Assembly (NCBI RefSeq): GCF_030167925.1
Contig: NZ_JASKUT010000001.1
Coordinates: 806,001 to 870,000 of the forward strand
Length of the DNA stretch: 64,000 nt
Source: Paenibacillus silviterrae
GTDB taxonomy: Bacteria > Bacillota > Bacilli > Paenibacillales > NBRC-103111
Direction of reading: 5' to 3'
Position 1 is the stretch's first letter; the number at the start of each line of letters is the position of its first letter. Below, one piece after another: positions 1 through 64,000 of this stretch. The translations under genes were made by a program, and so were the position numbers. The notes under the pieces were generated by a model. The model was not told the origin of the DNA and searched no databases. It was given only the letters and a program-made list of their open reading frames with translations.

Positions 1-2781
1 CAGGGCCTCGGCGACGCCTCCGCGGAGGCGCTCGCCGCCGCGCAGGAGCGGCTGCGCCACGCACAGGCCGCCGCCGCCGCCGCCCGCGCGCAGCTCGCCG
101 CCTGCGAGCGCCGCGCCGCCGAGCTGCGCGCCGTGCGCGAGCTGCAGCGCGAGCTCGCGGCGCTCGGCACGCGCCAGGCCGCGCTCGCGGCCCGCGCGCC
201 CGCGGCGGCGGCGCTCGCGGCGCGGCTCGCCCGCGCGGCGCAGGCCGAGCGGCTGCGCCCGCTCGTGCGCCGGCGCGAGGCCGCGTCCGCGCTGCTCGCG
301 CAGGAGCGCGCCGCCGCTGCGGCCCGTGCCGCCGCGCTGGCGGCCGCCGCCGAAGCGCTCGCTGCGGCGCAGGCCGCACACGGCGCTGCCGCAGGCGCGC
401 TCGCCGCGCAGGAGGCGCCGCTGGCCGCGCGGCTCGAGCAGCTGCGCCAGGCGGCGGCGCTCGCGGCCGAGCTCGCCGGCGAGCGCACGCGGCTGGCCGC
501 GCTGGCGGCTGCAGCGGCGCAGCTCGAGGCGCAGCTGGCGCAGGCCGGCACCGAGCTGGCGCGCGAGCGCGAGCTGCGCGAGAAGGCGCTGCAGCGGCAG
601 GCGCAGCTGCAGGCGGAGCTGAAGCGCGCCGAGGTCGGCAGCGCCGAGCGGCAGCGGCTGGCCGCCGCTCTGCAGCAGAAGCGCGAGCAGGACCGGCTGC
701 GCCAGGAGGCGGAAGCGCAGGGCGCGGAGCTCGCGAAGCAGCGGCAGGAGCTGGCGCGCCTTGACGGCGAGCGGCAAGCGCTGGCGCAGCAGCAGAGCGG
801 TGCGGAGGCGAGGCTGGCGGCCTGGGTGGAGCAGCTCCTGGGGCTGCAGGCGCATGCCCGTCAGGCGGAAGCGTGGATTGAGGAGCAGCTCGCCGAGCTG
901 CCGGACGAGATCAAACAACAGCGCGAAGCGATGAAACAGGCGGAGCTGAGCTCTTTGGCCTCGGTGCTGGCGGTTCACCTGCATGAAGGAGAGGCTTGTC
1001 CGGTATGCGGCTCGCTGGAGCACCCTCAGCCGGCGGGATCGCCATCCGACGAAGAGAGCGGCAGCATAGAGAAGCTGGAAAGGCTTCTGGCGGAAGCAAG
1101 AGAGCAGCAGTTGACCTGCAAGCAGCAGCTGCACAGCCTTACGGCCATGGGGGAGCAGGTACGGGAAGCGCTGCAAAGCGAAGCCTCGGGTGCCCCTGGC
1201 TTGCCGGGCTTGGCGGAAGCCGCGGCAGCGGCAGCTCCGCCTGCGGCGGCGTTCTCAGGTAATCTGCAGCCCGGCAGCGTGCTGCCGCAGCTCGCAGGAG
1301 CAGTCAAGCAGCTGCAAGCGGGACTATCACAGCTGCTTCAGGAACGCAGGCAGCACGAGAGGCAGTCGCAAGAGCTGGCAGCGCGACGGCAGTCTGCCGT
1401 GCAGTGGCTGGAGCAGCAAGAGCGGAGGACGCAGGAGCTTCAGTCGCAGCTCGGTCGGCTGGAGTCGCAATGGGCTGTGCACTTCCCCGAGCTCTCATCG
1501 GACAGTACGGAGCAGGCGGCTGCGGAGCTGCAGGCGAAGGACGAGCTGGCGGAGCAGCTGCGCGAGAAGCTTGGCGTGGCGGCGGACTTCCTGACGCAAA
1601 AGCAGAGCAATATGGAAACGCTGCAGCAGCGTTTGAACGAATACGAGAAGCAGCATGTCCAAACGATCGCGGAGCGTGATACCCTGCAGCAGCAGGTGAA
1701 GCAAAAGGAGGACAAGCTGGCGCTTTGGGTTGCTTCGGATACGGAGATCGGGCAGCTTACGCGTTCCGCGGAGCAGCAGCTGCAGCAGCTGCAATCGGAA
1801 GCAAAGCACAGCGCGGAAGTATTGGACGCGGCCGGGCAGGAGCAGCAGCGTCAGGCGCAGGCCGATGCGGCGGCGCGGCAGGCCGTCGATTCCGCTGCTC
1901 AGGCTTACGCGGAGGCGGCGCGCGAATGGGCGGCTGAATCGGTGAAGGAAGGCTTCGCTGCTCCGGAGGAAGTGACGGATGCGCTTCTTACCCCGCAGCA
2001 GCTGGAGGAATACACCCGCGAAGTGGAGGAGCAGCGCAAGCAGGAGCATCAGGTAGCCGCAAGGCTACAGGAGCTGCAGGCGGAGCTTGCCGGACGCGAG
2101 GTGTCGGACGAAGCATGGGGGCAGCTGGAGCATGAGCTGGCAGGATGCAAGGAGCGTGACGAGGCTGCGCTGGAGGCAAAGGCGAAAACGGAACGGGACG
2201 CCGAGGAGCTTCAAGCGAAGCATGAGCGGTGGAGCAGGCTGGAAGCGCTGAGGCAGGAGAAGCAAGCGGAGCTTCAGCTGCTGGGGAAGCTGCAAAGCGT
2301 ACTGCGAGGCAACGCCTTCGTAGAATACCTTGCCGAGGAGCAGCTGATGCAGGTCAGCCGGGCCGCTTCCGAGCGGCTGGGACAACTGACAAGGCAGAAA
2401 TATGCGATCGAGGTGGATTCGGGAGGCGGCTTTGTCATCCGGGATGACGCCAATGGCGGGGTTCGAAGGCCGGTATCCACGCTTTCCGGCGGAGAAACCT
2501 TCCTTACCTCGTTATCCTTGGCGCTCGCCCTGTCGGCCCAAATTCAGCTGAAGGGCCAGTATCCGCTGGAGTTCTTTTTCCTGGACGAAGGCTTCGGAAC
2601 ACTTGACCAGGAGCTGCTGGAGACGGTCATTTCCGCGCTGGAGAAGCTGCATATGGACAAGCTGACCGTCGGCATCATCAGCCACGTGCCGGAGCTTAGA
2701 GCGAGACTGGCACGGCGTTTGATCGTTCATCCCGCGGAGCCGGGGGGCAAAGGCAGCCGAATCACACTGGAGACCATGTAG
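1..2781 (+). CDS. sbcC: Exonuclease SbcC (partial, 5' end outside window)
   Basis: C-terminal part of the SbcC ATPase, which works with the SbcD nuclease to cleave DNA hairpins and trim double-strand ends. The frame is open from base 1, so the N-terminal Walker A half lies upstream. The visible 926 codons show a long coiled coil, the zinc-hook CPVC (cysteines encoded at 997-999 and 1006-1008) that joins two molecules, then a second coil and the ABC signature LSGGE at 2482-2496. The Walker B region has LDE encoded at 2581-2589, followed by the D-loop and a C-terminal ISHVPEL switch. The first ~650 bases are extremely GC-rich and encode an Ala/Arg/Leu/Glu/Gln-biased coil, clearly unlike the rest of the gene. 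A GTG at 133 is only an internal valine codon. Confidence 0.93.
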   Translation, partial: QGLGDASAEALAAAQERLRHAQAAAAAARAQLAACERRAAELRAVRELQRELAALGTRQAALAARAPAAAALAARLARAAQAERLRPLVRRREAASALLAQERAAAAARAAALAAAAEALAAAQAAHGAAAGALAAQEAPLAARLEQLRQAAALAAELAGERTRLAALAAAAAQLEAQLAQAGTELARERELREKALQRQAQLQAELKRAEVGSAERQRLAAALQQKREQDRLRQEAEAQGAELAKQRQELARLDGERQALAQQQSGAEARLAAWVEQLLGLQAHARQAEAWIEEQLAELPDEIKQQREAMKQAELSSLASVLAVHLHEGEACPVCGSLEHPQPAGSPSDEESGSIEKLERLLAEAREQQLTCKQQLHSLTAMGEQVREALQSEASGAPGLPGLAEAAAAAAPPAAAFSGNLQPGSVLPQLAGAVKQLQAGLSQLLQERRQHERQSQELAARRQSAVQWLEQQERRTQELQSQLGRLESQWAVHFPELSSDSTEQAAAELQAKDELAEQLREKLGVAADFLTQKQSNMETLQQRLNEYEKQHVQTIAERDTLQQQVKQKEDKLALWVASDTEIGQLTRSAEQQLQQLQSEAKHSAEVLDAAGQEQQRQAQADAAARQAVDSAAQAYAEAAREWAAESVKEGFAAPEEVTDALLTPQQLEEYTREVEEQRKQEHQVAARLQELQAELAGREVSDEAWGQLEHELAGCKERDEAALEAKAKTERDAEELQAKHERWSRLEALRQEKQAELQLLGKLQSVLRGNAFVEYLAEEQLMQVSRAASERLGQLTRQKYAIEVDSGGGFVIRDDANGGVRRPVSTLSGGETFLTSLSLALALSAQIQLKGQYPLEFFFLDEGFGTLDQELLETVISALEKLHMDKLTVGIISHVPELRARLARRLIVHPAEPGGKGSRITLETM

Positions 2782-2845
2782 ATTATCGGTCACGGAAGCA
2801 TACCCCGCCATGCATGAATACTTGTACCTCGTCCCACATACGTAA

Positions 2846-2854
2846 TGTTATAAT
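2846..2854 (+). promoter_or_regulatory. Extended -10 promoter for the GH26-like gene
   Basis: TGT followed directly by TATAAT forms an extended -10 element, 37 bases before the chosen start. No good -35 lies 16-18 bases upstream, which an extended -10 can tolerate. It sits in the short gap after sbcC, so the next gene probably has its own transcript. Confidence 0.5.
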
Positions 2855-2891
2855 GAGGTCAGTGCCTACATACAAGGGGGATTCAGCAATC

Positions 2892-5018
2892 ATGAAGCTA
2901 AAGGGACGATTCACCCGCAAGCTATACGCAGCTGTGATATGCTGCAGTTTGCTGCTGACTGCGGCTTCACCGGCCCCGGCTCGCGCCGACGCGATCTGGG
3001 ACCGCTGGGTAGCTGCCGAAGCAGCTGTAAAACAGGGCAATCCTGCTGCCGCCGTACCGCACTGGGAGTTTCTTGTAAAGCATTATGAACAGCTGGGAGA
3101 TTATCAGGGAGCAGCCTTGTTCAGCGGGAGCTTGAACGAGTATTACGACAGCATCAAGGAGTATGACAAAGCCATCGAATATTACGAGCTGGAAAATAAA
3201 TTTTGGCTCCTCCATGGCAAGGATTGGGGAGCGGTGGACCTCATTCGTGCGGAGCAAATCCGTACGACGATCGATCTATATATGTCGACGGATGAGGAGG
3301 AGGAGCTGAAACGCCAGGCCGCACCGAAGAAAGGCAAGCTGGCGAAGTTCGAGCCGGAATACGGTACGTATATCGGCTTATATTCGGAGCAGGATCCGAA
3401 AATGCTGAACTTTTTTACCCGGTCCGAGCAATTTTACGATAAAAAGCATGCGCTCTACCTAACCTATGGCCCGGTAAGTAAAGACTTTCCGACCCAATTC
3501 GCTAACCGCGCGAAGGAAGCCGGTGCGGCTATTCAGATCGCATGGGAGCCGTCGCAGGGCTTGGATGCGGTGACGGAGGACGTAGTTCGCTCCTTCGCCA
3601 AGGGAGCCAAGGCCTCCGAAATCCCGATCTTCCTGCGTTATGCCAGCGAAATGAACGGCAACTGGGTTCCATGGCACGGCGATCCGCAAAAATATATCGA
3701 GAAATTCAGGATGGTACACCGCATTATGGCGGAGGAAGCGCCGAATGTTGCCATGGTGTGGAGTCCGGGCGACGTTCCTATGTATTCGATGGACGCCTAT
3801 TATCCTGGGGATGACGTTGTGGATTGGGTCGGCGTAAGCTTGTATTCCGAGCCGTATGAGAACGGCGACCCCGGGCAAGGAAACATGCAGGCGACCTCGC
3901 CCGTAGAGCGTCTGGACTATTTGTACAAAACGTACGCGGACCGCAAGCCGCTGATGATTAGCGAAACGGCCGTTTCCCATTACGCGCATATCCCGCAGGA
4001 ATCGTTCACGGAGTACGGGACATTGAACCTGCAGCGTTTATATGACATCATGCCGAAGAAATACCCGCGTTTGAAGTCCATTACCTATTTCAACGTGAAT
4101 TTGGCGGACCGGGAATCGAGGAACAACTATCTGCTTCGCGATAACGAACAGATGTACGAGCTTTACCGCAAGCTGATTTCCAGCCCTTATTATCTTACGA
4201 AGGTGGAGAACAACGCCAAGCCCGCCGATAGAATCGGACATGTCAAAGTAACGGACGGATCGGCGTTCGCGAAGCAGACGAAGCTAACACCTTTTGTGAA
4301 GATTCCCGATATTTACATCGGCAAGCTGGAGTATTACTTAAACGGAAAGCTTCTGGAGACACAGACCAAGCCTCCATATGGTATTGATCTGAAGGCGGGC
4401 TCCGTGCCTGACAACTCCCAAATTGAACTGGCAGTCTATAACCATGACGGTAGGAAGGTAGCCTCAAAGTCGTTTACGCTATCATCGGAGGTATCCGTTG
4501 CAATAGACAACAAGCTGCAGAGCTATGAGCAGCCGCCTGTCATTCGCGAGGGCAGCACGCTGGCTCCGCTTCGCGCCATTTTCGAGGCTATGGGCGCCGT
4601 CGTCGAGTGGGATCCTACAACGAAGACAGCCACGGCCAAGAAGGGCGATACTACGGTTACGATCCAAATCGGTAACCCTATTGCCGAGAAGAACGGACAG
4701 AAGATAACACTGGATATGGCCGCTCAACTGGTGAACGGCTATACGATGGCCCCGGCCCGATTCGTCGCAGAGGCGTTCGGCGGCAAGGTAGGCTGGGACG
4801 CAACCACCCGAACGGTTCAAATTACGACCAACGGAAACACTGCAGCACTCCCGCACTCCTCTACGCAGCAAACAACCACGCAGCCTTCCGAACCTGCAGA
4901 TGAACAAAAACCCGATTCCACACAGGAATCGGGTTGGCGTTCTAAGCTTCAAACGATCGCATCAGCCGCTTCAGGACTGTTCCATCGCGTCAAAACATGG
5001 CTTACAGCTAAGCTATAA
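2892..5018 (+). CDS. Secreted GH26-like glycoside hydrolase with stalk domain
   Basis: Predicted exported protein of 708 residues, start ATG 2892 with AAGGGGG at 2874-2880. An in-frame ATG at 2814 would precede the ribosome site and the promoter. Order: signal peptide (~1-33, ending ARADA), a TPR-like helical stretch (~35-130), then a TIM-barrel domain (~155-435). The barrel resembles family 26 glycosidases (beta-mannanase/lichenase type): SEMNGNW puts the acid/base Glu at ~253 and ISETA puts the nucleophile Glu at ~358. After an Ig-like segment comes a copper-amine-oxidase N-terminal type stalk domain (~535-650; APLRAIFEAMG, APARFVAEAFGG), common in exported Paenibacillus proteins and probably wall-facing. 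The tail is Thr/Gln-rich with a short amphipathic end. The substrate cannot be told from sequence. Its last 40 codons carry the terminator of the convergent gene. Confidence 0.8.
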   Translation: MKLKGRFTRKLYAAVICCSLLLTAASPAPARADAIWDRWVAAEAAVKQGNPAAAVPHWEFLVKHYEQLGDYQGAALFSGSLNEYYDSIKEYDKAIEYYELENKFWLLHGKDWGAVDLIRAEQIRTTIDLYMSTDEEEELKRQAAPKKGKLAKFEPEYGTYIGLYSEQDPKMLNFFTRSEQFYDKKHALYLTYGPVSKDFPTQFANRAKEAGAAIQIAWEPSQGLDAVTEDVVRSFAKGAKASEIPIFLRYASEMNGNWVPWHGDPQKYIEKFRMVHRIMAEEAPNVAMVWSPGDVPMYSMDAYYPGDDVVDWVGVSLYSEPYENGDPGQGNMQATSPVERLDYLYKTYADRKPLMISETAVSHYAHIPQESFTEYGTLNLQRLYDIMPKKYPRLKSITYFNVNLADRESRNNYLLRDNEQMYELYRKLISSPYYLTKVENNAKPADRIGHVKVTDGSAFAKQTKLTPFVKIPDIYIGKLEYYLNGKLLETQTKPPYGIDLKAGSVPDNSQIELAVYNHDGRKVASKSFTLSSEVSVAIDNKLQSYEQPPVIREGSTLAPLRAIFEAMGAVVEWDPTTKTATAKKGDTTVTIQIGNPIAEKNGQKITLDMAAQLVNGYTMAPARFVAEAFGGKVGWDATTRTVQITTNGNTAALPHSSTQQTTTQPSEPADEQKPDSTQESGWRSKLQTIASAASGLFHRVKTWLTAKL
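4905..4935 (-). terminator. Terminator of the minus-strand TetR/oxidoreductase gene, inside a coding region
   Basis: A perfect 11-bp inverted repeat (arms 4909-4919 and 4925-4935, loop ACACA) is followed, read on the minus strand, by five T (the A run 4906-4910). On the plus strand no T run follows. It therefore fits an intrinsic terminator for the minus-strand gene ending at 5036, placed within the plus-strand gene that ends at 5018. Confidence 0.75.
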
Positions 5019-5035
5019 TCCCTTACCATACGGTA

Positions 5036-6955
5036 TTATGCCTTTACAAGCTCCTTAGCTTCTTCGAGAATCGCCTTCGCAACGTGACGAGCGGTAGAAA
5101 ATGCCCGTTCTGCGAGCTCGCCCTTGCCCTGGCAGCCGTCTCCGCAGAAGTAGAACGGCACATTCTCCAGACGCGTCGGCAGCAGCTGGTTGCTGCTGAT
5201 ATTTTTAACACTGGCGACCATGGCCTTTTTGGATACCCGTTTTACTTCAACCGCCTCGCGCCAGCCCGGATAATACTGATCGAACAGAGCTTCCATCTGA
5301 GCTGTCTTGGCGTCCAGGTAAGCTTTGCGCTCCGCTTCATCGGCAAAGTTATCGCTTAAATAAGCGATGCCCTGCAGCAGCTGGCCGCCGGCCGGCACAA
5401 GAGTATGATCCGTAGCCGATACGTCGCTGATGAACAGCTTGTTGTTCATATCGCTGATATAGCTGAAAGGGCGGGCAACGACGGTTCGCAGGCCGATATC
5501 GTACACCATCACCTCGGTAGCCGTATTATCCTCGTACGGAGCAAGGAACGGCTCCCATGGAGTGCCTTTGGTCAGCTTGCACACCTGCTGCACCGGCATA
5601 GCAAAGATCACCTTATCAAAAGCGGATTCACCGTTCTTCGTCTGCAGCACGAATTTGCGGTCGGCGTAACGGATGCCTTCGACGCCTTGCTGCAAGGCAA
5701 TATCCCATCGTCCGGACATGTCGATCTTTTGTTTTAGCTGGTTCGTAATGACAGCCCAGCTGCCGAGCACGTAATTGACGGGGCGGCTAGACAGGAACAG
5801 GTTATGATAGTACTCGCTGATGACGGAACCGGGAACCTTGCGGGCTTCCTCCGGCGTAATGAAAAAATTGGAGCAAACCAGATGCTCCCACAGCTCCTTT
5901 ACGTCCTCTCCGGCATCCGAGTCGGCTAAGTAATCGCCTAGCGTATTGAAGTTTTTGAGTGTATGGATATTCGCCATAATGGCGGTAATTTCACCGACAA
6001 AACGCATCTTCTGCATCGGGCTGAGCAGCTCGGTCCGCATCAGATTGACAAAATCAAGCGGCGCCGGCGTCAGCTCATCGTTTTTGGCATACATAACCTT
6101 TCGCTTATCTACCTGCTTGGAGCTGAAGGAAAGACCAAGCTCGCGCTCCATAGCGGAGATTTCATGGCGATCAATTCCGTATATCGCATGGGCACCATAG
6201 TTCAGTGTAAATCCGGCTTTCTCGTACGTAAAAGCGCGGCCGCCGAGCTGCGGGCTTCTTTCGAACAGAACGCCCTCTACTCCCGGGTGTTCCGATAAAT
6301 AGGCTGCAGCCGTCAGGCCGGCTAAGCCTCCTCCAATAATCGCAATTTTCATGCTTCTTGCTCCTTTCATTTCCGGCTCCGGCAGCACAGGCTCCTCAAC
6401 ATGGCTTGTGCGAAGGCCCGACCAAGCCCAAGCCAGCTGCTTGCGCAGCATTTCATTTAGATCCCCGCCTTCACGCGAACACCAGATCATGATGGTACCC
6501 AAATACGCCGTGACCAGCACCCGTGCCTTCCCCGGCTCCGGCAGCCAGCGCAGCAAGCTTTCATATAGATACCGATTCTGTTCATCCACCGCGGCGCGCA
6601 GGCCTTCGTTCTGCATGGACAGTGCAATTAAGCTCCGCATGAGCTTGGGGGAAGCGCCGATGGGGGCAACAAGCTCCAGCATAAGGCGGTTGACGTGAGC
6701 CTCCAGTGACGGTACCTGGGATGGCGTTCGGCTTGACCAGGCTTTGATGATTGCGATTTGCCGCCGCGGAATTTCCCTCAGTATTTCATCCTTGCCCTGA
6801 AAATAGTGATAAAACGTACCTTTGGACGTATTCGTTGCCGCGATGATATCGTCTACGGAAACCTGCTCATACCCGCGCTCCACGAACAGGCGAAGCGCAA
6901 CCTCCATCATGAATTCACGCTTCTTCTGGGTGGACTCCCGCATATAACGGTTCAT
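5036..6955 (-). CDS. TetR-family regulator fused in frame to FAD-dependent amine oxidase-type oxidoreductase
   Basis: One open frame of 639 codons joins two proteins that are normally separate. Residues ~15-65 form a TetR helix-turn-helix (VDDIIAATNTSKGTFYHYF), then a TetR-like ligand domain to ~195. From residue 202 a second domain begins with the dinucleotide fold GGGLAG followed by ERSPQLGGRA, typical of flavin amine oxidase/phytoene desaturase/protoporphyrinogen oxidase-like enzymes; ~438 residues remain, a full-length enzyme. The start ATG 6955 lies 10 bases from AGGGGG; TTG 6964 is too close to it. A strong internal Shine-Dalgarno site precedes the second domain (see 6350-6366), so the enzyme may also be made alone. 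Substrate unknown. Convergent with the GH26-like gene. Confidence 0.8.
   Translation of the reverse strand: MNRYMRESTQKKREFMMEVALRLFVERGYEQVSVDDIIAATNTSKGTFYHYFQGKDEILREIPRRQIAIIKAWSSRTPSQVPSLEAHVNRLMLELVAPIGASPKLMRSLIALSMQNEGLRAAVDEQNRYLYESLLRWLPEPGKARVLVTAYLGTIMIWCSREGGDLNEMLRKQLAWAWSGLRTSHVEEPVLPEPEMKGARSMKIAIIGGGLAGLTAAAYLSEHPGVEGVLFERSPQLGGRAFTYEKAGFTLNYGAHAIYGIDRHEISAMERELGLSFSSKQVDKRKVMYAKNDELTPAPLDFVNLMRTELLSPMQKMRFVGEITAIMANIHTLKNFNTLGDYLADSDAGEDVKELWEHLVCSNFFITPEEARKVPGSVISEYYHNLFLSSRPVNYVLGSWAVITNQLKQKIDMSGRWDIALQQGVEGIRYADRKFVLQTKNGESAFDKVIFAMPVQQVCKLTKGTPWEPFLAPYEDNTATEVMVYDIGLRTVVARPFSYISDMNNKLFISDVSATDHTLVPAGGQLLQGIAYLSDNFADEAERKAYLDAKTAQMEALFDQYYPGWREAVEVKRVSKKAMVASVKNISSNQLLPTRLENVPFYFCGDGCQGKGELAERAFSTARHVAKAILEEAKELVKA
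6350..6366 (-). promoter_or_regulatory. Internal ribosome site and ATG for the oxidoreductase half
   Basis: Read on the minus strand, AAAGGAG precedes an ATG (6352-6350) by 8 bases, exactly where the FAD domain begins (MKIAIIGGG). It would give a 438-residue protein from 6352 to 5036. No stop codon separates it from the upstream TetR frame, so both a fused product and a free enzyme are possible. Confidence 0.7.
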
Positions 6956-7322
6956 TCCGATCAAGCCCCCTGATCCAAACCGAATGATCTATTCCAATAC
7001 AAGCTTTCATAAGTAAAACTTTGAATTAGCATTATTATAACTGATATTAGACTTGCGGTCTATAAATTCCTCGGACTTATTGGTTAGGCATTAGACCATT
7101 TTCAAAAGAGACGAATGTTCCTTAGAAGAGTAAGGGAGTTTGTTCGGTAATTTAGGTATAAAGCAACTTAATGTAAGGAAAGTTAACAAACAATTCTGAA
7201 GAAAGGTGAATAACAGTTCGAAAATCGTTGATTAATGTCAGTTTTTAATTTATATTTGGGTTATAAGTCTTGTGAATGTCAGGTTATATTACATTAAAAT
7301 TTGAGTAAGGGGGCCTTTGGTC
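6956..7322. other. AT-rich divergent intergenic region (367 bp)
   Basis: Separates the minus-strand TetR fusion from the plus-strand chemotaxis-type gene. It holds the predicted TetR promoter and operator (7034-7062). I found no convincing -35/-10 pair for the plus-strand gene, no open frame of note and no RNA motif. Base composition is much lower in GC than the flanking genes. Confidence 0.6.
7034..7062 (-). promoter_or_regulatory. Promoter with overlapping inverted repeat, upstream of the TetR fusion
   Basis: On the minus strand TAGACC (7062-7057), a 17-base spacer and TATAAT (7039-7034) form a SigA-type promoter. The inverted repeat TAGAC-N5-GTCTA at 7048-7062 covers the -35 and part of the spacer, a position expected for autorepression by the TetR domain. 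The promoter is read from sequence; the operator role is inference. Confidence 0.5.
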
Positions 7323-8783
7323 ATGATTCGTTTGTTTTCTTCAAATTCAGCCGTACGCTTAGAGGAGACCCTTACACTAATGGCGGAGGGGGATTTCACC
7401 AAGGAGCAGACGATTCACGGAAGCGGCCGGAATCGAATGTTCCGGGCACTGGTCAGGAGCTTTCGAAGCTTAAGAGGCATGCTGAGGATCGTTGATGGAA
7501 GCTCGCGTAAGCTTCATCGCCGGATGGAGGAGATGAAGGCAAGTTCACAGCAGATTCAGGAGCAGGTCGGAAACGTGACGGACATTATCCGTGATATGAG
7601 CGAAGGGCTGCAGGAGGCGGCTGTTCACGTGCAGGACACCGCTGAGGAGCTTTCTCGTATTTCAAGGCATTTGGAAGAGCTTCGCGGGACAAGCCATGCT
7701 GTCGCTGCTTCCTCCGGCAAGCTGACTGAGGACGTGGCTTCGGGTAAGCAGGAAATGACAGGGGCAGTGGAGCGGATGCTTCGCATTTCCTCGGATACGG
7801 AGGAGGTAGCTCAAAGGATGAGCAGCCTGGATCAAACCTTGATCCTGATATCGGAGATGACAAAGCTCATAGCCGATATTGCCGATCAAACCAAGCTGCT
7901 GGCACTTAACGCCAACATTGAGGCAGCAAGAGCGGGAGAACAGGGGAAAGGCTTTGCCGTAGTGGCTGGCGAAATCTCCAAGCTTGCGGTACGGACTAAT
8001 GAGGTTACTCTTCACATTGAGGAGCAGCTGGAGCAGGTAAGTACACAAGGCCAGCATTTGAACGGGAGCATAGCTCACATGAAAGTATCTGCACAGTCGG
8101 GCAGAAGCTCCATGGAAACGGCTTTGGAGAGGTACGAGGCAATGGACGCGTTCCTGCGCGGCATCGCCCGGGATATGAACCAAATGAATGAACGGGTCGC
8201 TGACATCGCCGGCAGCTCTTTGGCGATTACCTCGAGCGTCAATGAAACATCCGCGATGATTCAGCAGGCTTCGGCGGGAAGCCAGGAGGTGCTCGCGTCT
8301 GCGGAACTGCAGCTGAATAATCTAGGACAGATGAACCTGTCGATCCAGGAGGCCACGCATAACAGCTTGACCCTCCGGTCTGTCGTATCGCAGTTCCGGC
8401 TGCCCTCCCGCGAGGAGCTGCATCCGCTGCAGAAGGAGCTGGATCGCTGGCTGGATTGCGCGCTGGGCATCCGGGCGGTAATGGTGTCTATGATTTACTC
8501 GACCGATCCGTCGCTCATTGGGGCTTGGCACGAACGCAAGCTGATCGAGGAAAAGAAGCTTCAGGTGCGTTTCGCCGAATTGGAGCAATCGCTCCAGACG
8601 TCCCGGGACCGCAGGTATTACACGGAGCTGCACACGGCGTGGCTTCATTTTGGCTTGATTAAGGATCAAAATGCCAAATGGATGCTGGCGGGAGACAATG
8701 AGCGTGCAAAGGAAGCGTTAGCGACGCAGGGCCGGGAAAGATTCAAACGGGTGGTAGAGGTGGTAAACGATTGGATGGAGTGA
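7323..8783 (+). CDS. Soluble methyl-accepting chemotaxis-type signalling protein
   Basis: 486 residues, ATG 7323 preceded by AAGGGGG at 7307-7313; a TTG at 7317 is less well placed. No signal peptide or membrane segment, so it should be cytoplasmic. Residues ~60-355 form a long methyl-accepting hairpin; the strictly conserved tip that contacts CheA/CheW is present ([19 protein letters not shown], ~192-210). A short HAMP-like stretch precedes it (~14-55). The last ~115 residues (370-486) form a predicted helical bundle rich in charged and aromatic residues; it recalls a four-helix sensor but sits after, not before, the signalling domain. No che genes are nearby. The ligand is unknown. Confidence 0.85.
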
Positions 8784-8918
8784 GGTCAGCGCGGAGGAAG
8801 CCGGACGCTTGCCGCGGAGAAGTAAAATTTATTTCCGTTTCGCCCCGATTTTGATTCGCTTTTTGATTCAATTTTCGGTATGATTATAGAAGTTTCATTG
8901 CGGGAAGGGGGGACAAGC

Positions 8919-9269
8919 ATGGATTGCATTTTTTGCAAGATCGTCGAAGGCTCGATCCCTTCCAAAAAGGTGTTCGAAAACGAGCATGTCATAGCGTTTC
9001 ACGACATTCAACCTGCAGCGCCGCTGCATCTGCTCATCATCCCCAAGAAGCATATTGCATCGATGAATGACGTTGAGCCGGAGGATTGGCCGCTGATAGG
9101 CGAGATTCACCGGGCGGCCCAGCAAATCGCACGGGAGCAAGGAATCACCGAAGCCGGCTATCGGCTCGTGAACAACTGCGGTCCGGACAGCGGGCAGATC
9201 GTGTTCCATATTCACTATCACCTTCTTGCCGGTGAGAAGCTGGGTGGGTTGAACGTTCGAAGCGCTTGA
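8919..9269 (+). CDS. HIT family protein (histidine triad nucleotide-binding)
   Basis: 116-residue HIT protein, a nucleotide phosphoramidase/hydrolase of the HINT branch. Start ATG 8919 follows GGGAAGGGGGG; an in-frame ATG at 8880 lies before the ribosome site. It begins CIFCKIVEG, a motif usual for bacterial HINT proteins with metal-binding cysteines, and ends with the active site HIHYHLL, in which the middle histidine of the triad is the nucleophile. The length matches the family. It sits directly before rpsU, as in many Bacillales. Confidence 0.92.
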   Translation: MDCIFCKIVEGSIPSKKVFENEHVIAFHDIQPAAPLHLLIIPKKHIASMNDVEPEDWPLIGEIHRAAQQIAREQGITEAGYRLVNNCGPDSGQIVFHIHYHLLAGEKLGGLNVRSA

Positions 9270-9271
9270 TT

Positions 9272-9297
9272 TGCAAGCATTTTGCAAATGCTTTGCA
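9272..9297. repeat. Inverted repeat between the HIT gene and rpsU
   Basis: Arms TGCAAGCATTT (9272-9282) and AAATGCTTTGCA (9286-9297) pair with a single bulge around a 3-base centre, 2 bases after the HIT stop codon and 7 bases before the rpsU -35 box. There is no T tail, so a simple terminator is doubtful; an operator for rpsU or an mRNA 3' end signal are alternatives. Confidence 0.6.
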
Positions 9298-9304
9298 GTT
9301 TAGG

Positions 9305-9334
9305 TTGACACTATGTTTCTGTTTAACCTATAAT
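9305..9334 (+). promoter_or_regulatory. SigA promoter of rpsU
   Basis: Consensus TTGACA (9305-9310), an 18-base spacer and consensus TATAAT (9329-9334). Predicted transcript start is about 50 bases before the rpsU GTG. It probably drives rpsU and yqeY together. Confidence 0.85.
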
Positions 9335-9392
9335 GAAGTTTGATGAATGTCTTTTTCGTCTTGGACGGTCTGTTCGGAGGGAGGGAAAACTG

Positions 9393-9566
9393 GTGTCAGA
9401 AACTCGAGTTCGCAAGAACGAAACTATAGATGCTGCACTTCGTCGCTTTAAGCGCTCCATCGCGAAAGATGGCGTTTTAGCAGAGGTGAAGAAACGCAAG
9501 CATTATGAGAAGCCTAGCGTGAAGAAGAAGAAGAAGTCAGAGGCTGCTCGTAAGAGAAAGTTCTAG
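9393..9566 (+). CDS. rpsU: 30S ribosomal protein S21
   Basis: 57-residue basic ribosomal protein of the small subunit. It starts at GTG 9393 ([10 protein letters not shown]), 8 bases after GGAGGGAGG; an in-frame ATG at 9333 overlaps the -10 box and cannot be the start. The sequence continues [13 protein letters not shown] and ends in the usual lysine/arginine-rich tail. The stop codon overlaps the AGGAGG of yqeY, so the two are one transcription and translation unit. Confidence 0.97.
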
Positions 9567-9580
9567 GAGGTCTTTAATCG

Positions 9581-10024
9581 ATGAGCTTAAGCGATAGATT
9601 AAATGAAGACATGAAGCTCGCGATGAAAAGTCAGGACAAGTTTAAGCTCTCCGTTATCCGTATGGTGCGTGCTGCGATTAAGAATGTTGAGATCGATCAG
9701 CGTAGAACCTTAGATGAAGAAGAAGTACTTGATATCTTGAATCGCGAGATCAAACAGCGCAGAGACTCCCTCCAAGAATTTGAAAAAGCCGGTCGAGATG
9801 ATTTGGCTCATGATCTGAAAGCCGAGATCGCCGTTTTGATGGATTACATGCCGCAGCAATTAACGGAAGAAGAAGTTAAAGCCATTGTACAGCAGACCAT
9901 CCAAGAAGTGGGAGCTTCTTCGAAAGCGGATATGGGTAAAGTCATGGGCGCATTAATGCCAAAGGTGAAGGGCCGTGCGGACGGGAAGCTCGTGAACGGG
10001 TTCGTCTCGCAGTTTTTGTCGTAG
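9581..10024 (+). CDS. yqeY: GatB/YqeY domain-containing protein
   Basis: 147 residues related to the C-terminal tail domain of GatB, the amidotransferase subunit that carries tRNA; its own role is not firmly known. It shows the family's helical pattern (LNEDMKLAMK, ... MVRAAIKNVEI; ... MDYMPQQLTEEE; ... DMGKVMGALMPKVKGRADG). Start ATG 9581 is 8 bases from AGGAGG (9567-9572), which itself overlaps the rpsU stop. rpsU-yqeY is the normal Bacillales arrangement. A strong terminator follows. Confidence 0.93.
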   Translation: MSLSDRLNEDMKLAMKSQDKFKLSVIRMVRAAIKNVEIDQRRTLDEEEVLDILNREIKQRRDSLQEFEKAGRDDLAHDLKAEIAVLMDYMPQQLTEEEVKAIVQQTIQEVGASSKADMGKVMGALMPKVKGRADGKLVNGFVSQFLS

Positions 10025-10029
10025 ACCAT

Positions 10030-10066
10030 AAGAAACACTCCATGTTGTGGGGTGTTTCTTTTTTTT
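10030..10066 (+). terminator. Intrinsic terminator after yqeY
   Basis: Stem AGAAACACtCC / GGgGTGTTTCT with a short loop, followed by eight or more T. It ends the rpsU-yqeY transcript before the ECF-type promoter of the next operon. Confidence 0.9.
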
Positions 10067-10084
10067 GCCTTTGTGAGCTTATTC

Positions 10085-10112
10085 TGAATCAAAAAAGGAA
10101 AACATGCGTATA
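10085..10112 (+). promoter_or_regulatory. ECF sigma (SigW-type) promoter of the nfeD-floA operon
   Basis: TGAATC (10085-10090), exactly 16 bases, then CGTATA (10107-10112). The SigW consensus is TGAAAC-N16-CGTA. In B. subtilis the matching operon yqeZ-yqfA(floA)-yqfB belongs to the SigW envelope-stress regulon, so both sequence and context agree. Confidence 0.8.
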
Positions 10113-10151
10113 ACCTGATGTAAGCAAAGTTACTTTTCTTGGAGGTATGCC

Positions 10152-11534
10152 ATGCCGATACATGCGAGCGTTAACACGGGGTGGTTTCGATGGCTCGTCC
10201 TTTGGACGGTCATGCTGGCTCATCTGCTGGGGCTAAGTACTTCGGCGGCGGCCTCGCCCAAGACCCTCCCCTCAGAACCTCCGCAGTCCGCACCGGTGGT
10301 TGTTATTCCGGTACATCAAACGGTTGAAACGGGATTGCAGAAGTTTATCGAGCGTTCACTCCGGGAGGCGGAGGAGCGGCGGGCTGTGCACATCATCCTG
10401 GACATTGATACGTTGGGAGGCCGAGTGGACTCAGCGGAAGAGATCGGAGAGATGATCCGGGGAAGCCAAGTGCCTACTACGGCATTTGTTCATGGGAAAG
10501 CGGTTTCGGCAGGGAGCTACATCGCTCTGAATGCAACGAAAATCGCCATGGAGCCAGGCAGTTCTATCGGAGCGGCAGCTGTGGTGGATGTCACGGGCAA
10601 TGCCATTGATGACGCCAAGGTGGTTGCGCACTGGGCAAGCGAGATGAGAGCCGCCGCAGAAATGCGGGGACGCAACCCTAAAATCGCAGAAGCGATGGTA
10701 GATAAGAACGTGGGGGTGACGATGCCGGAGATCGGCCGTACGGTGGAGAAGGGACAATTAGTGTCTCTTAGCGCAGAAGAAGCCCTGAAGGTGGGATATT
10801 CCGAGAAGCTGGCCGCCAATCAGGAAGAGGTGATCCGCTTTTTGGGCTTAGAGAAGCATCCAGTGGTAACCATCGAGCCGTCTCTCGCAGAGAAAATCGC
10901 CCGTTTTCTCACGCTCCCCTGGGTGGCTATGATTCTGCTTTTTATCGGTATAGCGGGAATTGCGATTGAGCTATTCGTGCCGGGCTTCGGTGTGCCGGGA
11001 ATTATAGGGCTGCTCGGCTTCACGCTCTATTTCTTCGGCCACTACATCGTGGGGTTTGCCGAGGTGGAGCATATCGTCTTCTTCGTCCTCGGTGTGCTGC
11101 TGCTGATTATTGAGATATTCGTCTCCAGCTTTGGCATTTTAGGCATACTAGGGGCCCTGTCCTTGTTCGGCAGCGTCATTACGGCTGCTTATAATACGGA
11201 GCAGGCTGCTTGGAATCTGGCTATCGCTTTTGTTTTTGCCGCGGTGGTTGTCGGGGTAACGATGAAATATTTCCAGCATCGCGGTGTCTGGAACCGATTC
11301 ATTCTGCGCGACAAGCTCACTACGGAACAGGGTTATACTTCCGCTGTAAGCCGGACGGATTTATTGGGGATTACGGGTGTTACCATGACGCCGCTTCGAC
11401 CCTCCGGCTCCGCTCGAATAGGGGAGGAGAAAGTGGACGTCGTCACCGAAGGAGAGTTTATCGCCTCCGGTCGCAGGGTAACTGTCGTCCATGTGGAAGG
11501 TATGCGAGTCGTTGTGAAGGAACAAGTGGACTAA
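10152..11534 (+). CDS. Long-form NfeD membrane protein with ClpP-class serine protease domain
   Basis: 460 residues, counterpart of B. subtilis YqeZ. A signal peptide (~1-35) leads to a ClpP/SppA-like serine protease domain outside the membrane (~45-225): LDIDTLGGRVDSAEE, then VSAGSY with the likely catalytic Ser at ~119. Then come about five membrane segments (~265-395) and a short C-terminal OB-fold NfeD domain (~400-460) in the cytoplasm. NfeD proteins accompany flotillin/stomatin partners and may process them or shape membrane microdomains; the flotillin gene follows directly. Start ATG 10152, 6 bases after GGAGG. An ECF-type promoter lies just upstream. Confidence 0.92.
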   Translation: MPIHASVNTGWFRWLVLWTVMLAHLLGLSTSAAASPKTLPSEPPQSAPVVVIPVHQTVETGLQKFIERSLREAEERRAVHIILDIDTLGGRVDSAEEIGEMIRGSQVPTTAFVHGKAVSAGSYIALNATKIAMEPGSSIGAAAVVDVTGNAIDDAKVVAHWASEMRAAAEMRGRNPKIAEAMVDKNVGVTMPEIGRTVEKGQLVSLSAEEALKVGYSEKLAANQEEVIRFLGLEKHPVVTIEPSLAEKIARFLTLPWVAMILLFIGIAGIAIELFVPGFGVPGIIGLLGFTLYFFGHYIVGFAEVEHIVFFVLGVLLLIIEIFVSSFGILGILGALSLFGSVITAAYNTEQAAWNLAIAFVFAAVVVGVTMKYFQHRGVWNRFILRDKLTTEQGYTSAVSRTDLLGITGVTMTPLRPSGSARIGEEKVDVVTEGEFIASGRRVTVVHVEGMRVVVKEQVD

Positions 11535-11556
11535 ATTATAGGAGGTAGATACTTAT

Positions 11557-12546
11557 ATGGATCCGATGATTTATTTCTTTTTGCTTGCTGCTGTTGTGAT
11601 TATTGCCTTGTCCGTGTTTCTTAGCTTTGTCCCGGTGATGCTGTGGATTTCCGCGATTGCGTCCGGAGTTCGCATAAGTATTATCACCCTTGTTGCTATG
11701 AGGCTGCGCCGCGTCATACCTAGCCGCATAGTCAATCCGTTGATTAAAGCGATAAAGGCCGGTTTGGGATTGACCATCAACCAGCTGGAAAGTCACTTTC
11801 TTGCAGGCGGTAACGTAGACCGCGTTGTTAACGCATTGATCGCGGCTCACCGCGCGAACATTCACTTGGAATTCGAACGTGCCGCAGCCATTGACCTCGC
11901 GGGGCGTGACGTGCTCCAAGCCGTACAAATGAGTGTAAACCCGCGTGTCATTGAAACACCAACCGTTTCCGCCGTAGCGAAGGACGGGATTGAAGTGAAG
12001 GTTATCGCTCGGGTAACCGTACGGGCGAATATTGATCGGCTGGTCGGTGGTGCGGGGGAAGAAACCATTATCGCTCGCGTAGGCGAAGGCATTGTAACGA
12101 CTGTCGGCTCGAGCAACTCGCATAAGGACGTGCTGGAAAACCCGGATCTGATATCCCGTACCGTACTCGGTAAGGGCCTCGATGCCGGCACGGCGTTCGA
12201 GATCTTATCCATCGATATCGCCGATGTTGACGTTGGGAAAAACATCGGTGCCATCCTCCAAACGGAGCAGGCGGAGGCCGATAAACGCATTGCCCAGGCG
12301 AAGGCGGAGGAGCGTCGTGCGATGGCGGTTGCACTGGAGCAGGAAATGAAGGCCCGTGTCGTGGAAATGAAGGCCAAGGTAGTGGAATCGGAGTCTGAGG
12401 TGCCGCTGGCTATGTCCGAGGCGCTGCGAGACGGCAAGCTCGGCGTCATGGATTACATGAATCTGAAAAATTTGGACGCCGACACGCAAATGAGAAGCTC
12501 CTTAGGCCGCATGAATCAGCCCGATAGGGATCGTGAAGATTCGTAA
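11557..12546 (+). CDS. floA: Flotillin-like protein FloA
   Basis: 329 residues. The N-terminus inserts in the membrane as a hydrophobic hairpin (~5-55). Then follow an SPFH/PHB domain (~60-230, [32 protein letters not shown]) and an Ala/Glu/Lys-rich coiled coil (~235-275) that drives oligomers. FloA scaffolds lipid microdomains and affects fluidity and membrane-protein assembly. Start ATG 11557, 10 bases after AGGAGG. It is the partner of the upstream NfeD protein and should share its envelope-stress control. Confidence 0.95.
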
Positions 12547-12582
12547 CTACTACTGTCTCCCGAAAGAGGGTGATTTTGCGTC

Positions 12583-13002
12583 ATGACCTTTGCAAAGATC
12601 ATTAATTTTCTGATGAGCAATTGGTTTCTTCTTGTGATTGCCTATATTGTGATTAACGGTTTGCTCGGACGCTGGAAGAGCTCCCGGGGAGGGAGTGGCG
12701 GACAGGGACCTGCTCCTTCGATGCCGCCCTTTGGAGGAGACGGCTCGGGATGGCCTAAGCAGAAGACTTCCCGTCCCTCTCAGGGAAAGTCTGCAGCCCC
12801 TGTGCCCGGAGCGGAGCGTCAGTCTCCTGTACCTACTACGGTAGAACGTACGGAACGTATGAAGCTTGCGAGAACGGTCGAAACGCCTGAGAAGACATTA
12901 CAGGAGCCGTTGGAAGCGCCGACGGGTAAGGAGCTTGCCAGAGGCGTTCTGTGGGCAGAGATTCTGGGCCCTCCCCGTTCGCGCAGACCGTACCGCCGAT
13001 AG
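12583..13002 (+). CDS. Small single-span membrane protein of the floA operon (unknown function)
   Basis: 139 residues. A membrane segment at ~8-27 (NWFLLVIAYIVINGLL) leads to a Gly/Pro/Ser-rich disordered region (~32-85), a basic stretch and a C-terminal signature GVLWAEILGPPRSRRP. I do not recognise a family; that end motif, kept at the very C-terminus, looks like a short binding peptide. It sits 36 bases after floA where B. subtilis has the unrelated small yqfB, with a terminator after it, so it probably belongs to the same stress operon. Start ATG 12583 is preceded by GAAAGAGGGTGAT. Confidence 0.7.
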   Translation: MTFAKIINFLMSNWFLLVIAYIVINGLLGRWKSSRGGSGGQGPAPSMPPFGGDGSGWPKQKTSRPSQGKSAAPVPGAERQSPVPTTVERTERMKLARTVETPEKTLQEPLEAPTGKELARGVLWAEILGPPRSRRPYRR

Positions 13003-13018
13003 CATGGTCCTCATCTCC

Positions 13019-13066
13019 AAAAGCACGGTTATCAAGCCTTATCGCTTGATAACCGTGCTTTTTTTT
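13019..13066 (+). terminator. Terminator of the nfeD-floA operon
   Basis: Perfect 16-bp stem (13021-13036 with 13045-13060), 8-base loop, T run to 13066. The A run before the left arm makes it partly bidirectional. Confidence 0.95.
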
Positions 13067-13075
13067 GTCTTGACA

Positions 13076-13104
13076 TCATCTTTTGCCCCGTCTGCGCATA
13101 TGGT
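13076..13104 (+). promoter_or_regulatory. Possible SigE promoter of yqfCD
   Basis: TCATCTT (13076-13082), a 14-base spacer and CATATGGT (13097-13104) partly match the mother-cell SigE pattern (ATATT / CATACAAT). B. subtilis yqfCD is SigE-dependent. The match is partial, so this is a suggestion. Confidence 0.4.
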
Positions 13105-13189
13105 GTAAATAGTCTAACTGCATCATCCACGGATATAAGAAAACGAAGTTCCACTGTCTAGCTACAGAAAACGCTGAGGAGGTTACTGC

Positions 13190-13468
13190 ATGCGCAGCCT
13201 GACTCGAAAAATTAACCAATTCGCAGCCAAACTGCTTGACCTGCCTCAAGATGTGGTGATGGATTTTCCCCGCATAACGATGATAGGAAACATGCAGCTG
13301 TATGTAGAGAATCATCGCGGTGTGCTCCATTTTTCGAGTGATGTGCTTAAGCTTTCGCTTAGTAAAGGGCGGCTCGAGGTATACGGTAAAGAACTGACGA
13401 TTCGCGCGATCTTGTCGGAGGAAGTATTCATCGAAGGCATCATCCACGATATCCAATATATCCCATAG
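13190..13468 (+). CDS. yqfC: Sporulation protein YqfC
   Basis: 92 residues of the YabP/YqfC family, proteins made in the mother cell during sporulation. Visible family features are LPQDVVMDFPRITMIGN, a central LYVENHRG and the end IRAILSEEVFIEGIIHDIQ. Start ATG 13190, 10 bases after GAGGAGG. yqfD begins 21 bases later, so the two form the usual sporulation pair. Confidence 0.93.
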   Translation: MRSLTRKINQFAAKLLDLPQDVVMDFPRITMIGNMQLYVENHRGVLHFSSDVLKLSLSKGRLEVYGKELTIRAILSEEVFIEGIIHDIQYIP

Positions 13469-13489
13469 AACGGAAAGGGGAAACGGAAA

Positions 13490-14671
13490 GTGAAGCAGAA
13501 CTATATTCATCTGTGGCGCGGATTTGTGAAGTTGGAGGTGACGGGCAGCCGTTTGGAGCGGCTCATCAACCGGATTATCGAGAAAAGAATGTCCATTTGG
13601 GACATTCGTTATTTGGACAACCATCGGGCGGAGATGTGCATCTCGATCGGTGACTTTTTTCGGCTTCGTCCGCTCTTGAAGGAGACAGGCTCCCGCATTC
13701 GAATCAAAGAACGGCTTGGCTTTCCCTTTTTCTTGGACAAACTTTGGCGGCGTAAATTTTTTGCCGTAGGCGTTATCTGCTTTCTCGTAGGGATCTACTT
13801 ACTGTCCTCTCTTGTTTGGCAAGTGAGGGTGGAGGGTAATCAAACGATATCCACCGATCAAATTTTGCAGGCAGCCAGGCAGGAAGGCATTTATAAATAT
13901 CAATGGAAGCGAAGACTGCCGGAACCGGAGCAGCTCTCACGCCAGCTGCAGAGCCAGCTGCCCTCCGCCGCTTGGGTAGGGGTTGAGCTGCGGGGAACGC
14001 ATGTAGTGATTAAAGTGGTGGAAGCGACGATACCGGAGAAGCCGCCGCTCATGAATCCGCAGCATCTGGTAGCCGCGAAAAACGCCATGGTGACTGATTT
14101 ATTCGCAGAAAAGGGCCGTCCTTTAGTGAAGCCGAATATGTATGTACGCAAGGGAGACATTCTGATCTCGGGCATTCTGGGGGACGAAATGAACCAGCAA
14201 ACCGTTGTGGCTGCCGGGCATGTGAAGGGGCTTGTCTGGTATACCCCCAAAATCGAGGTCCCGCTGACGCAAAAGTATAAAGTCTACACCGGTGAGTCGA
14301 AAAAACGATTCTACCTCGTCTTCGGTAACCGGGCATTGCAAATCACGGGCTACGGACAGCTTGGCTTTGAGCAGTTCGAAAGCTTGACTGACCGGAAGAC
14401 TCTGGGCTGGCGCAGCTTTGCCCTACCGGTCGGATGGATGCACGAGAAGGTCATGGAGGTTCAATATGTAGAGCAGCCGATCGATCCGAAGGAGGCTAGG
14501 GCGATCGGTTTGGAGCAGGTACGCTCCGAGCTTTTAGCTGATGCAGGGAAGGATGCGCACGTCGTAAGTGAAAAAATTTTGCATGAAAAGACGGAGAATG
14601 GTAAAGTTTATATGGAAGTACATTTAGAAATCGAAGAGCATATTGCAACCGAGCAGCCGATCGTCCCGTAG
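13490..14671 (+). CDS. yqfD: Sporulation protein YqfD
   Basis: 393 residues. After a ~85-residue cytoplasmic N-terminal domain there is one membrane segment (~90-108, FAVGVICFLVGIYLLSSLVW), then a large extracytoplasmic part whose first section resembles a POTRA/FtsQ-like fold (VRVEGNQTISTDQILQAARQ). YqfD is a sporulation membrane protein expressed with yqfC; its molecular job is not known. The start is GTG 13490 after AAAGGGGAAA. No terminator follows, but 209 bases separate it from phoH. Confidence 0.92.
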   Translation: MKQNYIHLWRGFVKLEVTGSRLERLINRIIEKRMSIWDIRYLDNHRAEMCISIGDFFRLRPLLKETGSRIRIKERLGFPFFLDKLWRRKFFAVGVICFLVGIYLLSSLVWQVRVEGNQTISTDQILQAARQEGIYKYQWKRRLPEPEQLSRQLQSQLPSAAWVGVELRGTHVVIKVVEATIPEKPPLMNPQHLVAAKNAMVTDLFAEKGRPLVKPNMYVRKGDILISGILGDEMNQQTVVAAGHVKGLVWYTPKIEVPLTQKYKVYTGESKKRFYLVFGNRALQITGYGQLGFEQFESLTDRKTLGWRSFALPVGWMHEKVMEVQYVEQPIDPKEARAIGLEQVRSELLADAGKDAHVVSEKILHEKTENGKVYMEVHLEIEEHIATEQPIVP

Positions 14672-14880
14672 TGCATGTTGTAAGGCTTGACGCGATATGC
14701 GGAAATTCCGCCTTACAGCACCACATCGGCGCGAGTTTTGGCTTCATCCGGCAATAGGCGTAAATGCTCCCTTATAGCACGCTGTAGAGAGCCGTCTTTC
14801 TAGTTTTTTAAATCTTTTGAATTGATTGTCTTATACCATTAGGTGGACCAATTCAAAACTCATCGCGGAGGGATTCCCTG

Positions 14881-15846
14881 TTGATCGATCAATTGACAAC
14901 CGTGAAAGTTGCACTAAAGAATACAGCAGAAGGGCTGGCGCTATTCGGGCCGCAGGATAAGTTCCTGCATCTGATTGAAGCGCAGACTCAGGCCAAGATT
15001 TATTCCCGCGAGGAAGAAATTGTCATTCAAGCGAGCACAGCTGAGGCGGAACAGCTGCAACAGCTGTTCACTGTCCTGCTTGAGCTGATCCGCAACAACT
15101 ACAGCCTGACCGAAAGGGATGTAGCTTACGCACTGGAGCTCGCGAAGCAAATGAAAGCAGATCAGCTGCTGGATCTGTTCAAGGGCGATATCGCCGTGAC
15201 CTTCAAAGGGAAGCCGATACGCGTCAAGACGATCGGGCAGAAGCAATATGTCAATACCATCAAGAAGAAAGACATCGTATTTGGCATCGGTCCTGCGGGC
15301 ACAGGGAAAACGTACATTGCGGTCGTTCTCGCTGTAACCGCGCTTAAGGAAGGCAAGGTGAAGCGAATCGTGCTTACCCGACCGGCAGTAGAGGCCGGAG
15401 AAAGCCTCGGCTTCTTGCCGGGCGACCTTCAGGAAAAGGTTGACCCTTACCTAAGGCCGTTGTATGATGCTCTTAACGATGTGCTGGGTCCGGAGCAGGT
15501 GCTCAAGTCCTTGGAGAGAGGACTCATTGAGATCGCGCCTCTCGCCTATATGAGGGGACGTACGCTGGATGATTCGTTTATTATTTTGGACGAAGCGCAG
15601 AATACGACGCCGGAGCAAATGAAAATGTTTCTCACGCGCCTCGGTTTCGGGTCCAAAATGGTCATCACGGGCGACGTAACTCAAATTGACCTTCCACGAG
15701 GAAAATCTTCCGGTCTCATGGAAGCGCAGCGCATTCTGAAGCATGTGGAGGAAATCGGATTTATCACATTTGCCGAGCAGGACGTAGTCAGACACTCTTT
15801 GGTACAGAAAATCATCATAGCCTACAATGAGGACAAAGAAGGATGA
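14881..15846 (+). CDS. phoH: PhoH family protein (YbeZ/YqfE type)
   Basis: 321 residues, cytoplasmic ATPase of the PhoH group related to helicase superfamily 1. Walker A GPAGTGKT (~139-146), VLTRPAVEAGESLGFLPGD, Walker B ILDEAQN (~235-241) and sensor VITGDVTQIDLPRG are all present. It is thought to act with YbeY in ribosomal RNA maturation, and ybeY lies two genes downstream. The best start is TTG 14881, 8 bases after GGAGGG; there is no better ATG. A second PhoH, with a PIN domain, lies at 43083. Confidence 0.93.
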   Translation: MIDQLTTVKVALKNTAEGLALFGPQDKFLHLIEAQTQAKIYSREEEIVIQASTAEAEQLQQLFTVLLELIRNNYSLTERDVAYALELAKQMKADQLLDLFKGDIAVTFKGKPIRVKTIGQKQYVNTIKKKDIVFGIGPAGTGKTYIAVVLAVTALKEGKVKRIVLTRPAVEAGESLGFLPGDLQEKVDPYLRPLYDALNDVLGPEQVLKSLERGLIEIAPLAYMRGRTLDDSFIILDEAQNTTPEQMKMFLTRLGFGSKMVITGDVTQIDLPRGKSSGLMEAQRILKHVEEIGFITFAEQDVVRHSLVQKIIIAYNEDKEG

Positions 15847-15866
15847 GAAAGGGATGACCTTTCGTC

Positions 15867-18107
15867 ATGACCAATCGCGTTTCGATACAAGGCAAATTTC
15901 AATCCCAGCTCATCGGTTGGAGATACAGCGCCATAGTGCGCTTTCTTCTGTTTTTGATGCTGGGGATCGTTATTTACATGACCTTGCTGCCCCGCATGGT
16001 GCCGCAAACGTACGATATTCAGCTGGGAACGATCGCGGAGAAGGATATTATCGCGCCTCGACCGGTGGAGAACGCCTTAGCCACTCAGAAGGCTAAGGAG
16101 GTCGCTGCCGGTCAGGTACAGCCGGTCTACCAGATCATTTCGCTGAAAAATGAATTGGCGCTGGAAGCCATTTATGAAAAGCTGCGCCAAATCAATAACG
16201 ATGCGGACGTATCACAGGCCGATAAGGTTAATATTTACCGTACAGTGCTTCCGACATTGCTGCAGGACCATATGGATCGGCAGCTGAAAATATTCGAGAA
16301 CAGCGGACAGTACAACGATGCGCTGCTCCAAGAAATGCGCAACCGGCTTAAGGAGCAGCAGTATCGTATTCCTGAGGAATCCTTTTACAAGATGCCGCGT
16401 TTATCACAAGATGATTTGATTGCCATGGAGAAGGTGTCCAAGGACATCGTCATTCGGCTGATGAACGACCAGCTGCTCGACGCGCAAACCGCCAGAGCCA
16501 AGGTGGCGGAGCTGGTAAATGCTTCGACCCTTGAGAAAAGCGTATCCCGCGAGCTCGTTCAGGAGCTTGTTCGCGCAGCCGTATCCCCCAACAAGTTTTA
16601 TGATCAGAAGGGGACCGAAGAGGCTAGAGGGAAGGCGCGCGACAGCGTGAAACCGGTTTACATCGATAAAGGCGATGTGCTTGTCGCCAAGGGAGAACGC
16701 ATTACCGAAGAGGTATACGGACGCTTGAAGACGCAGGATCTGCTGAAGGATGAAAAAACGTACTGGCCTCATATCGGACTGCTATTATTCATTATTCTTA
16801 TTAGCCTGGTGCTGTTCATGTTCGTTCGTCAAAGCCGCCTGCCGGTCAGCTACAATAACGCTCAGCTATTGATGCTCATTCTGATTCTGGTCATCACGAT
16901 TGCAGGAATGAAGCTGTTCTCGATGGTGCAGAATCTCGATTATCCCTTCATCGGATACTTGGCGCCTACGGCCATGGGAGCTATGCTGATCACCATTCTG
17001 CTGGATGCGCAGATGGCCTTTATCGCCACAGTGCTGTTCAGCGTCACGGCCAGCGTCATTTTCAATGTAGAGCAGGCGGATCCGTTTGATTTTACTTACG
17101 GACTGCTAACCATGACCAATTCCTTTGCGGCCATCTTCTCTATTCAGAGAGCTAGTCAGCGTTCCTCGATTTTGAAGGCAGGGGTCATGGTATCCTTGTT
17201 TGCTCTGGTGCTTGTTACGGCACTGCTCATTCTCGAGGATCATGCGACTCGCAGAGATATGTTGTTTGCCGGCTCGTTCGCCGTGGGTGGCGGTCTGCTC
17301 ACCGCCGTGTTCGTCATCGGTTTGCTGCCGTTCTTTGAAGTGGCCTTCGGCATCCTGTCACCGCTGAAGCTTGTGGAGCTCGCGAATCCGAACCACCCGC
17401 TGCTGCGTAAGCTGCTTACGGAAACGCCCGGTACCTATCATCATAGCGTGATGGTCGGGAATTTGTCCGAAGCGGCGGCAGAGTCGATCGGAGCGGACGG
17501 ATTGCTTTGCCGGGTGGGAGCCTACTATCACGACATTGGGAAAACGAAGCGTCCGGGCTATTTTATCGAGAATCAGAACAACATGGAGAACCCGCACGAT
17601 AAAATCGATCCGGCCTTAAGCAAATCGATCATCGTCGCCCATGCTCGTGACGGCGTAGAAATGCTGAAGGAATACAATATTCCGAAGCCGCTTAGGGATA
17701 TCGCGGAGCAGCATCACGGAACGACGCTGCTGGCGTTCTTCTTTCATAAGGCCGTCAAGCAGGCTGAGGAACGAGGCGAGGAGCCGCCGGAGGAAGCTGA
17801 GTATCGCTATCCGGGACCGAAGGCGCAAACGAAGGAAGCGGCCATCGTTGGCATAGCGGATTGTGTGGAGGCGGCGGTTCGTTCGCTCCGCAATCCAACG
17901 GTGGAGCAGATCGATTCCATGGTCCGCAAAATCATCAAGAGCCGTCTCGATGACGGCCAATTCAACGAATGCGATCTGACGCTCAGGGAGCTGGACCAGA
18001 TCGCAAAGACCTTAAATGAAACGTTGCTGGGAATTTTCCATTCCCGGATTGAATACCCGACGGACATCGCCGGGCAGAAGCCCGACGCGAAGAAGGCTAA
18101 CGCCTAA
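15867..18107 (+). CDS. pgpH: Cyclic-di-AMP phosphodiesterase PgpH (7TM-HD protein)
   Basis: 746 residues. One N-terminal membrane segment (~25-48) is followed by an extracytoplasmic 7TMR-HDED sensor domain (~50-295), about seven membrane segments (~305-500) and a cytoplasmic HD hydrolase (~510-715). Metal ligands are visible: YHH near 523, HD at 555-556 in YYHDIGKTKRPGYF, and further His and Asp residues (HARDGVE, EQHHGT). The enzyme degrades c-di-AMP to pApA, influencing potassium and turgor balance. Start ATG 15867, 20 bases after the phoH stop. It is in the same conserved order as B. subtilis yqfF. Confidence 0.95.
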   Translation: MTNRVSIQGKFQSQLIGWRYSAIVRFLLFLMLGIVIYMTLLPRMVPQTYDIQLGTIAEKDIIAPRPVENALATQKAKEVAAGQVQPVYQIISLKNELALEAIYEKLRQINNDADVSQADKVNIYRTVLPTLLQDHMDRQLKIFENSGQYNDALLQEMRNRLKEQQYRIPEESFYKMPRLSQDDLIAMEKVSKDIVIRLMNDQLLDAQTARAKVAELVNASTLEKSVSRELVQELVRAAVSPNKFYDQKGTEEARGKARDSVKPVYIDKGDVLVAKGERITEEVYGRLKTQDLLKDEKTYWPHIGLLLFIILISLVLFMFVRQSRLPVSYNNAQLLMLILILVITIAGMKLFSMVQNLDYPFIGYLAPTAMGAMLITILLDAQMAFIATVLFSVTASVIFNVEQADPFDFTYGLLTMTNSFAAIFSIQRASQRSSILKAGVMVSLFALVLVTALLILEDHATRRDMLFAGSFAVGGGLLTAVFVIGLLPFFEVAFGILSPLKLVELANPNHPLLRKLLTETPGTYHHSVMVGNLSEAAAESIGADGLLCRVGAYYHDIGKTKRPGYFIENQNNMENPHDKIDPALSKSIIVAHARDGVEMLKEYNIPKPLRDIAEQHHGTTLLAFFFHKAVKQAEERGEEPPEEAEYRYPGPKAQTKEAAIVGIADCVEAAVRSLRNPTVEQIDSMVRKIIKSRLDDGQFNECDLTLRELDQIAKTLNETLLGIFHSRIEYPTDIAGQKPDAKKANA

Positions 18108-18119
18108 AAGGAGGCCGAC

Positions 18120-18704
18120 ATGGCTCTGGAATTAGCATGGAACAATGAGTACGAAGCATTTGAAATCACTCAGGATCTTGTGGAAAAGCTCGAGGAGCTG
18201 CTTCGTCTGGCAGGGGAATCGGAGCAAATTACCGAAGGCGAGGTGGCGCTTACCTTCGTTTCCAACGAAACGATTCAGGAGCTGAACAAGCAGTATCGCG
18301 GTCTCGACAAGCCAACCGACGTTCTCTCCTTCGCCATGCAGGAAATGGGCGAGGATGAAATGGAGATCATCTATGATGAGGATGGCGTAGTCGACGCGGA
18401 AGAGCTGGAAGAGGGAAGCCGCTTGGACGGGGAAGCAGGGGAGATTCGCCAAGCCTTGGCCGAAGAGGGTGTACCTGCAGAGGGAGCCGATTTCGAGGAA
18501 CCGCTCGGCGATATTATCATCTCGATCCCGCGCGCTATCGAGCAAGCCGAAGAATACGGGCATTCGGTAGAACGGGAGCTTGGCTTTCTATTCGTGCACG
18601 GCTTTCTGCATCTGATCGGCTATGATCATCAGGATGCGGAGACGGAGAAGGAAATGTTCGGCAAGCAGGAGGCCATCCTGCTGAAAGCGGGGCTAACCCG
18701 TTGA
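18120..18704 (+). CDS. ybeY: rRNA maturation RNase YbeY, with acidic insertion
   Basis: 194 residues; the family is usually ~155-165. YbeY is a zinc endoribonuclease for 16S rRNA 3'-end processing and ribosome quality control. The catalytic HGFLHLIGYDH (H-x3-H-x5-H) is intact near 161-171, and the TDVLSFAM and LGDIIIS core strands are present. Between those strands lies an extra ~40-45-residue, strongly acidic stretch (~80-125, rich in Glu/Asp/Gly), much longer than the loop in B. subtilis. Start ATG 18120 after AAAAGGAGG. The stop codon overlaps the TTG start of dgkA (TTGA). Confidence 0.95.
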   Translation: MALELAWNNEYEAFEITQDLVEKLEELLRLAGESEQITEGEVALTFVSNETIQELNKQYRGLDKPTDVLSFAMQEMGEDEMEIIYDEDGVVDAEELEEGSRLDGEAGEIRQALAEEGVPAEGADFEEPLGDIIISIPRAIEQAEEYGHSVERELGFLFVHGFLHLIGYDHQDAETEKEMFGKQEAILLKAGLTR

Positions 18705-19402
18705 GACAGCCGGATCGATGGCAGCGCAGCTTCCGTTACGCTTATGAAGGGATCAAATACGCTCTGGCAACCCAGCGGAATATGAAGTTTCATTTTTTCG
18801 CTGCGGTGGTGGTGCTGGTGCTGGCTTTGTTTTTTCGTTTGCCCAAGGTGGATGTGTTATTTCTGCTGTTGTCCGTCACGCTGATGATTGTCACGGAGCT
18901 TATCAATACAGCAATAGAAAAATCGGTCGACCTGGCCATGCCGGACATTCATCCGTTGGCCAAGATCGCCAAAGACACAGCTGCAGCCTCCGTTTTGGTG
19001 TCTGCAGCTTTTGCCGCTATCACCGGGATGATTATTTTCTTCGAGCCGATGGAGCAGCTGCTGGTGGAATGGCGAATCGCCGAGAATACTCCTTTTTCGG
19101 CAGGTATGGTGTGGATCCTGCTTTGCCTGATTTTGCTTCTTGTTATCATCGTGGAAACGAGGTTCGGACAGAAAGGCGGAGGCTTCAGGCCAAGCATCCT
19201 AACAGCGCTTTCGTTTGCCGTAGCAACGCTGATCACCTGCACCTCTCCGGTGACCTTGGTCGGTTTGCTGGCGTATCTTCTAGCGGCTTTGATCATGGCC
19301 GTGCTTTATGATAAGCGCACGCGTTCGCTGGCTTCCTTACTCGTCGGAGCGTTGATGGGAAGCTTTGTTTCCTTTTTGGCATACTATTTGTATCATATGT
19401 GA
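18701..19402 (+). CDS. dgkA: Diacylglycerol/undecaprenol kinase with extra C-terminal membrane domain
   Basis: 233 residues, about 110 more than a standard DgkA. Residues ~1-120 are the kinase: KYALATQRNMKFH, VTELINTAIEKSVDL with the conserved catalytic Glu, and three membrane helices. In Gram-positives it phosphorylates undecaprenol for cell-wall synthesis. Residues ~125-233 add about four more helices of no recognised family. The start TTG 18701 overlaps the ybeY stop (TTGA), so translation is coupled. It ends 40 bases before cdd. Confidence 0.88.
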   Translation: MRQPDRWQRSFRYAYEGIKYALATQRNMKFHFFAAVVVLVLALFFRLPKVDVLFLLLSVTLMIVTELINTAIEKSVDLAMPDIHPLAKIAKDTAAASVLVSAAFAAITGMIIFFEPMEQLLVEWRIAENTPFSAGMVWILLCLILLLVIIVETRFGQKGGGFRPSILTALSFAVATLITCTSPVTLVGLLAYLLAALIMAVLYDKRTRSLASLLVGALMGSFVSFLAYYLYHM

Positions 19403-19442
19403 AGGGTGTTATGGCAAAGATGGGAGAGGAGCGTGAAGGCAA

Positions 19443-19862
19443 ATGGAGCAGCGTGAATTAATTGCTTTGGCAAGAAAAGTAATGGACCGGGCTTATGTGC
19501 CTTATTCCCGGTTTAAGGTAGGAGCCGCGCTGCTGGATGCGGAGGGGAATGTGCATCTTGGCTGCAATGTGGAGAATGCGGCATACGGTCCCACGAATTG
19601 TGCGGAGCGTACGGCGCTTCATCGGGCGATTGCCGACGGCGTGAAGGCGGGTGCCTTCCGGGCGATTGCCGTAATCGGCGACACGGAAGGACCGATTTCG
19701 CCTTGCGGCGTGTGCCGTCAAGTGCTAGTGGAGCTTTGCCCGCCGGATATGCCGGTTTATATGAGTAATTTGCGGGGAGACGTCAGGGAAATGACGGTGT
19801 CTGAGCTGCTCCCCGGTGCATTTACATCTGCGCAATTGGAAGACGGAGGAACGATAGCATAA
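19443..19862 (+). CDS. cdd: Cytidine deaminase
   Basis: 139 residues; deaminates cytidine and deoxycytidine to uridine forms in pyrimidine salvage. The zinc site is intact: [19 protein letters not shown] with the catalytic CAE, and PCGVCRQVL. The length suits the tetrameric type. Start ATG 19443 after GGGAGAGGAG. Its stop TAA shares a base with the era start (TAATG). Confidence 0.97.
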
Positions 19863-20785
19863 TGGCAGCAACCCAAACGAAGGATACGCAAAAGCAAAAA
19901 TTCAAATCCGGCTTTGTCTCCATCATCGGCCGGCCCAATGTAGGCAAATCGACGTTGATGAATCAAGTGATCGGACAAAAAATCGCGATCATGTCCGATA
20001 AGCCTCAGACCACCAGAAATAAAATTCATGGTGTGTATACTACGGATGAAGCCCAGATTGTATTTTTGGACACTCCCGGGATTCACAAGCCTTCCTCCAA
20101 GCTGGGGGATTACATGAAGCACGCGGCGGAAAGCACGCTTGGCGAAGTGGATGCCATCCTGTTTCTGATTGATGTCGTGGAGGGCTTCGGAGGCGGAGAC
20201 CGCTACATTATCGAGACCTTGAAAAAAGTCAAGACGCCTGTGTTCCTTGTGATGAATAAAATCGACCAAATTCATCCGGAGGCGCTGCTGCCGATCATCA
20301 TGCAGTATAAGGACATGTATCCGTTCGCAGAAATAGTCCCGATTTCCGCCATTCACGGCAATAATGTGAATACACTGCTGGAGCAAGTCGTGAAGTACTT
20401 GCCTGAGGGACCGCAGTATTACCCAGCTGATCAAGTGACCGACCACCCGGAGCAGTTTGTCTGTGCAGAGCTGATTCGCGAGAAAATTTTGCACTTAACC
20501 CGTGAAGAGGTACCTCATTCCATCGCCGTTGCGATCGAGGATATGAAGGTGCAGGAGAACGGTGTCGTCAATATCCAAGCGGTTATCTACGTAGAGCGGG
20601 ATTCCCAGAAGGGAATTATTATCGGCAAAAAAGGCGCGCTGTTGAAGGAAGTCGGGCAGAAGGCGAGGGCTGATATTGAAGCGCTGCTTGGATCCAAGAC
20701 GTTTCTTGAGCTATGGGTCAAGGTGAAGAAGGATTGGCGGAATCAGGACCGCGTTCTGCGCGATCTCGGATTCCGTAACGAATAG
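19862..20785 (+). CDS. era: GTPase Era
   Basis: 307 residues; essential GTPase that helps assemble the 30S subunit by binding the 3' end of 16S rRNA. G-motifs are seen in order: GRPNVGKST (G1), DTPGIH (G3), NKID (G4). The C-terminal KH domain carries [14 protein letters not shown]. Start ATG 19862 overlaps the cdd stop by one base, so it is translated by coupling. It sits near phoH and ybeY, its functional partners in rRNA maturation. Confidence 0.98.
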
Positions 20786-20926
20786 GCGGCGGCCTTGTTT
20801 CAACTGTGGTTTCCGCGGGTTAAAAATGCATACATGGCAGTTTTTGTTTAGCATACTTCGACCTGAATCGTACCATCCTAATCCTAGTAACAGGTACCGT
20901 CATGTCCTAAGGAGAGGATGATACAC

Positions 20927-21067
20927 ATGAGAGATTTTTCGTGGAAGTATTTTTCAATGACTGGAGATGTCGATGCATACCTGCTTTATAAACAGATCAC
21001 AGATCAAGATGACGAGGAGCCTGAATCGGAAGAGCCTCAAGCGCAAGCCTTTGATCTGCTGAATTAA
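20927..21067 (+). CDS. yqzL: YqzL family small protein
   Basis: 46-residue protein encoded between era and recO, the position of yqzL in B. subtilis. It starts MRDFSWKYFSMTGDVDAYLLYK and continues into an acidic Glu/Pro-rich tail. Start ATG 20927 follows AAGGAGAGG by 9 bases, a strong site. The function is unknown. Identification rests on N-terminal pattern, size and position. Confidence 0.85.
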   Translation: MRDFSWKYFSMTGDVDAYLLYKQITDQDDEEPESEEPQAQAFDLLN

Positions 21068-21119
21068 TACGCAGTTTGTTTGGGAATAGGAATCGAAGCA
21101 GCGGGGAGAGTTACGGTCG

Positions 21120-21866
21120 ATGCAGTACCGTGTGCAGGGCATTGTCATCCGCAGCATGGATTATGGGGAAGGCAACAAGATTTTGACCCTTTTCACTCGT
21201 GAAATAGGGAAAGTAAGCGTTGTGGCCCGCGGAGCCAAGAAGGTCAAAAGCCGTTTCGGCTCCGCAGCACAGCTGTTTACTTATGGGGATTATTTGTTTT
21301 TCAAATCCGGTCAGCTGGGAACGCTGAATCACGCGGAGATTATCGAGGGCTTTCACCCTTTGCGCGAGGATTTGGATATGGCGGCGCACGCTTCCTACCT
21401 AGCCGAGCTGACGGACCGGATGCTGGGGGACCAGGAAGGGCAGCCGTTTCTTTTCGAGCAGCTTCGTGCAAGCTATGCGGGGATGCAGGAGAAGAAGGAC
21501 ATGCAAATTATCACTCACTTGTATGAGATGAAAATTTTGATGTTCGCCGGGTATACGCCGGAGCTGGAGCAATGCGTCGTTTGCCGCGAGGCCACCGAAC
21601 CGTTTGCTTTCAGTATTACGATGGGCGGCATTCTTTGCGAACGCTGCCATTTGCGTGACCCGCAGGCTGTTCGCTTGGCCCCCGGAGTATATAAGCTGCT
21701 TAAACTTTTCACGCAGCTGGATGTCAGACGATTAGGTCAAATTGATGTAAAGCCGGAAACGAAAACTGCCTTGAAGTGTATCATGCGGGCTTATTTCGAT
21801 ACGCATGTCGGCCTGCAGCTGAAATCGCGCTCGTTTTTGGATCAGATGGACAAGTACGGCATTTAA
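21120..21866 (+). CDS. recO: DNA repair protein RecO
   Basis: 248 residues; loads RecA onto SSB-coated single-stranded DNA with RecR in recombinational repair. An N-terminal OB-fold (QYRVQGIVIRSMDYGEGNKI, FTREIGKVSVVARGAKK) precedes a helical part with a zinc site made of CVVC and CERC. The length is normal. ATG 21120 is the only sensible start and has only a modest ribosome site (GGGGAGAG). Confidence 0.96.
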   Translation: MQYRVQGIVIRSMDYGEGNKILTLFTREIGKVSVVARGAKKVKSRFGSAAQLFTYGDYLFFKSGQLGTLNHAEIIEGFHPLREDLDMAAHASYLAELTDRMLGDQEGQPFLFEQLRASYAGMQEKKDMQIITHLYEMKILMFAGYTPELEQCVVCREATEPFAFSITMGGILCERCHLRDPQAVRLAPGVYKLLKLFTQLDVRRLGQIDVKPETKTALKCIMRAYFDTHVGLQLKSRSFLDQMDKYGI

Positions 21867-22226
21867 TATTTGACGAATTGACATGAAATTTACCATTTGC
21901 TACTATAATTTGATATGCCGTTGGAAATACTTCTCGTTACTGGGTCTTGTACATAGACTTAAGGGGCGGGATTTTTTTGTAGCCGCGAAAAGTAAGGGAA
22001 GATATTTCCGATGTCCGTAGTACCATTCCGAGCTGAAGCTATTTGCCTTCGGCCGCTCTTGAAATCGGATGAAGTAAGATTAGATTTGATGGTATTCATC
22101 CGATTTCAAAGGCGGCACGTAAACTCTACGGCAAACACTTCACTCTCCATATCCCGGACAATAATCTCTGAAACATATTCCCTTACTTTTTCGTAGTAGT
22201 AGTTAGAAGAAAGGCGGCGGTTAAAC
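21867..22226. other. 360-bp gap between recO and ppsR containing an inverted duplication
   Basis: No credible gene here. A possible promoter has TTGACA (21878-21883) and TATAAT (21904-21909), but the 20-base spacer is too long. Then comes the ~208-bp imperfect inverted repeat at 21986-22193. An ECF-like TGAAAC-N17-CGTAGT occurs at 22169-22197, 30 bases before ppsR. A long structured 5' leader of ppsR is the simplest reading. Confidence 0.6.
21986..22193. repeat. Large imperfect inverted repeat (inverted duplication)
   Basis: Two ~90-base arms face each other. The outer ends are CGAAAAGTAAGGGAA (21986-22000) and its near complement (22178-22193). The inner ends are a perfect 15-bp stem (22059-22073 with 22095-22109) extended by GCCGC/GCGGC, around a 21-base loop. 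Between them the arms still share blocks such as TGTCCG and TTTGCC, so they look like diverged copies of one sequence rather than only a hairpin. No transposase or clear target duplication. It could be a MITE remnant or a leader RNA structure. Confidence 0.75.
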
Positions 22227-23039
22227 ATGGAAGCCTTGATTAAACCGGTGATTTTTATTGTTTCCGATTCGGCTGGAGATACGGGCGAGGCCGTGGTGAG
22301 GGCGGCGGAAGCGCAATTTTATCCGCAGCAGGTGGAGACAATTCGTATTCCCTTCCTTCAGGATCAAGAGGGGATTGACCGAATGATCCAGCAGGTGAAG
22401 GAGCGCAGCGGCATTGTTGTATTTACGCTTGTTATTCCGGAGCTTAGGGATTACCTGGTCAAGCGGGCTAAGCAGAGCCGCATTCCTTATATCGACCTAT
22501 TGGGACCTGTCGTACAGACGCTGGAAAAAGTGCTGCAGCAGGAAGCGCGCCACGAACCCGGGAAAATACATAAGCTGGATGAAGATTATTTCAAAAAGGT
22601 AGAGGCCGTTGAGTTTGCCGTAAAATATGACGACGGACGGGATTTTAACGGTATTCTTACGGCGGATATCGTATTGGTGGGGGTATCCAGAACTTCCAAA
22701 ACGCCGCTGTCCATGTACTTGGCGCACAAGAAATTCAAGGTCGCGAACGTTCCGCTCGTTCCCGAAATCTCGCCTCCGGAGCAGCTGTTTACCGTGTCCA
22801 ATAAAAAAATCGTGGGTCTGCGAATCGATCCGATGAAGCTCAATATGATTCGAGCGGAACGGCTGAAGGCGCTTGGCTTGCCGAGCACGGCAATGTACGC
22901 CGATGTGAAGCGCATCCAGGAGGAGCTGGTATTTGCGGATGCGATCATGAAAAGGATCGGCTGCCTTGTTATCGACGTTTCGAACAAAGCGGTGGAGGAG
23001 ACGGCGAATACGATTATCGACTGGTACCGTACTCGTTGA
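22227..23039 (+). CDS. ppsR: Pyruvate phosphate dikinase / PEP synthase regulatory protein
   Basis: 270 residues, DUF299 family. These bifunctional enzymes switch PPDK or PEP synthase off by ADP-dependent threonine phosphorylation and on by phosphate-dependent removal. The N-terminal IVSDSAGDTGE and the P-loop-like GVSRTSKTPLSMYLA (~151-165) are diagnostic. Start ATG 22227 follows AAAGGCGGCGG. It corresponds to B. subtilis yqfL, also between recO and dnaG. The target enzyme is not in this window. Confidence 0.94.
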   Translation: MEALIKPVIFIVSDSAGDTGEAVVRAAEAQFYPQQVETIRIPFLQDQEGIDRMIQQVKERSGIVVFTLVIPELRDYLVKRAKQSRIPYIDLLGPVVQTLEKVLQQEARHEPGKIHKLDEDYFKKVEAVEFAVKYDDGRDFNGILTADIVLVGVSRTSKTPLSMYLAHKKFKVANVPLVPEISPPEQLFTVSNKKIVGLRIDPMKLNMIRAERLKALGLPSTAMYADVKRIQEELVFADAIMKRIGCLVIDVSNKAVEETANTIIDWYRTR

Positions 23040-23130
23040 AGCGACAGGGAGAAGCAGGATTTTTTAAATATTCATCGTATATAATATAGGGTAACGGCTA
23101 GTACTTCAGCCTTAGAAACGGTGTGAATCC

Positions 23131-23592
23131 ATGTCCTTTCAAATTATCGTTGATGCCGACGCTTGTCCGGTCAAATCGGAAATTATTCAGGCGGCACGCG
23201 AATATCAAGTCCCAATCACCATGGTAGCTTCATATGATCATCGTTTGCAGCCGGCGGAGGGAGTTCAAGTGGTCCAAGTGGACCGGTCGGATCAATCCGT
23301 CGATTTGTACATTGCCAATCGAATCAAGCCCGGTGATATTTTAATAACGCAGGACTTTGGCTTAGCGGCACTGGCTTTGGGGAAGCGCGCATTGGTATTG
23401 TCGAACCGCGGGCAGCGGCTCCATGACGGTACGATCGATTTTTTGCTGGAGCGGCGTAATGAACAGGCCAGACTTCGGCGCGGCGGCAAGCATTCCAAGG
23501 GACCTAAACCGCTTACGGAAGAGGATCGGCGCTTTTTTCTACAATCTTTGACAAAAGTTTTGTCTGGCTTGCAGGAGAATCGAACAAAATAG
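23131..23592 (+). CDS. YaiI/YqxD family protein (UPF0178)
   Basis: 153 residues of a conserved family of unknown function with a PIN-like fold suggested by its acidic residues. It starts IIVDADACPVK and contains RSDQSVDLYIAN, GDILITQDFGLA and a basic C-terminus. Start ATG 23131; the ribosome site is weak. It lies directly before dnaG, as yqxD does in B. subtilis. Confidence 0.92.
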   Translation: MSFQIIVDADACPVKSEIIQAAREYQVPITMVASYDHRLQPAEGVQVVQVDRSDQSVDLYIANRIKPGDILITQDFGLAALALGKRALVLSNRGQRLHDGTIDFLLERRNEQARLRRGGKHSKGPKPLTEEDRRFFLQSLTKVLSGLQENRTK

Positions 23593-23633
23593 CGAATTAT
23601 ATTACGGTGTTAATTTGAATGTAGGTGGATAGG

Positions 23634-25469
23634 ATGAGTAACGGACGCATTCCGGAAGAGGTAATCGAGGCAGTCCTGCGAGCTCATGACATCGTAGAAG
23701 TGGTTGGCAGATATGTTCACTTAACGAAGCAGGGACATTATCTCAAAGGACTATGTCCTTTTCATTCGGAGAAATCTCCTTCCTTTACCGTAACCCCGGA
23801 GAAGCAAATTTATCACTGCTTCGGATGCGGAGCGGGTGGTAATGCTATTCGGTTCATTTCGGAGGTAGAAGGGGTATCCTTCGGTCAGGCGGTGCGCAAG
23901 CTTGCTGACGATGCGAATTTGAGCCTGGGGCTCGAGGATCGTCCCGGCGAACGCCAGGCGAAGGAAAATCCGGAACGGGTGAAGCTTCTGGAGGCCTATG
24001 AACGGGCAGGCAAGCTGTATCATTACATCCTCTTGAATACGGAGCAAGGAAAACCGGCACTGGAATATCTCAGAGGACGAGGTATGAACGATAAGATGAT
24101 CTCCATGTTCGGTATCGGCTACGCTCCTGCAAGATGGGATACGCTCGTCAGCGTTCTGGAGAAGAATGAATTCCCTCTTCCGCTGATGGAGAAGGGCGGA
24201 CTTATCACGGCCAAACAAGATGGAACGGGATATGTTGACAAGTTTCGCGACCGTGTTATGTTTCCGATCCATGATTGGAAAGGGCAGCTGATCGCCTTTG
24301 CCGGCAGAGCTATGGGAGATGTACAGCCGAAGTATATGAACAGTCCGGAATCCATGCTTTTCCATAAGAGCCGAACTTTGTACAATATCCATCATGCTCG
24401 CCCGCAAATACGCAAAGCGCAGGAGCTGGTGTTGTTCGAGGGCTATATGGACGTGATCAAAGCCTGGGAAGCCGGGGTAACGAACGGAGTAGCTACCATG
24501 GGAACCGCCTTGACGCCGGAGCATGCGGAGGTCATTCGGAAAAATGCCGAACGCGTCATCGTAGCCTATGACGGTGACAATGCGGGACAATCGGCAGCCT
24601 ATAAGAGCATTCCGATTCTGGAGAATGCGGGATGCCAGGTGCGAGTGGCACTGCTGCCCGACCGGCTCGATCCTGATGAATACATCGCAGCCCATGGTTC
24701 TGAACGATTCGTACGTGAGGTTGTCGAGGCCGCCGTACCGTCGATCAAATATAAGCTTATTTATTTCCGCAAAAATTATAGGCTGCAAGAGGATGGCGAG
24801 AAGCTTCGTTACATTCAGCAAGCGCTGAAAATCATAGCAGGCCTGTCCTCGCCGATCGAGCGCGAGCACTACGTACGTGAGCTTTCCGGGGAATTTCAAT
24901 ATTCCTATGATTCCGCTATGCAAACCCTGAACGAGATCCGTCTCCAATCGGAAAAATATAACAATGCAGGGGATAATAAGGATCAGCCGTGGAATAATGT
25001 TATGAATGACCGGAGGCCCCGGGAGCGGGCTCCATCGCTATATCCTGCTTATCATAATGCAGAACGTCAGCTCTTAGCCGTCATGATGGCGGACAAGGAC
25101 GTGACGGAATATGTACAGAAGCATTTGGGAGACGGCTTTAACGTAGATGCTCATGCGGCTTTGGCCGCCTACTTGTACGCTTATTACGCACAGGGGTATG
25201 AACCGAATGCGAGCACGTTTATCGGCACACTGCAGGAGGAGGAGCTCGAAGGCTTGGCCAGCTCGCTCATCATGATGGGAAACCGGCATGGATTGAATGA
25301 GCAGGTCATAGACGATTACATTCGAGAGATAAAGAAATATCCTCAGCAGCAGGCGATAGAGCGCAAGAGGGAAGAAATGATTCGTGCAGAGCGTTCCGGC
25401 GATATATTGCTGGCTGCACAAATTGGCAGTGAGATTATTTCCTTGGAAAAGCAGTTAAAGTCATCTTAG
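23634..25469 (+). CDS. dnaG: DNA primase
   Basis: 611 residues; makes RNA primers for replication. An N-terminal zinc ribbon (CPFH ... HCFGCG, ~37-62) binds the template, a TOPRIM catalytic core carries FEGYMDV and YDGDNAG, and the C-terminal helicase-binding domain follows. ATG 23634 ([10 protein letters not shown]) is preferred to an in-frame GTG at 23625 because family members begin just before the RIP motif and AGGTGG lies upstream. dnaG-sigA is the ancient macromolecular synthesis operon. Confidence 0.97.
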
Positions 25470-25518
25470 CCGGCCCTTCCGGCAGCGGATGCATCCAGGG
25501 AGGAGGGAGCTTACGATT

Positions 25519-26637
25519 ATGGCGAACGATCAACGGACGGAAATAGAGACAGAACTGACGTTGGAGCAGGTGAAGGAGCAGCTGCTTGAACAGGGCAAGA
25601 AGCGTTCCTCATTAACTTACAAGGAAATCATGGAGAAGCTCGCACCCTTTGACCAGGATCCCGAGCAGATTGATGAGTTTTTCGAAACCCTTCAAGAAAA
25701 CGGGATTGATGTAGGCAACGAATCGGATGAAGATCGGGAAATGGGACAGCATGACCCGGAGCATGATGATTTTCATTTTGATGACGACTTGTCGCTCCCT
25801 CCGGGGATTAAGATCAATGACCCCGTAAGAATGTACCTGAAGGAAATCGGCCGGGTACCTCTGTTGTCGGCTGAGGATGAGGTGGAGCTTGCTAAGCGGA
25901 TCGGCCTTGGAGACGAAGAAGCAAAGCGCCGGCTGGCGGAAGCGAACCTGCGGCTTGTCGTGAGCATTGCCAAGCGTTACGTGGGTCGAGGCATGTTGTT
26001 CCTTGACTTGATCCAGGAAGGCAATATGGGTCTGATTAAGGCTGTAGAGAAGTTCGATTATAACAAAGGCTTTAAGTTCAGTACTTATGCTACCTGGTGG
26101 ATTCGTCAAGCGATTACCCGGGCTATTGCGGATCAGGCGAGAACGATCCGGATCCCTGTGCATATGGTAGAAACGATCAATAAATTGATACGGGTATCCA
26201 GACAGCTGCTTCAGGAGCTGGGGCGCGAACCTACTCCCGAAGAGATTGCGAAGGAAATGGATCTTAGCACCGATAAGGTTCGAGAGATTATGAAGATTGC
26301 TCAAGAGCCGGTTTCACTCGAAACGCCGATTGGGGAAGAGGACGATTCTCACTTGGGGGATTTCATTGAGGATCAGGAGGCGCTTGCACCTGCAGATGCT
26401 GCAGCCTATGAGCTGCTCAAAGAGCAGCTGGAGGATGTACTCGATACGCTGACGGAACGTGAGGAGAATGTGCTTCGGCTGCGCTTTGGCCTTGATGACG
26501 GCCGAACCCGCACGCTTGAAGAAGTCGGTAAGGTGTTCGGCGTCACGCGGGAGCGGATTCGCCAGATAGAAGCCAAGGCACTGCGCAAGCTGCGCCATCC
26601 GAGCCGGAGCAAACGGCTGAAGGATTTCTTAGAGTAA
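25519..26637 (+). CDS. rpoD: RNA polymerase primary sigma factor SigA (RpoD)
   Basis: 372 residues, the housekeeping sigma factor. An acidic N-terminal region 1.1 precedes regions 1.2-2 ([31 protein letters not shown]), region 3, and region 4 ending [16 protein letters not shown], which binds the -35 box. ATG 25519 lies 11 bases after AGGAGGGAG; an upstream in-frame codon at 25489 lies before the ribosome site. It is co-transcribed with dnaG, and a terminator follows at once. Confidence 0.98.
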
Positions 26638-26646
26638 TGATGATCA

Positions 26647-26686
26647 TAGACCTTACTGCAGGAATCTGCGGCAAGGTCTAATTTTT
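26647..26686 (+). terminator. Terminator after sigA
   Basis: Stem of TAGACCTTaCtGCA with TGCgGcAAGGTCTA, then ATTTTTT. It starts 10 bases after the sigA stop. Confidence 0.88.
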
Positions 26687-26757
26687 TGAGCCGCACACGC
26701 CGATAAATATGGAAGAAGGCTGGTAAATCCTATTCGCTTTGGTAAGGTGGCGTTCCG

Positions 26758-27594
26758 ATGGATAAACAAGATGAGAAACGAAAGATCATGATCCGGGAAA
26801 TTGAGCATTGGCGCAAAAGCCGGCTGCTGCCCGAGCAGTATTGTGATTTTCTAATGAATTTATATGTTGATAACGACGAAAAGCCATCTTCCGCATTATT
26901 CGGCTTAAGCCCTTCCGCTATACGTAACAGTAATTGGAAAAATTGGACGTTGTTCTTCTTCGTAATGGGTGTTATTTCCTTTACTGCCCTTAATTTTAGC
27001 GCTTTTGAATTACCAATGCAAATTGGCGTTTCTTTTCTTTTTTTGGCGGTATGTTATTTGATGGGCGGCTGGAAGCGTTATAAAGAACCGATGGCTTCGC
27101 AAATCTACTTGGGTACGGCATCTCTGTACGTGTTGTTTATCGGCGTCTACATTCTTCGTATTCAAGGGATCGACGCTCCTGTCCCCATTGTTGCTTATGT
27201 AGTGTTATGCAGCTTAATCTGGATCTTAACCGGTCTGTTAGCAAGGCTCGTGCTCTTTCAGCTATGCGGGTGGGTCAGCCTTGTTTTTTGTTACGGATGG
27301 CTGCTTCATCATCAGCTTGATTCGATTAATTGGGTCACGCTGGAGCTTAGCTGGGTCCCGTTGAGTCTGCTGTTTTGCTGGATGGCTTGGGTGATCCATG
27401 AGAAGAGCAAGCAGATCGGTCTGGTGTTCTTCTTGCTAAGCTTGATCGTTTGGTATATGCCTGAGTTGTATGGTATGCTTTATGCCGAGAAGTATGGGAA
27501 AGCGACAGTGCAAACGGTGCTTTTTGTCAAGATGGCGGTAGAGGGCATCCTGCTCTATACTTTACGAAAAAAATGGACGGAATGGGTTGCATAG
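26758..27594 (+). CDS. Multi-pass membrane protein of unknown function
   Basis: 278 residues. A ~60-residue charged cytoplasmic N-terminus (IEHWRKSRLLPEQYCDFL) leads to about eight hydrophobic segments (~62-272). The N-terminal pattern resembles short helical domains ahead of DUF2157-type membrane proteins, but I cannot assign a family. It is lower in GC than its neighbours. Start ATG 26758 follows GGTAAGGTGG. The stop is two bases before trmK, so the two are probably co-transcribed. Confidence 0.75.
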   Translation: MDKQDEKRKIMIREIEHWRKSRLLPEQYCDFLMNLYVDNDEKPSSALFGLSPSAIRNSNWKNWTLFFFVMGVISFTALNFSAFELPMQIGVSFLFLAVCYLMGGWKRYKEPMASQIYLGTASLYVLFIGVYILRIQGIDAPVPIVAYVVLCSLIWILTGLLARLVLFQLCGWVSLVFCYGWLLHHQLDSINWVTLELSWVPLSLLFCWMAWVIHEKSKQIGLVFFLLSLIVWYMPELYGMLYAEKYGKATVQTVLFVKMAVEGILLYTLRKKWTEWVA

Positions 27595-27595
27595 C

Positions 27596-28366
27596 ATGCT
27601 GCGATTATCAAAACGTTTGGAATGTATTGCCCGACAGGTGCCTGATGGAAGCCGGATGGCGGACATCGGCTCGGATCATGCCCTGCTCCCCAGCTGGCTT
27701 GCCGAGCGGGGAAGCATTACCTTTGCGGTGGCAGGAGAAGTGAATGAAGGCCCGAGAGACGCGGCTCTAAGGCAAGTGAAGGCGGCGGGCTTGCAAAAGC
27801 TTATTGATGTGCGGCTTGGAGATGGCTTGGAAGTCATTGAACCGGGCGAGGTAGATGTGATTACGATAGCAGGGATGGGCGGGACGCTGATCGCTTCCAT
27901 ACTGGAGGCCGGTGCCGCCAAGCTTGAAGGGGTACGGCGGCTAGTGCTGCAGCCCAATGTCGGAGAAGATAATGTGCGCCGCTGGCTGGTACAGCATGGC
28001 TGGGTGCTGATACAAGAACAAATATTGGAGGAAGACGGGAAAATTTACGAAATCTTAACGGCGGTCCCGGAAAGCGCGGCGGACATCACTAACCTAAAGC
28101 TCTATGAACCGTTCCAACTTGGGGAGAATGTAAAACTATCGGAGAACCGATTGCTGCTAATGGGGCCTTATCTGGTTCGTGAGGGTTCTCCTGTGCTGAT
28201 CAAGAAGTGGGAAGCGGAAATCAAAAAGCTTCAGATGATCGAGCGTCAACTGGGACAATCCGATAACCCGGCTTCCAGAGAGAAGGAGCGGGAGCTCCAA
28301 GAAGAAATGCATGCGATTAGGGAGGTGCTGGCATGCTTGCCAAAGGTCAAGCCGTCATTCAGCTGA
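27596..28366 (+). CDS. trmK: tRNA (adenine(22)-N1)-methyltransferase TrmK
   Basis: 256 residues; methylates A22 in the tRNA D-loop using S-adenosylmethionine. Visible are LSKRLECIA, the SAM motif MADIGSDHALLP (replacing the usual GxGxG), AGEVNEGP, and the catalytic-type TIAGMGGTLI. ATG 27596 gives the family's typical MLRLSKRL start; TTG 27587 would overlap the previous gene. The gene after it starts inside its last 34 bases, the standard trmK-yqfO arrangement after sigA. Confidence 0.95.
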   Translation: MLRLSKRLECIARQVPDGSRMADIGSDHALLPSWLAERGSITFAVAGEVNEGPRDAALRQVKAAGLQKLIDVRLGDGLEVIEPGEVDVITIAGMGGTLIASILEAGAAKLEGVRRLVLQPNVGEDNVRRWLVQHGWVLIQEQILEEDGKIYEILTAVPESAADITNLKLYEPFQLGENVKLSENRLLLMGPYLVREGSPVLIKKWEAEIKKLQMIERQLGQSDNPASREKERELQEEMHAIREVLACLPKVKPSFS

Positions 28367-29448
28367 TGGAGGAGCTGGCTCCTAAGGTTTATGCCGTTCC
28401 GGAGGACAAAATCGGTCTTCAGCTCGGTACCTTGCAGAAGGAGATTCGCAAGGTGCTTGTCGCCCTGGATGTAACGGACGAGGTTGTGGAGGAGGCCATA
28501 CGGCTCCAAGCGGATTTAATTATTGCCCATCATGCGATTATTTATCGGCCGCTTCCGCATATTCAGACCGATACGCCGGCGGGCCGGTTGTACGAGAAGC
28601 TGATTAAGCACGATATTGCCGTATACATATCACATACGAATCTGGATGTAGCTAAGGGCGGAGTGAACGATTTGTTAGCAGAGGCGCTCGGTCTGACCAA
28701 TACGGCACCGCTTGAGGAGATTTACTCCGAAAAGCTGAAAAAGCTGGTCGTATTCGTCCCGGCAACACATGCGGAGGCCGTTCGAAACGCCATGTTTCAA
28801 GCGGGAGGGGGCTGGATTGGCCAATACAGCCACTGCAGCTTTAACAGCGAAGGGACCGGCACTTTCATGCCGCGGGAAGGAACGGATCCCTTTATCGGCT
28901 CGGAGGGCAAGCTTGAGCAAGTAGCCGAAATTCGAATTGAGACGGTCGTTACCCCTTCCGTGGAACGTAAAGTGATACAAGCGATGATTAAGGCTCATCC
29001 ATACGAGGAAGTAGCGTATGACATTTATCCGCTGGATATTATCGGCCCGTCCTTAGGGCTTGGCCGAGTCGGAAAGCTTCCGGAAGCCGTGACGCTCCGC
29101 GAATTGTGTGAGCAGGTCAAGCGAGCCTACGATGTCCCTATGCTGCGTCTGGTCGGAGATCCGGATCGTACGGTGAGGAAGATTGCCATTCTTGGCGGGT
29201 CGGGTGCGCGATACATGAGGCATGCGTTATTTGCCGGTGCTGACGTACTAATCACAGGAGATATTGACTATCATACGGCTCATGATGCGTTGGCAGCAGA
29301 CCTCGCTATCATTGATCCGGGTCATAATATCGAGAAAATCATGAAGCAGGGCGTGGCCGACTATTTGCAGAAGCAGATGAACAGCCGGAAATGGCAGACG
29401 GAAGTGATTGCTTCACAGATCGATACCGAAGCGTTCCGTTTTCTCTAG
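28333..29448 (+). CDS. yqfO: Nif3-like dinuclear metal center hexameric protein
   Basis: 371 residues of the Nif3/YqfO family (often listed as GTP cyclohydrolase I type 2-like, though the reaction is unproven). Metal-binding motifs: IIAHHAII (~59-66), SHTNLDVAKGG, and near the end GDIDYHTAHDA. The central insertion (~130-235) is the PII-like domain found in Bacillales members and explains the length over ~250-residue forms. Start ATG 28333, 6 bases after GGGAGGTG, overlaps trmK by 34 bases. Confidence 0.94.
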   Translation: MLAKGQAVIQLMEELAPKVYAVPEDKIGLQLGTLQKEIRKVLVALDVTDEVVEEAIRLQADLIIAHHAIIYRPLPHIQTDTPAGRLYEKLIKHDIAVYISHTNLDVAKGGVNDLLAEALGLTNTAPLEEIYSEKLKKLVVFVPATHAEAVRNAMFQAGGGWIGQYSHCSFNSEGTGTFMPREGTDPFIGSEGKLEQVAEIRIETVVTPSVERKVIQAMIKAHPYEEVAYDIYPLDIIGPSLGLGRVGKLPEAVTLRELCEQVKRAYDVPMLRLVGDPDRTVRKIAILGGSGARYMRHALFAGADVLITGDIDYHTAHDALAADLAIIDPGHNIEKIMKQGVADYLQKQMNSRKWQTEVIASQIDTEAFRFL

Positions 29449-29458
29449 GATCTGACAG

Positions 29459-29487
29459 TTGTGTTTTGTCCGATAACCCTGTATACT
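29459..29487 (+). promoter_or_regulatory. Promoter of rnpB
   Basis: TTGTGT (29459-29464), 17-base spacer and TATACT (29482-29487). Predicted start at ~29494, a few bases before the RNase P RNA P1 helix. Confidence 0.7.
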
Positions 29488-29505
29488 ACGTTATGCACCT
29501 ATTGC

Positions 29506-29927
29506 AGAAGAAAGTTTGACAGACAATCGCTGGTGACCTCCGGGTCACGAGAGGAAAGTCCGGGCTCCACAGGGCAGGATGCTGGATAACGTCCAGTCAG
29601 CGCGAGCTGAAGGCTAGTGCCACAGAAATGGACCGCCGATGATCGCTGCCGCTTATGTCGCAGCGAAACAGGTAAGGGTGGAACCGTGGTGTAAGAGACC
29701 ACGAGGAGCGATGGTGACATCGTTCCTGGTAAACCCCATTTGGAGCAAGACCTAGAGGAACGCAGTCCCTTGCGGACAGCCTTAGCCCGAGGCGCGTTCG
29801 GGTTGGTCGCTTGAGCCGTACAGCAATGTGCGGCCTAGATAGATGATTGTCGCTTCAACGGTGGGAGGGTGGCCCCCGATACAACCACTGGAAGCACAGA
29901 ACCCGGCTTACGGCAAGCTTTCTTATC
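29506..29927 (+). ncRNA. rnpB: RNase P RNA, type A-like
   Basis: Catalytic RNA that cuts the 5' leader from tRNA precursors. The conserved core is plain: GAGGAAAGTCCGGGCTCC, then GTGCCACAGAAA, CAGGTAAGGGTGGAA, GGTAAACCCC, and at the 3' side CTAGATAGATGATTG and ACAGAACCCGGCTTA. The P1 helix pairs 29508-29518 with 29914-29924, which sets the ends. The stretches CCGCCGATG...CAGGTAAGGG, GGAGCAAGACC and GCTTGAGCC match the ancestral type A layout seen in Escherichia coli, not the rearranged type B of B. subtilis. An extra hairpin before ACAGAACCC fits P19. Confidence 0.95.
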
Positions 29928-29962
29928 GCCATGAGCTGCAATAGCTGCCAATCTTTATTATG

Positions 29963-29994
29963 GAAAAGAACCGCCACAGAGGCGGTTCTTTTTC
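29963..29994. terminator. Bidirectional terminator between rnpB and the subtilase gene
   Basis: Perfect 11-bp stem (29965-29975 with 29981-29991), loop ACAGA, T run on the plus strand and a matching T run on the minus strand. It ends rnpB and, four bases beyond the stop at 29998, the minus-strand protease transcript. Confidence 0.92.
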
Positions 29995-29997
29995 GCA

Positions 29998-31851
29998 TTA
30001 TTTGCCAAAAAATTTGCTGATAATTCGTTCCAGCTGACTTTGCGTGCTCTGAGGGAAATTCGTAAGAGAATTTTTGCCTTGCTCGGCAGCTTTCACCGCA
30101 GCCACTACATCGATCATACCATGACCGAAATAGGGGTCGTGACCCTGCGGGCCTAAATCCATTGCCGTATCCCGCATGATTTGCATAACCTCCGTGTTTT
30201 TCAACATGGGGTTGACAGAGCGAATCAATGCGGCAAGAGCGGCAGCATGCGGGCTTGCCATCGACGTCCCCGAGAGAGCGGCGTACTGCCCGTTCGGATA
30301 CGTGCTGGCGATGCTGACTCCGGGCGCCGTTACATCGACATAGTCACCGTAGTTGGAGAAGGAAGCCTTCGATTTTCGGGAATCGGCTGCGGCAACAGCG
30401 AGAACCTCAGGATATGCTGCAGGAAATCCGGGGCGTTCCGTATTGTCATTTCCGCTGGCGGCTACTAAGACTACGTCGTGATCATAGGCATATTTCACCG
30501 CATCATGGAGAAATTGAGCATCCGCGTAGTTGCCCAAGCTCATATTGATTACCTGAGCTCCGTGATCAGTCGCCCAAATGATCCCCTGAGCCACGGCATA
30601 AGTACTGCCTGCTCCCGTCTGGTCAAGCACCTTAACCGGCATAATGCGGTTGTACCAGCTCATTCCCGCCACGCCCAAATTATTGTTCACAAGAGCTCCG
30701 ATGACCCCGGACACATGAGTCCCGTGGCCAACGTCATCCTGCGGCGGTGCGCTCGGGTTTACGACATTGAGTCCGCTGACCAGCTGGTCCTTTAAATCCG
30801 GATGGCTTAAGTCCACTCCGGTATCGATTACGGCGACGGTTACCTGCTCCGAGCCTTTGGTAACATTCCAGCCGGCCTCCGTCTCAATAAGCGGCAGGTT
30901 ATATTGATAACGGCCATATAAGGAATCGTTAGGCTTAAACACACCGGCGCTTGGTGCACTTGGTGCAGCCACATCATTCGTTAAATAAAGAAAATGAGGC
31001 TCGGCATACTCCACATTCCATTTTGAGAAATAAGCCATCAACTGCTTAGCCTCCATCGAAGAGGACTCAAACACATAAGTATACCCCAGCTTCTGGGAAT
31101 GGGTCGCTCCGATCTCCGAGCGAATTTTGGCCAAATCCGCTTGGCTAGGCTCTGTGCGGAAACGAACGACCACCTGATTCATATGATAGTGGCTCGTCCC
31201 TTCATTCTCTTCAGGATGATCGACGTGCACATCGCGCAGCGTCCCGGACTCTACCGACTCGATTTTATAGCGGCCTTCGCTAGGATAAGTAACCAGGCGC
31301 AAATTTTTCTTCTGATGCTCCTCCACTTCCTGCAAAATGTGCTGCCGCACTACTCCTAGAATCCCGGAGGAGCCTTGGGTTCCAGGCACTCCCAATACGA
31401 AGTAAGTGCCGCCGTCCGCTTGGAACGGCTCCGATTGATAGGAGCGACCGCTGTCCACATGATGTTTAGCCTTTTCCAGACGATCCTTGGCGGCTTGCTC
31501 TACTTCCGCCTTGAGCGTGCCGTAAGGCATGGCTTGAGCTAACGTTTTGCCTTGCTCGGTCCAGGCAAGCCATTCCATATGGGGGTGTCCGGACTGCAGC
31601 GCCGCTAACCCTTTTTGTTTATCCTCTGCCGACAGGGCTTGCACCTCGTTTGCAATCCGTCCGAGCTCATAGCTGCATTGGCTGCGGCACAGCTCATCGG
31701 TAATCGCCACATCCTGATTCAGTGTCTGCTGCTTCATTTGAAGCTCAGCGGCGGGAGTGACGGATTCCGGCCTGGGAGTTTCAGCTCCGCGAGGAAACAG
31801 CAGACCTACCCCAGCAATTACAAACAAAAACGACAGAATATATCTCCACAT
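29998..31851 (-). CDS. Membrane-anchored or exported S8 family serine peptidase
   Basis: 617 residues. An N-terminal hydrophobic segment (~4-20) acts as signal or anchor; a ~200-residue N-terminal region of no recognised family, with a CRSQC pair near 55-59, follows. Residues ~225-290 resemble an I9/fervidolysin-type prodomain (NQVVVRFRTEPSQADLAKI). The subtilisin domain (~315-590) has the full triad: Asp343 in VIDTGVD, His376 in GHGTHVSG, Ser530 in GTSMASP, with the oxyanion Asn468 in AASGND. It should be an active extracellular protease. Start ATG 31851 follows AAGGAGG. The target is unknown. Confidence 0.92.
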   Translation of the reverse strand: MWRYILSFLFVIAGVGLLFPRGAETPRPESVTPAAELQMKQQTLNQDVAITDELCRSQCSYELGRIANEVQALSAEDKQKGLAALQSGHPHMEWLAWTEQGKTLAQAMPYGTLKAEVEQAAKDRLEKAKHHVDSGRSYQSEPFQADGGTYFVLGVPGTQGSSGILGVVRQHILQEVEEHQKKNLRLVTYPSEGRYKIESVESGTLRDVHVDHPEENEGTSHYHMNQVVVRFRTEPSQADLAKIRSEIGATHSQKLGYTYVFESSSMEAKQLMAYFSKWNVEYAEPHFLYLTNDVAAPSAPSAGVFKPNDSLYGRYQYNLPLIETEAGWNVTKGSEQVTVAVIDTGVDLSHPDLKDQLVSGLNVVNPSAPPQDDVGHGTHVSGVIGALVNNNLGVAGMSWYNRIMPVKVLDQTGAGSTYAVAQGIIWATDHGAQVINMSLGNYADAQFLHDAVKYAYDHDVVLVAASGNDNTERPGFPAAYPEVLAVAAADSRKSKASFSNYGDYVDVTAPGVSIASTYPNGQYAALSGTSMASPHAAALAALIRSVNPMLKNTEVMQIMRDTAMDLGPQGHDPYFGHGMIDVVAAVKAAEQGKNSLTNFPQSTQSQLERIISKFFGK

Positions 31852-32065
31852 ACTGCCGCCTCCTTACCATCATGATTTTACTTGTAGCGTCCCCTAGGAA
31901 GAAAAGGGTTATGTCTTCCTTGATTTAGCAGGATCACGGACCTGATAAAAAGAAACGCATTTTCGAAGACATTAGATATACCCTTTGTGAAGTTTTTATG
32001 GTACCATGAAGGGAGGAAAGTATGCTTCATCATCATCGTCGGTTTAGTTGAGGAGGTCTTGCCTT

Positions 32066-32566
32066 ATGGCAGTATTTAACGTAAAAAATCTTTGTGATTC
32101 AACGAGAACGAAATTAAGCGAGGCCATCGGCAAAATGGAAGCGTTTCTGAATAACCAATCCTTACAGCAGCTGAATGCGGAGAATGACTCAGCGATGGAC
32201 GAGTTCTATAAAGGATATTTGTCGGATACCAGACACCTGCTTGTCTTTAGCGAAGTTTCGTATGAGAAGCTGGGTGTAGCTTTGCGACGCCCGAATTTCA
32301 ACAATGATTACGCGGAAAAAGCATTATACGAAGTGTATCACAGCTGTGTTAACAACTTCTTTTATCCGAAGAACGAATGTTATTCGGAAGACGGTCGTTA
32401 TGCGTATACCGGGCAAGATGCCATTCGTTTCCGTAAGAAGCCATCCCGTCCTGTCCGCGATTTGACGATTGAGCTATCAAAAATATTCGAAACGCTTCGT
32501 GAGGATTTGTCTTATTACGAAACGGATTACATTACCCAGAAGCGCATGCAAGGGGAAAAAGTATAA
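32066..32566 (+). CDS. DUF3907-like (YpuI-like) protein
   Basis: 166 residues, cytoplasmic and helical. The central segment (YEVYHSCVNNFFYPKN, then GRYAYTGQDAIRFR) and the end (LREDLSYYETDY) fit the DUF3907 family typified by B. subtilis YpuI, whose function is unknown. The match is from memory of the family pattern. ATG 32066 lies 10 bases after GAGGAGG; an upstream TTG at 32048 precedes that site. A terminator follows. Confidence 0.75.
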   Translation: MAVFNVKNLCDSTRTKLSEAIGKMEAFLNNQSLQQLNAENDSAMDEFYKGYLSDTRHLLVFSEVSYEKLGVALRRPNFNNDYAEKALYEVYHSCVNNFFYPKNECYSEDGRYAYTGQDAIRFRKKPSRPVRDLTIELSKIFETLREDLSYYETDYITQKRMQGEKV

Positions 32567-32592
32567 TTTTCCTTGGATCGAATACACTGGTG

Positions 32593-32623
32593 AAGAGGTG
32601 CTTAACCAAGCATCTCTTTTTTG
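32593..32623 (+). terminator. Terminator after the DUF3907-like gene
   Basis: AAGAGgTGC ... GCATCTCTT stem with a 7-8 base loop, then a run of T. It stands between the DUF3907-like gene and the GH15 gene. Confidence 0.85.
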
Positions 32624-32674
32624 CATTTACAAAAGCGGTTTTTTGTTGTACTGGCGAAAGGAGGCTGCGGGAAA

Positions 32675-33808
32675 GTGTTTACTAAAGGATCCTTGGAAGA
32701 TCTGGCTCAGGTCAGCCGGCAGTTGATTTCGTGGAATCAGCACCCTAGCGGGGGCTATGTGGCAAGTCCTTTGTTCCATCATTATGGCTTTAGCTGGCTG
32801 CGTGACGGAACCTTTATTGCCTACGCTATGGATACAACGGGAGAGCATGAATCCGCACGAAAATTTTACGACTGGATTAACCGCATCATTGCGCGGAAAA
32901 CGAATCAAATAGATGATCTCATTGCAAAGCATCAAAGGGGGGAGAACATACCTCAGCACGAATTCCTGCACACACGGTACCATTTGGACGGGAGTGATGA
33001 TACCGATTCGGAGTGGGGGCATTTTCAGCTCGACGGGTACGGCGCTTGGCTTTGGGGTGTAACAGAGCATTGGCGAAGGAACGGCGTGACTGAAATTCCG
33101 GAATCGTTTCGAGTCAGCATCGAATCGACGATACAATACTTATCCGCTTTTTGGACCTATCCCAATTTCGATTGCTGGGAAGAGTTCAGCGACAAGCTGC
33201 ACCCGGCGACCCTTGCGTGTATTTACGGCGGCTTGCGCAGCATTGCTTCGTTTGCCGGACGATCAGAGCTTTTTGGCATATGTGATAAAATACAAGATTT
33301 CATCCTGAAGCACGCGATGCATCCGGACGGGTATATTGTGAAGTACATAACGCCTGTTTACGAATCATCGGAAGCGGTCCGGTATGAACCTGGTACAGCG
33401 GAGGTGGATGCCAGCCTGATGTGGCTTTGCGAGCCCTTTGAGGTACTTCCGATCGATCACCCGGCTATGCGCAAGACGTTTGCTAAGCTCACTGCCGATT
33501 TACGTACAATTCGCGGAGGAATTCGAAGGTACGTTACGGACACCTACTATGGCGGCGGAGAATGGCTCCTCCTTACCGCTTGGTACGGCCTGCTTCAGCT
33601 GCGCAGCGGAAATACCGAAGAAGCCAGGGAGTCACTGGCGTGGATTGCAGCCCAGGCGGATTCGCTCGGAAGACTGCCGGAACAAGTACCTGACGCCTTG
33701 CCGGATCTTCAGGGGTATGAGGAATGGGTTCGGCGCTGGGGAACCCCGGCCCTGCCGCTGCTTTGGTCTCACGCTATGTATTTGGTGTTATATAACAAGC
33801 TCCGGTAA
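32675..33808 (+). CDS. Glycoside hydrolase family 15 (glucoamylase-like) protein
   Basis: 377 residues. The (alpha/alpha)6-barrel features of GH15 are visible: FSWLRDGTFIAYAMD, DGYGAWLWG, NFDCWEEFSD with the likely general acid Glu, and LGRLPEQV with the likely catalytic base Glu. GH15 enzymes release glucose from starch, dextrins, trehalose or similar alpha-glucosides. No signal peptide is seen, so it should be cytoplasmic. GTG 32675 is preferred: AAAGGAGG lies 11 bases upstream, and the in-frame codon at 32621 is within the previous terminator. The exact substrate is unknown. Confidence 0.85.
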   Translation: MFTKGSLEDLAQVSRQLISWNQHPSGGYVASPLFHHYGFSWLRDGTFIAYAMDTTGEHESARKFYDWINRIIARKTNQIDDLIAKHQRGENIPQHEFLHTRYHLDGSDDTDSEWGHFQLDGYGAWLWGVTEHWRRNGVTEIPESFRVSIESTIQYLSAFWTYPNFDCWEEFSDKLHPATLACIYGGLRSIASFAGRSELFGICDKIQDFILKHAMHPDGYIVKYITPVYESSEAVRYEPGTAEVDASLMWLCEPFEVLPIDHPAMRKTFAKLTADLRTIRGGIRRYVTDTYYGGGEWLLLTAWYGLLQLRSGNTEEARESLAWIAAQADSLGRLPEQVPDALPDLQGYEEWVRRWGTPALPLLWSHAMYLVLYNKLR

Positions 33809-33834
33809 GGCGAATTATCGAATAGCCTTTTTTA
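33807..33834 (+). terminator. Weak terminator after the GH15 gene
   Basis: AAGGC ... GCCTT, a short 5-bp stem with a 13-base loop, followed by six T. It overlaps the stop codon. Confidence 0.45.
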
Positions 33835-33866
33835 ACGCCGGGCACCCTGTAGATGGGGTGATGATG

Positions 33867-34085
33867 ATGGATAAACCATTGGTAAAGTGCAGTGTTGCCA
33901 ACTGTGAATACTGGGCACAGGGTAACAACTGCAGCGCTGACAAGATTATGATCGAGATCGATTCTCATGCGAGCATGGCTTATGATACTGAATTCGGTGC
34001 GGAATTTACCGATCATCAGGATCAAGCCGCTTCGTCCTCCAAAACCTGCTGCCATACCTTCGAGCCTAGAAAATCGAAATCGTAA
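33867..34085 (+). CDS. DUF1540 domain-containing small protein
   Basis: 72 residues. The N-terminal half matches DUF1540: VKCSVANCEYWAQGNNCSADKI, a four-cysteine pattern thought to bind metal. A second pair of cysteines (TCCH) lies near the C-terminus. Three ATG codons in a row (33861, 33864, 33867) are possible; the last is best spaced from GGGGTG. The function of DUF1540 is unknown; it is common in sporeformers. Confidence 0.85.
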   Translation: MDKPLVKCSVANCEYWAQGNNCSADKIMIEIDSHASMAYDTEFGAEFTDHQDQAASSSKTCCHTFEPRKSKS

Positions 34086-34104
34086 TTCGTTCCTCTGGAA
34101 CGAA
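34086..34104. repeat. Short hairpin between DUF1540 and the next gene
   Basis: Perfect 8-bp arms TTCGTTCC / GGAACGAA with loop TCT, just after the DUF1540 stop and before the next ribosome site. No T tail. It may protect or process the mRNA. Confidence 0.6.
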
Positions 34105-34127
34105 ATGCGAAAAAGGAGGACTTCGGG

Positions 34128-34559
34128 ATGGAGCATGAACCAGAAGAAGGCTTAAGAGAGTCGGAAGCAACCAGTCGTAAGGTCATTCGCTTTCAGCAGC
34201 ATCAAATTTCCAAAGAAACCGGTTCTGACGATATTATGGAGGAATATGCCAATGAACTGGCTATTCCATACACCGGTCCGACTGTCCACGATGCTACACG
34301 CAAAGTAAGGGCTGCAGAAGCACAGGAGCTGGAAAGCAAGGAAACGCCGAAAGAAAAGACGTATCCCTGGCTGGGAGCAGCTTCTCTTACGCTGGCGATT
34401 TTAGCGATGTTTGTGTATCCTACATTATTTGGCGCCGGGGCGACCTTGCTTGGATTTTTGGCTTATATGGCCGGGAATCGGGCTCTGGGCGTATGGTCAA
34501 TCGTGCTGGGTTTGATTGCTTTAGCGGGTTACTTCCTTTTAGTCCCCTTATATGCATAG
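34128..34559 (+). CDS. Small membrane protein of unknown function
   Basis: 143 residues. The first ~75 are hydrophilic and charged, likely cytoplasmic; then come two or three hydrophobic segments (~80-140: PWLGAASLTLAILAMFV, GATLLGFLAYMAG, WSIVLGLIALAGYFLLV). The pattern resembles DUF4190-like small membrane proteins but I cannot assign it. Start ATG 34128 follows AAAAAGGAGGA. A clear terminator ends the transcript. Confidence 0.75.
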   Translation: MEHEPEEGLRESEATSRKVIRFQQHQISKETGSDDIMEEYANELAIPYTGPTVHDATRKVRAAEAQELESKETPKEKTYPWLGAASLTLAILAMFVYPTLFGAGATLLGFLAYMAGNRALGVWSIVLGLIALAGYFLLVPLYA

Positions 34560-34566
34560 TTTTCGT

Positions 34567-34597
34567 CAAAGCGGATCCTTCGGGATTCGCTTTTTTC
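34567..34597 (+). terminator. Intrinsic terminator
   Basis: AAAGCGGATCC-TTCG-GGATTCGCTTTTTT: stem with a TTCG tetraloop and six T, 7 bases after the stop of the small membrane protein gene. Confidence 0.92.
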
Positions 34598-34691
34598 CTA
34601 TTATTCTCTTTGAATTTTTTCTGGCTGAATGAAGAAGAAGCGTGTACAATAAAAGAATAGGAAATGGATAACGAAGGAGCTTAGCTTCGAG

Positions 34692-35378
34692 ATGAGTATT
34701 GATCCGAGAACAATCAAAGAGCTGCTGCAGCTGCAGATTTTGAACAAATTGAATCTCATGTCCTCCGGTACTCCTCAAACGGGAACGGACGATTCGGAGT
34801 TTGCCGAGCTGCTGAATACACTGCTCGCGGAGTCGCAGACGGCATCGACGACGACGGAAGCCTCTGTTGATAAAGCGCCGCTCAAGCCAGCCGCTATTAG
34901 TCCGATTTTCTCTGCGGCCGCTCCGTACACCGGAATGAACCAAGCATCAAAGACAAGCAAGCCAACCCAATATGATGCCATGATTCAAACCGCAAGCCGC
35001 CGCTTCGGTGTGGACTCAAGTCTCGTGAAAGCGGTCATTGGTGCCGAATCCTCCTTTAACCCGCAAGCCGTATCGCGTGCAGGAGCTAAGGGCTTGATGC
35101 AGCTTATGGACTCGACTGGACAAGGTCTTGGAGTCACGAATCCGTTTGACCCTTCGCAGAATATTGAAGGGGGAACCCGATATCTCTCTAATCTCCTTAT
35201 GAAATATAAAGGCAATCAGGGAATGGCTCTAGCGGCTTACAATGCCGGCTCGGGCCGGGTGGACAAGCTTCAGGCGGCGAACGATCAGGAGCTCATGGCG
35301 AAGCTGCATCTGCTTCCGGAAGAGACCCAGAATTACGTTCGCAAGGTGCTGAAGCTGAAGCAGGAGTATCAAGCTTGA
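34692..35378 (+). CDS. Lytic transglycosylase, SLT domain
   Basis: 228 residues. The C-terminal ~130 form a soluble lytic transglycosylase domain, with catalytic Glu119 in VIGAESSFNP, then GLMQLM and LAAYNAGSGRV. Such enzymes cleave the MurNAc-GlcNAc bond in peptidoglycan. The N-terminal ~90 residues are Thr/Ser/Ala-rich linker. No classical signal peptide is visible, as in related B. subtilis proteins of the CwlQ/YjbJ type, so the export route is unclear. Start ATG 34692, 12 bases from AAGGAG. Confidence 0.88.
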   Translation: MSIDPRTIKELLQLQILNKLNLMSSGTPQTGTDDSEFAELLNTLLAESQTASTTTEASVDKAPLKPAAISPIFSAAAPYTGMNQASKTSKPTQYDAMIQTASRRFGVDSSLVKAVIGAESSFNPQAVSRAGAKGLMQLMDSTGQGLGVTNPFDPSQNIEGGTRYLSNLLMKYKGNQGMALAAYNAGSGRVDKLQAANDQELMAKLHLLPEETQNYVRKVLKLKQEYQA

Positions 35379-35386
35379 CGCAAACG

Positions 35387-35434
35387 GAAAACCAATGGTA
35401 AGCTTCTTCCGAAGCTGGACCGTTGGTTTCTTTT
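35387..35434 (+). terminator. Terminator after the transglycosylase gene
   Basis: A long interrupted stem (GAAACCAAtGGTaaGCTTC with GAAGCtgGACCgTTGGTTTC), loop TTCC, followed by TTTT. Confidence 0.85.
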
Positions 35435-35473
35435 GTATATTCATTCAATCATTAGAGTAGGAGAACTATACTC

Positions 35474-36637
35474 ATGCTATATTGGGATAACGCGGCGACT
35501 ACGCCGATGTATGAAGAAGTCATCGACTCGATGACAGAAGTGATGAGAACGTATTACGGCAATCCGTCATCCCTGCACCGCTTAGGAGTGGAAGCGGAGC
35601 GGCTGGTAAGCCGGGCGCGGGAAACGATAGCGGCTGCCTTGGCTTGCACCCCGGAAGAGCTTCGTTTCACAGCCGGGGGCTCGGAGAGTAATAATCTGGC
35701 GATTTTCGGTGTCGCAAGACAGTACCGGTCACGGGGCAACCACCTGATTACTACACAAATTGAGCACGCGTCGGTATACGATTCCTTTCGGCAATTGGAG
35801 CTGGAAGGCTTCCGTGTCACCTATTTGCCGGTAGATGCGAATGGAATAGTGGATATAAATGAACTGGAGGCAGCGCTGACGGACGAAACGATTCTGGTCA
35901 GCATTATGTATGTGAACAACGAGGTTGGGAGCATTCAGCCGATCGCCGAAATCGGCAAGCTGTTGGAGGGCAGGCCGAAGACATTGTTTCATGTCGATGC
36001 CGTCCAAGCTGTCGGGAAGCTGCCTGTTCAGCCGAAGGAGCTGAAGGTGGATCTGCTGAGCTGCTCCGCGCATAAGCTTCGAGGCCCGAAGGGAACAGGC
36101 TTCCTGTACGTACGCCGCGGCGTCGAGCTGGCAACGTTGATCTACGGGGGAGGGCAAGAGCAGGGAGTTCGTTCCGGAACAGAGAATGTGCCGAGCATCG
36201 TCGGGATGGCAAAGGCGGTAAGGATGGCCGTTCAAGAGCAGCCGTCATTTGCGGAAAGGACGGCGGCGATTCGTCAAGCCTTGGTGCAGTGCATCGAACA
36301 AACCCCGGGCTTGTATCTCAGCGGATCGGCCGATGGAACGAACATGGCTTCGTGGATTGTGCATTTCACCTTCCCGGGTATGAAATCCGAGGTTGTCGTT
36401 CATGCTTTAGAACAACACGATATTTATGTCTCCACAAGATCGGCCTGCTCCTCAGGCGCAAGAAAGCCCAGCAGAGTGCTGTCTGCTATGGGCTATGAGC
36501 CGGACCGTGCAGTGGGAGGCATCCGGCTCAGCTTTAACCTGCAGCATACGATGGCGGATGCGGAACGGTTTTGCCTTGTTCTTCAGCAGGTAGTAGAGGA
36601 GCTGTCCCATACTGTGCAGACGGAAGGTCGGAGGTGA
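35474..36637 (+). CDS. nifS: Cysteine desulfurase (NifS/IscS family)
   Basis: 387 residues; a PLP enzyme that removes sulfur from cysteine as an enzyme-bound persulfide. The PLP lysine is Lys201 in SAHKLRGPKG and the sulfur-carrying Cys325 lies in STRSACSSG. The thiI gene begins at its stop codon (TGATG), as in B. subtilis nifZ-thiI, so this copy most likely feeds ThiI for 4-thiouridine in tRNA. Start ATG 35474 after TAGGAGAA. Confidence 0.93.
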   Translation: MLYWDNAATTPMYEEVIDSMTEVMRTYYGNPSSLHRLGVEAERLVSRARETIAAALACTPEELRFTAGGSESNNLAIFGVARQYRSRGNHLITTQIEHASVYDSFRQLELEGFRVTYLPVDANGIVDINELEAALTDETILVSIMYVNNEVGSIQPIAEIGKLLEGRPKTLFHVDAVQAVGKLPVQPKELKVDLLSCSAHKLRGPKGTGFLYVRRGVELATLIYGGGQEQGVRSGTENVPSIVGMAKAVRMAVQEQPSFAERTAAIRQALVQCIEQTPGLYLSGSADGTNMASWIVHFTFPGMKSEVVVHALEQHDIYVSTRSACSSGARKPSRVLSAMGYEPDRAVGGIRLSFNLQHTMADAERFCLVLQQVVEELSHTVQTEGRR

Positions 36638-36642
36638 TGAGC

Positions 36643-37851
36643 ATGAAGCCGGAATGGGTGCTTCTAAGATATGGAGAACTTGTGCTGAAAGGGCGCAACC
36701 GGCACCGCTTCGAACGCAAGGTGCTGCTGCAGGTCAAACGCGCTTTGACCGGTTTTCCCAATATTCGCTTTGCCCCGGAGTTCGGGCGGATTCTTCTCGC
36801 CTTGAAAGGGCATGCGTATGAGGCTGTGCTGCCACAGCTCCGCAGAGTATTTGGCATTGTCTCGATCAGCCCGGTATATACCGCGCCGCTCAAGCTTGAG
36901 GAGATCGAGGCGGCTTCCCTGCAGGTCATGCAAGCCTTGCCGGCCCTGCCGGGAACGTTCAAGATGAACGTACGTCGAGTGAATAAAAGCTTCCCTCATG
37001 ATTCGCAGGAAATGAATCGGCGGGTATCTGCGCATATTCTCCGGGCTTTGCCGCAATTGAAGGTAAACCTGCATCAGCCGGACATCGAAATGAGGATTGA
37101 GCTTCGCGAGGATCAGGCACTAATCTATTGCCGAATCGACGAAGCGGCCGGCGGTTTCCCTTTCGGATCGAACGGCAAAGCGATGCTGATGCTGTCCGGC
37201 GGCATCGACAGTCCTGTGGCGGGGTACCTTGCCATGCGTCAGGGGCTGAAGCTGGAGGCAGTGCATTTTCACAGCTTCCCTTATACCAGCGAACGGTCAC
37301 AGCAGAAGGTGAAAGACCTGGTGAAAAAGCTGTCGGCCTACGCAGGTCCGGTACGCCTGCATATGGTTCCGTTGACGGAGATTCAGACGAAGATTCACCA
37401 GCATTACAAAGAAAATCTCTATATCACCCTCCTTCGCAGAGCTATGATGCGGATTGCGCAAGCATTGGCAGAGCAGCAGGGAGCCGGAGCTATCGTAACC
37501 GGAGAGAGCCTCGGGCAGGTAGCGAGTCAAACGCTGTCCAGTATGAATGCCATCAGCCGTGTAGTGGAGCTCCCGATCATCCGGCCGCTTGTCTGTATGG
37601 ACAAGCAGTCCATTATCGACTTGGCGAAGCAGATCGATACGTATGATATTTCGATTCTTCCTTATGAGGACTGCTGCACGATCTTTCTGCCGCCGAGTCC
37701 GAGCACCAATCCGAATCTGAAGGTGCTCCTCGGCATCGAACGGAACATGCCTTGGCTGGATGAAGCGATAACGGATGCGGTGCAGCGCACAGAAACGATC
37801 CGTTTGGATGCTTCCGCCGCGGAGCGGGATGAGCTTTCATCATTTTTTTAA
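36643..37851 (+). CDS. thiI: tRNA 4-thiouridine synthase ThiI
   Basis: 402 residues; adenylates and thiolates U8 of tRNA, and in some bacteria supplies sulfur for thiamine. An N-terminal ferredoxin-like and THUMP domain (~1-165) precedes the PP-loop ATPase domain with LSGGIDSPVAG (Ser at ~185). The E. coli rhodanese tail is absent, as usual in Bacillales, so the upstream desulfurase must deliver sulfur. ATG 36643 is better spaced from GGAGGTG than ATG 36637, which overlaps the nifS stop. Confidence 0.95.
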   Translation: MKPEWVLLRYGELVLKGRNRHRFERKVLLQVKRALTGFPNIRFAPEFGRILLALKGHAYEAVLPQLRRVFGIVSISPVYTAPLKLEEIEAASLQVMQALPALPGTFKMNVRRVNKSFPHDSQEMNRRVSAHILRALPQLKVNLHQPDIEMRIELREDQALIYCRIDEAAGGFPFGSNGKAMLMLSGGIDSPVAGYLAMRQGLKLEAVHFHSFPYTSERSQQKVKDLVKKLSAYAGPVRLHMVPLTEIQTKIHQHYKENLYITLLRRAMMRIAQALAEQQGAGAIVTGESLGQVASQTLSSMNAISRVVELPIIRPLVCMDKQSIIDLAKQIDTYDISILPYEDCCTIFLPPSPSTNPNLKVLLGIERNMPWLDEAITDAVQRTETIRLDASAAERDELSSFF

Positions 37852-37950
37852 ACGAGCGGCAAAAAAATAGACCTGTCCGGACAAGGACAAGAATACATTG
37901 AGTAGTAGGTGTCAGTATTCTTTCTCTACAGACGGACGGAGGTCTAGGCG

Positions 37951-38610
37951 ATGGAGTGGTTTTTGCTCTTTTTGAAAATTATGATGATCAATATCGTGCT
38001 CAGCGGGGATAATGCCGTTGTCATTGCGCTGGCCAGCAAGAACCTGCCCTATCATCAACGGAAGCTGGCGGTCTGGTGGGGCGCCTTCGCGGCGGTCGGT
38101 CTACGTGTGCTGCTGACCATAGGTGCCGTCTACGTATTGCAGGTTCCGTTCATTCAGTCGGCGGGCTCGCTGCTGCTGCTTTGGATTGCGATTAAGCTGC
38201 TCGGAGACGAAGAGGACCATACAAATATCAAGCAGGCATCCACGCTGGCCAGCGCCGTATGGACCATTATGGTGGCCGACTTCGTGATGAGCCTGGATAA
38301 CGTGCTGGCGATTGCCGCGGCGGCGGAAGGGGATATCGCCGTGATTATCTTGGGGATTGCGCTCAGCATCCCGATTATTGTCTGGGGAAGCGCGCTCGTC
38401 ATGAGGCTGCTGACCCAATATCCTGTGCTTGTGTATCTTGGCGCAGGCATCCTCGGCTATACGGCAGGCGAGATGTTCGTATCCGATAAGGCGGTCTACG
38501 GCTTTATCTTCGGAAGCACTCCAACCTGGATTATTCCGGCGGTAACCACCGCTTTGGTGATTGCGGCAGGTCAGTGGAAAAAATTGATGAACACGCCGAA
38601 ATCGGCATAA
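37951..38610 (+). CDS. TerC family membrane protein
   Basis: 219 residues with about seven membrane helices. Acidic motifs in the helices are typical: SGDNAVVIALA (~20-30) and MSLDNVLAIAAAA (~113-125), with conserved Asp likely binding a metal. Relatives (YkoY/YceF/MeeF/Alx) export manganese, partly to load secreted metalloenzymes. Start ATG 37951 after CGGAGG. I saw no yybP-ykoY manganese riboswitch in the 99-base leader. Confidence 0.9.
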   Translation: MEWFLLFLKIMMINIVLSGDNAVVIALASKNLPYHQRKLAVWWGAFAAVGLRVLLTIGAVYVLQVPFIQSAGSLLLLWIAIKLLGDEEDHTNIKQASTLASAVWTIMVADFVMSLDNVLAIAAAAEGDIAVIILGIALSIPIIVWGSALVMRLLTQYPVLVYLGAGILGYTAGEMFVSDKAVYGFIFGSTPTWIIPAVTTALVIAAGQWKKLMNTPKSA

Positions 38611-38656
38611 ATGTTAAGTTATTTTGTAAATGCGGTGTAAAAATTCCCGACCTGCC

Positions 38657-38685
38657 TTGCCTTTTGGCGAAAATAGACGTATAAT
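38657..38685 (+). promoter_or_regulatory. SigA promoter upstream of typA
   Basis: TTGCCT (38657-38662), 17-base spacer, consensus TATAAT (38680-38685). Predicted start ~38692, 107 bases before typA. Confidence 0.75.
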
Positions 38686-38699
38686 GTGAAAAGTATATC

Positions 38700-38731
38700 A
38701 AGCGTCGGCGCTTCCGTCCGACGCTTCTTTT
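38700..38731 (+). terminator. Terminator-like hairpin in the typA leader
   Basis: Perfect 9-bp GC-rich stem (38700-38708 with 38718-38726), then CTTTT. It lies just 8-10 bases after the predicted transcription start and before typA, so it could terminate terC readthrough, attenuate typA, or give a very short RNA. A second small hairpin follows at 38744-38761. Confidence 0.7.
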
Positions 38732-38798
38732 GTGAATCGGGCGGCTATCCTATCTGATAGCAATTATCCCAAATTTAATGAGAGGGTTTTGTGAACTT

Positions 38799-40640
38799 AT
38801 GCATTCAAGAGAGCACATTCGGAATATCGCAATCATTGCGCACGTCGACCACGGGAAGACAACGCTCGTAGACAAGCTGCTTCAGCAATCGGGAACATAC
38901 CGGGACCATGAGGCGGTGCAGGAGCGGGCGATGGACTCCAACGATTTGGAGCGCGAACGCGGTATTACGATTTTGGCGAAAAATACAGCGGTTCGTTATA
39001 AGGATTATTTGATTAACATTGTTGATACCCCGGGCCACGCCGACTTCGGCGGCGAAGTGGAGCGGATCATGAAAATGGTAGACGGCGTACTCCTCGTTGT
39101 TGACGCGTTCGAGGGCACGATGCCTCAGACTAAGTTCGTGCTTCGCAAGGCGTTGGAGCAGAACCTGACGCCTATCGTTGTAGTGAACAAGATCGACCGT
39201 CCGAACGCTCGTCCGGCCGAGGTGGTTGATGAGGTGCTGGACCTGTTTATCGAGCTCGGCGCCAACGACGACCAGCTGGACTTCCCAGTAGTGTACGCAT
39301 CGGCCTTAATGGGTACCTCCAGTATGGATCCTGAGAAGCAGGATGAGAACATGCAGTCGCTCTATGAGACGATTGTTTCGCATATCCCGAACCCTACCGA
39401 GAACGTAGAAGAGCCTTTGCAGTTCCTCGTAACTCTGATGGATTACAACGAATACCTGGGTCGAATTGCGATCGGCCGTGTGAACCGCGGCAAGGTTCGC
39501 CAGGGTCAACCCGTTGCCGTTATTAACCGTGAAGGCCAAACGAAGCAGGCGCGCATCGAGAAGCTGTTCGGCTTCCAGGGGCTGAAGCGTCTGGAGATTG
39601 AAGAGGCAGGCGCCGGCGATATCGTTGCGATTGCCGGTATTAAGGATATCAACATCGGAGAAACCATCGCAGACCTGAACAATCCGGAGGCCTTGCCGGT
39701 TCTGAAAATCGATGAGCCGACACTGCAGATGACGTTCCTTGTCAATAACAGTCCTTTTGCAGGCCGTGAAGGCAAGTGGGTAACTTCCCGCAAGATCCGC
39801 GAGCGCTTGTTCAAGGAGCTGGAAACGGACGTATCCCTGCGTGTCGATGAGACGGACAGCCCGGATGCCTTCATCGTATCCGGACGCGGTGAGCTTCACC
39901 TCGGAATTTTGATCGAGAACATGCGCCGTGAGGGCTTTGAGCTGCAAGTTTCCAAGCCGGAGGTTATCATTAAAAATATCGACGGCCAGAAGATGGAACC
40001 GATCGAACGACTCATTATCGACATTCCGGAGGATAGCATGGGCTCCGTCATGGAGAGCCTCGGAACGCGTAAAGCCGAAATGGTCAACATGATCAACAAC
40101 GGCACTGGCAATGTCCGCTTGGAATTCCTGATTCCTGCCCGCGGATTGATCGGTTACCGTACGTACTTCCTCACACTGACTCGCGGCTACGGCGTCATGA
40201 ACCATGCATTCGACAGCTACGGTCCTTATGCGGGCAGCGGTGTAGGCGGACGTCACGAAGGCGTGCTGGTATCGAGCGAAACGGGAACCTCCACGCTCTA
40301 TGGTATTCTCTCTGTAGAGGATCGCGGGATTCTGTTCGTGGAGCCGGCAACGGAAGTGTACGAGGGCATGATCGTCGGCGAGCATACACGCGACAACGAC
40401 ATCATCGTTAACATTTGTAAAGAAAAGCAGCTTACCAACATTCGTTCCGCAGGGAAGGATGATACCGTCAAGATGAAAACGCCGCGTCTCTATTCATTGG
40501 AACAGGCGCTTGAATACTTGAACGATGACGAGTACTGCGAAATTACGCCGAAGTCGATTCGTTTGCGTAAGAAGATTTTGAATAAGAGCGAGCGCGAGCG
40601 TGCGGAGAAGCACCGTAAGATGGCTGAAGCGAACGCTTAA
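38799..40640 (+). CDS. typA: Translational GTPase TypA/BipA
   Basis: 613 residues, a ribosome-binding elongation-factor-like GTPase important under stress and cold. Motifs: AHVDHGKTT (G1), RGITI (G2), [10 protein letters not shown] (G3), [10 protein letters not shown] (G4), with EF-G-like domains II, III and V and the BipA-specific C-terminal domain. ATG 38799 is preferred; the in-frame ATG at 38778 lies before the TGAGAGGG ribosome site. B. subtilis has the same order typA(ylaG)-ylaH. A terminator follows. Confidence 0.97.
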
Positions 40641-40653
40641 TACGTGAATGAAC

Positions 40654-40694
40654 AAGAAAGCTTCGGAGAGTCGGGTCTCCGGGGCTTTCTTTCC
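40654..40694 (+). terminator. Terminator after typA
   Basis: GAAAGCttcGGAGA with TCTCCggGGCTTTC, 6-base loop, short T/C tail. Confidence 0.8.
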
Positions 40695-40734
40695 ATGTAC
40701 ATATCTACAAGCTCTATAAAAGGAGGTTCCATTT

Positions 40735-41010
40735 ATGACGGATTGGCTGCGTGCACATCCTTTTCTAACCTTTGTCTTTATTTTCGTGCTTATGACCTAC
40801 GTATATAACAAAGTATTTCGTATGCGGAAGCTGCCGATTTTAAAGGAATTGGTCATTTATTTGCTCCTGGCCGTCGGTGCAGGTATGCTTATGCTGTTTC
40901 AAATGGCCGGCTTGCCGATTGTCGCAAGCTTGACTGTCGCCGTTTCTCTCATGCTGATTGTACGCATTCGATACTTTATCCAGGATCGCGGTAACCGGAA
41001 GCAAAATTAG
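40735..41010 (+). CDS. ylaH: YlaH-like family membrane protein
   Basis: 91 residues with three hydrophobic stretches (~9-25, ~37-57, ~58-77) and a basic tail. The sequence KVFRMRKLPILKELVIYLLLAVGAG fits the YlaH family of unknown function. It lies directly after typA, as in B. subtilis. Start ATG 40735, 8 bases after AGGAGG. Confidence 0.88.
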   Translation: MTDWLRAHPFLTFVFIFVLMTYVYNKVFRMRKLPILKELVIYLLLAVGAGMLMLFQMAGLPIVASLTVAVSLMLIVRIRYFIQDRGNRKQN

Positions 41011-41037
41011 CAAATTTTTGCCGGAGGTGATTCGGGA

Positions 41038-41487
41038 ATGACTGCCTTTTGGTTGACTCCCGTGCTTTGGAATGGCGAAGTAGCAATACTGAAGAAGGAG
41101 CGCTTCCAGTTAGCGCCCGATGCCAAGCGCGACCGCTTCGTGAATGCGCTGCAGCAGCTCCATCCCCGGCTTCCTCTGCTGTTTAAGGCAAGCCTGCTGC
41201 CCGCTGATGAAGCTTATGAGGCATGCGGTGTGGATGAGCTCCCGTTCGAGCTGGACAACGGGGAAGATATCATTCTGGTCACGGAGCAAAGTTCGCAATG
41301 GCAGGAGAAAGCGCTCCCCCTTTCACACTGCGGGGAAAATGGATTGCATAGGATGGTCGGTCTGATGGAGCTGAAGGCAGGACTGCCGGGGGCCGTTATT
41401 CATCCGGAGGATGCGGAATGGTTCGATAGGCTGAACGGGTGGCTGGAGGAAGGCTGCCAAGTGCTGCTGTTGCGAGAGGAGGGGTAG
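41038..41487 (+). CDS. Hypothetical cytoplasmic protein
   Basis: 149 residues, acidic, no membrane segment or known motif. It reads as a small alpha/beta protein (WNGEVAILKKERFQL at the N-terminus; EEGCQVLLLREE at the end). The ribosome site GGAGGTGATTC is excellent, and the start is ATG 41038. It lies 28 bases after ylaH and 5 bases before the next unknown gene, so all three probably share one transcript. I do not recognise the family. Confidence 0.75.
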   Translation: MTAFWLTPVLWNGEVAILKKERFQLAPDAKRDRFVNALQQLHPRLPLLFKASLLPADEAYEACGVDELPFELDNGEDIILVTEQSSQWQEKALPLSHCGENGLHRMVGLMELKAGLPGAVIHPEDAEWFDRLNGWLEEGCQVLLLREEG

Positions 41488-41491
41488 GACA

Positions 41492-41764
41492 ATGAATCTG
41501 CAAGACGCCTTGTTTAATTGGCTGCAAATTAAAATTGTGGCGGAAGCGCGTCCCGAAGATCACGCTGCGAAGGAAACGCAGGACTTCTTTGAGGTCATAC
41601 TAAAAGAGGATCATCAGTTGAAGCAATTTGCAGCGGAAGCGGACGAGACGATGTATCACATCCGCTATGAAACGGAGAGCGGTGCCAAGCGGCTCATGTT
41701 CGACCGGGAATCGGCCGAGCAGCTCCTGACGGACATAAATTCAAACCCAAAGTATAATGAATGA
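41492..41764 (+). CDS. Hypothetical small protein
   Basis: 90 residues, acidic and largely helical (NLQDALFNWLQIKIVAEAR; later GAKRLMFDRESAEQLLTDI). No signal peptide or known motif. ATG 41492 follows GAGGAGGGGTAGG that overlaps the end of the previous gene, suggesting translation coupled to it. Function unknown. Confidence 0.75.
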   Translation: MNLQDALFNWLQIKIVAEARPEDHAAKETQDFFEVILKEDHQLKQFAAEADETMYHIRYETESGAKRLMFDRESAEQLLTDINSNPKYNE

Positions 41765-41853
41765 CATATATGTCCGAATAAACAGATAATATAAATTATC
41801 ACCGATTGAAGGGAGTGTCTGGTTAACTGTTGGTAGCCGTACTAGGGTCCGTG

Positions 41854-41862
41854 TGATATAAT
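41854..41862 (+). promoter_or_regulatory. Extended -10 promoter for the PNPOx-like gene
   Basis: TGA directly followed by TATAAT, with only a poor -35. It lies 74 bases before the start of the next gene. Confidence 0.5.
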
Positions 41863-41935
41863 GTGCATAACAGCTTAAGTTTTCACATAATTCAGACAAT
41901 TTAGCATAATGCAGCTTTTGTAGGAGGGAATTACG

Positions 41936-42388
41936 ATGGCAGAAACACTCACAGCCTTGCCGGAGCAATTATTCGCGGTACTTCAGAAGGAATCGTTCGC
42001 GCTTCTGAGCACGATCGATCATGAATCAGGCGCACCGACAATGAACGCGATTTCCTGGCTTTATGCGAAGGATGATACGACGATCCGCTTCGCTGTCGAT
42101 CAGCGGTCTCGCATCGTAACGAATGTGAGCAAGAACCCGCTTGTCAATTTGACCTTTATCGGTGCCGGATCCGTGCATGCGATTTATGGTTCTGCTCGCC
42201 AAGTGACCGACGCTTTGCCAGAGGTGCCCTTTAAACTGGCTTGTTATGACATTGACATCTCCACCGTTCGGGATGCGATGTTTTATGGGGCGAAAATTTC
42301 CATTGCTCCTGAATATGAAAAAACCTATGATCAGCGCGCGGCTGAAAAGCTGGACAACCAAGTTTTCGACGCAATGCACAAAGCCTAG
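41936..42388 (+). CDS. Pyridoxamine 5'-phosphate oxidase-like (FMN-binding split barrel) protein
   Basis: 150 residues. The N-terminal half fits a PNPOx-like split barrel: LQKESFALLSTIDHESGAPTMNAISW, RFAVDQRSRIVTNV and NLTFIGAGSVHAIYG. Such proteins bind flavin (FMN, F420) or haem; the catalytic set of true PNPOx is not complete here, so the reaction is unknown. ATG 41936 after TAGGAGGG. It stands between typA-ylaH and ylaJ-ylaK counterparts. A terminator overlaps its stop. Confidence 0.8.
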   Translation: MAETLTALPEQLFAVLQKESFALLSTIDHESGAPTMNAISWLYAKDDTTIRFAVDQRSRIVTNVSKNPLVNLTFIGAGSVHAIYGSARQVTDALPEVPFKLACYDIDISTVRDAMFYGAKISIAPEYEKTYDQRAAEKLDNQVFDAMHKA

Positions 42389-42418
42389 AACATGTATTAA
42401 TGTCCTAGGCTTTTCTTT
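42380..42418 (+). terminator. Terminator overlapping the stop of the PNPOx-like gene
   Basis: AAAGCCTAG paired with CTAGGCTTT around a 15-base loop, followed by a T-rich tail. The left arm includes the stop codon. Confidence 0.8.
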
Positions 42419-42431
42419 CCCTCGGATCGAC

Positions 42432-42974
42432 TTAATCGGACGGTCGGGTATTATGCTGCTGAACGGCTTGGTCCGGAGACTGATCCACATCGCGCGGCAG
42501 CTGAGGAATGATACGGCCGATAATGGCTGCCATCTCCTCGGCGAGCCCGTTCAAGGGGCGACCGTTCTGCATCTGGCTGCGGACCCGCTGCAGCCGTCCG
42601 GCCAAATCCATATCTGCCGTGACGAAAGCATCGACACCATAAGGATCCTTTTTTAGCGCCTCCGCTACAGACAGCTTGATCGTACCGACTTTGGCACGGT
42701 CCATATTCGGAGGCACATTAATGCCTACGACGGCAGTATTGCCGAAGATCACACAATTCGCGCTCTCCACGTTGGGAATGCTTGTAGCGATTTGCTCCAA
42801 GCGGGCAGATACGGCTGCCGGATCTGTGATTTCCTTCTTCTGAGGCGCTGTTTGCTGGACCTGTACTTTCCCTGTTTGATCACCTGTCTGAGAGGGGGAG
42901 GCTCCGTTCCTTGGTGACTGGTTACAACCTGACAATACGGTTAACAACAAGATTGCCGCGACAAACATTCTCAT
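42432..42974 (-). CDS. YhcN/YlaJ family sporulation lipoprotein
   Basis: 180 residues. A lipoprotein signal with lipobox LSGC (lipidated Cys17) leads to a Ser/Gln-rich linker, then the YhcN/YlaJ domain (~55-165: NVESANCVIFGNTAVVGINVP). These lipoproteins are made during sporulation and sit in spore membranes or cortex; their roles in germination are modest and not fully clear. It lies next to the PIN-PhoH gene, as ylaJ-ylaK in B. subtilis, but here the two genes are divergent. The ATG start follows AAAGGAACG. Confidence 0.9.
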   Translation of the reverse strand: MRMFVAAILLLTVLSGCNQSPRNGASPSQTGDQTGKVQVQQTAPQKKEITDPAAVSARLEQIATSIPNVESANCVIFGNTAVVGINVPPNMDRAKVGTIKLSVAEALKKDPYGVDAFVTADMDLAGRLQRVRSQMQNGRPLNGLAEEMAAIIGRIIPQLPRDVDQSPDQAVQQHNTRPSD

Positions 42975-43082
42975 GAGCTTTCGTTCCTTTCTATACAGTA
43001 ATCGCTTTGGTTAGTTTGTCCTAACGAGCTGGTTCTATGTATTACGCCAGAAGCCAAACACCTAACCTGGGAGGGACTCACC

Positions 43083-44414
43083 ATGAAAAAGATCTATGTG
43101 CTGGATACCAACGTATTGTTGCAGGATCCGAATGCCATATATGCTTTTGAGGATAATGACGTGATCATACCTGCGATTGTGCTGGAGGAAATTGACTCTA
43201 AGAAGCGCAATGCGGATGAACTCGGGCGCAATGCCCGTCATATCTCCCGGATGTTGGACGGTTTGCGTAATGAAGGCCGATTGTATGAGGGAATTCCGCT
43301 GCCAAGCGGAGGAAGCTTGAAAGTGGAGCTGAACCATAAGAGCTTTGCGAAGCTGCAGGATGTTTTTGCGGAGGCGACGAATGACAATCGGATTCTCGCG
43401 GTAGCGCTGAACTATCATTTAGAAGAAAAAGAAAAACCGGAGTCCAAGCCCGTTGTGCTTGTCAGTAAGGACGTGCTCGTCCGCATTAAGGCGGATGTGC
43501 TTGGTCTTGCGGCGCAGGATTACTTGACCGACCGGGTTGTCAATACACCGGATATGTATATGGGTAACCTGACGATTCGGGTGCACCCGGCCATAATTGA
43601 TGAATTTTATACGTATCGCTTTCTCAGTGTGAATTCGCTTCAGCTGGCGTACCCGCTGCATCCTCACGAATTCGTCATCCTGAAGGATGAGCTTGGCACA
43701 TCGAAGTCCGCTCTGCTTAAGGTCAATGCCGACGGGAAGAAGCTGGAGCCGCTTTACATGAGCAATGACCCGATCTGGGGGATCGCCGCTCGGAATGCGC
43801 AGCAGCGTATGGCCCTTGAGCTTCTGCTCAATGACGATATCCCGCTGGTGACGCTGACCGGCAAGGCTGGCACGGGAAAAACACTTTTGACGCTGGCGGC
43901 GGGTCTTATGAAGGTAGAGGATGAGCGCAAGTACAAGAAGCTGTTGATTGCCCGTCCGGTTGTGCCGATGGGGAAAGATATCGGATACTTGCCTGGAGAG
44001 AAGGATGAGAAGCTTCGGCCCTGGATGCAGCCGGTTTATGATAATTTGGAGTACTTATTCGATACGAAGAAGCCTGGGGATATCGATAAAATTCTTGCGG
44101 GCCTTGGAAGCATTCAGGTGGAGGCGCTCACGTATATTCGGGGGCGTTCGATACCAGGACAGTTCATTATTATCGACGAAGCCCAGAACCTGTCTAAGCA
44201 TGAAGTGAAAACGATCGTCTCCCGTGTTGGCGAAGGCTCCAAAATTGTTCTGCTGGGCGATCCGGAGCAGATCGATCATCCGTACCTGGATGCCTCCAGC
44301 AACGGTTTAACCTACGTCGTAGAGCGCTTCAAGGAGCAAAACATCAGCGGACACGTCACACTGGAGCGCGGCGAGCGCTCGAACCTGGCTCAGCTGGCAG
44401 CGGATTTGCTGTAA
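43083..44414 (+). CDS. PIN domain-PhoH fusion protein (PhoH2, YlaK type)
   Basis: 443 residues. An N-terminal PIN nuclease domain (~1-140; VLDTNVLLQDP, VLEEIDSKK) is joined to a PhoH ATPase (~235-443; LTGKAGTGKTLL, LIARPVVPMGKDIGYLPG, IIDEAQNLSKHEV, LLGDPEQIDHPYLD). PhoH2 proteins act as RNA helicase/nucleases. No antitoxin-like gene precedes it. ATG 43083 follows GGGAGG. It is distinct from the stand-alone PhoH at 14881. Confidence 0.94.
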   Translation: MKKIYVLDTNVLLQDPNAIYAFEDNDVIIPAIVLEEIDSKKRNADELGRNARHISRMLDGLRNEGRLYEGIPLPSGGSLKVELNHKSFAKLQDVFAEATNDNRILAVALNYHLEEKEKPESKPVVLVSKDVLVRIKADVLGLAAQDYLTDRVVNTPDMYMGNLTIRVHPAIIDEFYTYRFLSVNSLQLAYPLHPHEFVILKDELGTSKSALLKVNADGKKLEPLYMSNDPIWGIAARNAQQRMALELLLNDDIPLVTLTGKAGTGKTLLTLAAGLMKVEDERKYKKLLIARPVVPMGKDIGYLPGEKDEKLRPWMQPVYDNLEYLFDTKKPGDIDKILAGLGSIQVEALTYIRGRSIPGQFIIIDEAQNLSKHEVKTIVSRVGEGSKIVLLGDPEQIDHPYLDASSNGLTYVVERFKEQNISGHVTLERGERSNLAQLAADLL

Positions 44415-44420
44415 CCAAGA

Positions 44421-44472
44421 AAAGGCTGTACTCTCGTTCGTCCGGATGGACGCGGGAGTACAGCCTTTCTCT
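44421..44472. terminator. Bidirectional terminator between convergent genes
   Basis: 13-bp perfect outer stem (44421-44433 with 44456-44468) with further internal pairing, T-rich on both strands. It serves the PIN-PhoH gene and the minus-strand gene ending at 44488. Confidence 0.9.
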
Positions 44473-44487
44473 GTTAGCTGAGCGGTC

Positions 44488-44991
44488 TTATGAAGCTTCC
44501 AGCCAGTTCACTCGGCAGCCGTAAGCGGCCGCAATGCGCTCTGCCAGCTCTTGATGCTGATCTTCAATGACAAAGTAGGACGCCCCGTTCTCCAGGCTTC
44601 CAAAGGCCAGCAGATGCTCTCTTAGCTGCTCCATGGCTTGGGAAGGCTCGGATGAACGTCCGCTCTCCATCGAAACCAATTGACCGGCTAAGGCCAGCTG
44701 GGCATAAACGTATACATTTTCCATTCGGGTTGTGAATCCGAAGTCGTCCAGGGTAGGGGCCGTTTGAACAGGGGCAGGGAGCAGAAGCAGCTCCATTTCC
44801 TCGAAGGGTACCGAATATTGTTGCATGATGCCGTGTGCCGCTTCTCGTTCGGCAGCGCTTGAGAAAATCAGCATTTCCTTATCGCGGTCGAATACAGGCG
44901 CCCGGTCCGCCAACGCCTTAATGATTTGAGCATAATAACCGGCCCGTTTTCCTTCCGGGATATCCATCAACAGGGCGTATTTTAACTTCAT
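44488..44991 (-). CDS. Hypothetical cytoplasmic protein
   Basis: 167 residues, acidic, alpha/beta, without signal or membrane segments. Recognisable patches such as KYALLMDIPEGKRAGYYAQIIK and SYFVIEDQHQELAERI do not give me a family. The start ATG 44991 lies after GGAGGAGG; a longer frame to 45054 would begin before that site. It is downstream of the coiled-coil gene on the same strand with a 63-base gap, so co-transcription is likely. Confidence 0.72.
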   Translation of the reverse strand: MKLKYALLMDIPEGKRAGYYAQIIKALADRAPVFDRDKEMLIFSSAAEREAAHGIMQQYSVPFEEMELLLLPAPVQTAPTLDDFGFTTRMENVYVYAQLALAGQLVSMESGRSSEPSQAMEQLREHLLAFGSLENGASYFVIEDQHQELAERIAAAYGCRVNWLEAS

Positions 44992-45054
44992 CCGCAAACC
45001 TCCTCCAGCTCCGTCGTCTGCTCTTATTATTATGGAAAAAGCCGGCGGCTGCAA

Positions 45055-46152
45055 CTACAGCGCCAGCTTTAGAAATAAGCTCAGCTTTCCTTCCTCAATG
45101 CGAACTTGCGTTACCTGAAGAAATCGCGCTACGTTCTGGGGATATATCCCCAGGTCGAATTCTTTCTCCAGATCGGCGGCCGTCGTGTCAGGGAGCTGAT
45201 ACCCGTTGAAATGCAGCTCGTTAATGCGGAAGCGGACATACTTGACGCCGGAGTTTTTCTCGGCCAGCTGATAGCTGCCTTTAATAAGAACATCGATATC
45301 GCCCTGCTTGCCTGATGCGATCACATGATCCGTTGTGAAGCGGAACGTCATGTTATGAAACAGCTCATTCTTTTTACGGAGAAAATCGTTGAGCTCTTGC
45401 TCTGTAATTTGAAACGTATAGTTGAAGCCGTTCATGATCAAGTTGCTGCCGCTTCCGCCCGCCAGCTCGGGAATTTCCTTCGAGGCCTCAGCCAGCGCTT
45501 TAAAGTAAGTCCGGAACAGAGGGATGCCCTTCTCTTGCCAGGTTTGGTTTAACGTCAGCATCTCTTTGAGGATGCGTTCGGCTTCCTTGTTTTGCGAGAG
45601 TTCTTCGTTCAGTTCCTTCTGAAGCATAGTTTGCCGCGCTCGTTCTTTCATATATTTGTCCTTTGTAAGCTGGAGCTCCGCTTGTGACGCCGCTAATGAT
45701 GCGTGCAGCCTCTTCATGGCCTGATTGTTTTGGGTATGCTTATGTAATGCTTCTTTATCGCTGGCGAGGATCATTTGCAAGTATTCCATGGTCGTCAGGG
45801 CGTCGCTCAGGGAGCGGATAGAGAACATCAGGAACCAGAGTGCGTCCCGATCTCCCATATAATAGGCTCGAATCACCTTGGCGGCATGCTGCTTTGCTTC
45901 TAAGGATGCCTTTTCCGCGTCTTGTATCTGAGACTCGGTTTCGGCCAGCCGCTTCGCGAGGGCGGCATCCTCTAAAGCAATTCTAGCCAGCTCTTGCTCG
46001 ATTTCGAACAGTGTCAGCCCTTTTTGCAGCAGATTCCTGCTTGCGGAGACACTGCTGTCCGTTACGGCGATGGCGTCCTGTCCTAAGGTAAGCATGTACA
46101 CAGAGAAGAGGAGCAGCCCTACGGTAAGTTGTCTCAGCCACTTTATGCTCAC
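45055..46152 (-). CDS. Exported coiled-coil protein of unknown function
   Basis: 365 residues. An N-terminal hydrophobic segment (~8-26) with basic residues before it is a signal or anchor. A long coiled coil (~40-190, rich in Ala/Glu/Gln/Lys) resembles the N-terminal part of PcsB/CwlO-type wall-hydrolase regulators, but no NlpC/P60 or CHAP domain follows; the last ~150 residues are of a different, unassigned fold. GTG 46152 is the likely start, 5 bases after AGGAGGT. A role in envelope or division is only inferred from architecture. Confidence 0.72.
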   Translation of the reverse strand: MSIKWLRQLTVGLLLFSVYMLTLGQDAIAVTDSSVSASRNLLQKGLTLFEIEQELARIALEDAALAKRLAETESQIQDAEKASLEAKQHAAKVIRAYYMGDRDALWFLMFSIRSLSDALTTMEYLQMILASDKEALHKHTQNNQAMKRLHASLAASQAELQLTKDKYMKERARQTMLQKELNEELSQNKEAERILKEMLTLNQTWQEKGIPLFRTYFKALAEASKEIPELAGGSGSNLIMNGFNYTFQITEQELNDFLRKKNELFHNMTFRFTTDHVIASGKQGDIDVLIKGSYQLAEKNSGVKYVRFRINELHFNGYQLPDTTAADLEKEFDLGIYPQNVARFLQVTQVRIEEGKLSLFLKLAL

Positions 46153-46258
46153 TTGTAACCTCCTGCCTCTCAAACACGAACCAACCGCTCCACATTGAAG
46201 CTGAAGAATTGTCTCAACTAAAGATTATCGTTGGAATTAGAAAAACATGACAATAAAA

Positions 46259-46287
46259 TTGCGTCCTTCCTTGTCTCTTATTATACT
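46259..46287 (+). promoter_or_regulatory. SigA promoter of the MidA-type methyltransferase
   Basis: TTGCGT (46259-46264), 17-base spacer, TATACT (46282-46287). The transcript would begin at ~46294, which rules out the in-frame TTG at 46231 and supports ATG 46354. Confidence 0.6.
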
Positions 46288-46353
46288 GGGGTAGTGGCTT
46301 CGTTGTCTTCACGGAATGTAGCGGCGATTGAAAAAATAAGGACGGATGACAGG

Positions 46354-47472
46354 ATGCAGCAGGATCGACAGCAACAGTTCGTTGGCTTCCAAGAGTGGAT
46401 TCGCGGCGAGCTGGCTTCATACCCGGGCGGTAAAGCGCCCTTTCACGATTATATGGCATGGTGCTTATATCACCCTGAATTCGGCTATTATATGAATGAT
46501 CGTGTGAAAATCGGAAAAGAAGGAGATTTCTATACCAGCTCCAATTTGGGCGGATTCATGGGAGAATGCTTAGCTTCGTATGTGCGCCAATCATTCGCAG
46601 ATGACGAAGGTGAAGTGTATTTAGTGGAATGGGGAGGGGGAACCGGCTCGCTGGCCCTTTCCTTGCTGGATTCCATCTGCGCAGAGGACCCGGAGTTATA
46701 CAGCAGGCTAAAGTATATCAGCGTGGAAGCCAGTCCGCAGCATCGCAAGCTTCAGCGGCAGCATCTGGAATCGCACAAGGATCGCATTCGATGGCTGGAG
46801 GAGGCGGAGTTCTATGCAAGCGCGCCTTGGCGGAAGACGCTCTTGTTCTCCAATGAGCTGCCGGATGCGTTTCCTGTTCACAGGATCATGGTTCGCGGCG
46901 GGGTCTGGCACGAATGCTTCGTTAGCTGGGATGCCGCGAACAGGGAGCTCAAAGAATCCTATCTTCCGCTTGGAGACGGTGAGGTTGCCGACTACCTTAC
47001 CCGGGAAGGGGCACCCTTGCGGGAAGGTCAAATCTTTGAAGTGAATCTGCAAGCCCAGCATTGGCTTCGCAGCATTTTGGGAGCTGTAGAGCAAGGCGAA
47101 GTGATGACGATCGATTACGGCGATGTGTCCGAGGAGCTGTACGCCGCCCATCGGATGAACGGAACCTTGATGTGTTATTCTCGTCATTTGGCCTCCGATA
47201 CGCCGTTCCAGCGTCCCGGGGAGCAGGATATGACGTCTCATGTTAATTATAGCGCGCTAATCCGGACAGGGCAGGAGGCAGGCGTTTCATCTTGGCGCTT
47301 CCTGACCCAGAAGCAGTTTCTGGTAGAGAACGGCCTGCTGGACAAGCTCCGGGAGCACAGCGGCCGCGATCCCTTTAGTGCGGAAGCGAGGCGTAATCGT
47401 ATGATTCGGCAGCTGCTGCTGAGCGATTCCATGAGCGAGCTGTTTAAGGTGCTAATTCAGACAAAGCCGTGA
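46354..47472 (+). CDS. SAM-dependent methyltransferase, MidA/NDUFAF7 family
   Basis: 372 residues. The family pattern is clear: PFHDYMAWCLYHPEFGYY near the start, GDFYTSS, then the SAM motif VEWGGGTGSLALSLL, a later LLFSNELPDAFPVHR and TIDYGDVSEELYA. Eukaryotic NDUFAF7 methylates a complex I subunit on arginine; bacterial targets are unknown. ATG 46354 lies 7 bases after AAGGACGGA and downstream of the predicted promoter. Confidence 0.85.
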   Translation: MQQDRQQQFVGFQEWIRGELASYPGGKAPFHDYMAWCLYHPEFGYYMNDRVKIGKEGDFYTSSNLGGFMGECLASYVRQSFADDEGEVYLVEWGGGTGSLALSLLDSICAEDPELYSRLKYISVEASPQHRKLQRQHLESHKDRIRWLEEAEFYASAPWRKTLLFSNELPDAFPVHRIMVRGGVWHECFVSWDAANRELKESYLPLGDGEVADYLTREGAPLREGQIFEVNLQAQHWLRSILGAVEQGEVMTIDYGDVSEELYAAHRMNGTLMCYSRHLASDTPFQRPGEQDMTSHVNYSALIRTGQEAGVSSWRFLTQKQFLVENGLLDKLREHSGRDPFSAEARRNRMIRQLLLSDSMSELFKVLIQTKP

Positions 47473-47491
47473 GCCGTTATCATGATGAAAC

Positions 47492-47531
47492 AAAAAAGAG
47501 GCGGGTCGTTATGACCCTGCCTCTTTCTTTG
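47492..47531. terminator. Bidirectional terminator
   Basis: AAAGAGGCGGGTC with GACCCtGCCTCTTT (one bulge), loop of 5, T-rich on both strands. It separates the methyltransferase from the convergent DUF2626 gene. Confidence 0.88.
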
Positions 47532-47535
47532 CTCG

Positions 47536-47766
47536 TTACACCGACATCTTGAAGAAAGACCAATAAGTGAAGCCTGTGAACGAAATCAGCATATACCCCC
47601 AGAAGAGCAATATGTAGGTGCGTTCGGATAACTTCATGTATCCAAGGAGCACGAAAACCGCCGTTTGGGCGAAAAAGATCAGGGCCATCGGAATCAAATC
47701 TCCGGCCAGTCCCATCAATCCGATTACAAGGGTCCAGAAGCCGAGTACTCGAAACATGCGATCCAT
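47536..47766 (-). CDS. DUF2626 family membrane protein (YqgY-like)
   Basis: 76 residues with three hydrophobic stretches. It begins MDRMFRVLGFWT and contains MALIFFAQTAVFVLLGYMKLSER, the signature of DUF2626/YqgY, a conserved Bacillales membrane protein of unknown function. ATG 47766 follows GAGGGGGG. Confidence 0.9.
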   Translation of the reverse strand: MDRMFRVLGFWTLVIGLMGLAGDLIPMALIFFAQTAVFVLLGYMKLSERTYILLFWGYMLISFTGFTYWSFFKMSV

Positions 47767-48083
47767 CCTGTATCCCCCCTCATCTATCGTTAACTAAACA
47801 ACTCCAAGTTTTCTATCCAACATTATACCTCGCGTGCCGGATGATGTAAACGTCCAATCCGTGACGAAATTTCGTCATTTTCGGGTAGCGTAGGTTTTCC
47901 TTAAAGTAAGGTTCCCGATTTCAACGAACTTCATGTATGACTAACTTCAAAAATGGCAATACAAAATACTAGAAAAGTATTCTATGAACTCTACCATGGG
48001 CATAGAGATTAAATAACGCAGCTTGATTAAGTACCACGATCATAGATGTGGTTGATTACATGAGGGGCAGGAGGACGGCTTTG
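47767..48083. other. 317-bp intergenic region between divergent DUF2626 and rsfA
   Basis: AT-rich, with no open frame of note. It holds two small palindromes: CCTTA-AAG-TAAGG (~47914-47926) and AATACT-N5-AGTATT (47965-47981). I could not find a convincing SigF or SigG promoter before rsfA, nor a strong SigA pair. Nothing else is seen. Confidence 0.5.
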
Positions 48084-48731
48084 ATGACGGCAATTAGACA
48101 AGATGCTTGGAGCGAAGAGGATGATTTGATTTTGGCAGAGGTCACCCTCCGGCATATCCGCGAGGGCAGCACACAGCTTTCCGCATTCGAGGAAGTGGGC
48201 GAGAAAATAGGCAGAACGGCCGCAGCATGCGGATTCCGTTGGAATAGTTTTGTGAGGAAAAAATATGAGGCCGCGATCCAAATCGCGAAGGCGCAGCGGC
48301 AGAAGCGCAATCAGCAGCGTAAGCATGCGGCTGCCTTCACAGCGGTTTCGCATGGGGGAACGGCTGTGATGGACGGGGAAGGGGCATCCCGCGCGAACGT
48401 GATGATAGAAGAGATGTCCATGGACGCGGTGATCCGCTTTCTGCGTCAGTGGAAGGGAAGCTATCAAGAGATGAGCCGTCACATACGTCAGCTGGAGAAG
48501 GAATTGAACGATAAACAAGATGAGCTCGAGCGGCTGCGTTCGGAGAACGAAGAGCTGAGCCGCCAAGTCAACGATGTCTCTACCGACTATCGAGTCGTCA
48601 ACGACGATTACAAGGCTCTGATTCAGATTATGGATAGGGCCAGGAAGCTGGCGTTTCTCGTTGAAGAGGAAGAGGAGAATAAGCCTCGTTTCAAAATGGA
48701 TGAGAACGGCAATCTCGAACGAATTGAATAG
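48084..48731 (+). CDS. rsfA: RsfA family prespore transcription factor
   Basis: 215 residues. The N-terminal Myb/SANT-like domain (~1-60; [32 protein letters not shown]) binds DNA, and a coiled coil follows (~125-180). RsfA tunes SigF-dependent genes in the forespore. The gene corresponds to B. subtilis ylbO, near panE (ylbQ). ATG 48084, 9 bases after GGAGG; an earlier in-frame GTG at 48048 lies before that site. Confidence 0.92.
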
Positions 48732-48775
48732 ACTGCAAGACTCGCAATCTATACAGCTGCCTTGCAGCTGCCGAG

Positions 48776-48822
48776 GAAGGCCCCGCTGCGCTTAAGTTCA
48801 TTACGCGTACGGGGCTTTTTTC
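48776..48822 (+). terminator. Terminator after rsfA
   Basis: AAGgCCCCG and CGGGGCTTTTTT form the outer stem, with weaker internal pairing across a long loop. Confidence 0.8.
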
Positions 48823-48873
48823 CGTATAGCAGGTTTGCTATGATTGGTTGAAACGGAAGATGAGGAGATTCAA

Positions 48874-49821
48874 ATGGTGCGAGTGACAGTCATTGGGGCC
48901 GGCGCAATCGGCATGCTTCTGACATACAGGCTGTTGGAGGCGGGCTATCAGGTAGAGCTGATAACGAAGCGGGAGGAGCAAGCAAAACGTATAAGCCTTG
49001 CAGGAGTTACCTTGACCGGAGGAGGCACGGTTTATCCTAAGGCATGTTCGATGGAAGCCTGCTCCGCCTTGCCGTTTCCGAAGAAGGAGAGGCACTACCT
49101 TCTGCTCACTGTGAAACAAACGGCGATGACGGATGCGTTTGCGGCCAGGGTCAAGGAAATGATGGGGGAAGGGAGCCGGGTGATATGCTGGCAAAACGGT
49201 CTGGGACATGACAAGGTGCTGGCACGGCACATCGATGCGAACCGGATATGGCTTACGGTAACGACGGAAGGGGCTCTCAAGGCAACCGACACGGAGGTAG
49301 CTCATACAGGGCATGGGGTTACCTGGCTGGGTCCTATACTAAATGGGGGCTCCGAAGGGGAGCCTGAACAAAAAGTTATACGGGAAATGCTAATGGATGC
49401 AGGATTTCAGCTGTTTTTGTCGAATGAAATCATCAATCGTGTTTGGCAAAAGCTGATCATCAATGCGGTCATCAATCCGCTGACGGCTCTGCTGCAAGTG
49501 AACAACGGCGCTCTTCCTTTTCTTCCGGAGGCGCAGCCCCTCATGAGAGCGCTCTATGAAGAAGCGCGGGGGCTGGCGGACCGGGCAGGAATCCATCTTG
49601 ATCCCGATCTATGGGAGACCGTGCTTGAGGTTTGCCGGCAGACACAAGACAACCGATCGTCCATGCTCCAGGATGTGCTGGCGGGACGGCAGACTGAGAT
49701 TGAAGCGATCAATGGGGCTCTTCTGGACAAGGCAAGGGAAGAGGGCGTACGCATACCTACCCATGAAACGATCTTTCGTTTGGTGAAAGCGCTGGAGGGA
49801 GTATCGCCGGCACGAGGCTAA
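48874..49821 (+). CDS. panE: 2-dehydropantoate 2-reductase
   Basis: 315 residues; NADPH-dependent reduction of ketopantoate to pantoate in coenzyme A synthesis. The N-terminal GAGAIGMLLTYRL binds NADPH; LTVKQTAMTDAF, CWQNGLGHD and the C-terminal VWQKLIINAVINPLTALL with the catalytic Lys are typical. ATG 48874 follows GAGGAG and gives the usual MVRVTVIGAG; an upstream GTG/TTG frame extension is unlikely. Counterpart of ylbQ. Confidence 0.93.
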   Translation: MVRVTVIGAGAIGMLLTYRLLEAGYQVELITKREEQAKRISLAGVTLTGGGTVYPKACSMEACSALPFPKKERHYLLLTVKQTAMTDAFAARVKEMMGEGSRVICWQNGLGHDKVLARHIDANRIWLTVTTEGALKATDTEVAHTGHGVTWLGPILNGGSEGEPEQKVIREMLMDAGFQLFLSNEIINRVWQKLIINAVINPLTALLQVNNGALPFLPEAQPLMRALYEEARGLADRAGIHLDPDLWETVLEVCRQTQDNRSSMLQDVLAGRQTEIEAINGALLDKAREEGVRIPTHETIFRLVKALEGVSPARG

Positions 49822-49851
49822 CCATTATGATGACGAAGCGGGTGATAGGCC

Positions 49852-50244
49852 GTGAACGCACTATGGGATTGGCTGCATCAAGTATATACGATGCTGGCGA
49901 TGGTACCTTTTGTTGCTTTTCTGGTGACGTGGTTTATAGTATATTGGGTCTGTAAGGATAAGAAGACGGCTACACATCTTAGCATGGATGTGACTACGCT
50001 GTTCCTCATTGGCTCTGTGGCGGTCATGAGCAACCGGCTGTTTCAGTCGGGAATGCTGTTCTGGACCGTCGTATTGCTTTTCCTGGTGCTCGCGGGGCTG
50101 CTGGGCAATTTGCAAACACGTATCCGAGGTCGGGTCGACATGGGCAAAATCGCCAAAACTCTCAGTCGTTTAGGTTTTGTTGTGTTAAGCGCATGTTATG
50201 TGGTGCTGCTCATCATTGGAATCGGAAAATACATGCTCGCATAG
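49852..50244 (+). CDS. DUF3397 family membrane protein
   Basis: 130 residues with four hydrophobic segments (~13-33, ~43-60, ~65-85, ~105-127). FLVTWFIVYW and ... DVTTLFLIGSVAVMSNRLF fit DUF3397, a Bacillales family of unknown function often found near panE and bshC. The start GTG 49852 follows GGGTGAT. comFB begins 12 bases later. Confidence 0.82.
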   Translation: MNALWDWLHQVYTMLAMVPFVAFLVTWFIVYWVCKDKKTATHLSMDVTTLFLIGSVAVMSNRLFQSGMLFWTVVLLFLVLAGLLGNLQTRIRGRVDMGKIAKTLSRLGFVVLSACYVVLLIIGIGKYMLA

Positions 50245-50256
50245 AGGAGGGTCCGC

Positions 50257-50529
50257 ATGCAACTACATAATTTAATGGAAGACATCGTGAAGAGCTGTCT
50301 CAAGGAATTGATGCAGCATAAGGAAGAACTGAGCGGTTTGGATGACAAAGCGCAGGCCGACATTTCGGCGATTACGCTGAATCATTTGCCCGCGAAGTAC
50401 GTAGTCACGGCGCCGGGGGAAGTATTCGCCAAAACGCAGCTGCGCAATCAAGTCGAGACGGATGTGTATCGGGAGCTGGCGGTAGCAATTGATAAGGTGC
50501 TGAACAGCCAACGGAAATCCGATTTTTAG
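50257..50529 (+). CDS. Late competence development ComFB family protein
   Basis: 90 residues. The core DISAITLNHLPAKYVVTAPGEVFAKT carries the ComFB signature (D-x2-A-x2-LN-x-LP-x-YVVT). ComFB was named from the B. subtilis comF operon, though its function is not established and homologues elsewhere bind c-di-nucleotides. The N-terminal cysteine pairs of some ComFB proteins are absent; a single Cys is at ~14. Here comFA and comFC are not nearby. ATG 50257 follows GAGGAGGGT. Confidence 0.85.
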   Translation: MQLHNLMEDIVKSCLKELMQHKEELSGLDDKAQADISAITLNHLPAKYVVTAPGEVFAKTQLRNQVETDVYRELAVAIDKVLNSQRKSDF

Positions 50530-50560
50530 GCCAAAAGATGAATAAATGAATGAAAATAAT

Positions 50561-50592
50561 GGGAAGCTATGAGAACAGCTTCTCTTTTTTTT
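50561..50592 (+). terminator. Terminator after comFB
   Basis: GAAGCT ... AGCTTC stem (extended by G-rich/C-rich ends), 8-base loop, then eight T. Confidence 0.85.
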
Positions 50593-50687
50593 GTCGAAAA
50601 AATGTAATAGTTAGAGAAAAATATGTAATAAAATACAAGTAGATTTAATTGACCATTGGTTGTATAATCTATATTTGGTAGCGGTCT

Positions 50688-50705
50688 CAGTGATTTTTGT
50701 CACTG
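50688..50705 (+). repeat. Hairpin in the oppA leader
   Basis: Perfect 6-bp stem CAGTGA / TCACTG with loop TTTTTG, ~110 bases before oppA in an AT-rich leader (50593-50812) that otherwise shows only a weak TATAAT at 50663-50668. Its role is unknown; it might be an operator or an mRNA structure. Confidence 0.5.
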
Positions 50706-50812
50706 TTATACGCGGATGTTTATGAGATTATATGAAGAATCCTCGGAAGTCAATATTTAACCTGGGGTGGAAAATCATATAATTACATAATGAAAAAAGG
50801 GAGGACATGTAC

Positions 50813-52471
50813 ATGAAGTTAAACAAGCTTCTTGTCCTGACGACAGTAGCAGCGATGCTTGGCACGACTGCTTGCTCCACGGACAGCGGAAACAAAAATC
50901 AATCTGCAGGCACAGATGCCGCAAAGGCGCCTGCCCAGGAGCTTAGAATTAACCTGTCGGCGGAACCGCCGGCGCTTGACAGCTCGATCGCGACTACAAA
51001 CCCGACTTTCACTATTTTGAATGCAATCAATGAGGGGTTGTATCGTTTGGATGCGGAAGGGAAAGCACAGCCTGCTCTTGCGAAGGAGCTCCCGAAGATT
51101 TCCCCGGATGGTCTTGTTTACACGATCACCCTGCGTGACGGTCTGACATGGGCTGACGGCACACCGCTGAAAGCAAGCGATTTCGAATGGGCCTATAAGC
51201 GTACTCTGGATCCGGCTACGAAGGCGAAATACGCAACGATGCTGGCTTGGATCAAAGGCGGCGCTGACTTGAATAAAGCGAAGCCGGAAGAGCTTGAAGC
51301 AAAGAAAGCTGCTCTTGGCGTAAAGGCAAAGGATGACAAGACGCTTGAAATTACGCTGGAGCGTCCGGTTGCCTTCTTTACCGATCAGCTGTCCATGCCG
51401 ATCTTCTTCCCGCAGAAGCCTGATTTCGTCAAAACGCAAGGTGACAAATACGGCGCGGATGCCGATAAGGTTATCGGTGCAGGTCCGTTCAAGCTGGAAA
51501 AGTGGGATCATGAGCAGCAGCTCGTCATGGTGAAAAACGATAAGTATTGGGATGCCGCTAACGTGAAGCTGAACAAGGTTACCGTAAACGTGGTGAAGGA
51601 TCCTAACACTTCCTTAAATATGTTCGAAACGAATCAAGTGGATCTGACGGAGCTGAAGGGCGAGCAGCCGAAAATGTATGAAGGCAAGCCTGAGCTTGTA
51701 TTCAAGAAGGAATTCGTGACAGCGTACTTGATGTTCCATAATACGAAGAACCCTGCTTTCGGCAATGCTAAGATTCGTCAAGCGCTTGGTATGGCTGTTG
51801 ACCGTAAAGCATTCACCGAGACCGTTCTCGGCGGTACATCCGTACCATCCACAGGTCTGGTGCCAGGAACCATGCTGGACGGCAACAAGCAGGAATTCCG
51901 TAAAACAGCCGGTGAGGCTCAGCCTAAATTCGATCCTGCCAAGGCGAAGCAGCTTCTTGCTGAGGGCCTGAAGGAAATGAATATGACTTCCCTGCCGAAG
52001 TTCAAGCTGACTTCCGACGACACGGAAACTTCCAAGAAGTCCATCGAATTCATTCAAGCACAATGGAAGCAAAACCTGGGTGTCGATGTGGACGGCGAAC
52101 CGTTGCCTTTCGCATTGCGCGTAAAGAACATGCAGGAAAATAACTTCGACGCATTGATCGCTCTGTGGGGCGCCGATTATAACGACCCTATGACGTTCCT
52201 TGACATGTGGTTGTCTGATAACAAATCGTTTAACTATGTTGCTTATAACAGCAAAGCTTATGACGATCTTGTTAAAGCGGCGGACAAAGAAGTTGACGTT
52301 GCGAAACGTGCGAAACTGCTCGTCGATGCCGAGAAGATTCTTATGAACGACGGCGCGATTTCTCCTCTGTACTTCCGTACGCGTCCGTACGCGAAGAGAG
52401 CGAACGTAGAGGGTCTGATCCTCCCTTCGATGTCTAAAGAGTGGGAACTCAAATGGACTTACCTGAAGTAA
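50813..52471 (+). CDS. oppA: Oligopeptide ABC transporter, substrate-binding lipoprotein
   Basis: 552 residues, SBP family 5. Lipoprotein signal with lipobox TTAC (lipidated Cys21), then RINLSAEPPALDSSIATT, TLRDGLTWADGTPLKASDFEWAYKR and IRQALGMAVDR, all hallmarks of OppA/DppA proteins that capture peptides at the outer face of the membrane. Such proteins also import signalling peptides for sporulation and competence. ATG 50813 is 8 bases after AAGGGAGG; ATG 50807 is less well placed. First gene of oppABCDF. Confidence 0.94.
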   Translation: MKLNKLLVLTTVAAMLGTTACSTDSGNKNQSAGTDAAKAPAQELRINLSAEPPALDSSIATTNPTFTILNAINEGLYRLDAEGKAQPALAKELPKISPDGLVYTITLRDGLTWADGTPLKASDFEWAYKRTLDPATKAKYATMLAWIKGGADLNKAKPEELEAKKAALGVKAKDDKTLEITLERPVAFFTDQLSMPIFFPQKPDFVKTQGDKYGADADKVIGAGPFKLEKWDHEQQLVMVKNDKYWDAANVKLNKVTVNVVKDPNTSLNMFETNQVDLTELKGEQPKMYEGKPELVFKKEFVTAYLMFHNTKNPAFGNAKIRQALGMAVDRKAFTETVLGGTSVPSTGLVPGTMLDGNKQEFRKTAGEAQPKFDPAKAKQLLAEGLKEMNMTSLPKFKLTSDDTETSKKSIEFIQAQWKQNLGVDVDGEPLPFALRVKNMQENNFDALIALWGADYNDPMTFLDMWLSDNKSFNYVAYNSKAYDDLVKAADKEVDVAKRAKLLVDAEKILMNDGAISPLYFRTRPYAKRANVEGLILPSMSKEWELKWTYLK

Positions 52472-52486
52472 TATTGTAGGCTGTGC

Positions 52487-52523
52487 GGGGCCGTTCTTGA
52501 ATGATGAGGAACGGCTCCGTTTT
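52487..52523 (+). terminator. Intercistronic terminator after oppA
   Basis: GGgGCCGTTC (52487-52496) pairs with GAACGGcTCC (52509-52518), followed by GTTTTAATT. A leaky terminator here would make oppA mRNA more abundant than oppBCDF, as wanted for a binding protein. Confidence 0.75.
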
Positions 52524-52576
52524 AATTCTTAGCATGTATTTGCGAGTGAACGGGATGTCCCGTAGCAGCGATGCGG

Positions 52577-52637
52577 AACCGCTTCGCAAACATGGCCTAT
52601 CGCTAAAGTCTTGCCAGTCTATGCTTGCGAAGCGGTT
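52577..52637. repeat. Second long-stem hairpin between oppA and oppB
   Basis: Perfect 13-bp inverted repeat (52577-52589 with 52625-52637) enclosing 35 bases, followed by TTTTGCC. It stands in a 258-base non-coding gap that has no other recognisable feature. It may be an extra terminator, an mRNA stabiliser or a protein site. Confidence 0.65.
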
Positions 52638-52729
52638 TTGCCTCTCGTCCAAGACGATTAGGTGTGGGCTGCTTTGCGTTGTTGTCTTCATTCACAGATG
52701 TTTTCCTTATCAAGTACAGGAGGTGTGCC

Positions 52730-53665
52730 ATGCTGCGCTATGTGCTGCGACGATTTATTTATATGATCATCACCCTGTGGCTGATCGTGACGTTCACATT
52801 CGTGCTCATGAAAAATTTGCCGGGTGATCCGTTCGGTGAGGATTCCCAGAAGCTGACGGTAGAGCAAAGAACGCTGCTCTATGCCCAATATGGCTTAGAT
52901 AAACCGATTGGTGAGCAATACCTTCAATATATGGGGAAAGTGATGCATGGTGACCTTGGGGTATCCTTTGCATTCCCGACCCGTAAAGTAACGGATATTA
53001 TTAAGCAAGGCTTCCCGGCCTCGCTGGAGCTCGGCCTTTGGGCATTGGGCATTTCCGTAGCGATCGGACTCATACTCGGTATTATAGCTGCGCTCAATCA
53101 TAACAAAGGGGCGGACATCGCAGCGATGTTCACGGCGGTGATCGGGGTTTCAATCCCTTCCTTCGTGCTGGGGCCGCTGCTCTCTTATTTTGTCGGCGTG
53201 AAGCTCGGCTGGCTGCCTCCGGGAATGTGGACGGGACCGGAGCACCGGATCTTGCCTGCGATTGCGTTGTCCTTCGGTACGATTGCCATATTGGCAAGGC
53301 TCATGAGAACCTCCATGCTGGACGTGCTGAATCATGATTACATCAAAACGGCGAAGGCCAAAGGCTTGTCGCAGCGGGCTACCGTCGTAAGACATACGCT
53401 TCGAAATGCCATTTTGCCTGTCGTTACCGTACTGGGTCCGATCTTCGTTAACCTGATCACCGGCACCCTCATCGTGGAGCAAATTTTCGTTGTTCCGGGT
53501 CTCGGAAAGCATTTTGTGACATCGATCTACTCGAATGACTACACGATGATCACAGGGCTCACGATATTCTACTCGTTCTTGCTTGTAACGGTCTTGTTCC
53601 TTACGGATATCATTTACGGCTTGGTGGATCCGCGAATTCGATTGGCGAAGGGAGGCAGCAAATAA
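52730..53665 (+). CDS. oppB: Oligopeptide ABC transporter permease OppB
   Basis: 311 residues with about six membrane helices. The N-terminus MLRYVLRRFIYMIITLWLIVTFTFVLM is typical of the B permease; the EAA loop HDYIKTAKAKGLS contacts the ATPases. ATG 52730 follows AGGAGGTG by 4-5 bases; a longer frame upstream runs into the hairpin region and lacks a ribosome site. oppC begins at its stop (TAATG). Confidence 0.95.
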   Translation: MLRYVLRRFIYMIITLWLIVTFTFVLMKNLPGDPFGEDSQKLTVEQRTLLYAQYGLDKPIGEQYLQYMGKVMHGDLGVSFAFPTRKVTDIIKQGFPASLELGLWALGISVAIGLILGIIAALNHNKGADIAAMFTAVIGVSIPSFVLGPLLSYFVGVKLGWLPPGMWTGPEHRILPAIALSFGTIAILARLMRTSMLDVLNHDYIKTAKAKGLSQRATVVRHTLRNAILPVVTVLGPIFVNLITGTLIVEQIFVVPGLGKHFVTSIYSNDYTMITGLTIFYSFLLVTVLFLTDIIYGLVDPRIRLAKGGSK

Positions 53666-54579
53666 TGGAGATGTCTAACGAAATGTTTCAACCGGCGGCC
53701 AAGGAAGCTGCTTCTCGGGAATCCATTGTTCGTCCTTCGTTAACGTATTGGCAGGACGCCTGGAGACGGCTTAAGAAAAATAAGCTTGCCATGTTCGGCT
53801 TGATTACGCTTATCACGCTGACCTTGCTAGCGATTCTCGGGCCGCTGCTGTCCTCGTTTGACTATGCAACGCAAAACTACGATATCAAAAATCAGAAGCC
53901 TTCCCTCGCGCACTGGTTCGGTACGGACGACTTTGGCCGTGATCTTTGGGTCCGTGTATGGTGGGGGACAAGAATTTCGCTCTTTATCGGTATTGTGGCG
54001 GCATTGCTGGATTTGGTGTTCGGCGTCATTTATGGCGGCGTTTCCGCTTATTATGGCGGTCGCATCGACGATGTTATGCAGCGGATTATCGAAATTATTT
54101 ATTCGATTCCGTTTTTGCTCATTTCCATTTTGCTGATTGTCGTCATAGGCCCGGGGGTTAAGACCATCATCTTCGCTTATGCGATCACAGGCTGGGTTCC
54201 GATGGCGCGGCTCGTGCGGGGTCAAATCCTTACCTTGAAGGAACAGGAGTATGTTCTAGCTGCACGTACGCTTGGCGCAGGCGCGCCCCGTATTATTTTG
54301 AAGCATTTGGTGCCTAACGCGCTTGGCTTGATTATCGTACAAATTACTTTTATCGTTCCTTCTGCGATTTTCGTAGAGTCGTTCTTGAGCTTTATCGGGC
54401 TGGGGATTCGCGTGCCGCTGGCATCACTCGGCTCACTTCTGTCCGACGGGGCGAATTCGATTCGCTTGTACCCGCACCGGGTGCTGTTTCCAACGGTTAT
54501 TTTCAGCTTGATTCTCATGAGCTTTAACCTTCTTGGCGATGGGCTGCGCGATGCCCTGGATCCGAAGATGCGTAAGTAA
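53665..54579 (+). CDS. oppC: Oligopeptide ABC transporter permease OppC
   Basis: 304 residues. A cytoplasmic N-terminus of ~40 residues, OppC_N segment (RRLKKNKLAMFGLITL), about six helices and the EAA loop QEYVLAARTLGAGAPRII. HWFGTDDFGRD is the usual periplasmic-side signature. ATG 53665 overlaps the oppB stop by one base; ATG 53671 is an alternative two codons on. Confidence 0.95.
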   Translation: MEMSNEMFQPAAKEAASRESIVRPSLTYWQDAWRRLKKNKLAMFGLITLITLTLLAILGPLLSSFDYATQNYDIKNQKPSLAHWFGTDDFGRDLWVRVWWGTRISLFIGIVAALLDLVFGVIYGGVSAYYGGRIDDVMQRIIEIIYSIPFLLISILLIVVIGPGVKTIIFAYAITGWVPMARLVRGQILTLKEQEYVLAARTLGAGAPRIILKHLVPNALGLIIVQITFIVPSAIFVESFLSFIGLGIRVPLASLGSLLSDGANSIRLYPHRVLFPTVIFSLILMSFNLLGDGLRDALDPKMRK

Positions 54580-54595
54580 AAGGGGGGTGTCCTTT

Positions 54596-55618
54596 GTGAG
54601 TAAACCCATATTGAACGTACAAGATTTGAAGGTGTCCTTCCGGACGTATGCCGGTGAAGTACAAGCGGTACGCGGCGTATCGTTCCAACTCAATAAGGGA
54701 GAGGTGCTTGCTATCGTCGGCGAGTCCGGCTGCGGAAAGTCGGTTACGGCACAGACGATCATGCGTCTCATTCCTTCTCCTCCGAGCGTCATCAAGGGAG
54801 GCACCATTCAATTTGACAATAAAGAGATTACGAAGCTGTCCGATCGGGAAATGGAGAAGGTGCGCGGCTCGGAAATGGGGATGATCTTCCAAGACCCGAT
54901 GACCTCGCTCAATCCGACCATGACCATCGGCAAGCAGATTGCCGAAGGACTTGTCAAGCATCAGGGGATGAACAACGCCGATGCCCGCAAGCGGGCCGTC
55001 GATATGCTGAAGCTTGTCGGGATGTCCAATCCGGAGGGGCGGATTCACCAGTATCCTCATGAATTGTCCGGCGGTATGCGCCAGCGTGTCATGATCGCGA
55101 TTGCTTTGGCCTGCAGTCCGAAGCTACTGATCGCCGATGAACCGACAACGGCTCTTGACGTTACGATTCAGGCGCAAATTATCGATTTGATGAAGAAACT
55201 TTCCGAGCAGACGGAAGCTTCCATTATTGTCATTACGCATGACCTGGGTGTTGTAGCCGAGATGGCGCAGCGCGTCGTGGTAATGTATGCAGGGAAGGTC
55301 GTTGAACAAGGTACGGTCGACGAGCTGTTCTATGATCCGAAGCATCCTTATACTTGGGGCTTGCTGCGGTCGGTTCCGCGGTTGGATCATGATAGCGACA
55401 GCGAGCTCGTGCCGATTCCGGGTACGCCTCCGGATTTGTTCGCACCGCCTCAGGGCTGCGCCTTCGCAGCGCGTTGTCCCTATGCGATGAAGGCCTGCCT
55501 GGAGAAGGATCCGGAGCATACGAAGCTGACAGAGACGCATTCGGCGGCCTGCTGGCTGATGCACCCGGACGCTCCGAAGGTAGAGCGACCTGTCCAAGTA
55601 GGAGGTGCCGCACGATGA
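54596..55618 (+). CDS. oppD: Oligopeptide ABC transporter ATP-binding protein OppD
   Basis: 340 residues. Walker [10 protein letters not shown], signature LSGGMRQRV, Walker [14 protein letters not shown]-loop VITHDLGV, and the C-terminal oligopeptide domain with a CxxRCPYAxxxC cysteine cluster ([14 protein letters not shown]) that in some members holds an iron-sulfur cluster. The GTG start 54596 follows AGGGGGGTG. It ends overlapping oppF by four bases (ATGA). Confidence 0.96.
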
Positions 55619-56571
55619 GTAAACAGCCGATTTTGGAAGTACGTAATTTGCAAAAGCATTTTCACCTCGGCGGCGGTAAAACGCTGAAGGCCGTGGACGG
55701 CTTGAGCTTTGCCATTCATAAGGGGGAAACCTTCGGTTTGGTGGGCGAGTCCGGCTGCGGGAAATCGACGGCGGGCCGTACCATCATTCGCTTGTATGAG
55801 GCGACGAGCGGCGAGGTGTTGTTTAACGGCGAGAATGTGCATAAGCTGGGAGGCAAGAAGCTTCATCATTTCCGCCGCGACATGCAGATGGTGTTCCAGG
55901 ATCCGTACGCTTCGCTGAATCCGCGGATGACGGTCGGCAATATCATTGCCGAGGGAATCGACATCCATGGCTTGCATAAAGGAAGTAAGCGTAAGGAGCG
56001 CGTCAGCGAGCTGCTTCGCGCCGTAGGTCTTAATGAAGAGCATGCTGGGCGATTCCCGCATGAATTCTCCGGCGGTCAGCGCCAGCGGATCGGGATTGCC
56101 CGGGCTTTGGCGATCGAGCCGCAATTCATTATTGCGGACGAACCGATTTCCGCTCTGGACGTATCCGTGCAGGCACAGGTGGTGAACCTCTTCAAGAAGC
56201 TCCAGAAGGAGCATGGCTTGACCTACTTGTTCATCGCGCATGATCTTGCCATGGTGAAGCATATATCCGATCGAATCGGCGTAATGTATCTCGGCAAGCT
56301 CGTTGAGGTGACCACCTCCGACGCCTTGTATGCGAAGCCGATGCATCCGTATACGCAATCGCTGTTATCGGCCATTCCGATTCCGGATCCGGAGGTGGAG
56401 CGTACACGCGAGCGGATTATTCTCGAGGGGGAAATTCCAAGCCCGCTGAATCCGCCTAGCGGCTGCCCGTTCCGTACCCGCTGTCCGAAGGCAATGCCGG
56501 AATGCGCAGCAGCGATGCCGCAGTTCAAGGAAGTGGAGCAGGGCCACTTTGTGGCTTGTCACTTGTATTAA
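55615..56571 (+). CDS. oppF: Oligopeptide ABC transporter ATP-binding protein OppF
   Basis: 318 residues, partner of OppD. Walker [10 protein letters not shown], signature FSGGQRQRI, Walker [13 protein letters not shown]-loop IAHDLAM and the C-terminal [14 protein letters not shown] cluster. ATG 55615 follows GGAGGTG and overlaps the oppD stop. The operon ends in a terminator. Confidence 0.96.
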
Positions 56572-56575
56572 TACA

Positions 56576-56612
56576 GAAGGGGAGACCGAGATAGGATCGG
56601 TCTTCCCTTTTT
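56576..56612 (+). terminator. Terminator of the opp operon
   Basis: AAGGGgAGACCGA with TCGGTCTtCCCTT, 5-6 base loop, T run to 56612. Confidence 0.9.
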
Positions 56613-56635
56613 CTGCGAAAAAGTGCTGTAATTTT

Positions 56636-56664
56636 TTGACGATCCCTCGTTAGAGGTGTAAAAT
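56636..56664 (+). promoter_or_regulatory. SigA promoter of bshC
   Basis: TTGACG (56636-56641), 17-base spacer, TAAAAT (56659-56664), 38 bases before the bshC start. Confidence 0.78.
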
Positions 56665-56702
56665 GGTAGGGGTGGATTTTGCAAATGAAAGGCGGCGGTA
56701 CC

Positions 56703-58343
56703 ATGCGTTTGGAGCAAGTGGACTTTCCTTCCGGCCAGCCTTTGACCGAAGCGTATATACATCAGTTTGCCGAAGTAAGCGGTTTGTATGATTACAACCC
56801 TTGGGATGAGGCGGATTGGAAGGCCAGAGCGGCATGGCTGGATCGGGAGCGGCCTGCGGGAGCGGATCGCGAACAGCTGGCTGATGCGCTCCGTAGGTTT
56901 AATGAGAAGGCGGGAAACTCGGCTGCGGCGCTTGCATCGATCGAGCGGCTGCGGGATCCGGGTGCCCTTTGTATCGTCGGCGGACAACAAGCCGGTCTGC
57001 TGACAGGACCGTTGCTCGTGATACATAAAGCAATAACCATTCTTCAAGCGGCAAGAACGGCGTCGAAGCGGCTTGAACGCACGGTTTTGCCGGTATTCTG
57101 GATCGCCGGCGAGGATCATGATTTCGATGAAGTGAATCATGCTTACGTGCTGTCGCCGGATCAGCAGGTGGAGAAGCTTGCTGTCGAGCACCCGGGGGAT
57201 GTTCGGACCTCGGTCAGCCGGCTGCGCTTCCGTCCTGAGCAATGGGCGAACGCACTGGAGCAGCTGGACAAGTCGCTTTTGCCGACAGAATATAAGCCGG
57301 CCCTGCTGGAGAAGCTTCATGCCTATACGGCGGAAGCCGACACGCTTACGGACTTATTTGCCCGTATTCTTGCAGAGCTCTTTGGGGAATATGGCTTAAT
57401 TCTCGTCGATTCCGACGATCCGGCCATTCGCGCGCTGGAACGGCCGATGTTTCGGCAGTTGATCGAGAAGCGCGCCGGTATTAATGAGGCGCTTCATGAG
57501 GCAAGAGCGCAGATCGAGGGCTTAGGCTACCGGCCTGCCGCCGAGCTGATCGAGCAAGCGACGAACCTCTTCGTGTTCGATGATCATGGCGAGCGCCTTC
57601 TGCTTTATAGAACGGCAGAAGACGGCGTGTGGTCCGACCGCCGGGGAAGCCGCAGCTTCACGGTGAATCAGCTGCTGGAATGGGCGGATGCGGCTCCTGA
57701 GCGTCTTAGCAATAATGTGATGACGCGCCCGCTGATGCAGGATTTCTTGTTCCCCGTGCTGGGGGCCGTTCTTGGCGGTTCGGAGATTGCCTACTGGGGA
57801 TTGACCCGGAAGGCGTTTCATGCTCTCGGCATGCGCATGCCTTTGCTGCTTCCGCGCATCAGCTTTACGCTGGTTGAAGGAACCGTTCAAAAGAATATGC
57901 AGAAGTACGGACTGACGTTGGAGGATGTGCTGTACCGCCTGCAGGAGAAGCAAGAGGCGTGGCTGAAGGAGCAGGACCGTCTGCAGCTGGAGGACCGCTT
58001 TGCCGAGCTGAAGCAGCGGTTTCGTTCGGACTATGAGCCGCTCATCGAGACGATTTCCGGGATCAACCCGGGACTCAAGAAGCTGGGCGAAACGAATTTG
58101 GCAAAGATTCTCGAGCAGATTGAGTTTCTGGAGAACAAGTCCGCGGACGCCGTTCGATCGCAATATGAGTCCGGCTTAAGGCAATTCCAGCGGGTCGGCT
58201 TATCCGCTATGCCTGGCGGTAAGCTGCAAGAGCGCGTGTACAACGTGTACGGCTACTTGAACAAGTACGGAGACAATTGGTTGAAAGAGCTGCTGTCCAT
58301 GGAGCTTTCCATTGACGGCAAGCATTATGCTTGTTATATGTAA
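56703..58343 (+). CDS. bshC: Bacillithiol biosynthesis cysteine-adding enzyme BshC
   Basis: 546 residues, the normal size. BshC adds cysteine to GlcN-malate in the last step of bacillithiol, the main low-molecular thiol of Bacillales. Recognisable parts: VDFPSGQPL at the N-terminus, CIVGGQQAGLLTGPLL, VFWIAGEDHDFDEVNHAY with the HxxDE-type active-site cluster, a C-terminal coiled coil and PGGKLQERVYNVYGYLNKYG. ATG 56703 after AAAGGCGGCGG. Placement before mraZ matches B. subtilis yllA, but two extra genes intervene here. Confidence 0.95.
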   Translation: MRLEQVDFPSGQPLTEAYIHQFAEVSGLYDYNPWDEADWKARAAWLDRERPAGADREQLADALRRFNEKAGNSAAALASIERLRDPGALCIVGGQQAGLLTGPLLVIHKAITILQAARTASKRLERTVLPVFWIAGEDHDFDEVNHAYVLSPDQQVEKLAVEHPGDVRTSVSRLRFRPEQWANALEQLDKSLLPTEYKPALLEKLHAYTAEADTLTDLFARILAELFGEYGLILVDSDDPAIRALERPMFRQLIEKRAGINEALHEARAQIEGLGYRPAAELIEQATNLFVFDDHGERLLLYRTAEDGVWSDRRGSRSFTVNQLLEWADAAPERLSNNVMTRPLMQDFLFPVLGAVLGGSEIAYWGLTRKAFHALGMRMPLLLPRISFTLVEGTVQKNMQKYGLTLEDVLYRLQEKQEAWLKEQDRLQLEDRFAELKQRFRSDYEPLIETISGINPGLKKLGETNLAKILEQIEFLENKSADAVRSQYESGLRQFQRVGLSAMPGGKLQERVYNVYGYLNKYGDNWLKELLSMELSIDGKHYACYM

Positions 58344-58382
58344 TGATAATGCTGATACATACCTAAGGAGGAACCGAAGAAC

Positions 58383-59654
58383 ATGCCAAGCACGATCAAT
58401 AAAAGCATCATTCGCGATATTAATCTCGCACCTGAAGGACATTTGAAAATCGATTGGGTGAATGCCCACATGCCGGTGCTGAACAGCATCCGTAAGCAGT
58501 TTGAGAAGGAGCTGCCGTTTAAGGGTTTGAAGGTTGCCATCTCGCTGCATCTGGAAGCGAAAACGGCGTACCTTGCCAAGGTTGTTCAAGCCGGCGGCGC
58601 GGAAGTGACGATTTGCGGCAGCAACCCGCTATCTACACAGGACGACGTATGCGCTGCATTGGTAGAGGACGGCATCACGGTATTCGCGAAATACAATCCG
58701 GAGCCTAAAGAATACAAAGAGCTTCTGATCAAAACACTCGAAACCGAGCCGGATCTGATTATCGACGACGGCGGCGACCTGGTTACGATTTTGCACTCCG
58801 AGCGCAAGGATCTGCTGAAGAACGTACGCGGCGGCGCGGAAGAGACGACAACAGGCATTCTGCGCTTGAAGTCGCTTGAGAAGGAAGGGCAGCTCCAGTT
58901 CCCGATGGTTGCGGTAAACGATGCTTTCTGCAAATACTTGTTCGACAACCGCTACGGCACCGGCCAATCGGTATGGGATGGCATTAACCGTACGACAAAC
59001 CTTGTTGTAGCGGGCAAAACCGTTGTCGTTGTTGGCTACGGCTGGTGCGGTAAGGGCGTTGCAATGCGGGCTAAGGGTCTTGGCGCTAACGTTATCGTCA
59101 CGGAGATCGATGCGATCAAGGCAGTTGAGGCGTACATGGACGGCTTTGCGGTAATGTCGATGGAGGATGCGGCGAAGGTAGGCGATTTCTTCGTCACTGT
59201 CACAGGAAACCGCGATGTTATCCGCGGAGAGCATTATAAAGTAATGAAGGATGGCGCAATCCTGTCCAATGCCGGTCATTTCGATGTGGAAGTGAATAAG
59301 CCGGATCTCGACGCCATTTCCGTATCGAAGCGTACGGTTCGCCGTAATATCGAAGAGTACACGCTGCAGGACGGCCGCAAGTTCTACCTGCTGGCGGAAG
59401 GTCGTCTTGTCAACCTGGCTGCCGGTGACGGCCATCCGGCTGAAATCATGGATATGACCTTCGCGCTCCAAGCGATGTCCTTGAAATACGTGAATGACAA
59501 TTATAAGGAAATCGGCAAGAAGGTTGTCAATGTTCCATATGAGCTGGATGAGCAAGTAGCCCGCGTCAAGCTGGAATCGATGGGTATTAAGATCGACGCT
59601 TTGACTGATCAGCAGAAGGCATATCTGGATAACTGGGCTGAAGATCATTTCTAG
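58383..59654 (+). CDS. ahcY: Adenosylhomocysteinase family protein (SahH-like)
   Basis: 423 residues. NAD-dependent hydrolases of this family split S-adenosylhomocysteine to adenosine and homocysteine. Seen: MPVLNSIRKQFEKELPF, the substrate region HLEAKTAYL, the dinucleotide fold VVVVGYGWCGKGVAMRAKG, and RLVNLAAGDGHPAEIMDMTFALQ. The last motif differs from the classical HPSFVMSNSF, and the ~40-residue insert of eukaryotic enzymes is missing; both recall short archaeal/thermophile forms, some of which act on S-inosylhomocysteine. Most Bacillales use Pfs/LuxS instead. ATG 58383 after AAGGAGGA; 39 bases after bshC, probably co-transcribed. Confidence 0.9.
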   Translation: MPSTINKSIIRDINLAPEGHLKIDWVNAHMPVLNSIRKQFEKELPFKGLKVAISLHLEAKTAYLAKVVQAGGAEVTICGSNPLSTQDDVCAALVEDGITVFAKYNPEPKEYKELLIKTLETEPDLIIDDGGDLVTILHSERKDLLKNVRGGAEETTTGILRLKSLEKEGQLQFPMVAVNDAFCKYLFDNRYGTGQSVWDGINRTTNLVVAGKTVVVVGYGWCGKGVAMRAKGLGANVIVTEIDAIKAVEAYMDGFAVMSMEDAAKVGDFFVTVTGNRDVIRGEHYKVMKDGAILSNAGHFDVEVNKPDLDAISVSKRTVRRNIEEYTLQDGRKFYLLAEGRLVNLAAGDGHPAEIMDMTFALQAMSLKYVNDNYKEIGKKVVNVPYELDEQVARVKLESMGIKIDALTDQQKAYLDNWAEDHF

Positions 59655-59679
59655 AAGATAAGTAACCATTGCATTATGA

Positions 59680-59724
59680 GGCCGTCCCCCAAGTAGTTTA
59701 CTTGGTGGGACGGCTTTATTTTTT
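59680..59724 (+). terminator. Terminator after the adenosylhomocysteinase gene
   Basis: GCCGTCCC (59681-59688) pairs with GGGACGGC (59707-59714), continued inward by CAAGT/ACTTG; followed by TTTATTTTTT. Confidence 0.93.
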
Positions 59725-59832
59725 CCATGCTTGTCCATTCCTGCAACTTCGTTCCTTCCCTCCACGTCTAGTAGGTGAGCTTGTTGGGGGCTCAACAACT
59801 TAATCTTATGGGAAAGACGAGGGGGGCGGAAC

Positions 59833-60843
59833 ATGACACTACAGAAAGAGCTGTTCCGGAAGGCGGCGCGCTTCGCGGCGGCGGCGGCAATGCTTAGCTG
59901 GTTGATCAGCGGCTGCAGCGCCAGCAATGATAAGGCAAGCAGTGAACAGCTTGCCGTGGCGGAAGCGAAGCCGAGCAGCGCGGCGAATGCGGGCGCGGCG
60001 GCGGATGAGAATGCGAAGGCAGTGAATACATCGCAGCCTGCTGATCTGCAGCGGACAGGTAGCGGCTTCACCGGTCTAGCGGCCGAAGGGTCCGATGCAC
60101 TCAGCCGCAAGATCATGTACAAAGCCCAATTGACCATGCAGGTCGAGGTGTATGCGGAATCTCAGCGGGCCATACAGGAGGTTGTGCAGCGCTCGGGCGG
60201 TTATGTGCTTCAGTTCAATGAAAATGAAACCGCCACCGAGAAAAACGGGATGTTCGTCATCAAGGTTCCGGCGAATGGGTTTCAGTCCTTGCTCACAGAA
60301 CTGGAAAAGCTTCATCCATTAAAGCAGAAGAACATCCAAGGGCAGGATGTGACGGAGGAATTCGTTGACCTTACGGCGCGACTCAAGGCAAGACAGGCGG
60401 TAGAAAGCCGGCTCTTGGACTTTATGAAGGATGCTAAGAAAACGGATGAGTTGATTCAGTATTCCAATGAGCTGGGAAAGGTACAGGAGGAAATCGAGCG
60501 CATTAAGGGACGCATGCGGTATCTGGAGCAAAATGTCGACTACTCGACGATAGAGCTGAGGGTGTACCAGCGGATCGGCTCCACCGAGCTCATTCAGGCT
60601 AAGGACCGAGGTCCGCTCTTCCAGCGGGCCGCCGCTGCGCTGAACGGAACTACCGCGGTGCTTTCCGTCATCGCGCAATGGGTGGTAGTCATTGTGGCTG
60701 GAGCGCTGCCGGTTCTTATGGTCGCCATCATCCTTGGCGGTCTGTTCTGGTTGGTTCGCGTACGCCGCAGTCGCAAGCTTGCGGAGATCCGCAAGCAGCT
60801 GACCGAAGATACTCCGCCGCCGCCCTCATCGGGAGATCATTAA
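59833..60843 (+). CDS. DUF4349 domain lipoprotein
   Basis: 336 residues. Lipobox ISGC (Cys28), an Ala/Ser-rich linker (~30-85), then DUF4349 (~90-300): IMYKAQLTMQVEVY, GGYVLQFNEN, VPANGFQSLLTEL and a coiled coil LGKVQEEIERIKGRMRYLEQ. It ends in one membrane helix (~275-305) and a basic tail, so it is held at both ends. The function of DUF4349 proteins is unknown. ATG 59833 follows ACGAGGGGGGCGG. Confidence 0.88.
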   Translation: MTLQKELFRKAARFAAAAAMLSWLISGCSASNDKASSEQLAVAEAKPSSAANAGAAADENAKAVNTSQPADLQRTGSGFTGLAAEGSDALSRKIMYKAQLTMQVEVYAESQRAIQEVVQRSGGYVLQFNENETATEKNGMFVIKVPANGFQSLLTELEKLHPLKQKNIQGQDVTEEFVDLTARLKARQAVESRLLDFMKDAKKTDELIQYSNELGKVQEEIERIKGRMRYLEQNVDYSTIELRVYQRIGSTELIQAKDRGPLFQRAAAALNGTTAVLSVIAQWVVVIVAGALPVLMVAIILGGLFWLVRVRRSRKLAEIRKQLTEDTPPPPSSGDH

Positions 60844-60850
60844 TAGGATT

Positions 60851-60897
60851 AAAAAATCCTGCGAAGTCTTTGACTTTAGCAGGATTTTTCGTTTTTA
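60851..60897 (+). terminator. Terminator before the dcw cluster
   Basis: AAAATCCTGC with GCAGGATTTT, inner AAGTC/GACTT pairing, followed by TTTTTCGTTTTT. It insulates mraZ from the DUF4349 gene. Confidence 0.92.
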
Positions 60898-60916
60898 TGG
60901 AGAAAACATACTATAC

Positions 60917-60963
60917 AAGTGGTGGAAAGTGGGGTAAAGTGGTGGGAAAGGGGTGACAAGTGG
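60917..60963 (+). promoter_or_regulatory. MraZ box array (AAGTGG direct repeats, ~10-bp period)
   Basis: AAGTGG at 60917, 60927, 60937 and 60958, with a degenerate unit (AAAGGGG) at ~60947. MraZ is known to bind G-rich direct repeats (TGGGN type) spaced one helical turn apart in its own promoter. The array runs into the mraZ ribosome site AAAGGGGTG, so binding could block both transcription and translation start. The exact promoter is unclear; the -10 may be TACTAT or TATACA at ~60910. Confidence 0.8.
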
Positions 60964-60964
60964 G

Positions 60965-61402
60965 ATGTTCATGGGGGAATTTCAGCACACCATAGATGAG
61001 AAGGGCCGGATGATCGTGCCGGCGAAATTCCGTGAATCCCTTGGAACATCATTCATTGTCACGCGCGGCTTGGATCAATGCTTGTTCGTTTACCCGATGT
61101 CCGAATGGGCTGTCCTCGAACAGAAGCTGAAGGCGCTGCCTTTAATGAAATCCGATGCCCGGGCCTTCACCCGGTTTTTCTTCTCCGGCGCCACAGAATG
61201 CGAATTGGATAAGCAGGGGCGCGTAAACCTGCCTAATAATCTAGTGGAGCATGCGAAACTGGAGAAGGATTGCGTCGTTATCGGCGTTTCCAACCGGGTT
61301 GAGATTTGGAGCAAGTCAATCTGGGAAAACTATTTCCAGCAATCGGAGGAAAGCTTCAGTGAAATCGCAGAGAAGCTGGTCGATTTCAACTTCGATCTCT
61401 AA
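60965..61402 (+). CDS. mraZ: Transcriptional regulator MraZ
   Basis: 145 residues; AbrB-fold DNA-binding protein that represses the division and cell-wall cluster it heads. [23 protein letters not shown] opens the first of two repeats; [15 protein letters not shown] opens the second. ATG 60965 gives the usual start; the GTG at 60953 falls in the ribosome site. The stop shares a base with an ATG at 61402. Confidence 0.97.
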
Positions 61403-61437
61403 TGCACCCACAATACGACATCTTGGAGGACAAGCTC

Positions 61438-62388
61438 ATGTTTCATCATATAACGGTATTGAAAGAAGAAGCGGTAGACGGTTTACATATACGGCCGGAC
61501 GGAATTTACGTCGATTGTACGCTGGGCGGAGCAGGACACAGCTTGGTTATCGCTGAGCAGCTGACGGAAGGCGGGCTGTTGATCGCTTTCGATCAGGACG
61601 ATACCGCACTCGAGAACGCCAAATTAAAGCTTGCTCCTGTCATCGATCGTGTGCGGCTTGTTCGCAGCAACTTCCGCAACCTGGAGTTTGAGCTTAGCCG
61701 CATCCCGGAAGCGATAAAGGACGGTAAGCCTCAAGTCGACGGCATTCTCTTCGATTTGGGAGTTTCCTCTCCTCAGCTGGATGAAGCGGACCGCGGCTTC
61801 AGCTATCATCAGGATGCTGAGCTGGATATGCGAATGGATATGACCGCAGGGCTCACAGCCAAGGAGATTGTCAACGAATGGTCCGAGCAGGAGATTGCGA
61901 AGATCTTATTCGAATACGGGGAAGAGAAATTCGCCCGGCGCATTGCAGGCAAGATTGTCGCTGCCAGATCGATTAAGCCCATTGAAACGACGGGAGAACT
62001 GGTGGAGCTCGTTAAGGAAGGGATTCCCGCCGCGGCCAGACGGACCGGTGGACATCCTGCGAAGAGAAGCTTTCAAGCGCTGCGCATTGCCGTCAATGAC
62101 GAGCTGGGTGCCTTTGAGGAAGCGATTGAGCAGTCGATACGCTGCTTAGCTCCCGGAGGAAGAGTGGCGGTTATTACCTTCCACTCTCTGGAGGATCGCA
62201 TTTGCAAGACGACGTTTGCCAAGTACGTAGCGAAATGCACGTGTCCTCCGGATTTTCCGATGTGCGTATGCAATAATCAAGGAATCGTCAAGCTGATCAA
62301 TCGGAAGCCGATCGAAGCAGGGGAGGAAGAGCTCTCGGTCAACCCAAGGGCGCGCTCCGCGAAGCTTCGCGTCGCCGAGAAGCTATAG
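61438..62388 (+). CDS. rsmH: 16S rRNA (cytosine(1402)-N4)-methyltransferase RsmH
   Basis: 316 residues (MraW). [15 protein letters not shown], the SAM motif [29 protein letters not shown], the inserted helical domain and the C-terminal [16 protein letters not shown] region (here [14 protein letters not shown]) are typical. It methylates C1402 in the ribosomal P site. ATG 61438, about 9 bases after GGAGG, is preferred over ATG 61402, which lies before that site. Confidence 0.97.
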
Positions 62389-62448
62389 AGAGAACAAAAC
62401 TACGGACATATGCCAATGAATATTTAAGGGATAAAGGAGGAACATCCG

Positions 62449-62907
62449 GTGCCAGCCTACATTCATGGAAGCTTAGCAACACAGCCGCGAGAACAAGAGC
62501 CGAAGGTCAAAATTAAGGAAACAAAGAAGCTTGTAACCCGAAAGAAAACATTGCCTATTCAGGAAAAGCTGCTTTATTTATTCACAGTGGTTATCTGTGC
62601 GGTCGTTGCGGGTGTGATCATTTGGCGATATGCGCAGATTTATGAAATGAATATGCGCATTCAACAGGTGGAAAAGCAGATTCAGCTGCTGGAGGCGGAA
62701 AATACCGTATTGAAGTATAAGGTCAGCGAGCTGTCCAAGCCGGAGCGCCTGAATGAGCTGGCGAAGCAGTGGAGCTACGGTCCGCCGGAGGTGCCGCAAA
62801 TCAAGACGGTGACCTCGCCGAAAAATTCCACCGCCGCGAAGTCGACTCCGAGCAAATCCGCCGCGGATAGCGCCAAGAAGCCCGGCTCATCGAAGCAAAC
62901 CCCATAA
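62449..62907 (+). CDS. ftsL: Cell division protein FtsL
   Basis: 152 residues. A basic cytoplasmic N-terminus (~1-42), one membrane segment (~43-62), then a short extracytoplasmic coiled coil (QQVEKQIQLLEAENTVLKYK) and a Lys/Ser/Pro-rich tail. FtsL joins DivIC and DivIB in the divisome and supports PBP2B. The GTG start 62449 follows AAAGGAGG. Identified by position between rsmH and pbpB, topology and heptad repeat. Confidence 0.93.
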   Translation: MPAYIHGSLATQPREQEPKVKIKETKKLVTRKKTLPIQEKLLYLFTVVICAVVAGVIIWRYAQIYEMNMRIQQVEKQIQLLEAENTVLKYKVSELSKPERLNELAKQWSYGPPEVPQIKTVTSPKNSTAAKSTPSKSAADSAKKPGSSKQTP

Positions 62908-62970
62908 TTACATATAGAGAACCTACTACATCATTCTTTTCTGAAGAAAGTTCCTGGAGGGAAAGAGTTC

Positions 62971-64000
62971 ATGACGAAGAAAGTAAAGCTGCGTTCGCTG
63001 CTCATTGGAGGGGTATTCACCCTCTTTTTTATTGCCTTGGTTTCCAGACTCTATTGGGTTCAGGTAGTTCAGGGCGCCGATCTTTTGTCACAGGCCCAAG
63101 CTCGCTGGGAAACCGATAAAGTGCTTCACCCTGTCCGCGGAACGATCGTGGACCGCAATGATAAAATTCTGGCGGAGGATGCGCCCGCCTTTACGGTAGC
63201 TTTAAATCCGCAAATCATTCATGACAAAAAGATCGTCGAAGAGGTAGTCAAAGGCTTGGCTGGAATCCTGAACACCTCCAATGATCCCGGCGCACTCTCC
63301 GCCTTAGAGGATAAGATTCGTACGCGATTAAATAAGAAGCGTGACGATGGCTCCTATTATCCTCAGGTTGAGATTCGCAACGAGGGCTGGAAAATCGACG
63401 TAGCTATGGCCGATCAGATCAAGAAGATGATCGTCGAGCTGCAAAGCACCTTGGAGACGAAGAAAAGCCTCGGGATTTACCTTCTGGAAGAGCGCAAGCG
63501 CTTCTATCCGGGAGGGCAGCTGCTTGCACAGGTGCTAGGGTATACCGATAAAGAAGGAAAGCCCATTATGGGACTTGAGAAGACGCTGGATAATCAGCTC
63601 AAAGGCGTCGACGGCTGGCTTAGTTATGAGAAGGATCGGTATGGAGTCGAGCTGCCGGATGCCAAGGTAACCTTCCAGCCCCCATCCAATGGCAACAATA
63701 TCCGTTTAACCATTGATAAAAATATTCAATTTTATATGGAAAATGCACTGGAAAAGGTGTACAAAAAGTACAATCCCAAAAGCTTGATGGCCGTCGCGGT
63801 GGATCCGAATACGATGGAAATTTTGGGCATGGTCAACATGCCGAATTTCAACCCGAACCGGTATTGGGAAACAAAGGTATCCAGCGATGTGAACCATGTG
63901 GTTGCCTCGCAGTACGAGCCGGGCTCTACCTTTAAGCTGGTCACGCTGGCCGGTGCTGTGGAGGAGGGGCTGTTTAATCCTGATGAGAAATATCAATCCG
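62971..64000 (+). CDS. pbpB: Penicillin-binding protein 2B / FtsI (partial, runs off the window)
   Basis: The first 343 codons of a class B PBP, the septal transpeptidase. One membrane helix (~9-28) is followed by the dimerisation domain (RGTIVDRNDKILAED, FYPGGQLLAQVLGY, GLEKTLDNQLKG) and the start of the transpeptidase domain, with the active-site motif STFK (Ser at ~319, encoded 63925-63927). No stop occurs before the window ends, so C-terminal SxN and KTG motifs and PASTA domains are beyond it. ATG 62971 follows CTGGAGGG. Confidence 0.96.
   Translation, partial: MTKKVKLRSLLIGGVFTLFFIALVSRLYWVQVVQGADLLSQAQARWETDKVLHPVRGTIVDRNDKILAEDAPAFTVALNPQIIHDKKIVEEVVKGLAGILNTSNDPGALSALEDKIRTRLNKKRDDGSYYPQVEIRNEGWKIDVAMADQIKKMIVELQSTLETKKSLGIYLLEERKRFYPGGQLLAQVLGYTDKEGKPIMGLEKTLDNQLKGVDGWLSYEKDRYGVELPDAKVTFQPPSNGNNIRLTIDKNIQFYMENALEKVYKKYNPKSLMAVAVDPNTMEILGMVNMPNFNPNRYWETKVSSDVNHVVASQYEPGSTFKLVTLAGAVEEGLFNPDEKYQS

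Follow-up and report, generated by a model that had tools for sequence, protein, structure and literature searches.

A TetR regulator fused in frame to a flavoenzyme in Paenibacillus and its relatives: a predicted autorepressed gene with a conserved internal start for the enzyme

Introduction

Repressors and the enzymes under their control are normally encoded by separate genes, and among flavoenzymes this arrangement is exemplified by EthR/EthA, in which the gene of a TetR repressor lies beside that of the enzyme. In trifunctional PutA, an N-terminal DNA-binding domain is carried on a flavoenzyme such that a single polypeptide acts as both enzyme and autogenous repressor, switching with proline and with the redox state of its flavin (PMC5293562). 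Further combinations of regulator and enzyme are described for BzdR, in which a DNA-binding domain has been recruited to an enzyme-type (shikimate kinase) domain (PMC3602430), and for FmdE, a metabolic enzyme subunit found fused to a regulator in three Methanosaeta assemblies by a genome survey (PMC11237513). Separately, pairs of N-terminal proteoforms arising from in-frame internal starts are reported in a Salmonella census (PMC11005335) and in work on VirF30 and VirF21 of Shigella, where the shorter form derives from an internal in-frame start and, in the case of VirF21, also from an internal promoter (PMC5101355).

The locus described here lies within a stretch of 64,000 nucleotides from Paenibacillus silviterrae (hereafter, the window) and encodes a TetR regulator and a flavoenzyme in one open frame, with a conserved internal start at the beginning of the enzyme. 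The resemblance to PutA lies in the placement of an N-terminal DNA-binding domain on a flavoenzyme; the parts differ, given that PutA joins a ribbon-helix-helix domain to PRODH/P5CDH while the present protein joins TetR to a fold of the phytoene desaturase/protoporphyrinogen oxidase type, and the passages on PutA considered here note no counterpart of the conserved internal start (PMC5293562). Membership of the PutA family was rejected, since Pfam returns TetR_N and Amino_oxidase rather than RHH and PRODH/P5CDH. PutA nonetheless appears to be the nearest published mechanism found, alike in logic and unrelated in parts. Pairs of the EthR/EthA type also place a TetR regulator next to an FAD enzyme, and the TetR half of the fusion resembles EthR, FadR and KstR in fold; moreover, divergent TetR-enzyme pairs exist within this enzyme family, a separate TetR gene being divergent from the enzyme gene at L168 (G500), L169 (G490) and L170 (G520). 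Unlike such pairs, the present locus encodes repressor and enzyme as a single polypeptide, and the same mRNA could be the source of the fusion and of the enzyme alone.

With the Salmonella and VirF proteoform pairs the locus would share the production of two proteins from one gene, the shorter from an internal start; it differs in that the short form here corresponds to the whole second domain of a protein joining regulator and enzyme, with a start site kept over many genera (PMC11005335; PMC5101355). In BzdR the enzyme-like domain became part of the regulator (PMC3602430), whereas the present fusion has an entire TetR body and an enzyme that retains its flavin motif. The FmdE fusion involves another enzyme, is archaeal and is limited to three assemblies, and neither a TetR domain nor an internal start is mentioned in the passage of that survey describing it (PMC11237513). 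Among the literature matches listed, whose coverage leaves most subscription papers outside, no TetR-flavoenzyme fusion was found. As a candidate trigger enzyme, one that would act in both metabolism and gene control, the protein has both domains and a predicted operator, all present and conserved. Together these comparisons suggest an enzyme-repressor of a known kind to which a conserved nested enzyme is added as a new element.

Organization of the Fusion Gene

The initial annotation had proposed that a TetR regulator and a flavin enzyme are read as one protein, and both this claim and its placement proved right: a single open frame of 639 codons runs along the minus strand (Table 1). Within the encoded protein, Pfam matches TetR_N (PF00440) at residues 18-62 (3.1e-16), the flavin-containing amine oxidoreductase family (Amino_oxidase) at 211-630 and an NAD(P)-binding Rossmann domain (NAD_binding_8) at 206-269, with no stop codon in the window frame between the TetR_N match and the enzyme domain matches (206-630). 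An AlphaFold2 model of the whole fusion (pLDDT 86.6, pTM 0.65) places nine TetR helices at residues 7-181 and an enzyme fold from residue 202 onward, separated by a linker in which pLDDT falls below 50 at residues 190-198. The TetR half modelled alone reaches a pLDDT of 93.2 and shows the attributes expected of the family, namely an all-helical body of about nine helices and a C-terminal ligand/dimer domain.

Table 1. Features of the fusion gene and its promoter region, in window coordinates.
Feature	Position	Strand	Remarks
TetR-flavoenzyme fusion, full-length ORF	5036..6955	-	639 aa/codons; calculated 71.9 kDa
TetR regulator domain, residues 1-181	6413..6955	-	helix-turn-helix ~18-62; nine helices
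Linker, residues 182-201	6353..6412	-	variable in sequence and length; uninterrupted in fusions examined
FAD enzyme, residues 202-639	5036..6352	-	calculated 48.8 kDa
Internal Shine-Dalgarno AAAGGAG	6361..6367	-	N8 to ATG
Internal start codon ATG (Met202), predicted free-enzyme start	6350..6352	-	Met here in 73/76 distinct fusions
Predicted autoregulatory operator TAGACCGCAAGTCTA (motif TAGACYNNNRGTCTA)	7048..7062	-	palindrome TAGAC-N5-GTCTA
Predicted -10 box TATAAT	7034..7039	-	operator occupies would-be -35 position

The convergent neighbour of the fusion gene (window 2814-5018, plus strand) matches glycosyl hydrolase family 26 and a copper amine oxidase N-terminal domain, and similar genes adjoin the fusion at L034, L035, L036 and L047. 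The divergent neighbour (window 7317-8783, plus strand) contains a methyl-accepting chemotaxis signalling domain (PF00015), and at none of the other loci in the comparison was a similar gene placed in its group.

Identity of the Two Halves

Structure and family comparisons drew on alignments of 57 (A1), 54 (A2) and 26 (A3) rows of the sequences gathered. The enzyme is an unnamed branch of the phytoene desaturase/protoporphyrinogen oxidase/amine oxidase superfamily, to which its N-terminal dinucleotide-binding motif and its match to the superfamily profile assign it, and the GGGLAGL flavin motif is invariant in the 57 aligned fusions. Its nearest solved folds, separated by small margins, are an archaeal oxidoreductase, phytoene desaturase and protoporphyrinogen oxidase (PPO), and among its fold neighbours desaturases and PPO stand alongside amine and amino acid oxidases. 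When the enzyme half was compared with NCBIfam, it scored below the curated cut-off in all 12 families matched, including PRK07233 (78.7 of 252), HpnE (75.2 of 283), proto_IX_ox (56.3 of 97.9) and crtI_fam (33.2 of 238). Assignment to a named member of the superfamily (HpnE, PPO, CrtI or PRK07233) was rejected on this basis, and for the same reason the designation of the enzyme as an amine oxidase in the initial annotation is too specific, this name being merely that of the Pfam umbrella.

All 54 TetR halves aligned match PF00440, and the profile and fold matches of the TetR half include the FadR, EthR and KstR types. Because neighbouring rows among the fold matches lie less than 1 Z apart, an acyl-CoA or other hydrophobic ligand for the TetR half is a lead only. 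A role in defence was also considered and rejected, as PADLOC gave just two weak matches, over the Rossmann region.

Conservation and Evolution of the Fusion

Within the genus, the full-length fusion is present without a stop in 23 of 25 genomes, and in the family an intact fusion occurs in 85 of 104; in the rest of the family the halves lie in different frames (G016), the enzyme alone is present (G102 and G027), a fragment remains (G093), or no match is found at 1e-60 (15 of the 104 genomes). Across the order, sampled at one genome per species, 139 of 392 genomes matched, comprising 100 full fusions, for which Paenibacillus and Cohnella are the named carriers, 37 enzymes alone, G016 and G093; since the 392 include all 104 family genomes, 100/392 is not an order-wide frequency. 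A sparse sample of the phylum yielded one match at 1e-60 among 299 genomes, that of P. silviterrae itself, and at the level of the class 20 stretches were examined of the 108 genomes matched besides its own. The initial annotation had named a stop between the two genes in all relatives as grounds for abandoning the fusion; relatives instead keep it, and among the order genomes with adjacent halves the frames differ only in G016.

At the locus concerned (L071 of G016), the TetR and enzyme frames overlap, the TetR frame continuing past the enzyme start, and both TAGACTTTCGGTCTA upstream and an SD ahead of the enzyme are retained. A genus member without the fusion, G017, encodes a distant enzyme of 26% identity (L032) with a TetR-type frame (3.7e-11) directly downstream, and G070 carries, in addition to a full fusion, a second, stand-alone copy of the enzyme (L068, C20:352383-353696) that is 75% identical to the query.

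For the sequence comparisons that follow, 89 full-fusion loci were reduced to 76 distinct sequences, or 77 with the addition of L177. The 27 distinct stand-alone enzymes exclude G016 (L031, L033, L071), G017 (L032), L058, a stand-alone enzyme that appears in two frames, and L072, which is the fragment of G093; an enzyme counted as having no TetR neighbour when a profile built from the fusion TetRs matched nothing in the flanks fetched. A neighbouring gene, which we take to be of the YqeY type, is common to 13 of 27 loci compared (nine fusion loci and the enzyme-only loci L049, L050, L057 and L058), the other 14 being located elsewhere or adjoining other genes. These distributions indicate that the fusion gene is old and mostly inherited, and no accident of assembly.

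In a tree of the enzyme (66 rows; midpoint-rooted, with long-branch warnings in its deep parts), the fusions of the Paenibacillales (clade A) and those of G106, G114 and G409 (clade B) form deep clades split at 100/99. The B fusions adjoin stand-alone enzymes (97/90), and enzymes lacking TetR nest at several places within A, as does L067 beside L060. In G429, which belongs to the same family as G409, an enzyme is present with no TetR detected nearby. In the less clear tree of the TetR half (28 rows), lineage B groups with the divergent TetRs at 92/89, at a place where long branches meet and outgroups are unsure. Clade B, comprising L112 (G106), L113 (G114) and L177 (G409), is a second, probably separate fusion lineage, and these data are most simply explained by two origins of the fusion and repeated loss of its TetR half; the alternative history, of one very old fusion followed by many losses, may also account for them.

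The pattern of substitution suggests that the frame has been kept open across relatives. By parsimony over 74 distinct fusions (rows chosen as intact ORFs, with L112 and L113 left out), linker residues 183-201 have undergone approximately 604 nonsynonymous changes but none to a stop codon; had stops been as acceptable as replacements of one residue by another, some 35 would be expected. Linker length varies from 16 to 31 codons, and all ten of the length changes are multiples of three. The ratio of nonsynonymous to synonymous changes (N/S), read with synonymous sites saturated and related rows not independent, is 1.36 in the C-terminal part of TetR, 0.48 in the helix-turn-helix and 0.39 in the enzyme.

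The Internal Start

The Shine-Dalgarno sequence and ATG that the initial annotation had placed at the start of the enzyme do lie exactly there, and the comparison across relatives reveals that they are conserved. In all 73 of the 76 distinct fusions with an aligned internal Met, the anti-SD energy is at or below -9 kcal/mol, a value attained at only 7 of 1013 other internal Mets of the same 76 genes. Mean SD energy is -11.7 at the aligned Met, as compared with -7.7 for synonymous recodings and -2.7 at the other internal Mets. When each of the 59 unique SD windows is tested singly against synonymous recodings, 4 pass at 0.05 and 36 at 0.2, and the case for the internal start therefore rests on the set as a whole; the combined p of 9e-9 is itself too small because the rows are related.

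Further indication comes from the codons themselves. The two SD codons encode the residue pairs KE, KG, QE, RE, EE, ME, RG and GG, and whichever residue precedes, the second codon is GAG in 49 of 49 cases and GGA or GGG in 24 of 24, against a general use of 47% and 39%, respectively, in these genes. Fixation of a G-rich second codon amid such varied residues argues that the SD is conserved as nucleotides. The SD is also more open than random control positions in these genes (unpaired 0.64 vs 0.44), which lends no support to a hairpin masking the internal start, and in 51 of 73 main-lineage fusions it exceeds in strength the best start site identified for TetR.

A Met stands at the same place in every one of the 27 distinct orthologues without TetR, with SD energies of -10.3 to -13.4. 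In lineage B, L112, L113 and L177 possess their own SD-ATG 13 codons ahead of the flavin motif (-12.2, -10.3 and -12.3), close to the corresponding sites of stand-alone relatives, among them L166, L175 and L176. A strong internal SD-ATG is thus present in 76 of 77 distinct fusions, and the only one lacking it is L114 (G107), from which it follows that the internal start is inessential to the fusion. L114 is a main-lineage fusion that sits on a long branch and has the operator.

The Predicted Operator

Upstream of the fusion gene lies a palindrome that is an exact instance of the motif and its sole match in the window at one mismatch or fewer. Such a match is expected 0.17 times in the window and occurs in 16 of 100 shuffles, so the window by itself proves little for the operator. 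Among relatives, 71 of the 76 distinct fusions have an exact TAGAC-N5-GTCTA in the 160 bases ahead of the gene, and 73 have it with at most one mismatch, while a looser pattern gave 72; mononucleotide shuffles yield it in 0.013% of cases. L112, L113 and L115 lack the operator, their best candidates having three or four mismatches. L112, L113 and L177 have GACY..RGTC-like elements just past the -10 box that are unlike the main-lineage operator.

No exact operator was found within 400 bases of any of the 27 TetR-less orthologues or 19 class-level relatives; L106, which is among the former, carries a version of the palindrome with one mismatch, 257 nt upstream. The operator thus appears to come and go with the TetR half. 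Across the 25 genus genomes, the strict pattern gave 20 sites in 18 genomes, 19 of which lie at the promoter of the fusion, and the same pattern read backwards as a control gave eight; among the exact sites in these genomes, no regulon beyond the fusion's own gene was seen. The looser TAGACNNNNNGTCTA has three sites in the P. silviterrae genome, as compared with four for its control: one is that of the fusion promoter, and the other two fall within an open frame of 731 aa and within an open frame of L135. The simplest reading of these patterns would be autoregulation, without a wider regulon among the exact sites.

Proposed Mechanism and Alternatives

Taken together, the open frame, the operator and the internal start point to what is quite probably a gene that represses itself and yields two proteins, the repressor-enzyme fusion and the enzyme in free form. 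Ribosomes starting at 6955 would make the TetR-flavoenzyme fusion, while others entering at the internal SD and ATG (6350-6352) of the same mRNA would make the free flavoenzyme. The TetR half, as a dimer, would bind TAGACYNNNRGTCTA where the -35 element of the fusion promoter is expected, and would keep the gene off until a small, probably hydrophobic ligand tied to the enzyme reaction released it, whereupon fused and free enzyme would rise together. We infer translation from both starts, DNA binding, repression and dimerisation; that the ligand is the substrate or product of the enzyme is a guess. The distance between operator and -10 box, 24 in the window, is frequently the same in relatives, and the operator is sometimes present twice; in others the distance is about 47 nt, which agrees less well with simple occlusion. 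Of the readings offered by the initial annotation, an enzyme-repressor or a fusion accompanied by free enzyme, sequence comparison supports both at once, given that the frame is kept open, the operator tracks the TetR half and the internal start is conserved as nucleotides; the redox or metabolite sensing proposed along with the first reading is conjectural, and the name given to the enzyme did not stand. A more specific version, possible if on balance doubtful, is a one-gene flux sensor in which the enzyme would make or remove the ligand (or set the flavin state) governing how firmly the repressor holds the one promoter it acts on, the internal start would fix the ratio of free enzyme to repressor-enzyme, and the whole, internal start included, would have evolved twice in Bacilli.

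Control of DNA binding could instead reside in the redox state of the tethered flavin rather than in a ligand of the TetR pocket, as the precedent of PutA and the invariant flavin motif might lead one to expect. Such a switch seems unlikely, however: the variable, low-confidence linker offers no obvious coupling between the halves, the TetR half retains a full C-terminal domain of the ligand-binding type, and even in PutA affinity for DNA falls only 2-fold on flavin reduction (PMC5293562). A different objection to the two-product reading is that the fusion might be the sole product, the internal SD-ATG being an unused relic of an ancestral two-gene operon. The existence in G107 of a fusion without an internal start is in keeping with this idea, but a relic would decay, and retention of the SD in 73 of 76 distinct fusions through fixed G-rich codons, while the residues just upstream change freely, speaks against it, as does the recurrence of an internal SD-ATG in the second lineage; we regard it as very improbable.

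The converse proposal, that only the free enzyme matters and TetR is an N-terminal addition acquired by accident or in decay, is scarcely credible when constraint on the helix-turn-helix comes close to that on the enzyme and conservation of the operator is confined to genes with a TetR half, even though the TetR half has seemingly been lost several times, leaving the enzyme, and its C-terminal part evolves faster than the enzyme. As for a missed stop or frameshift in assembly or sequencing, the likelihood is close to nil: conservation in 100 genomes, one per species, already refutes an artefact, nothing in the window points to one, and what G016 shows is the opposite, an apparent break in the frame.

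Significance

What distinguishes the locus is a single frame kept across much of a family, together with a second ribosome site from which the enzyme would be made by itself. The fusion gene bears on how the ratio of two nested proteins is set, and it may serve as a simple natural test system for learning if sensing changes when an enzyme is tethered to the repressor of its own gene. Annotation that records one protein at the fusion gene may miss the other. For the Bacilli, the gene offers a way into the ligand and substrate of an unnamed flavoenzyme family, and the conserved operator would be an immediate handle on finding the ligand.
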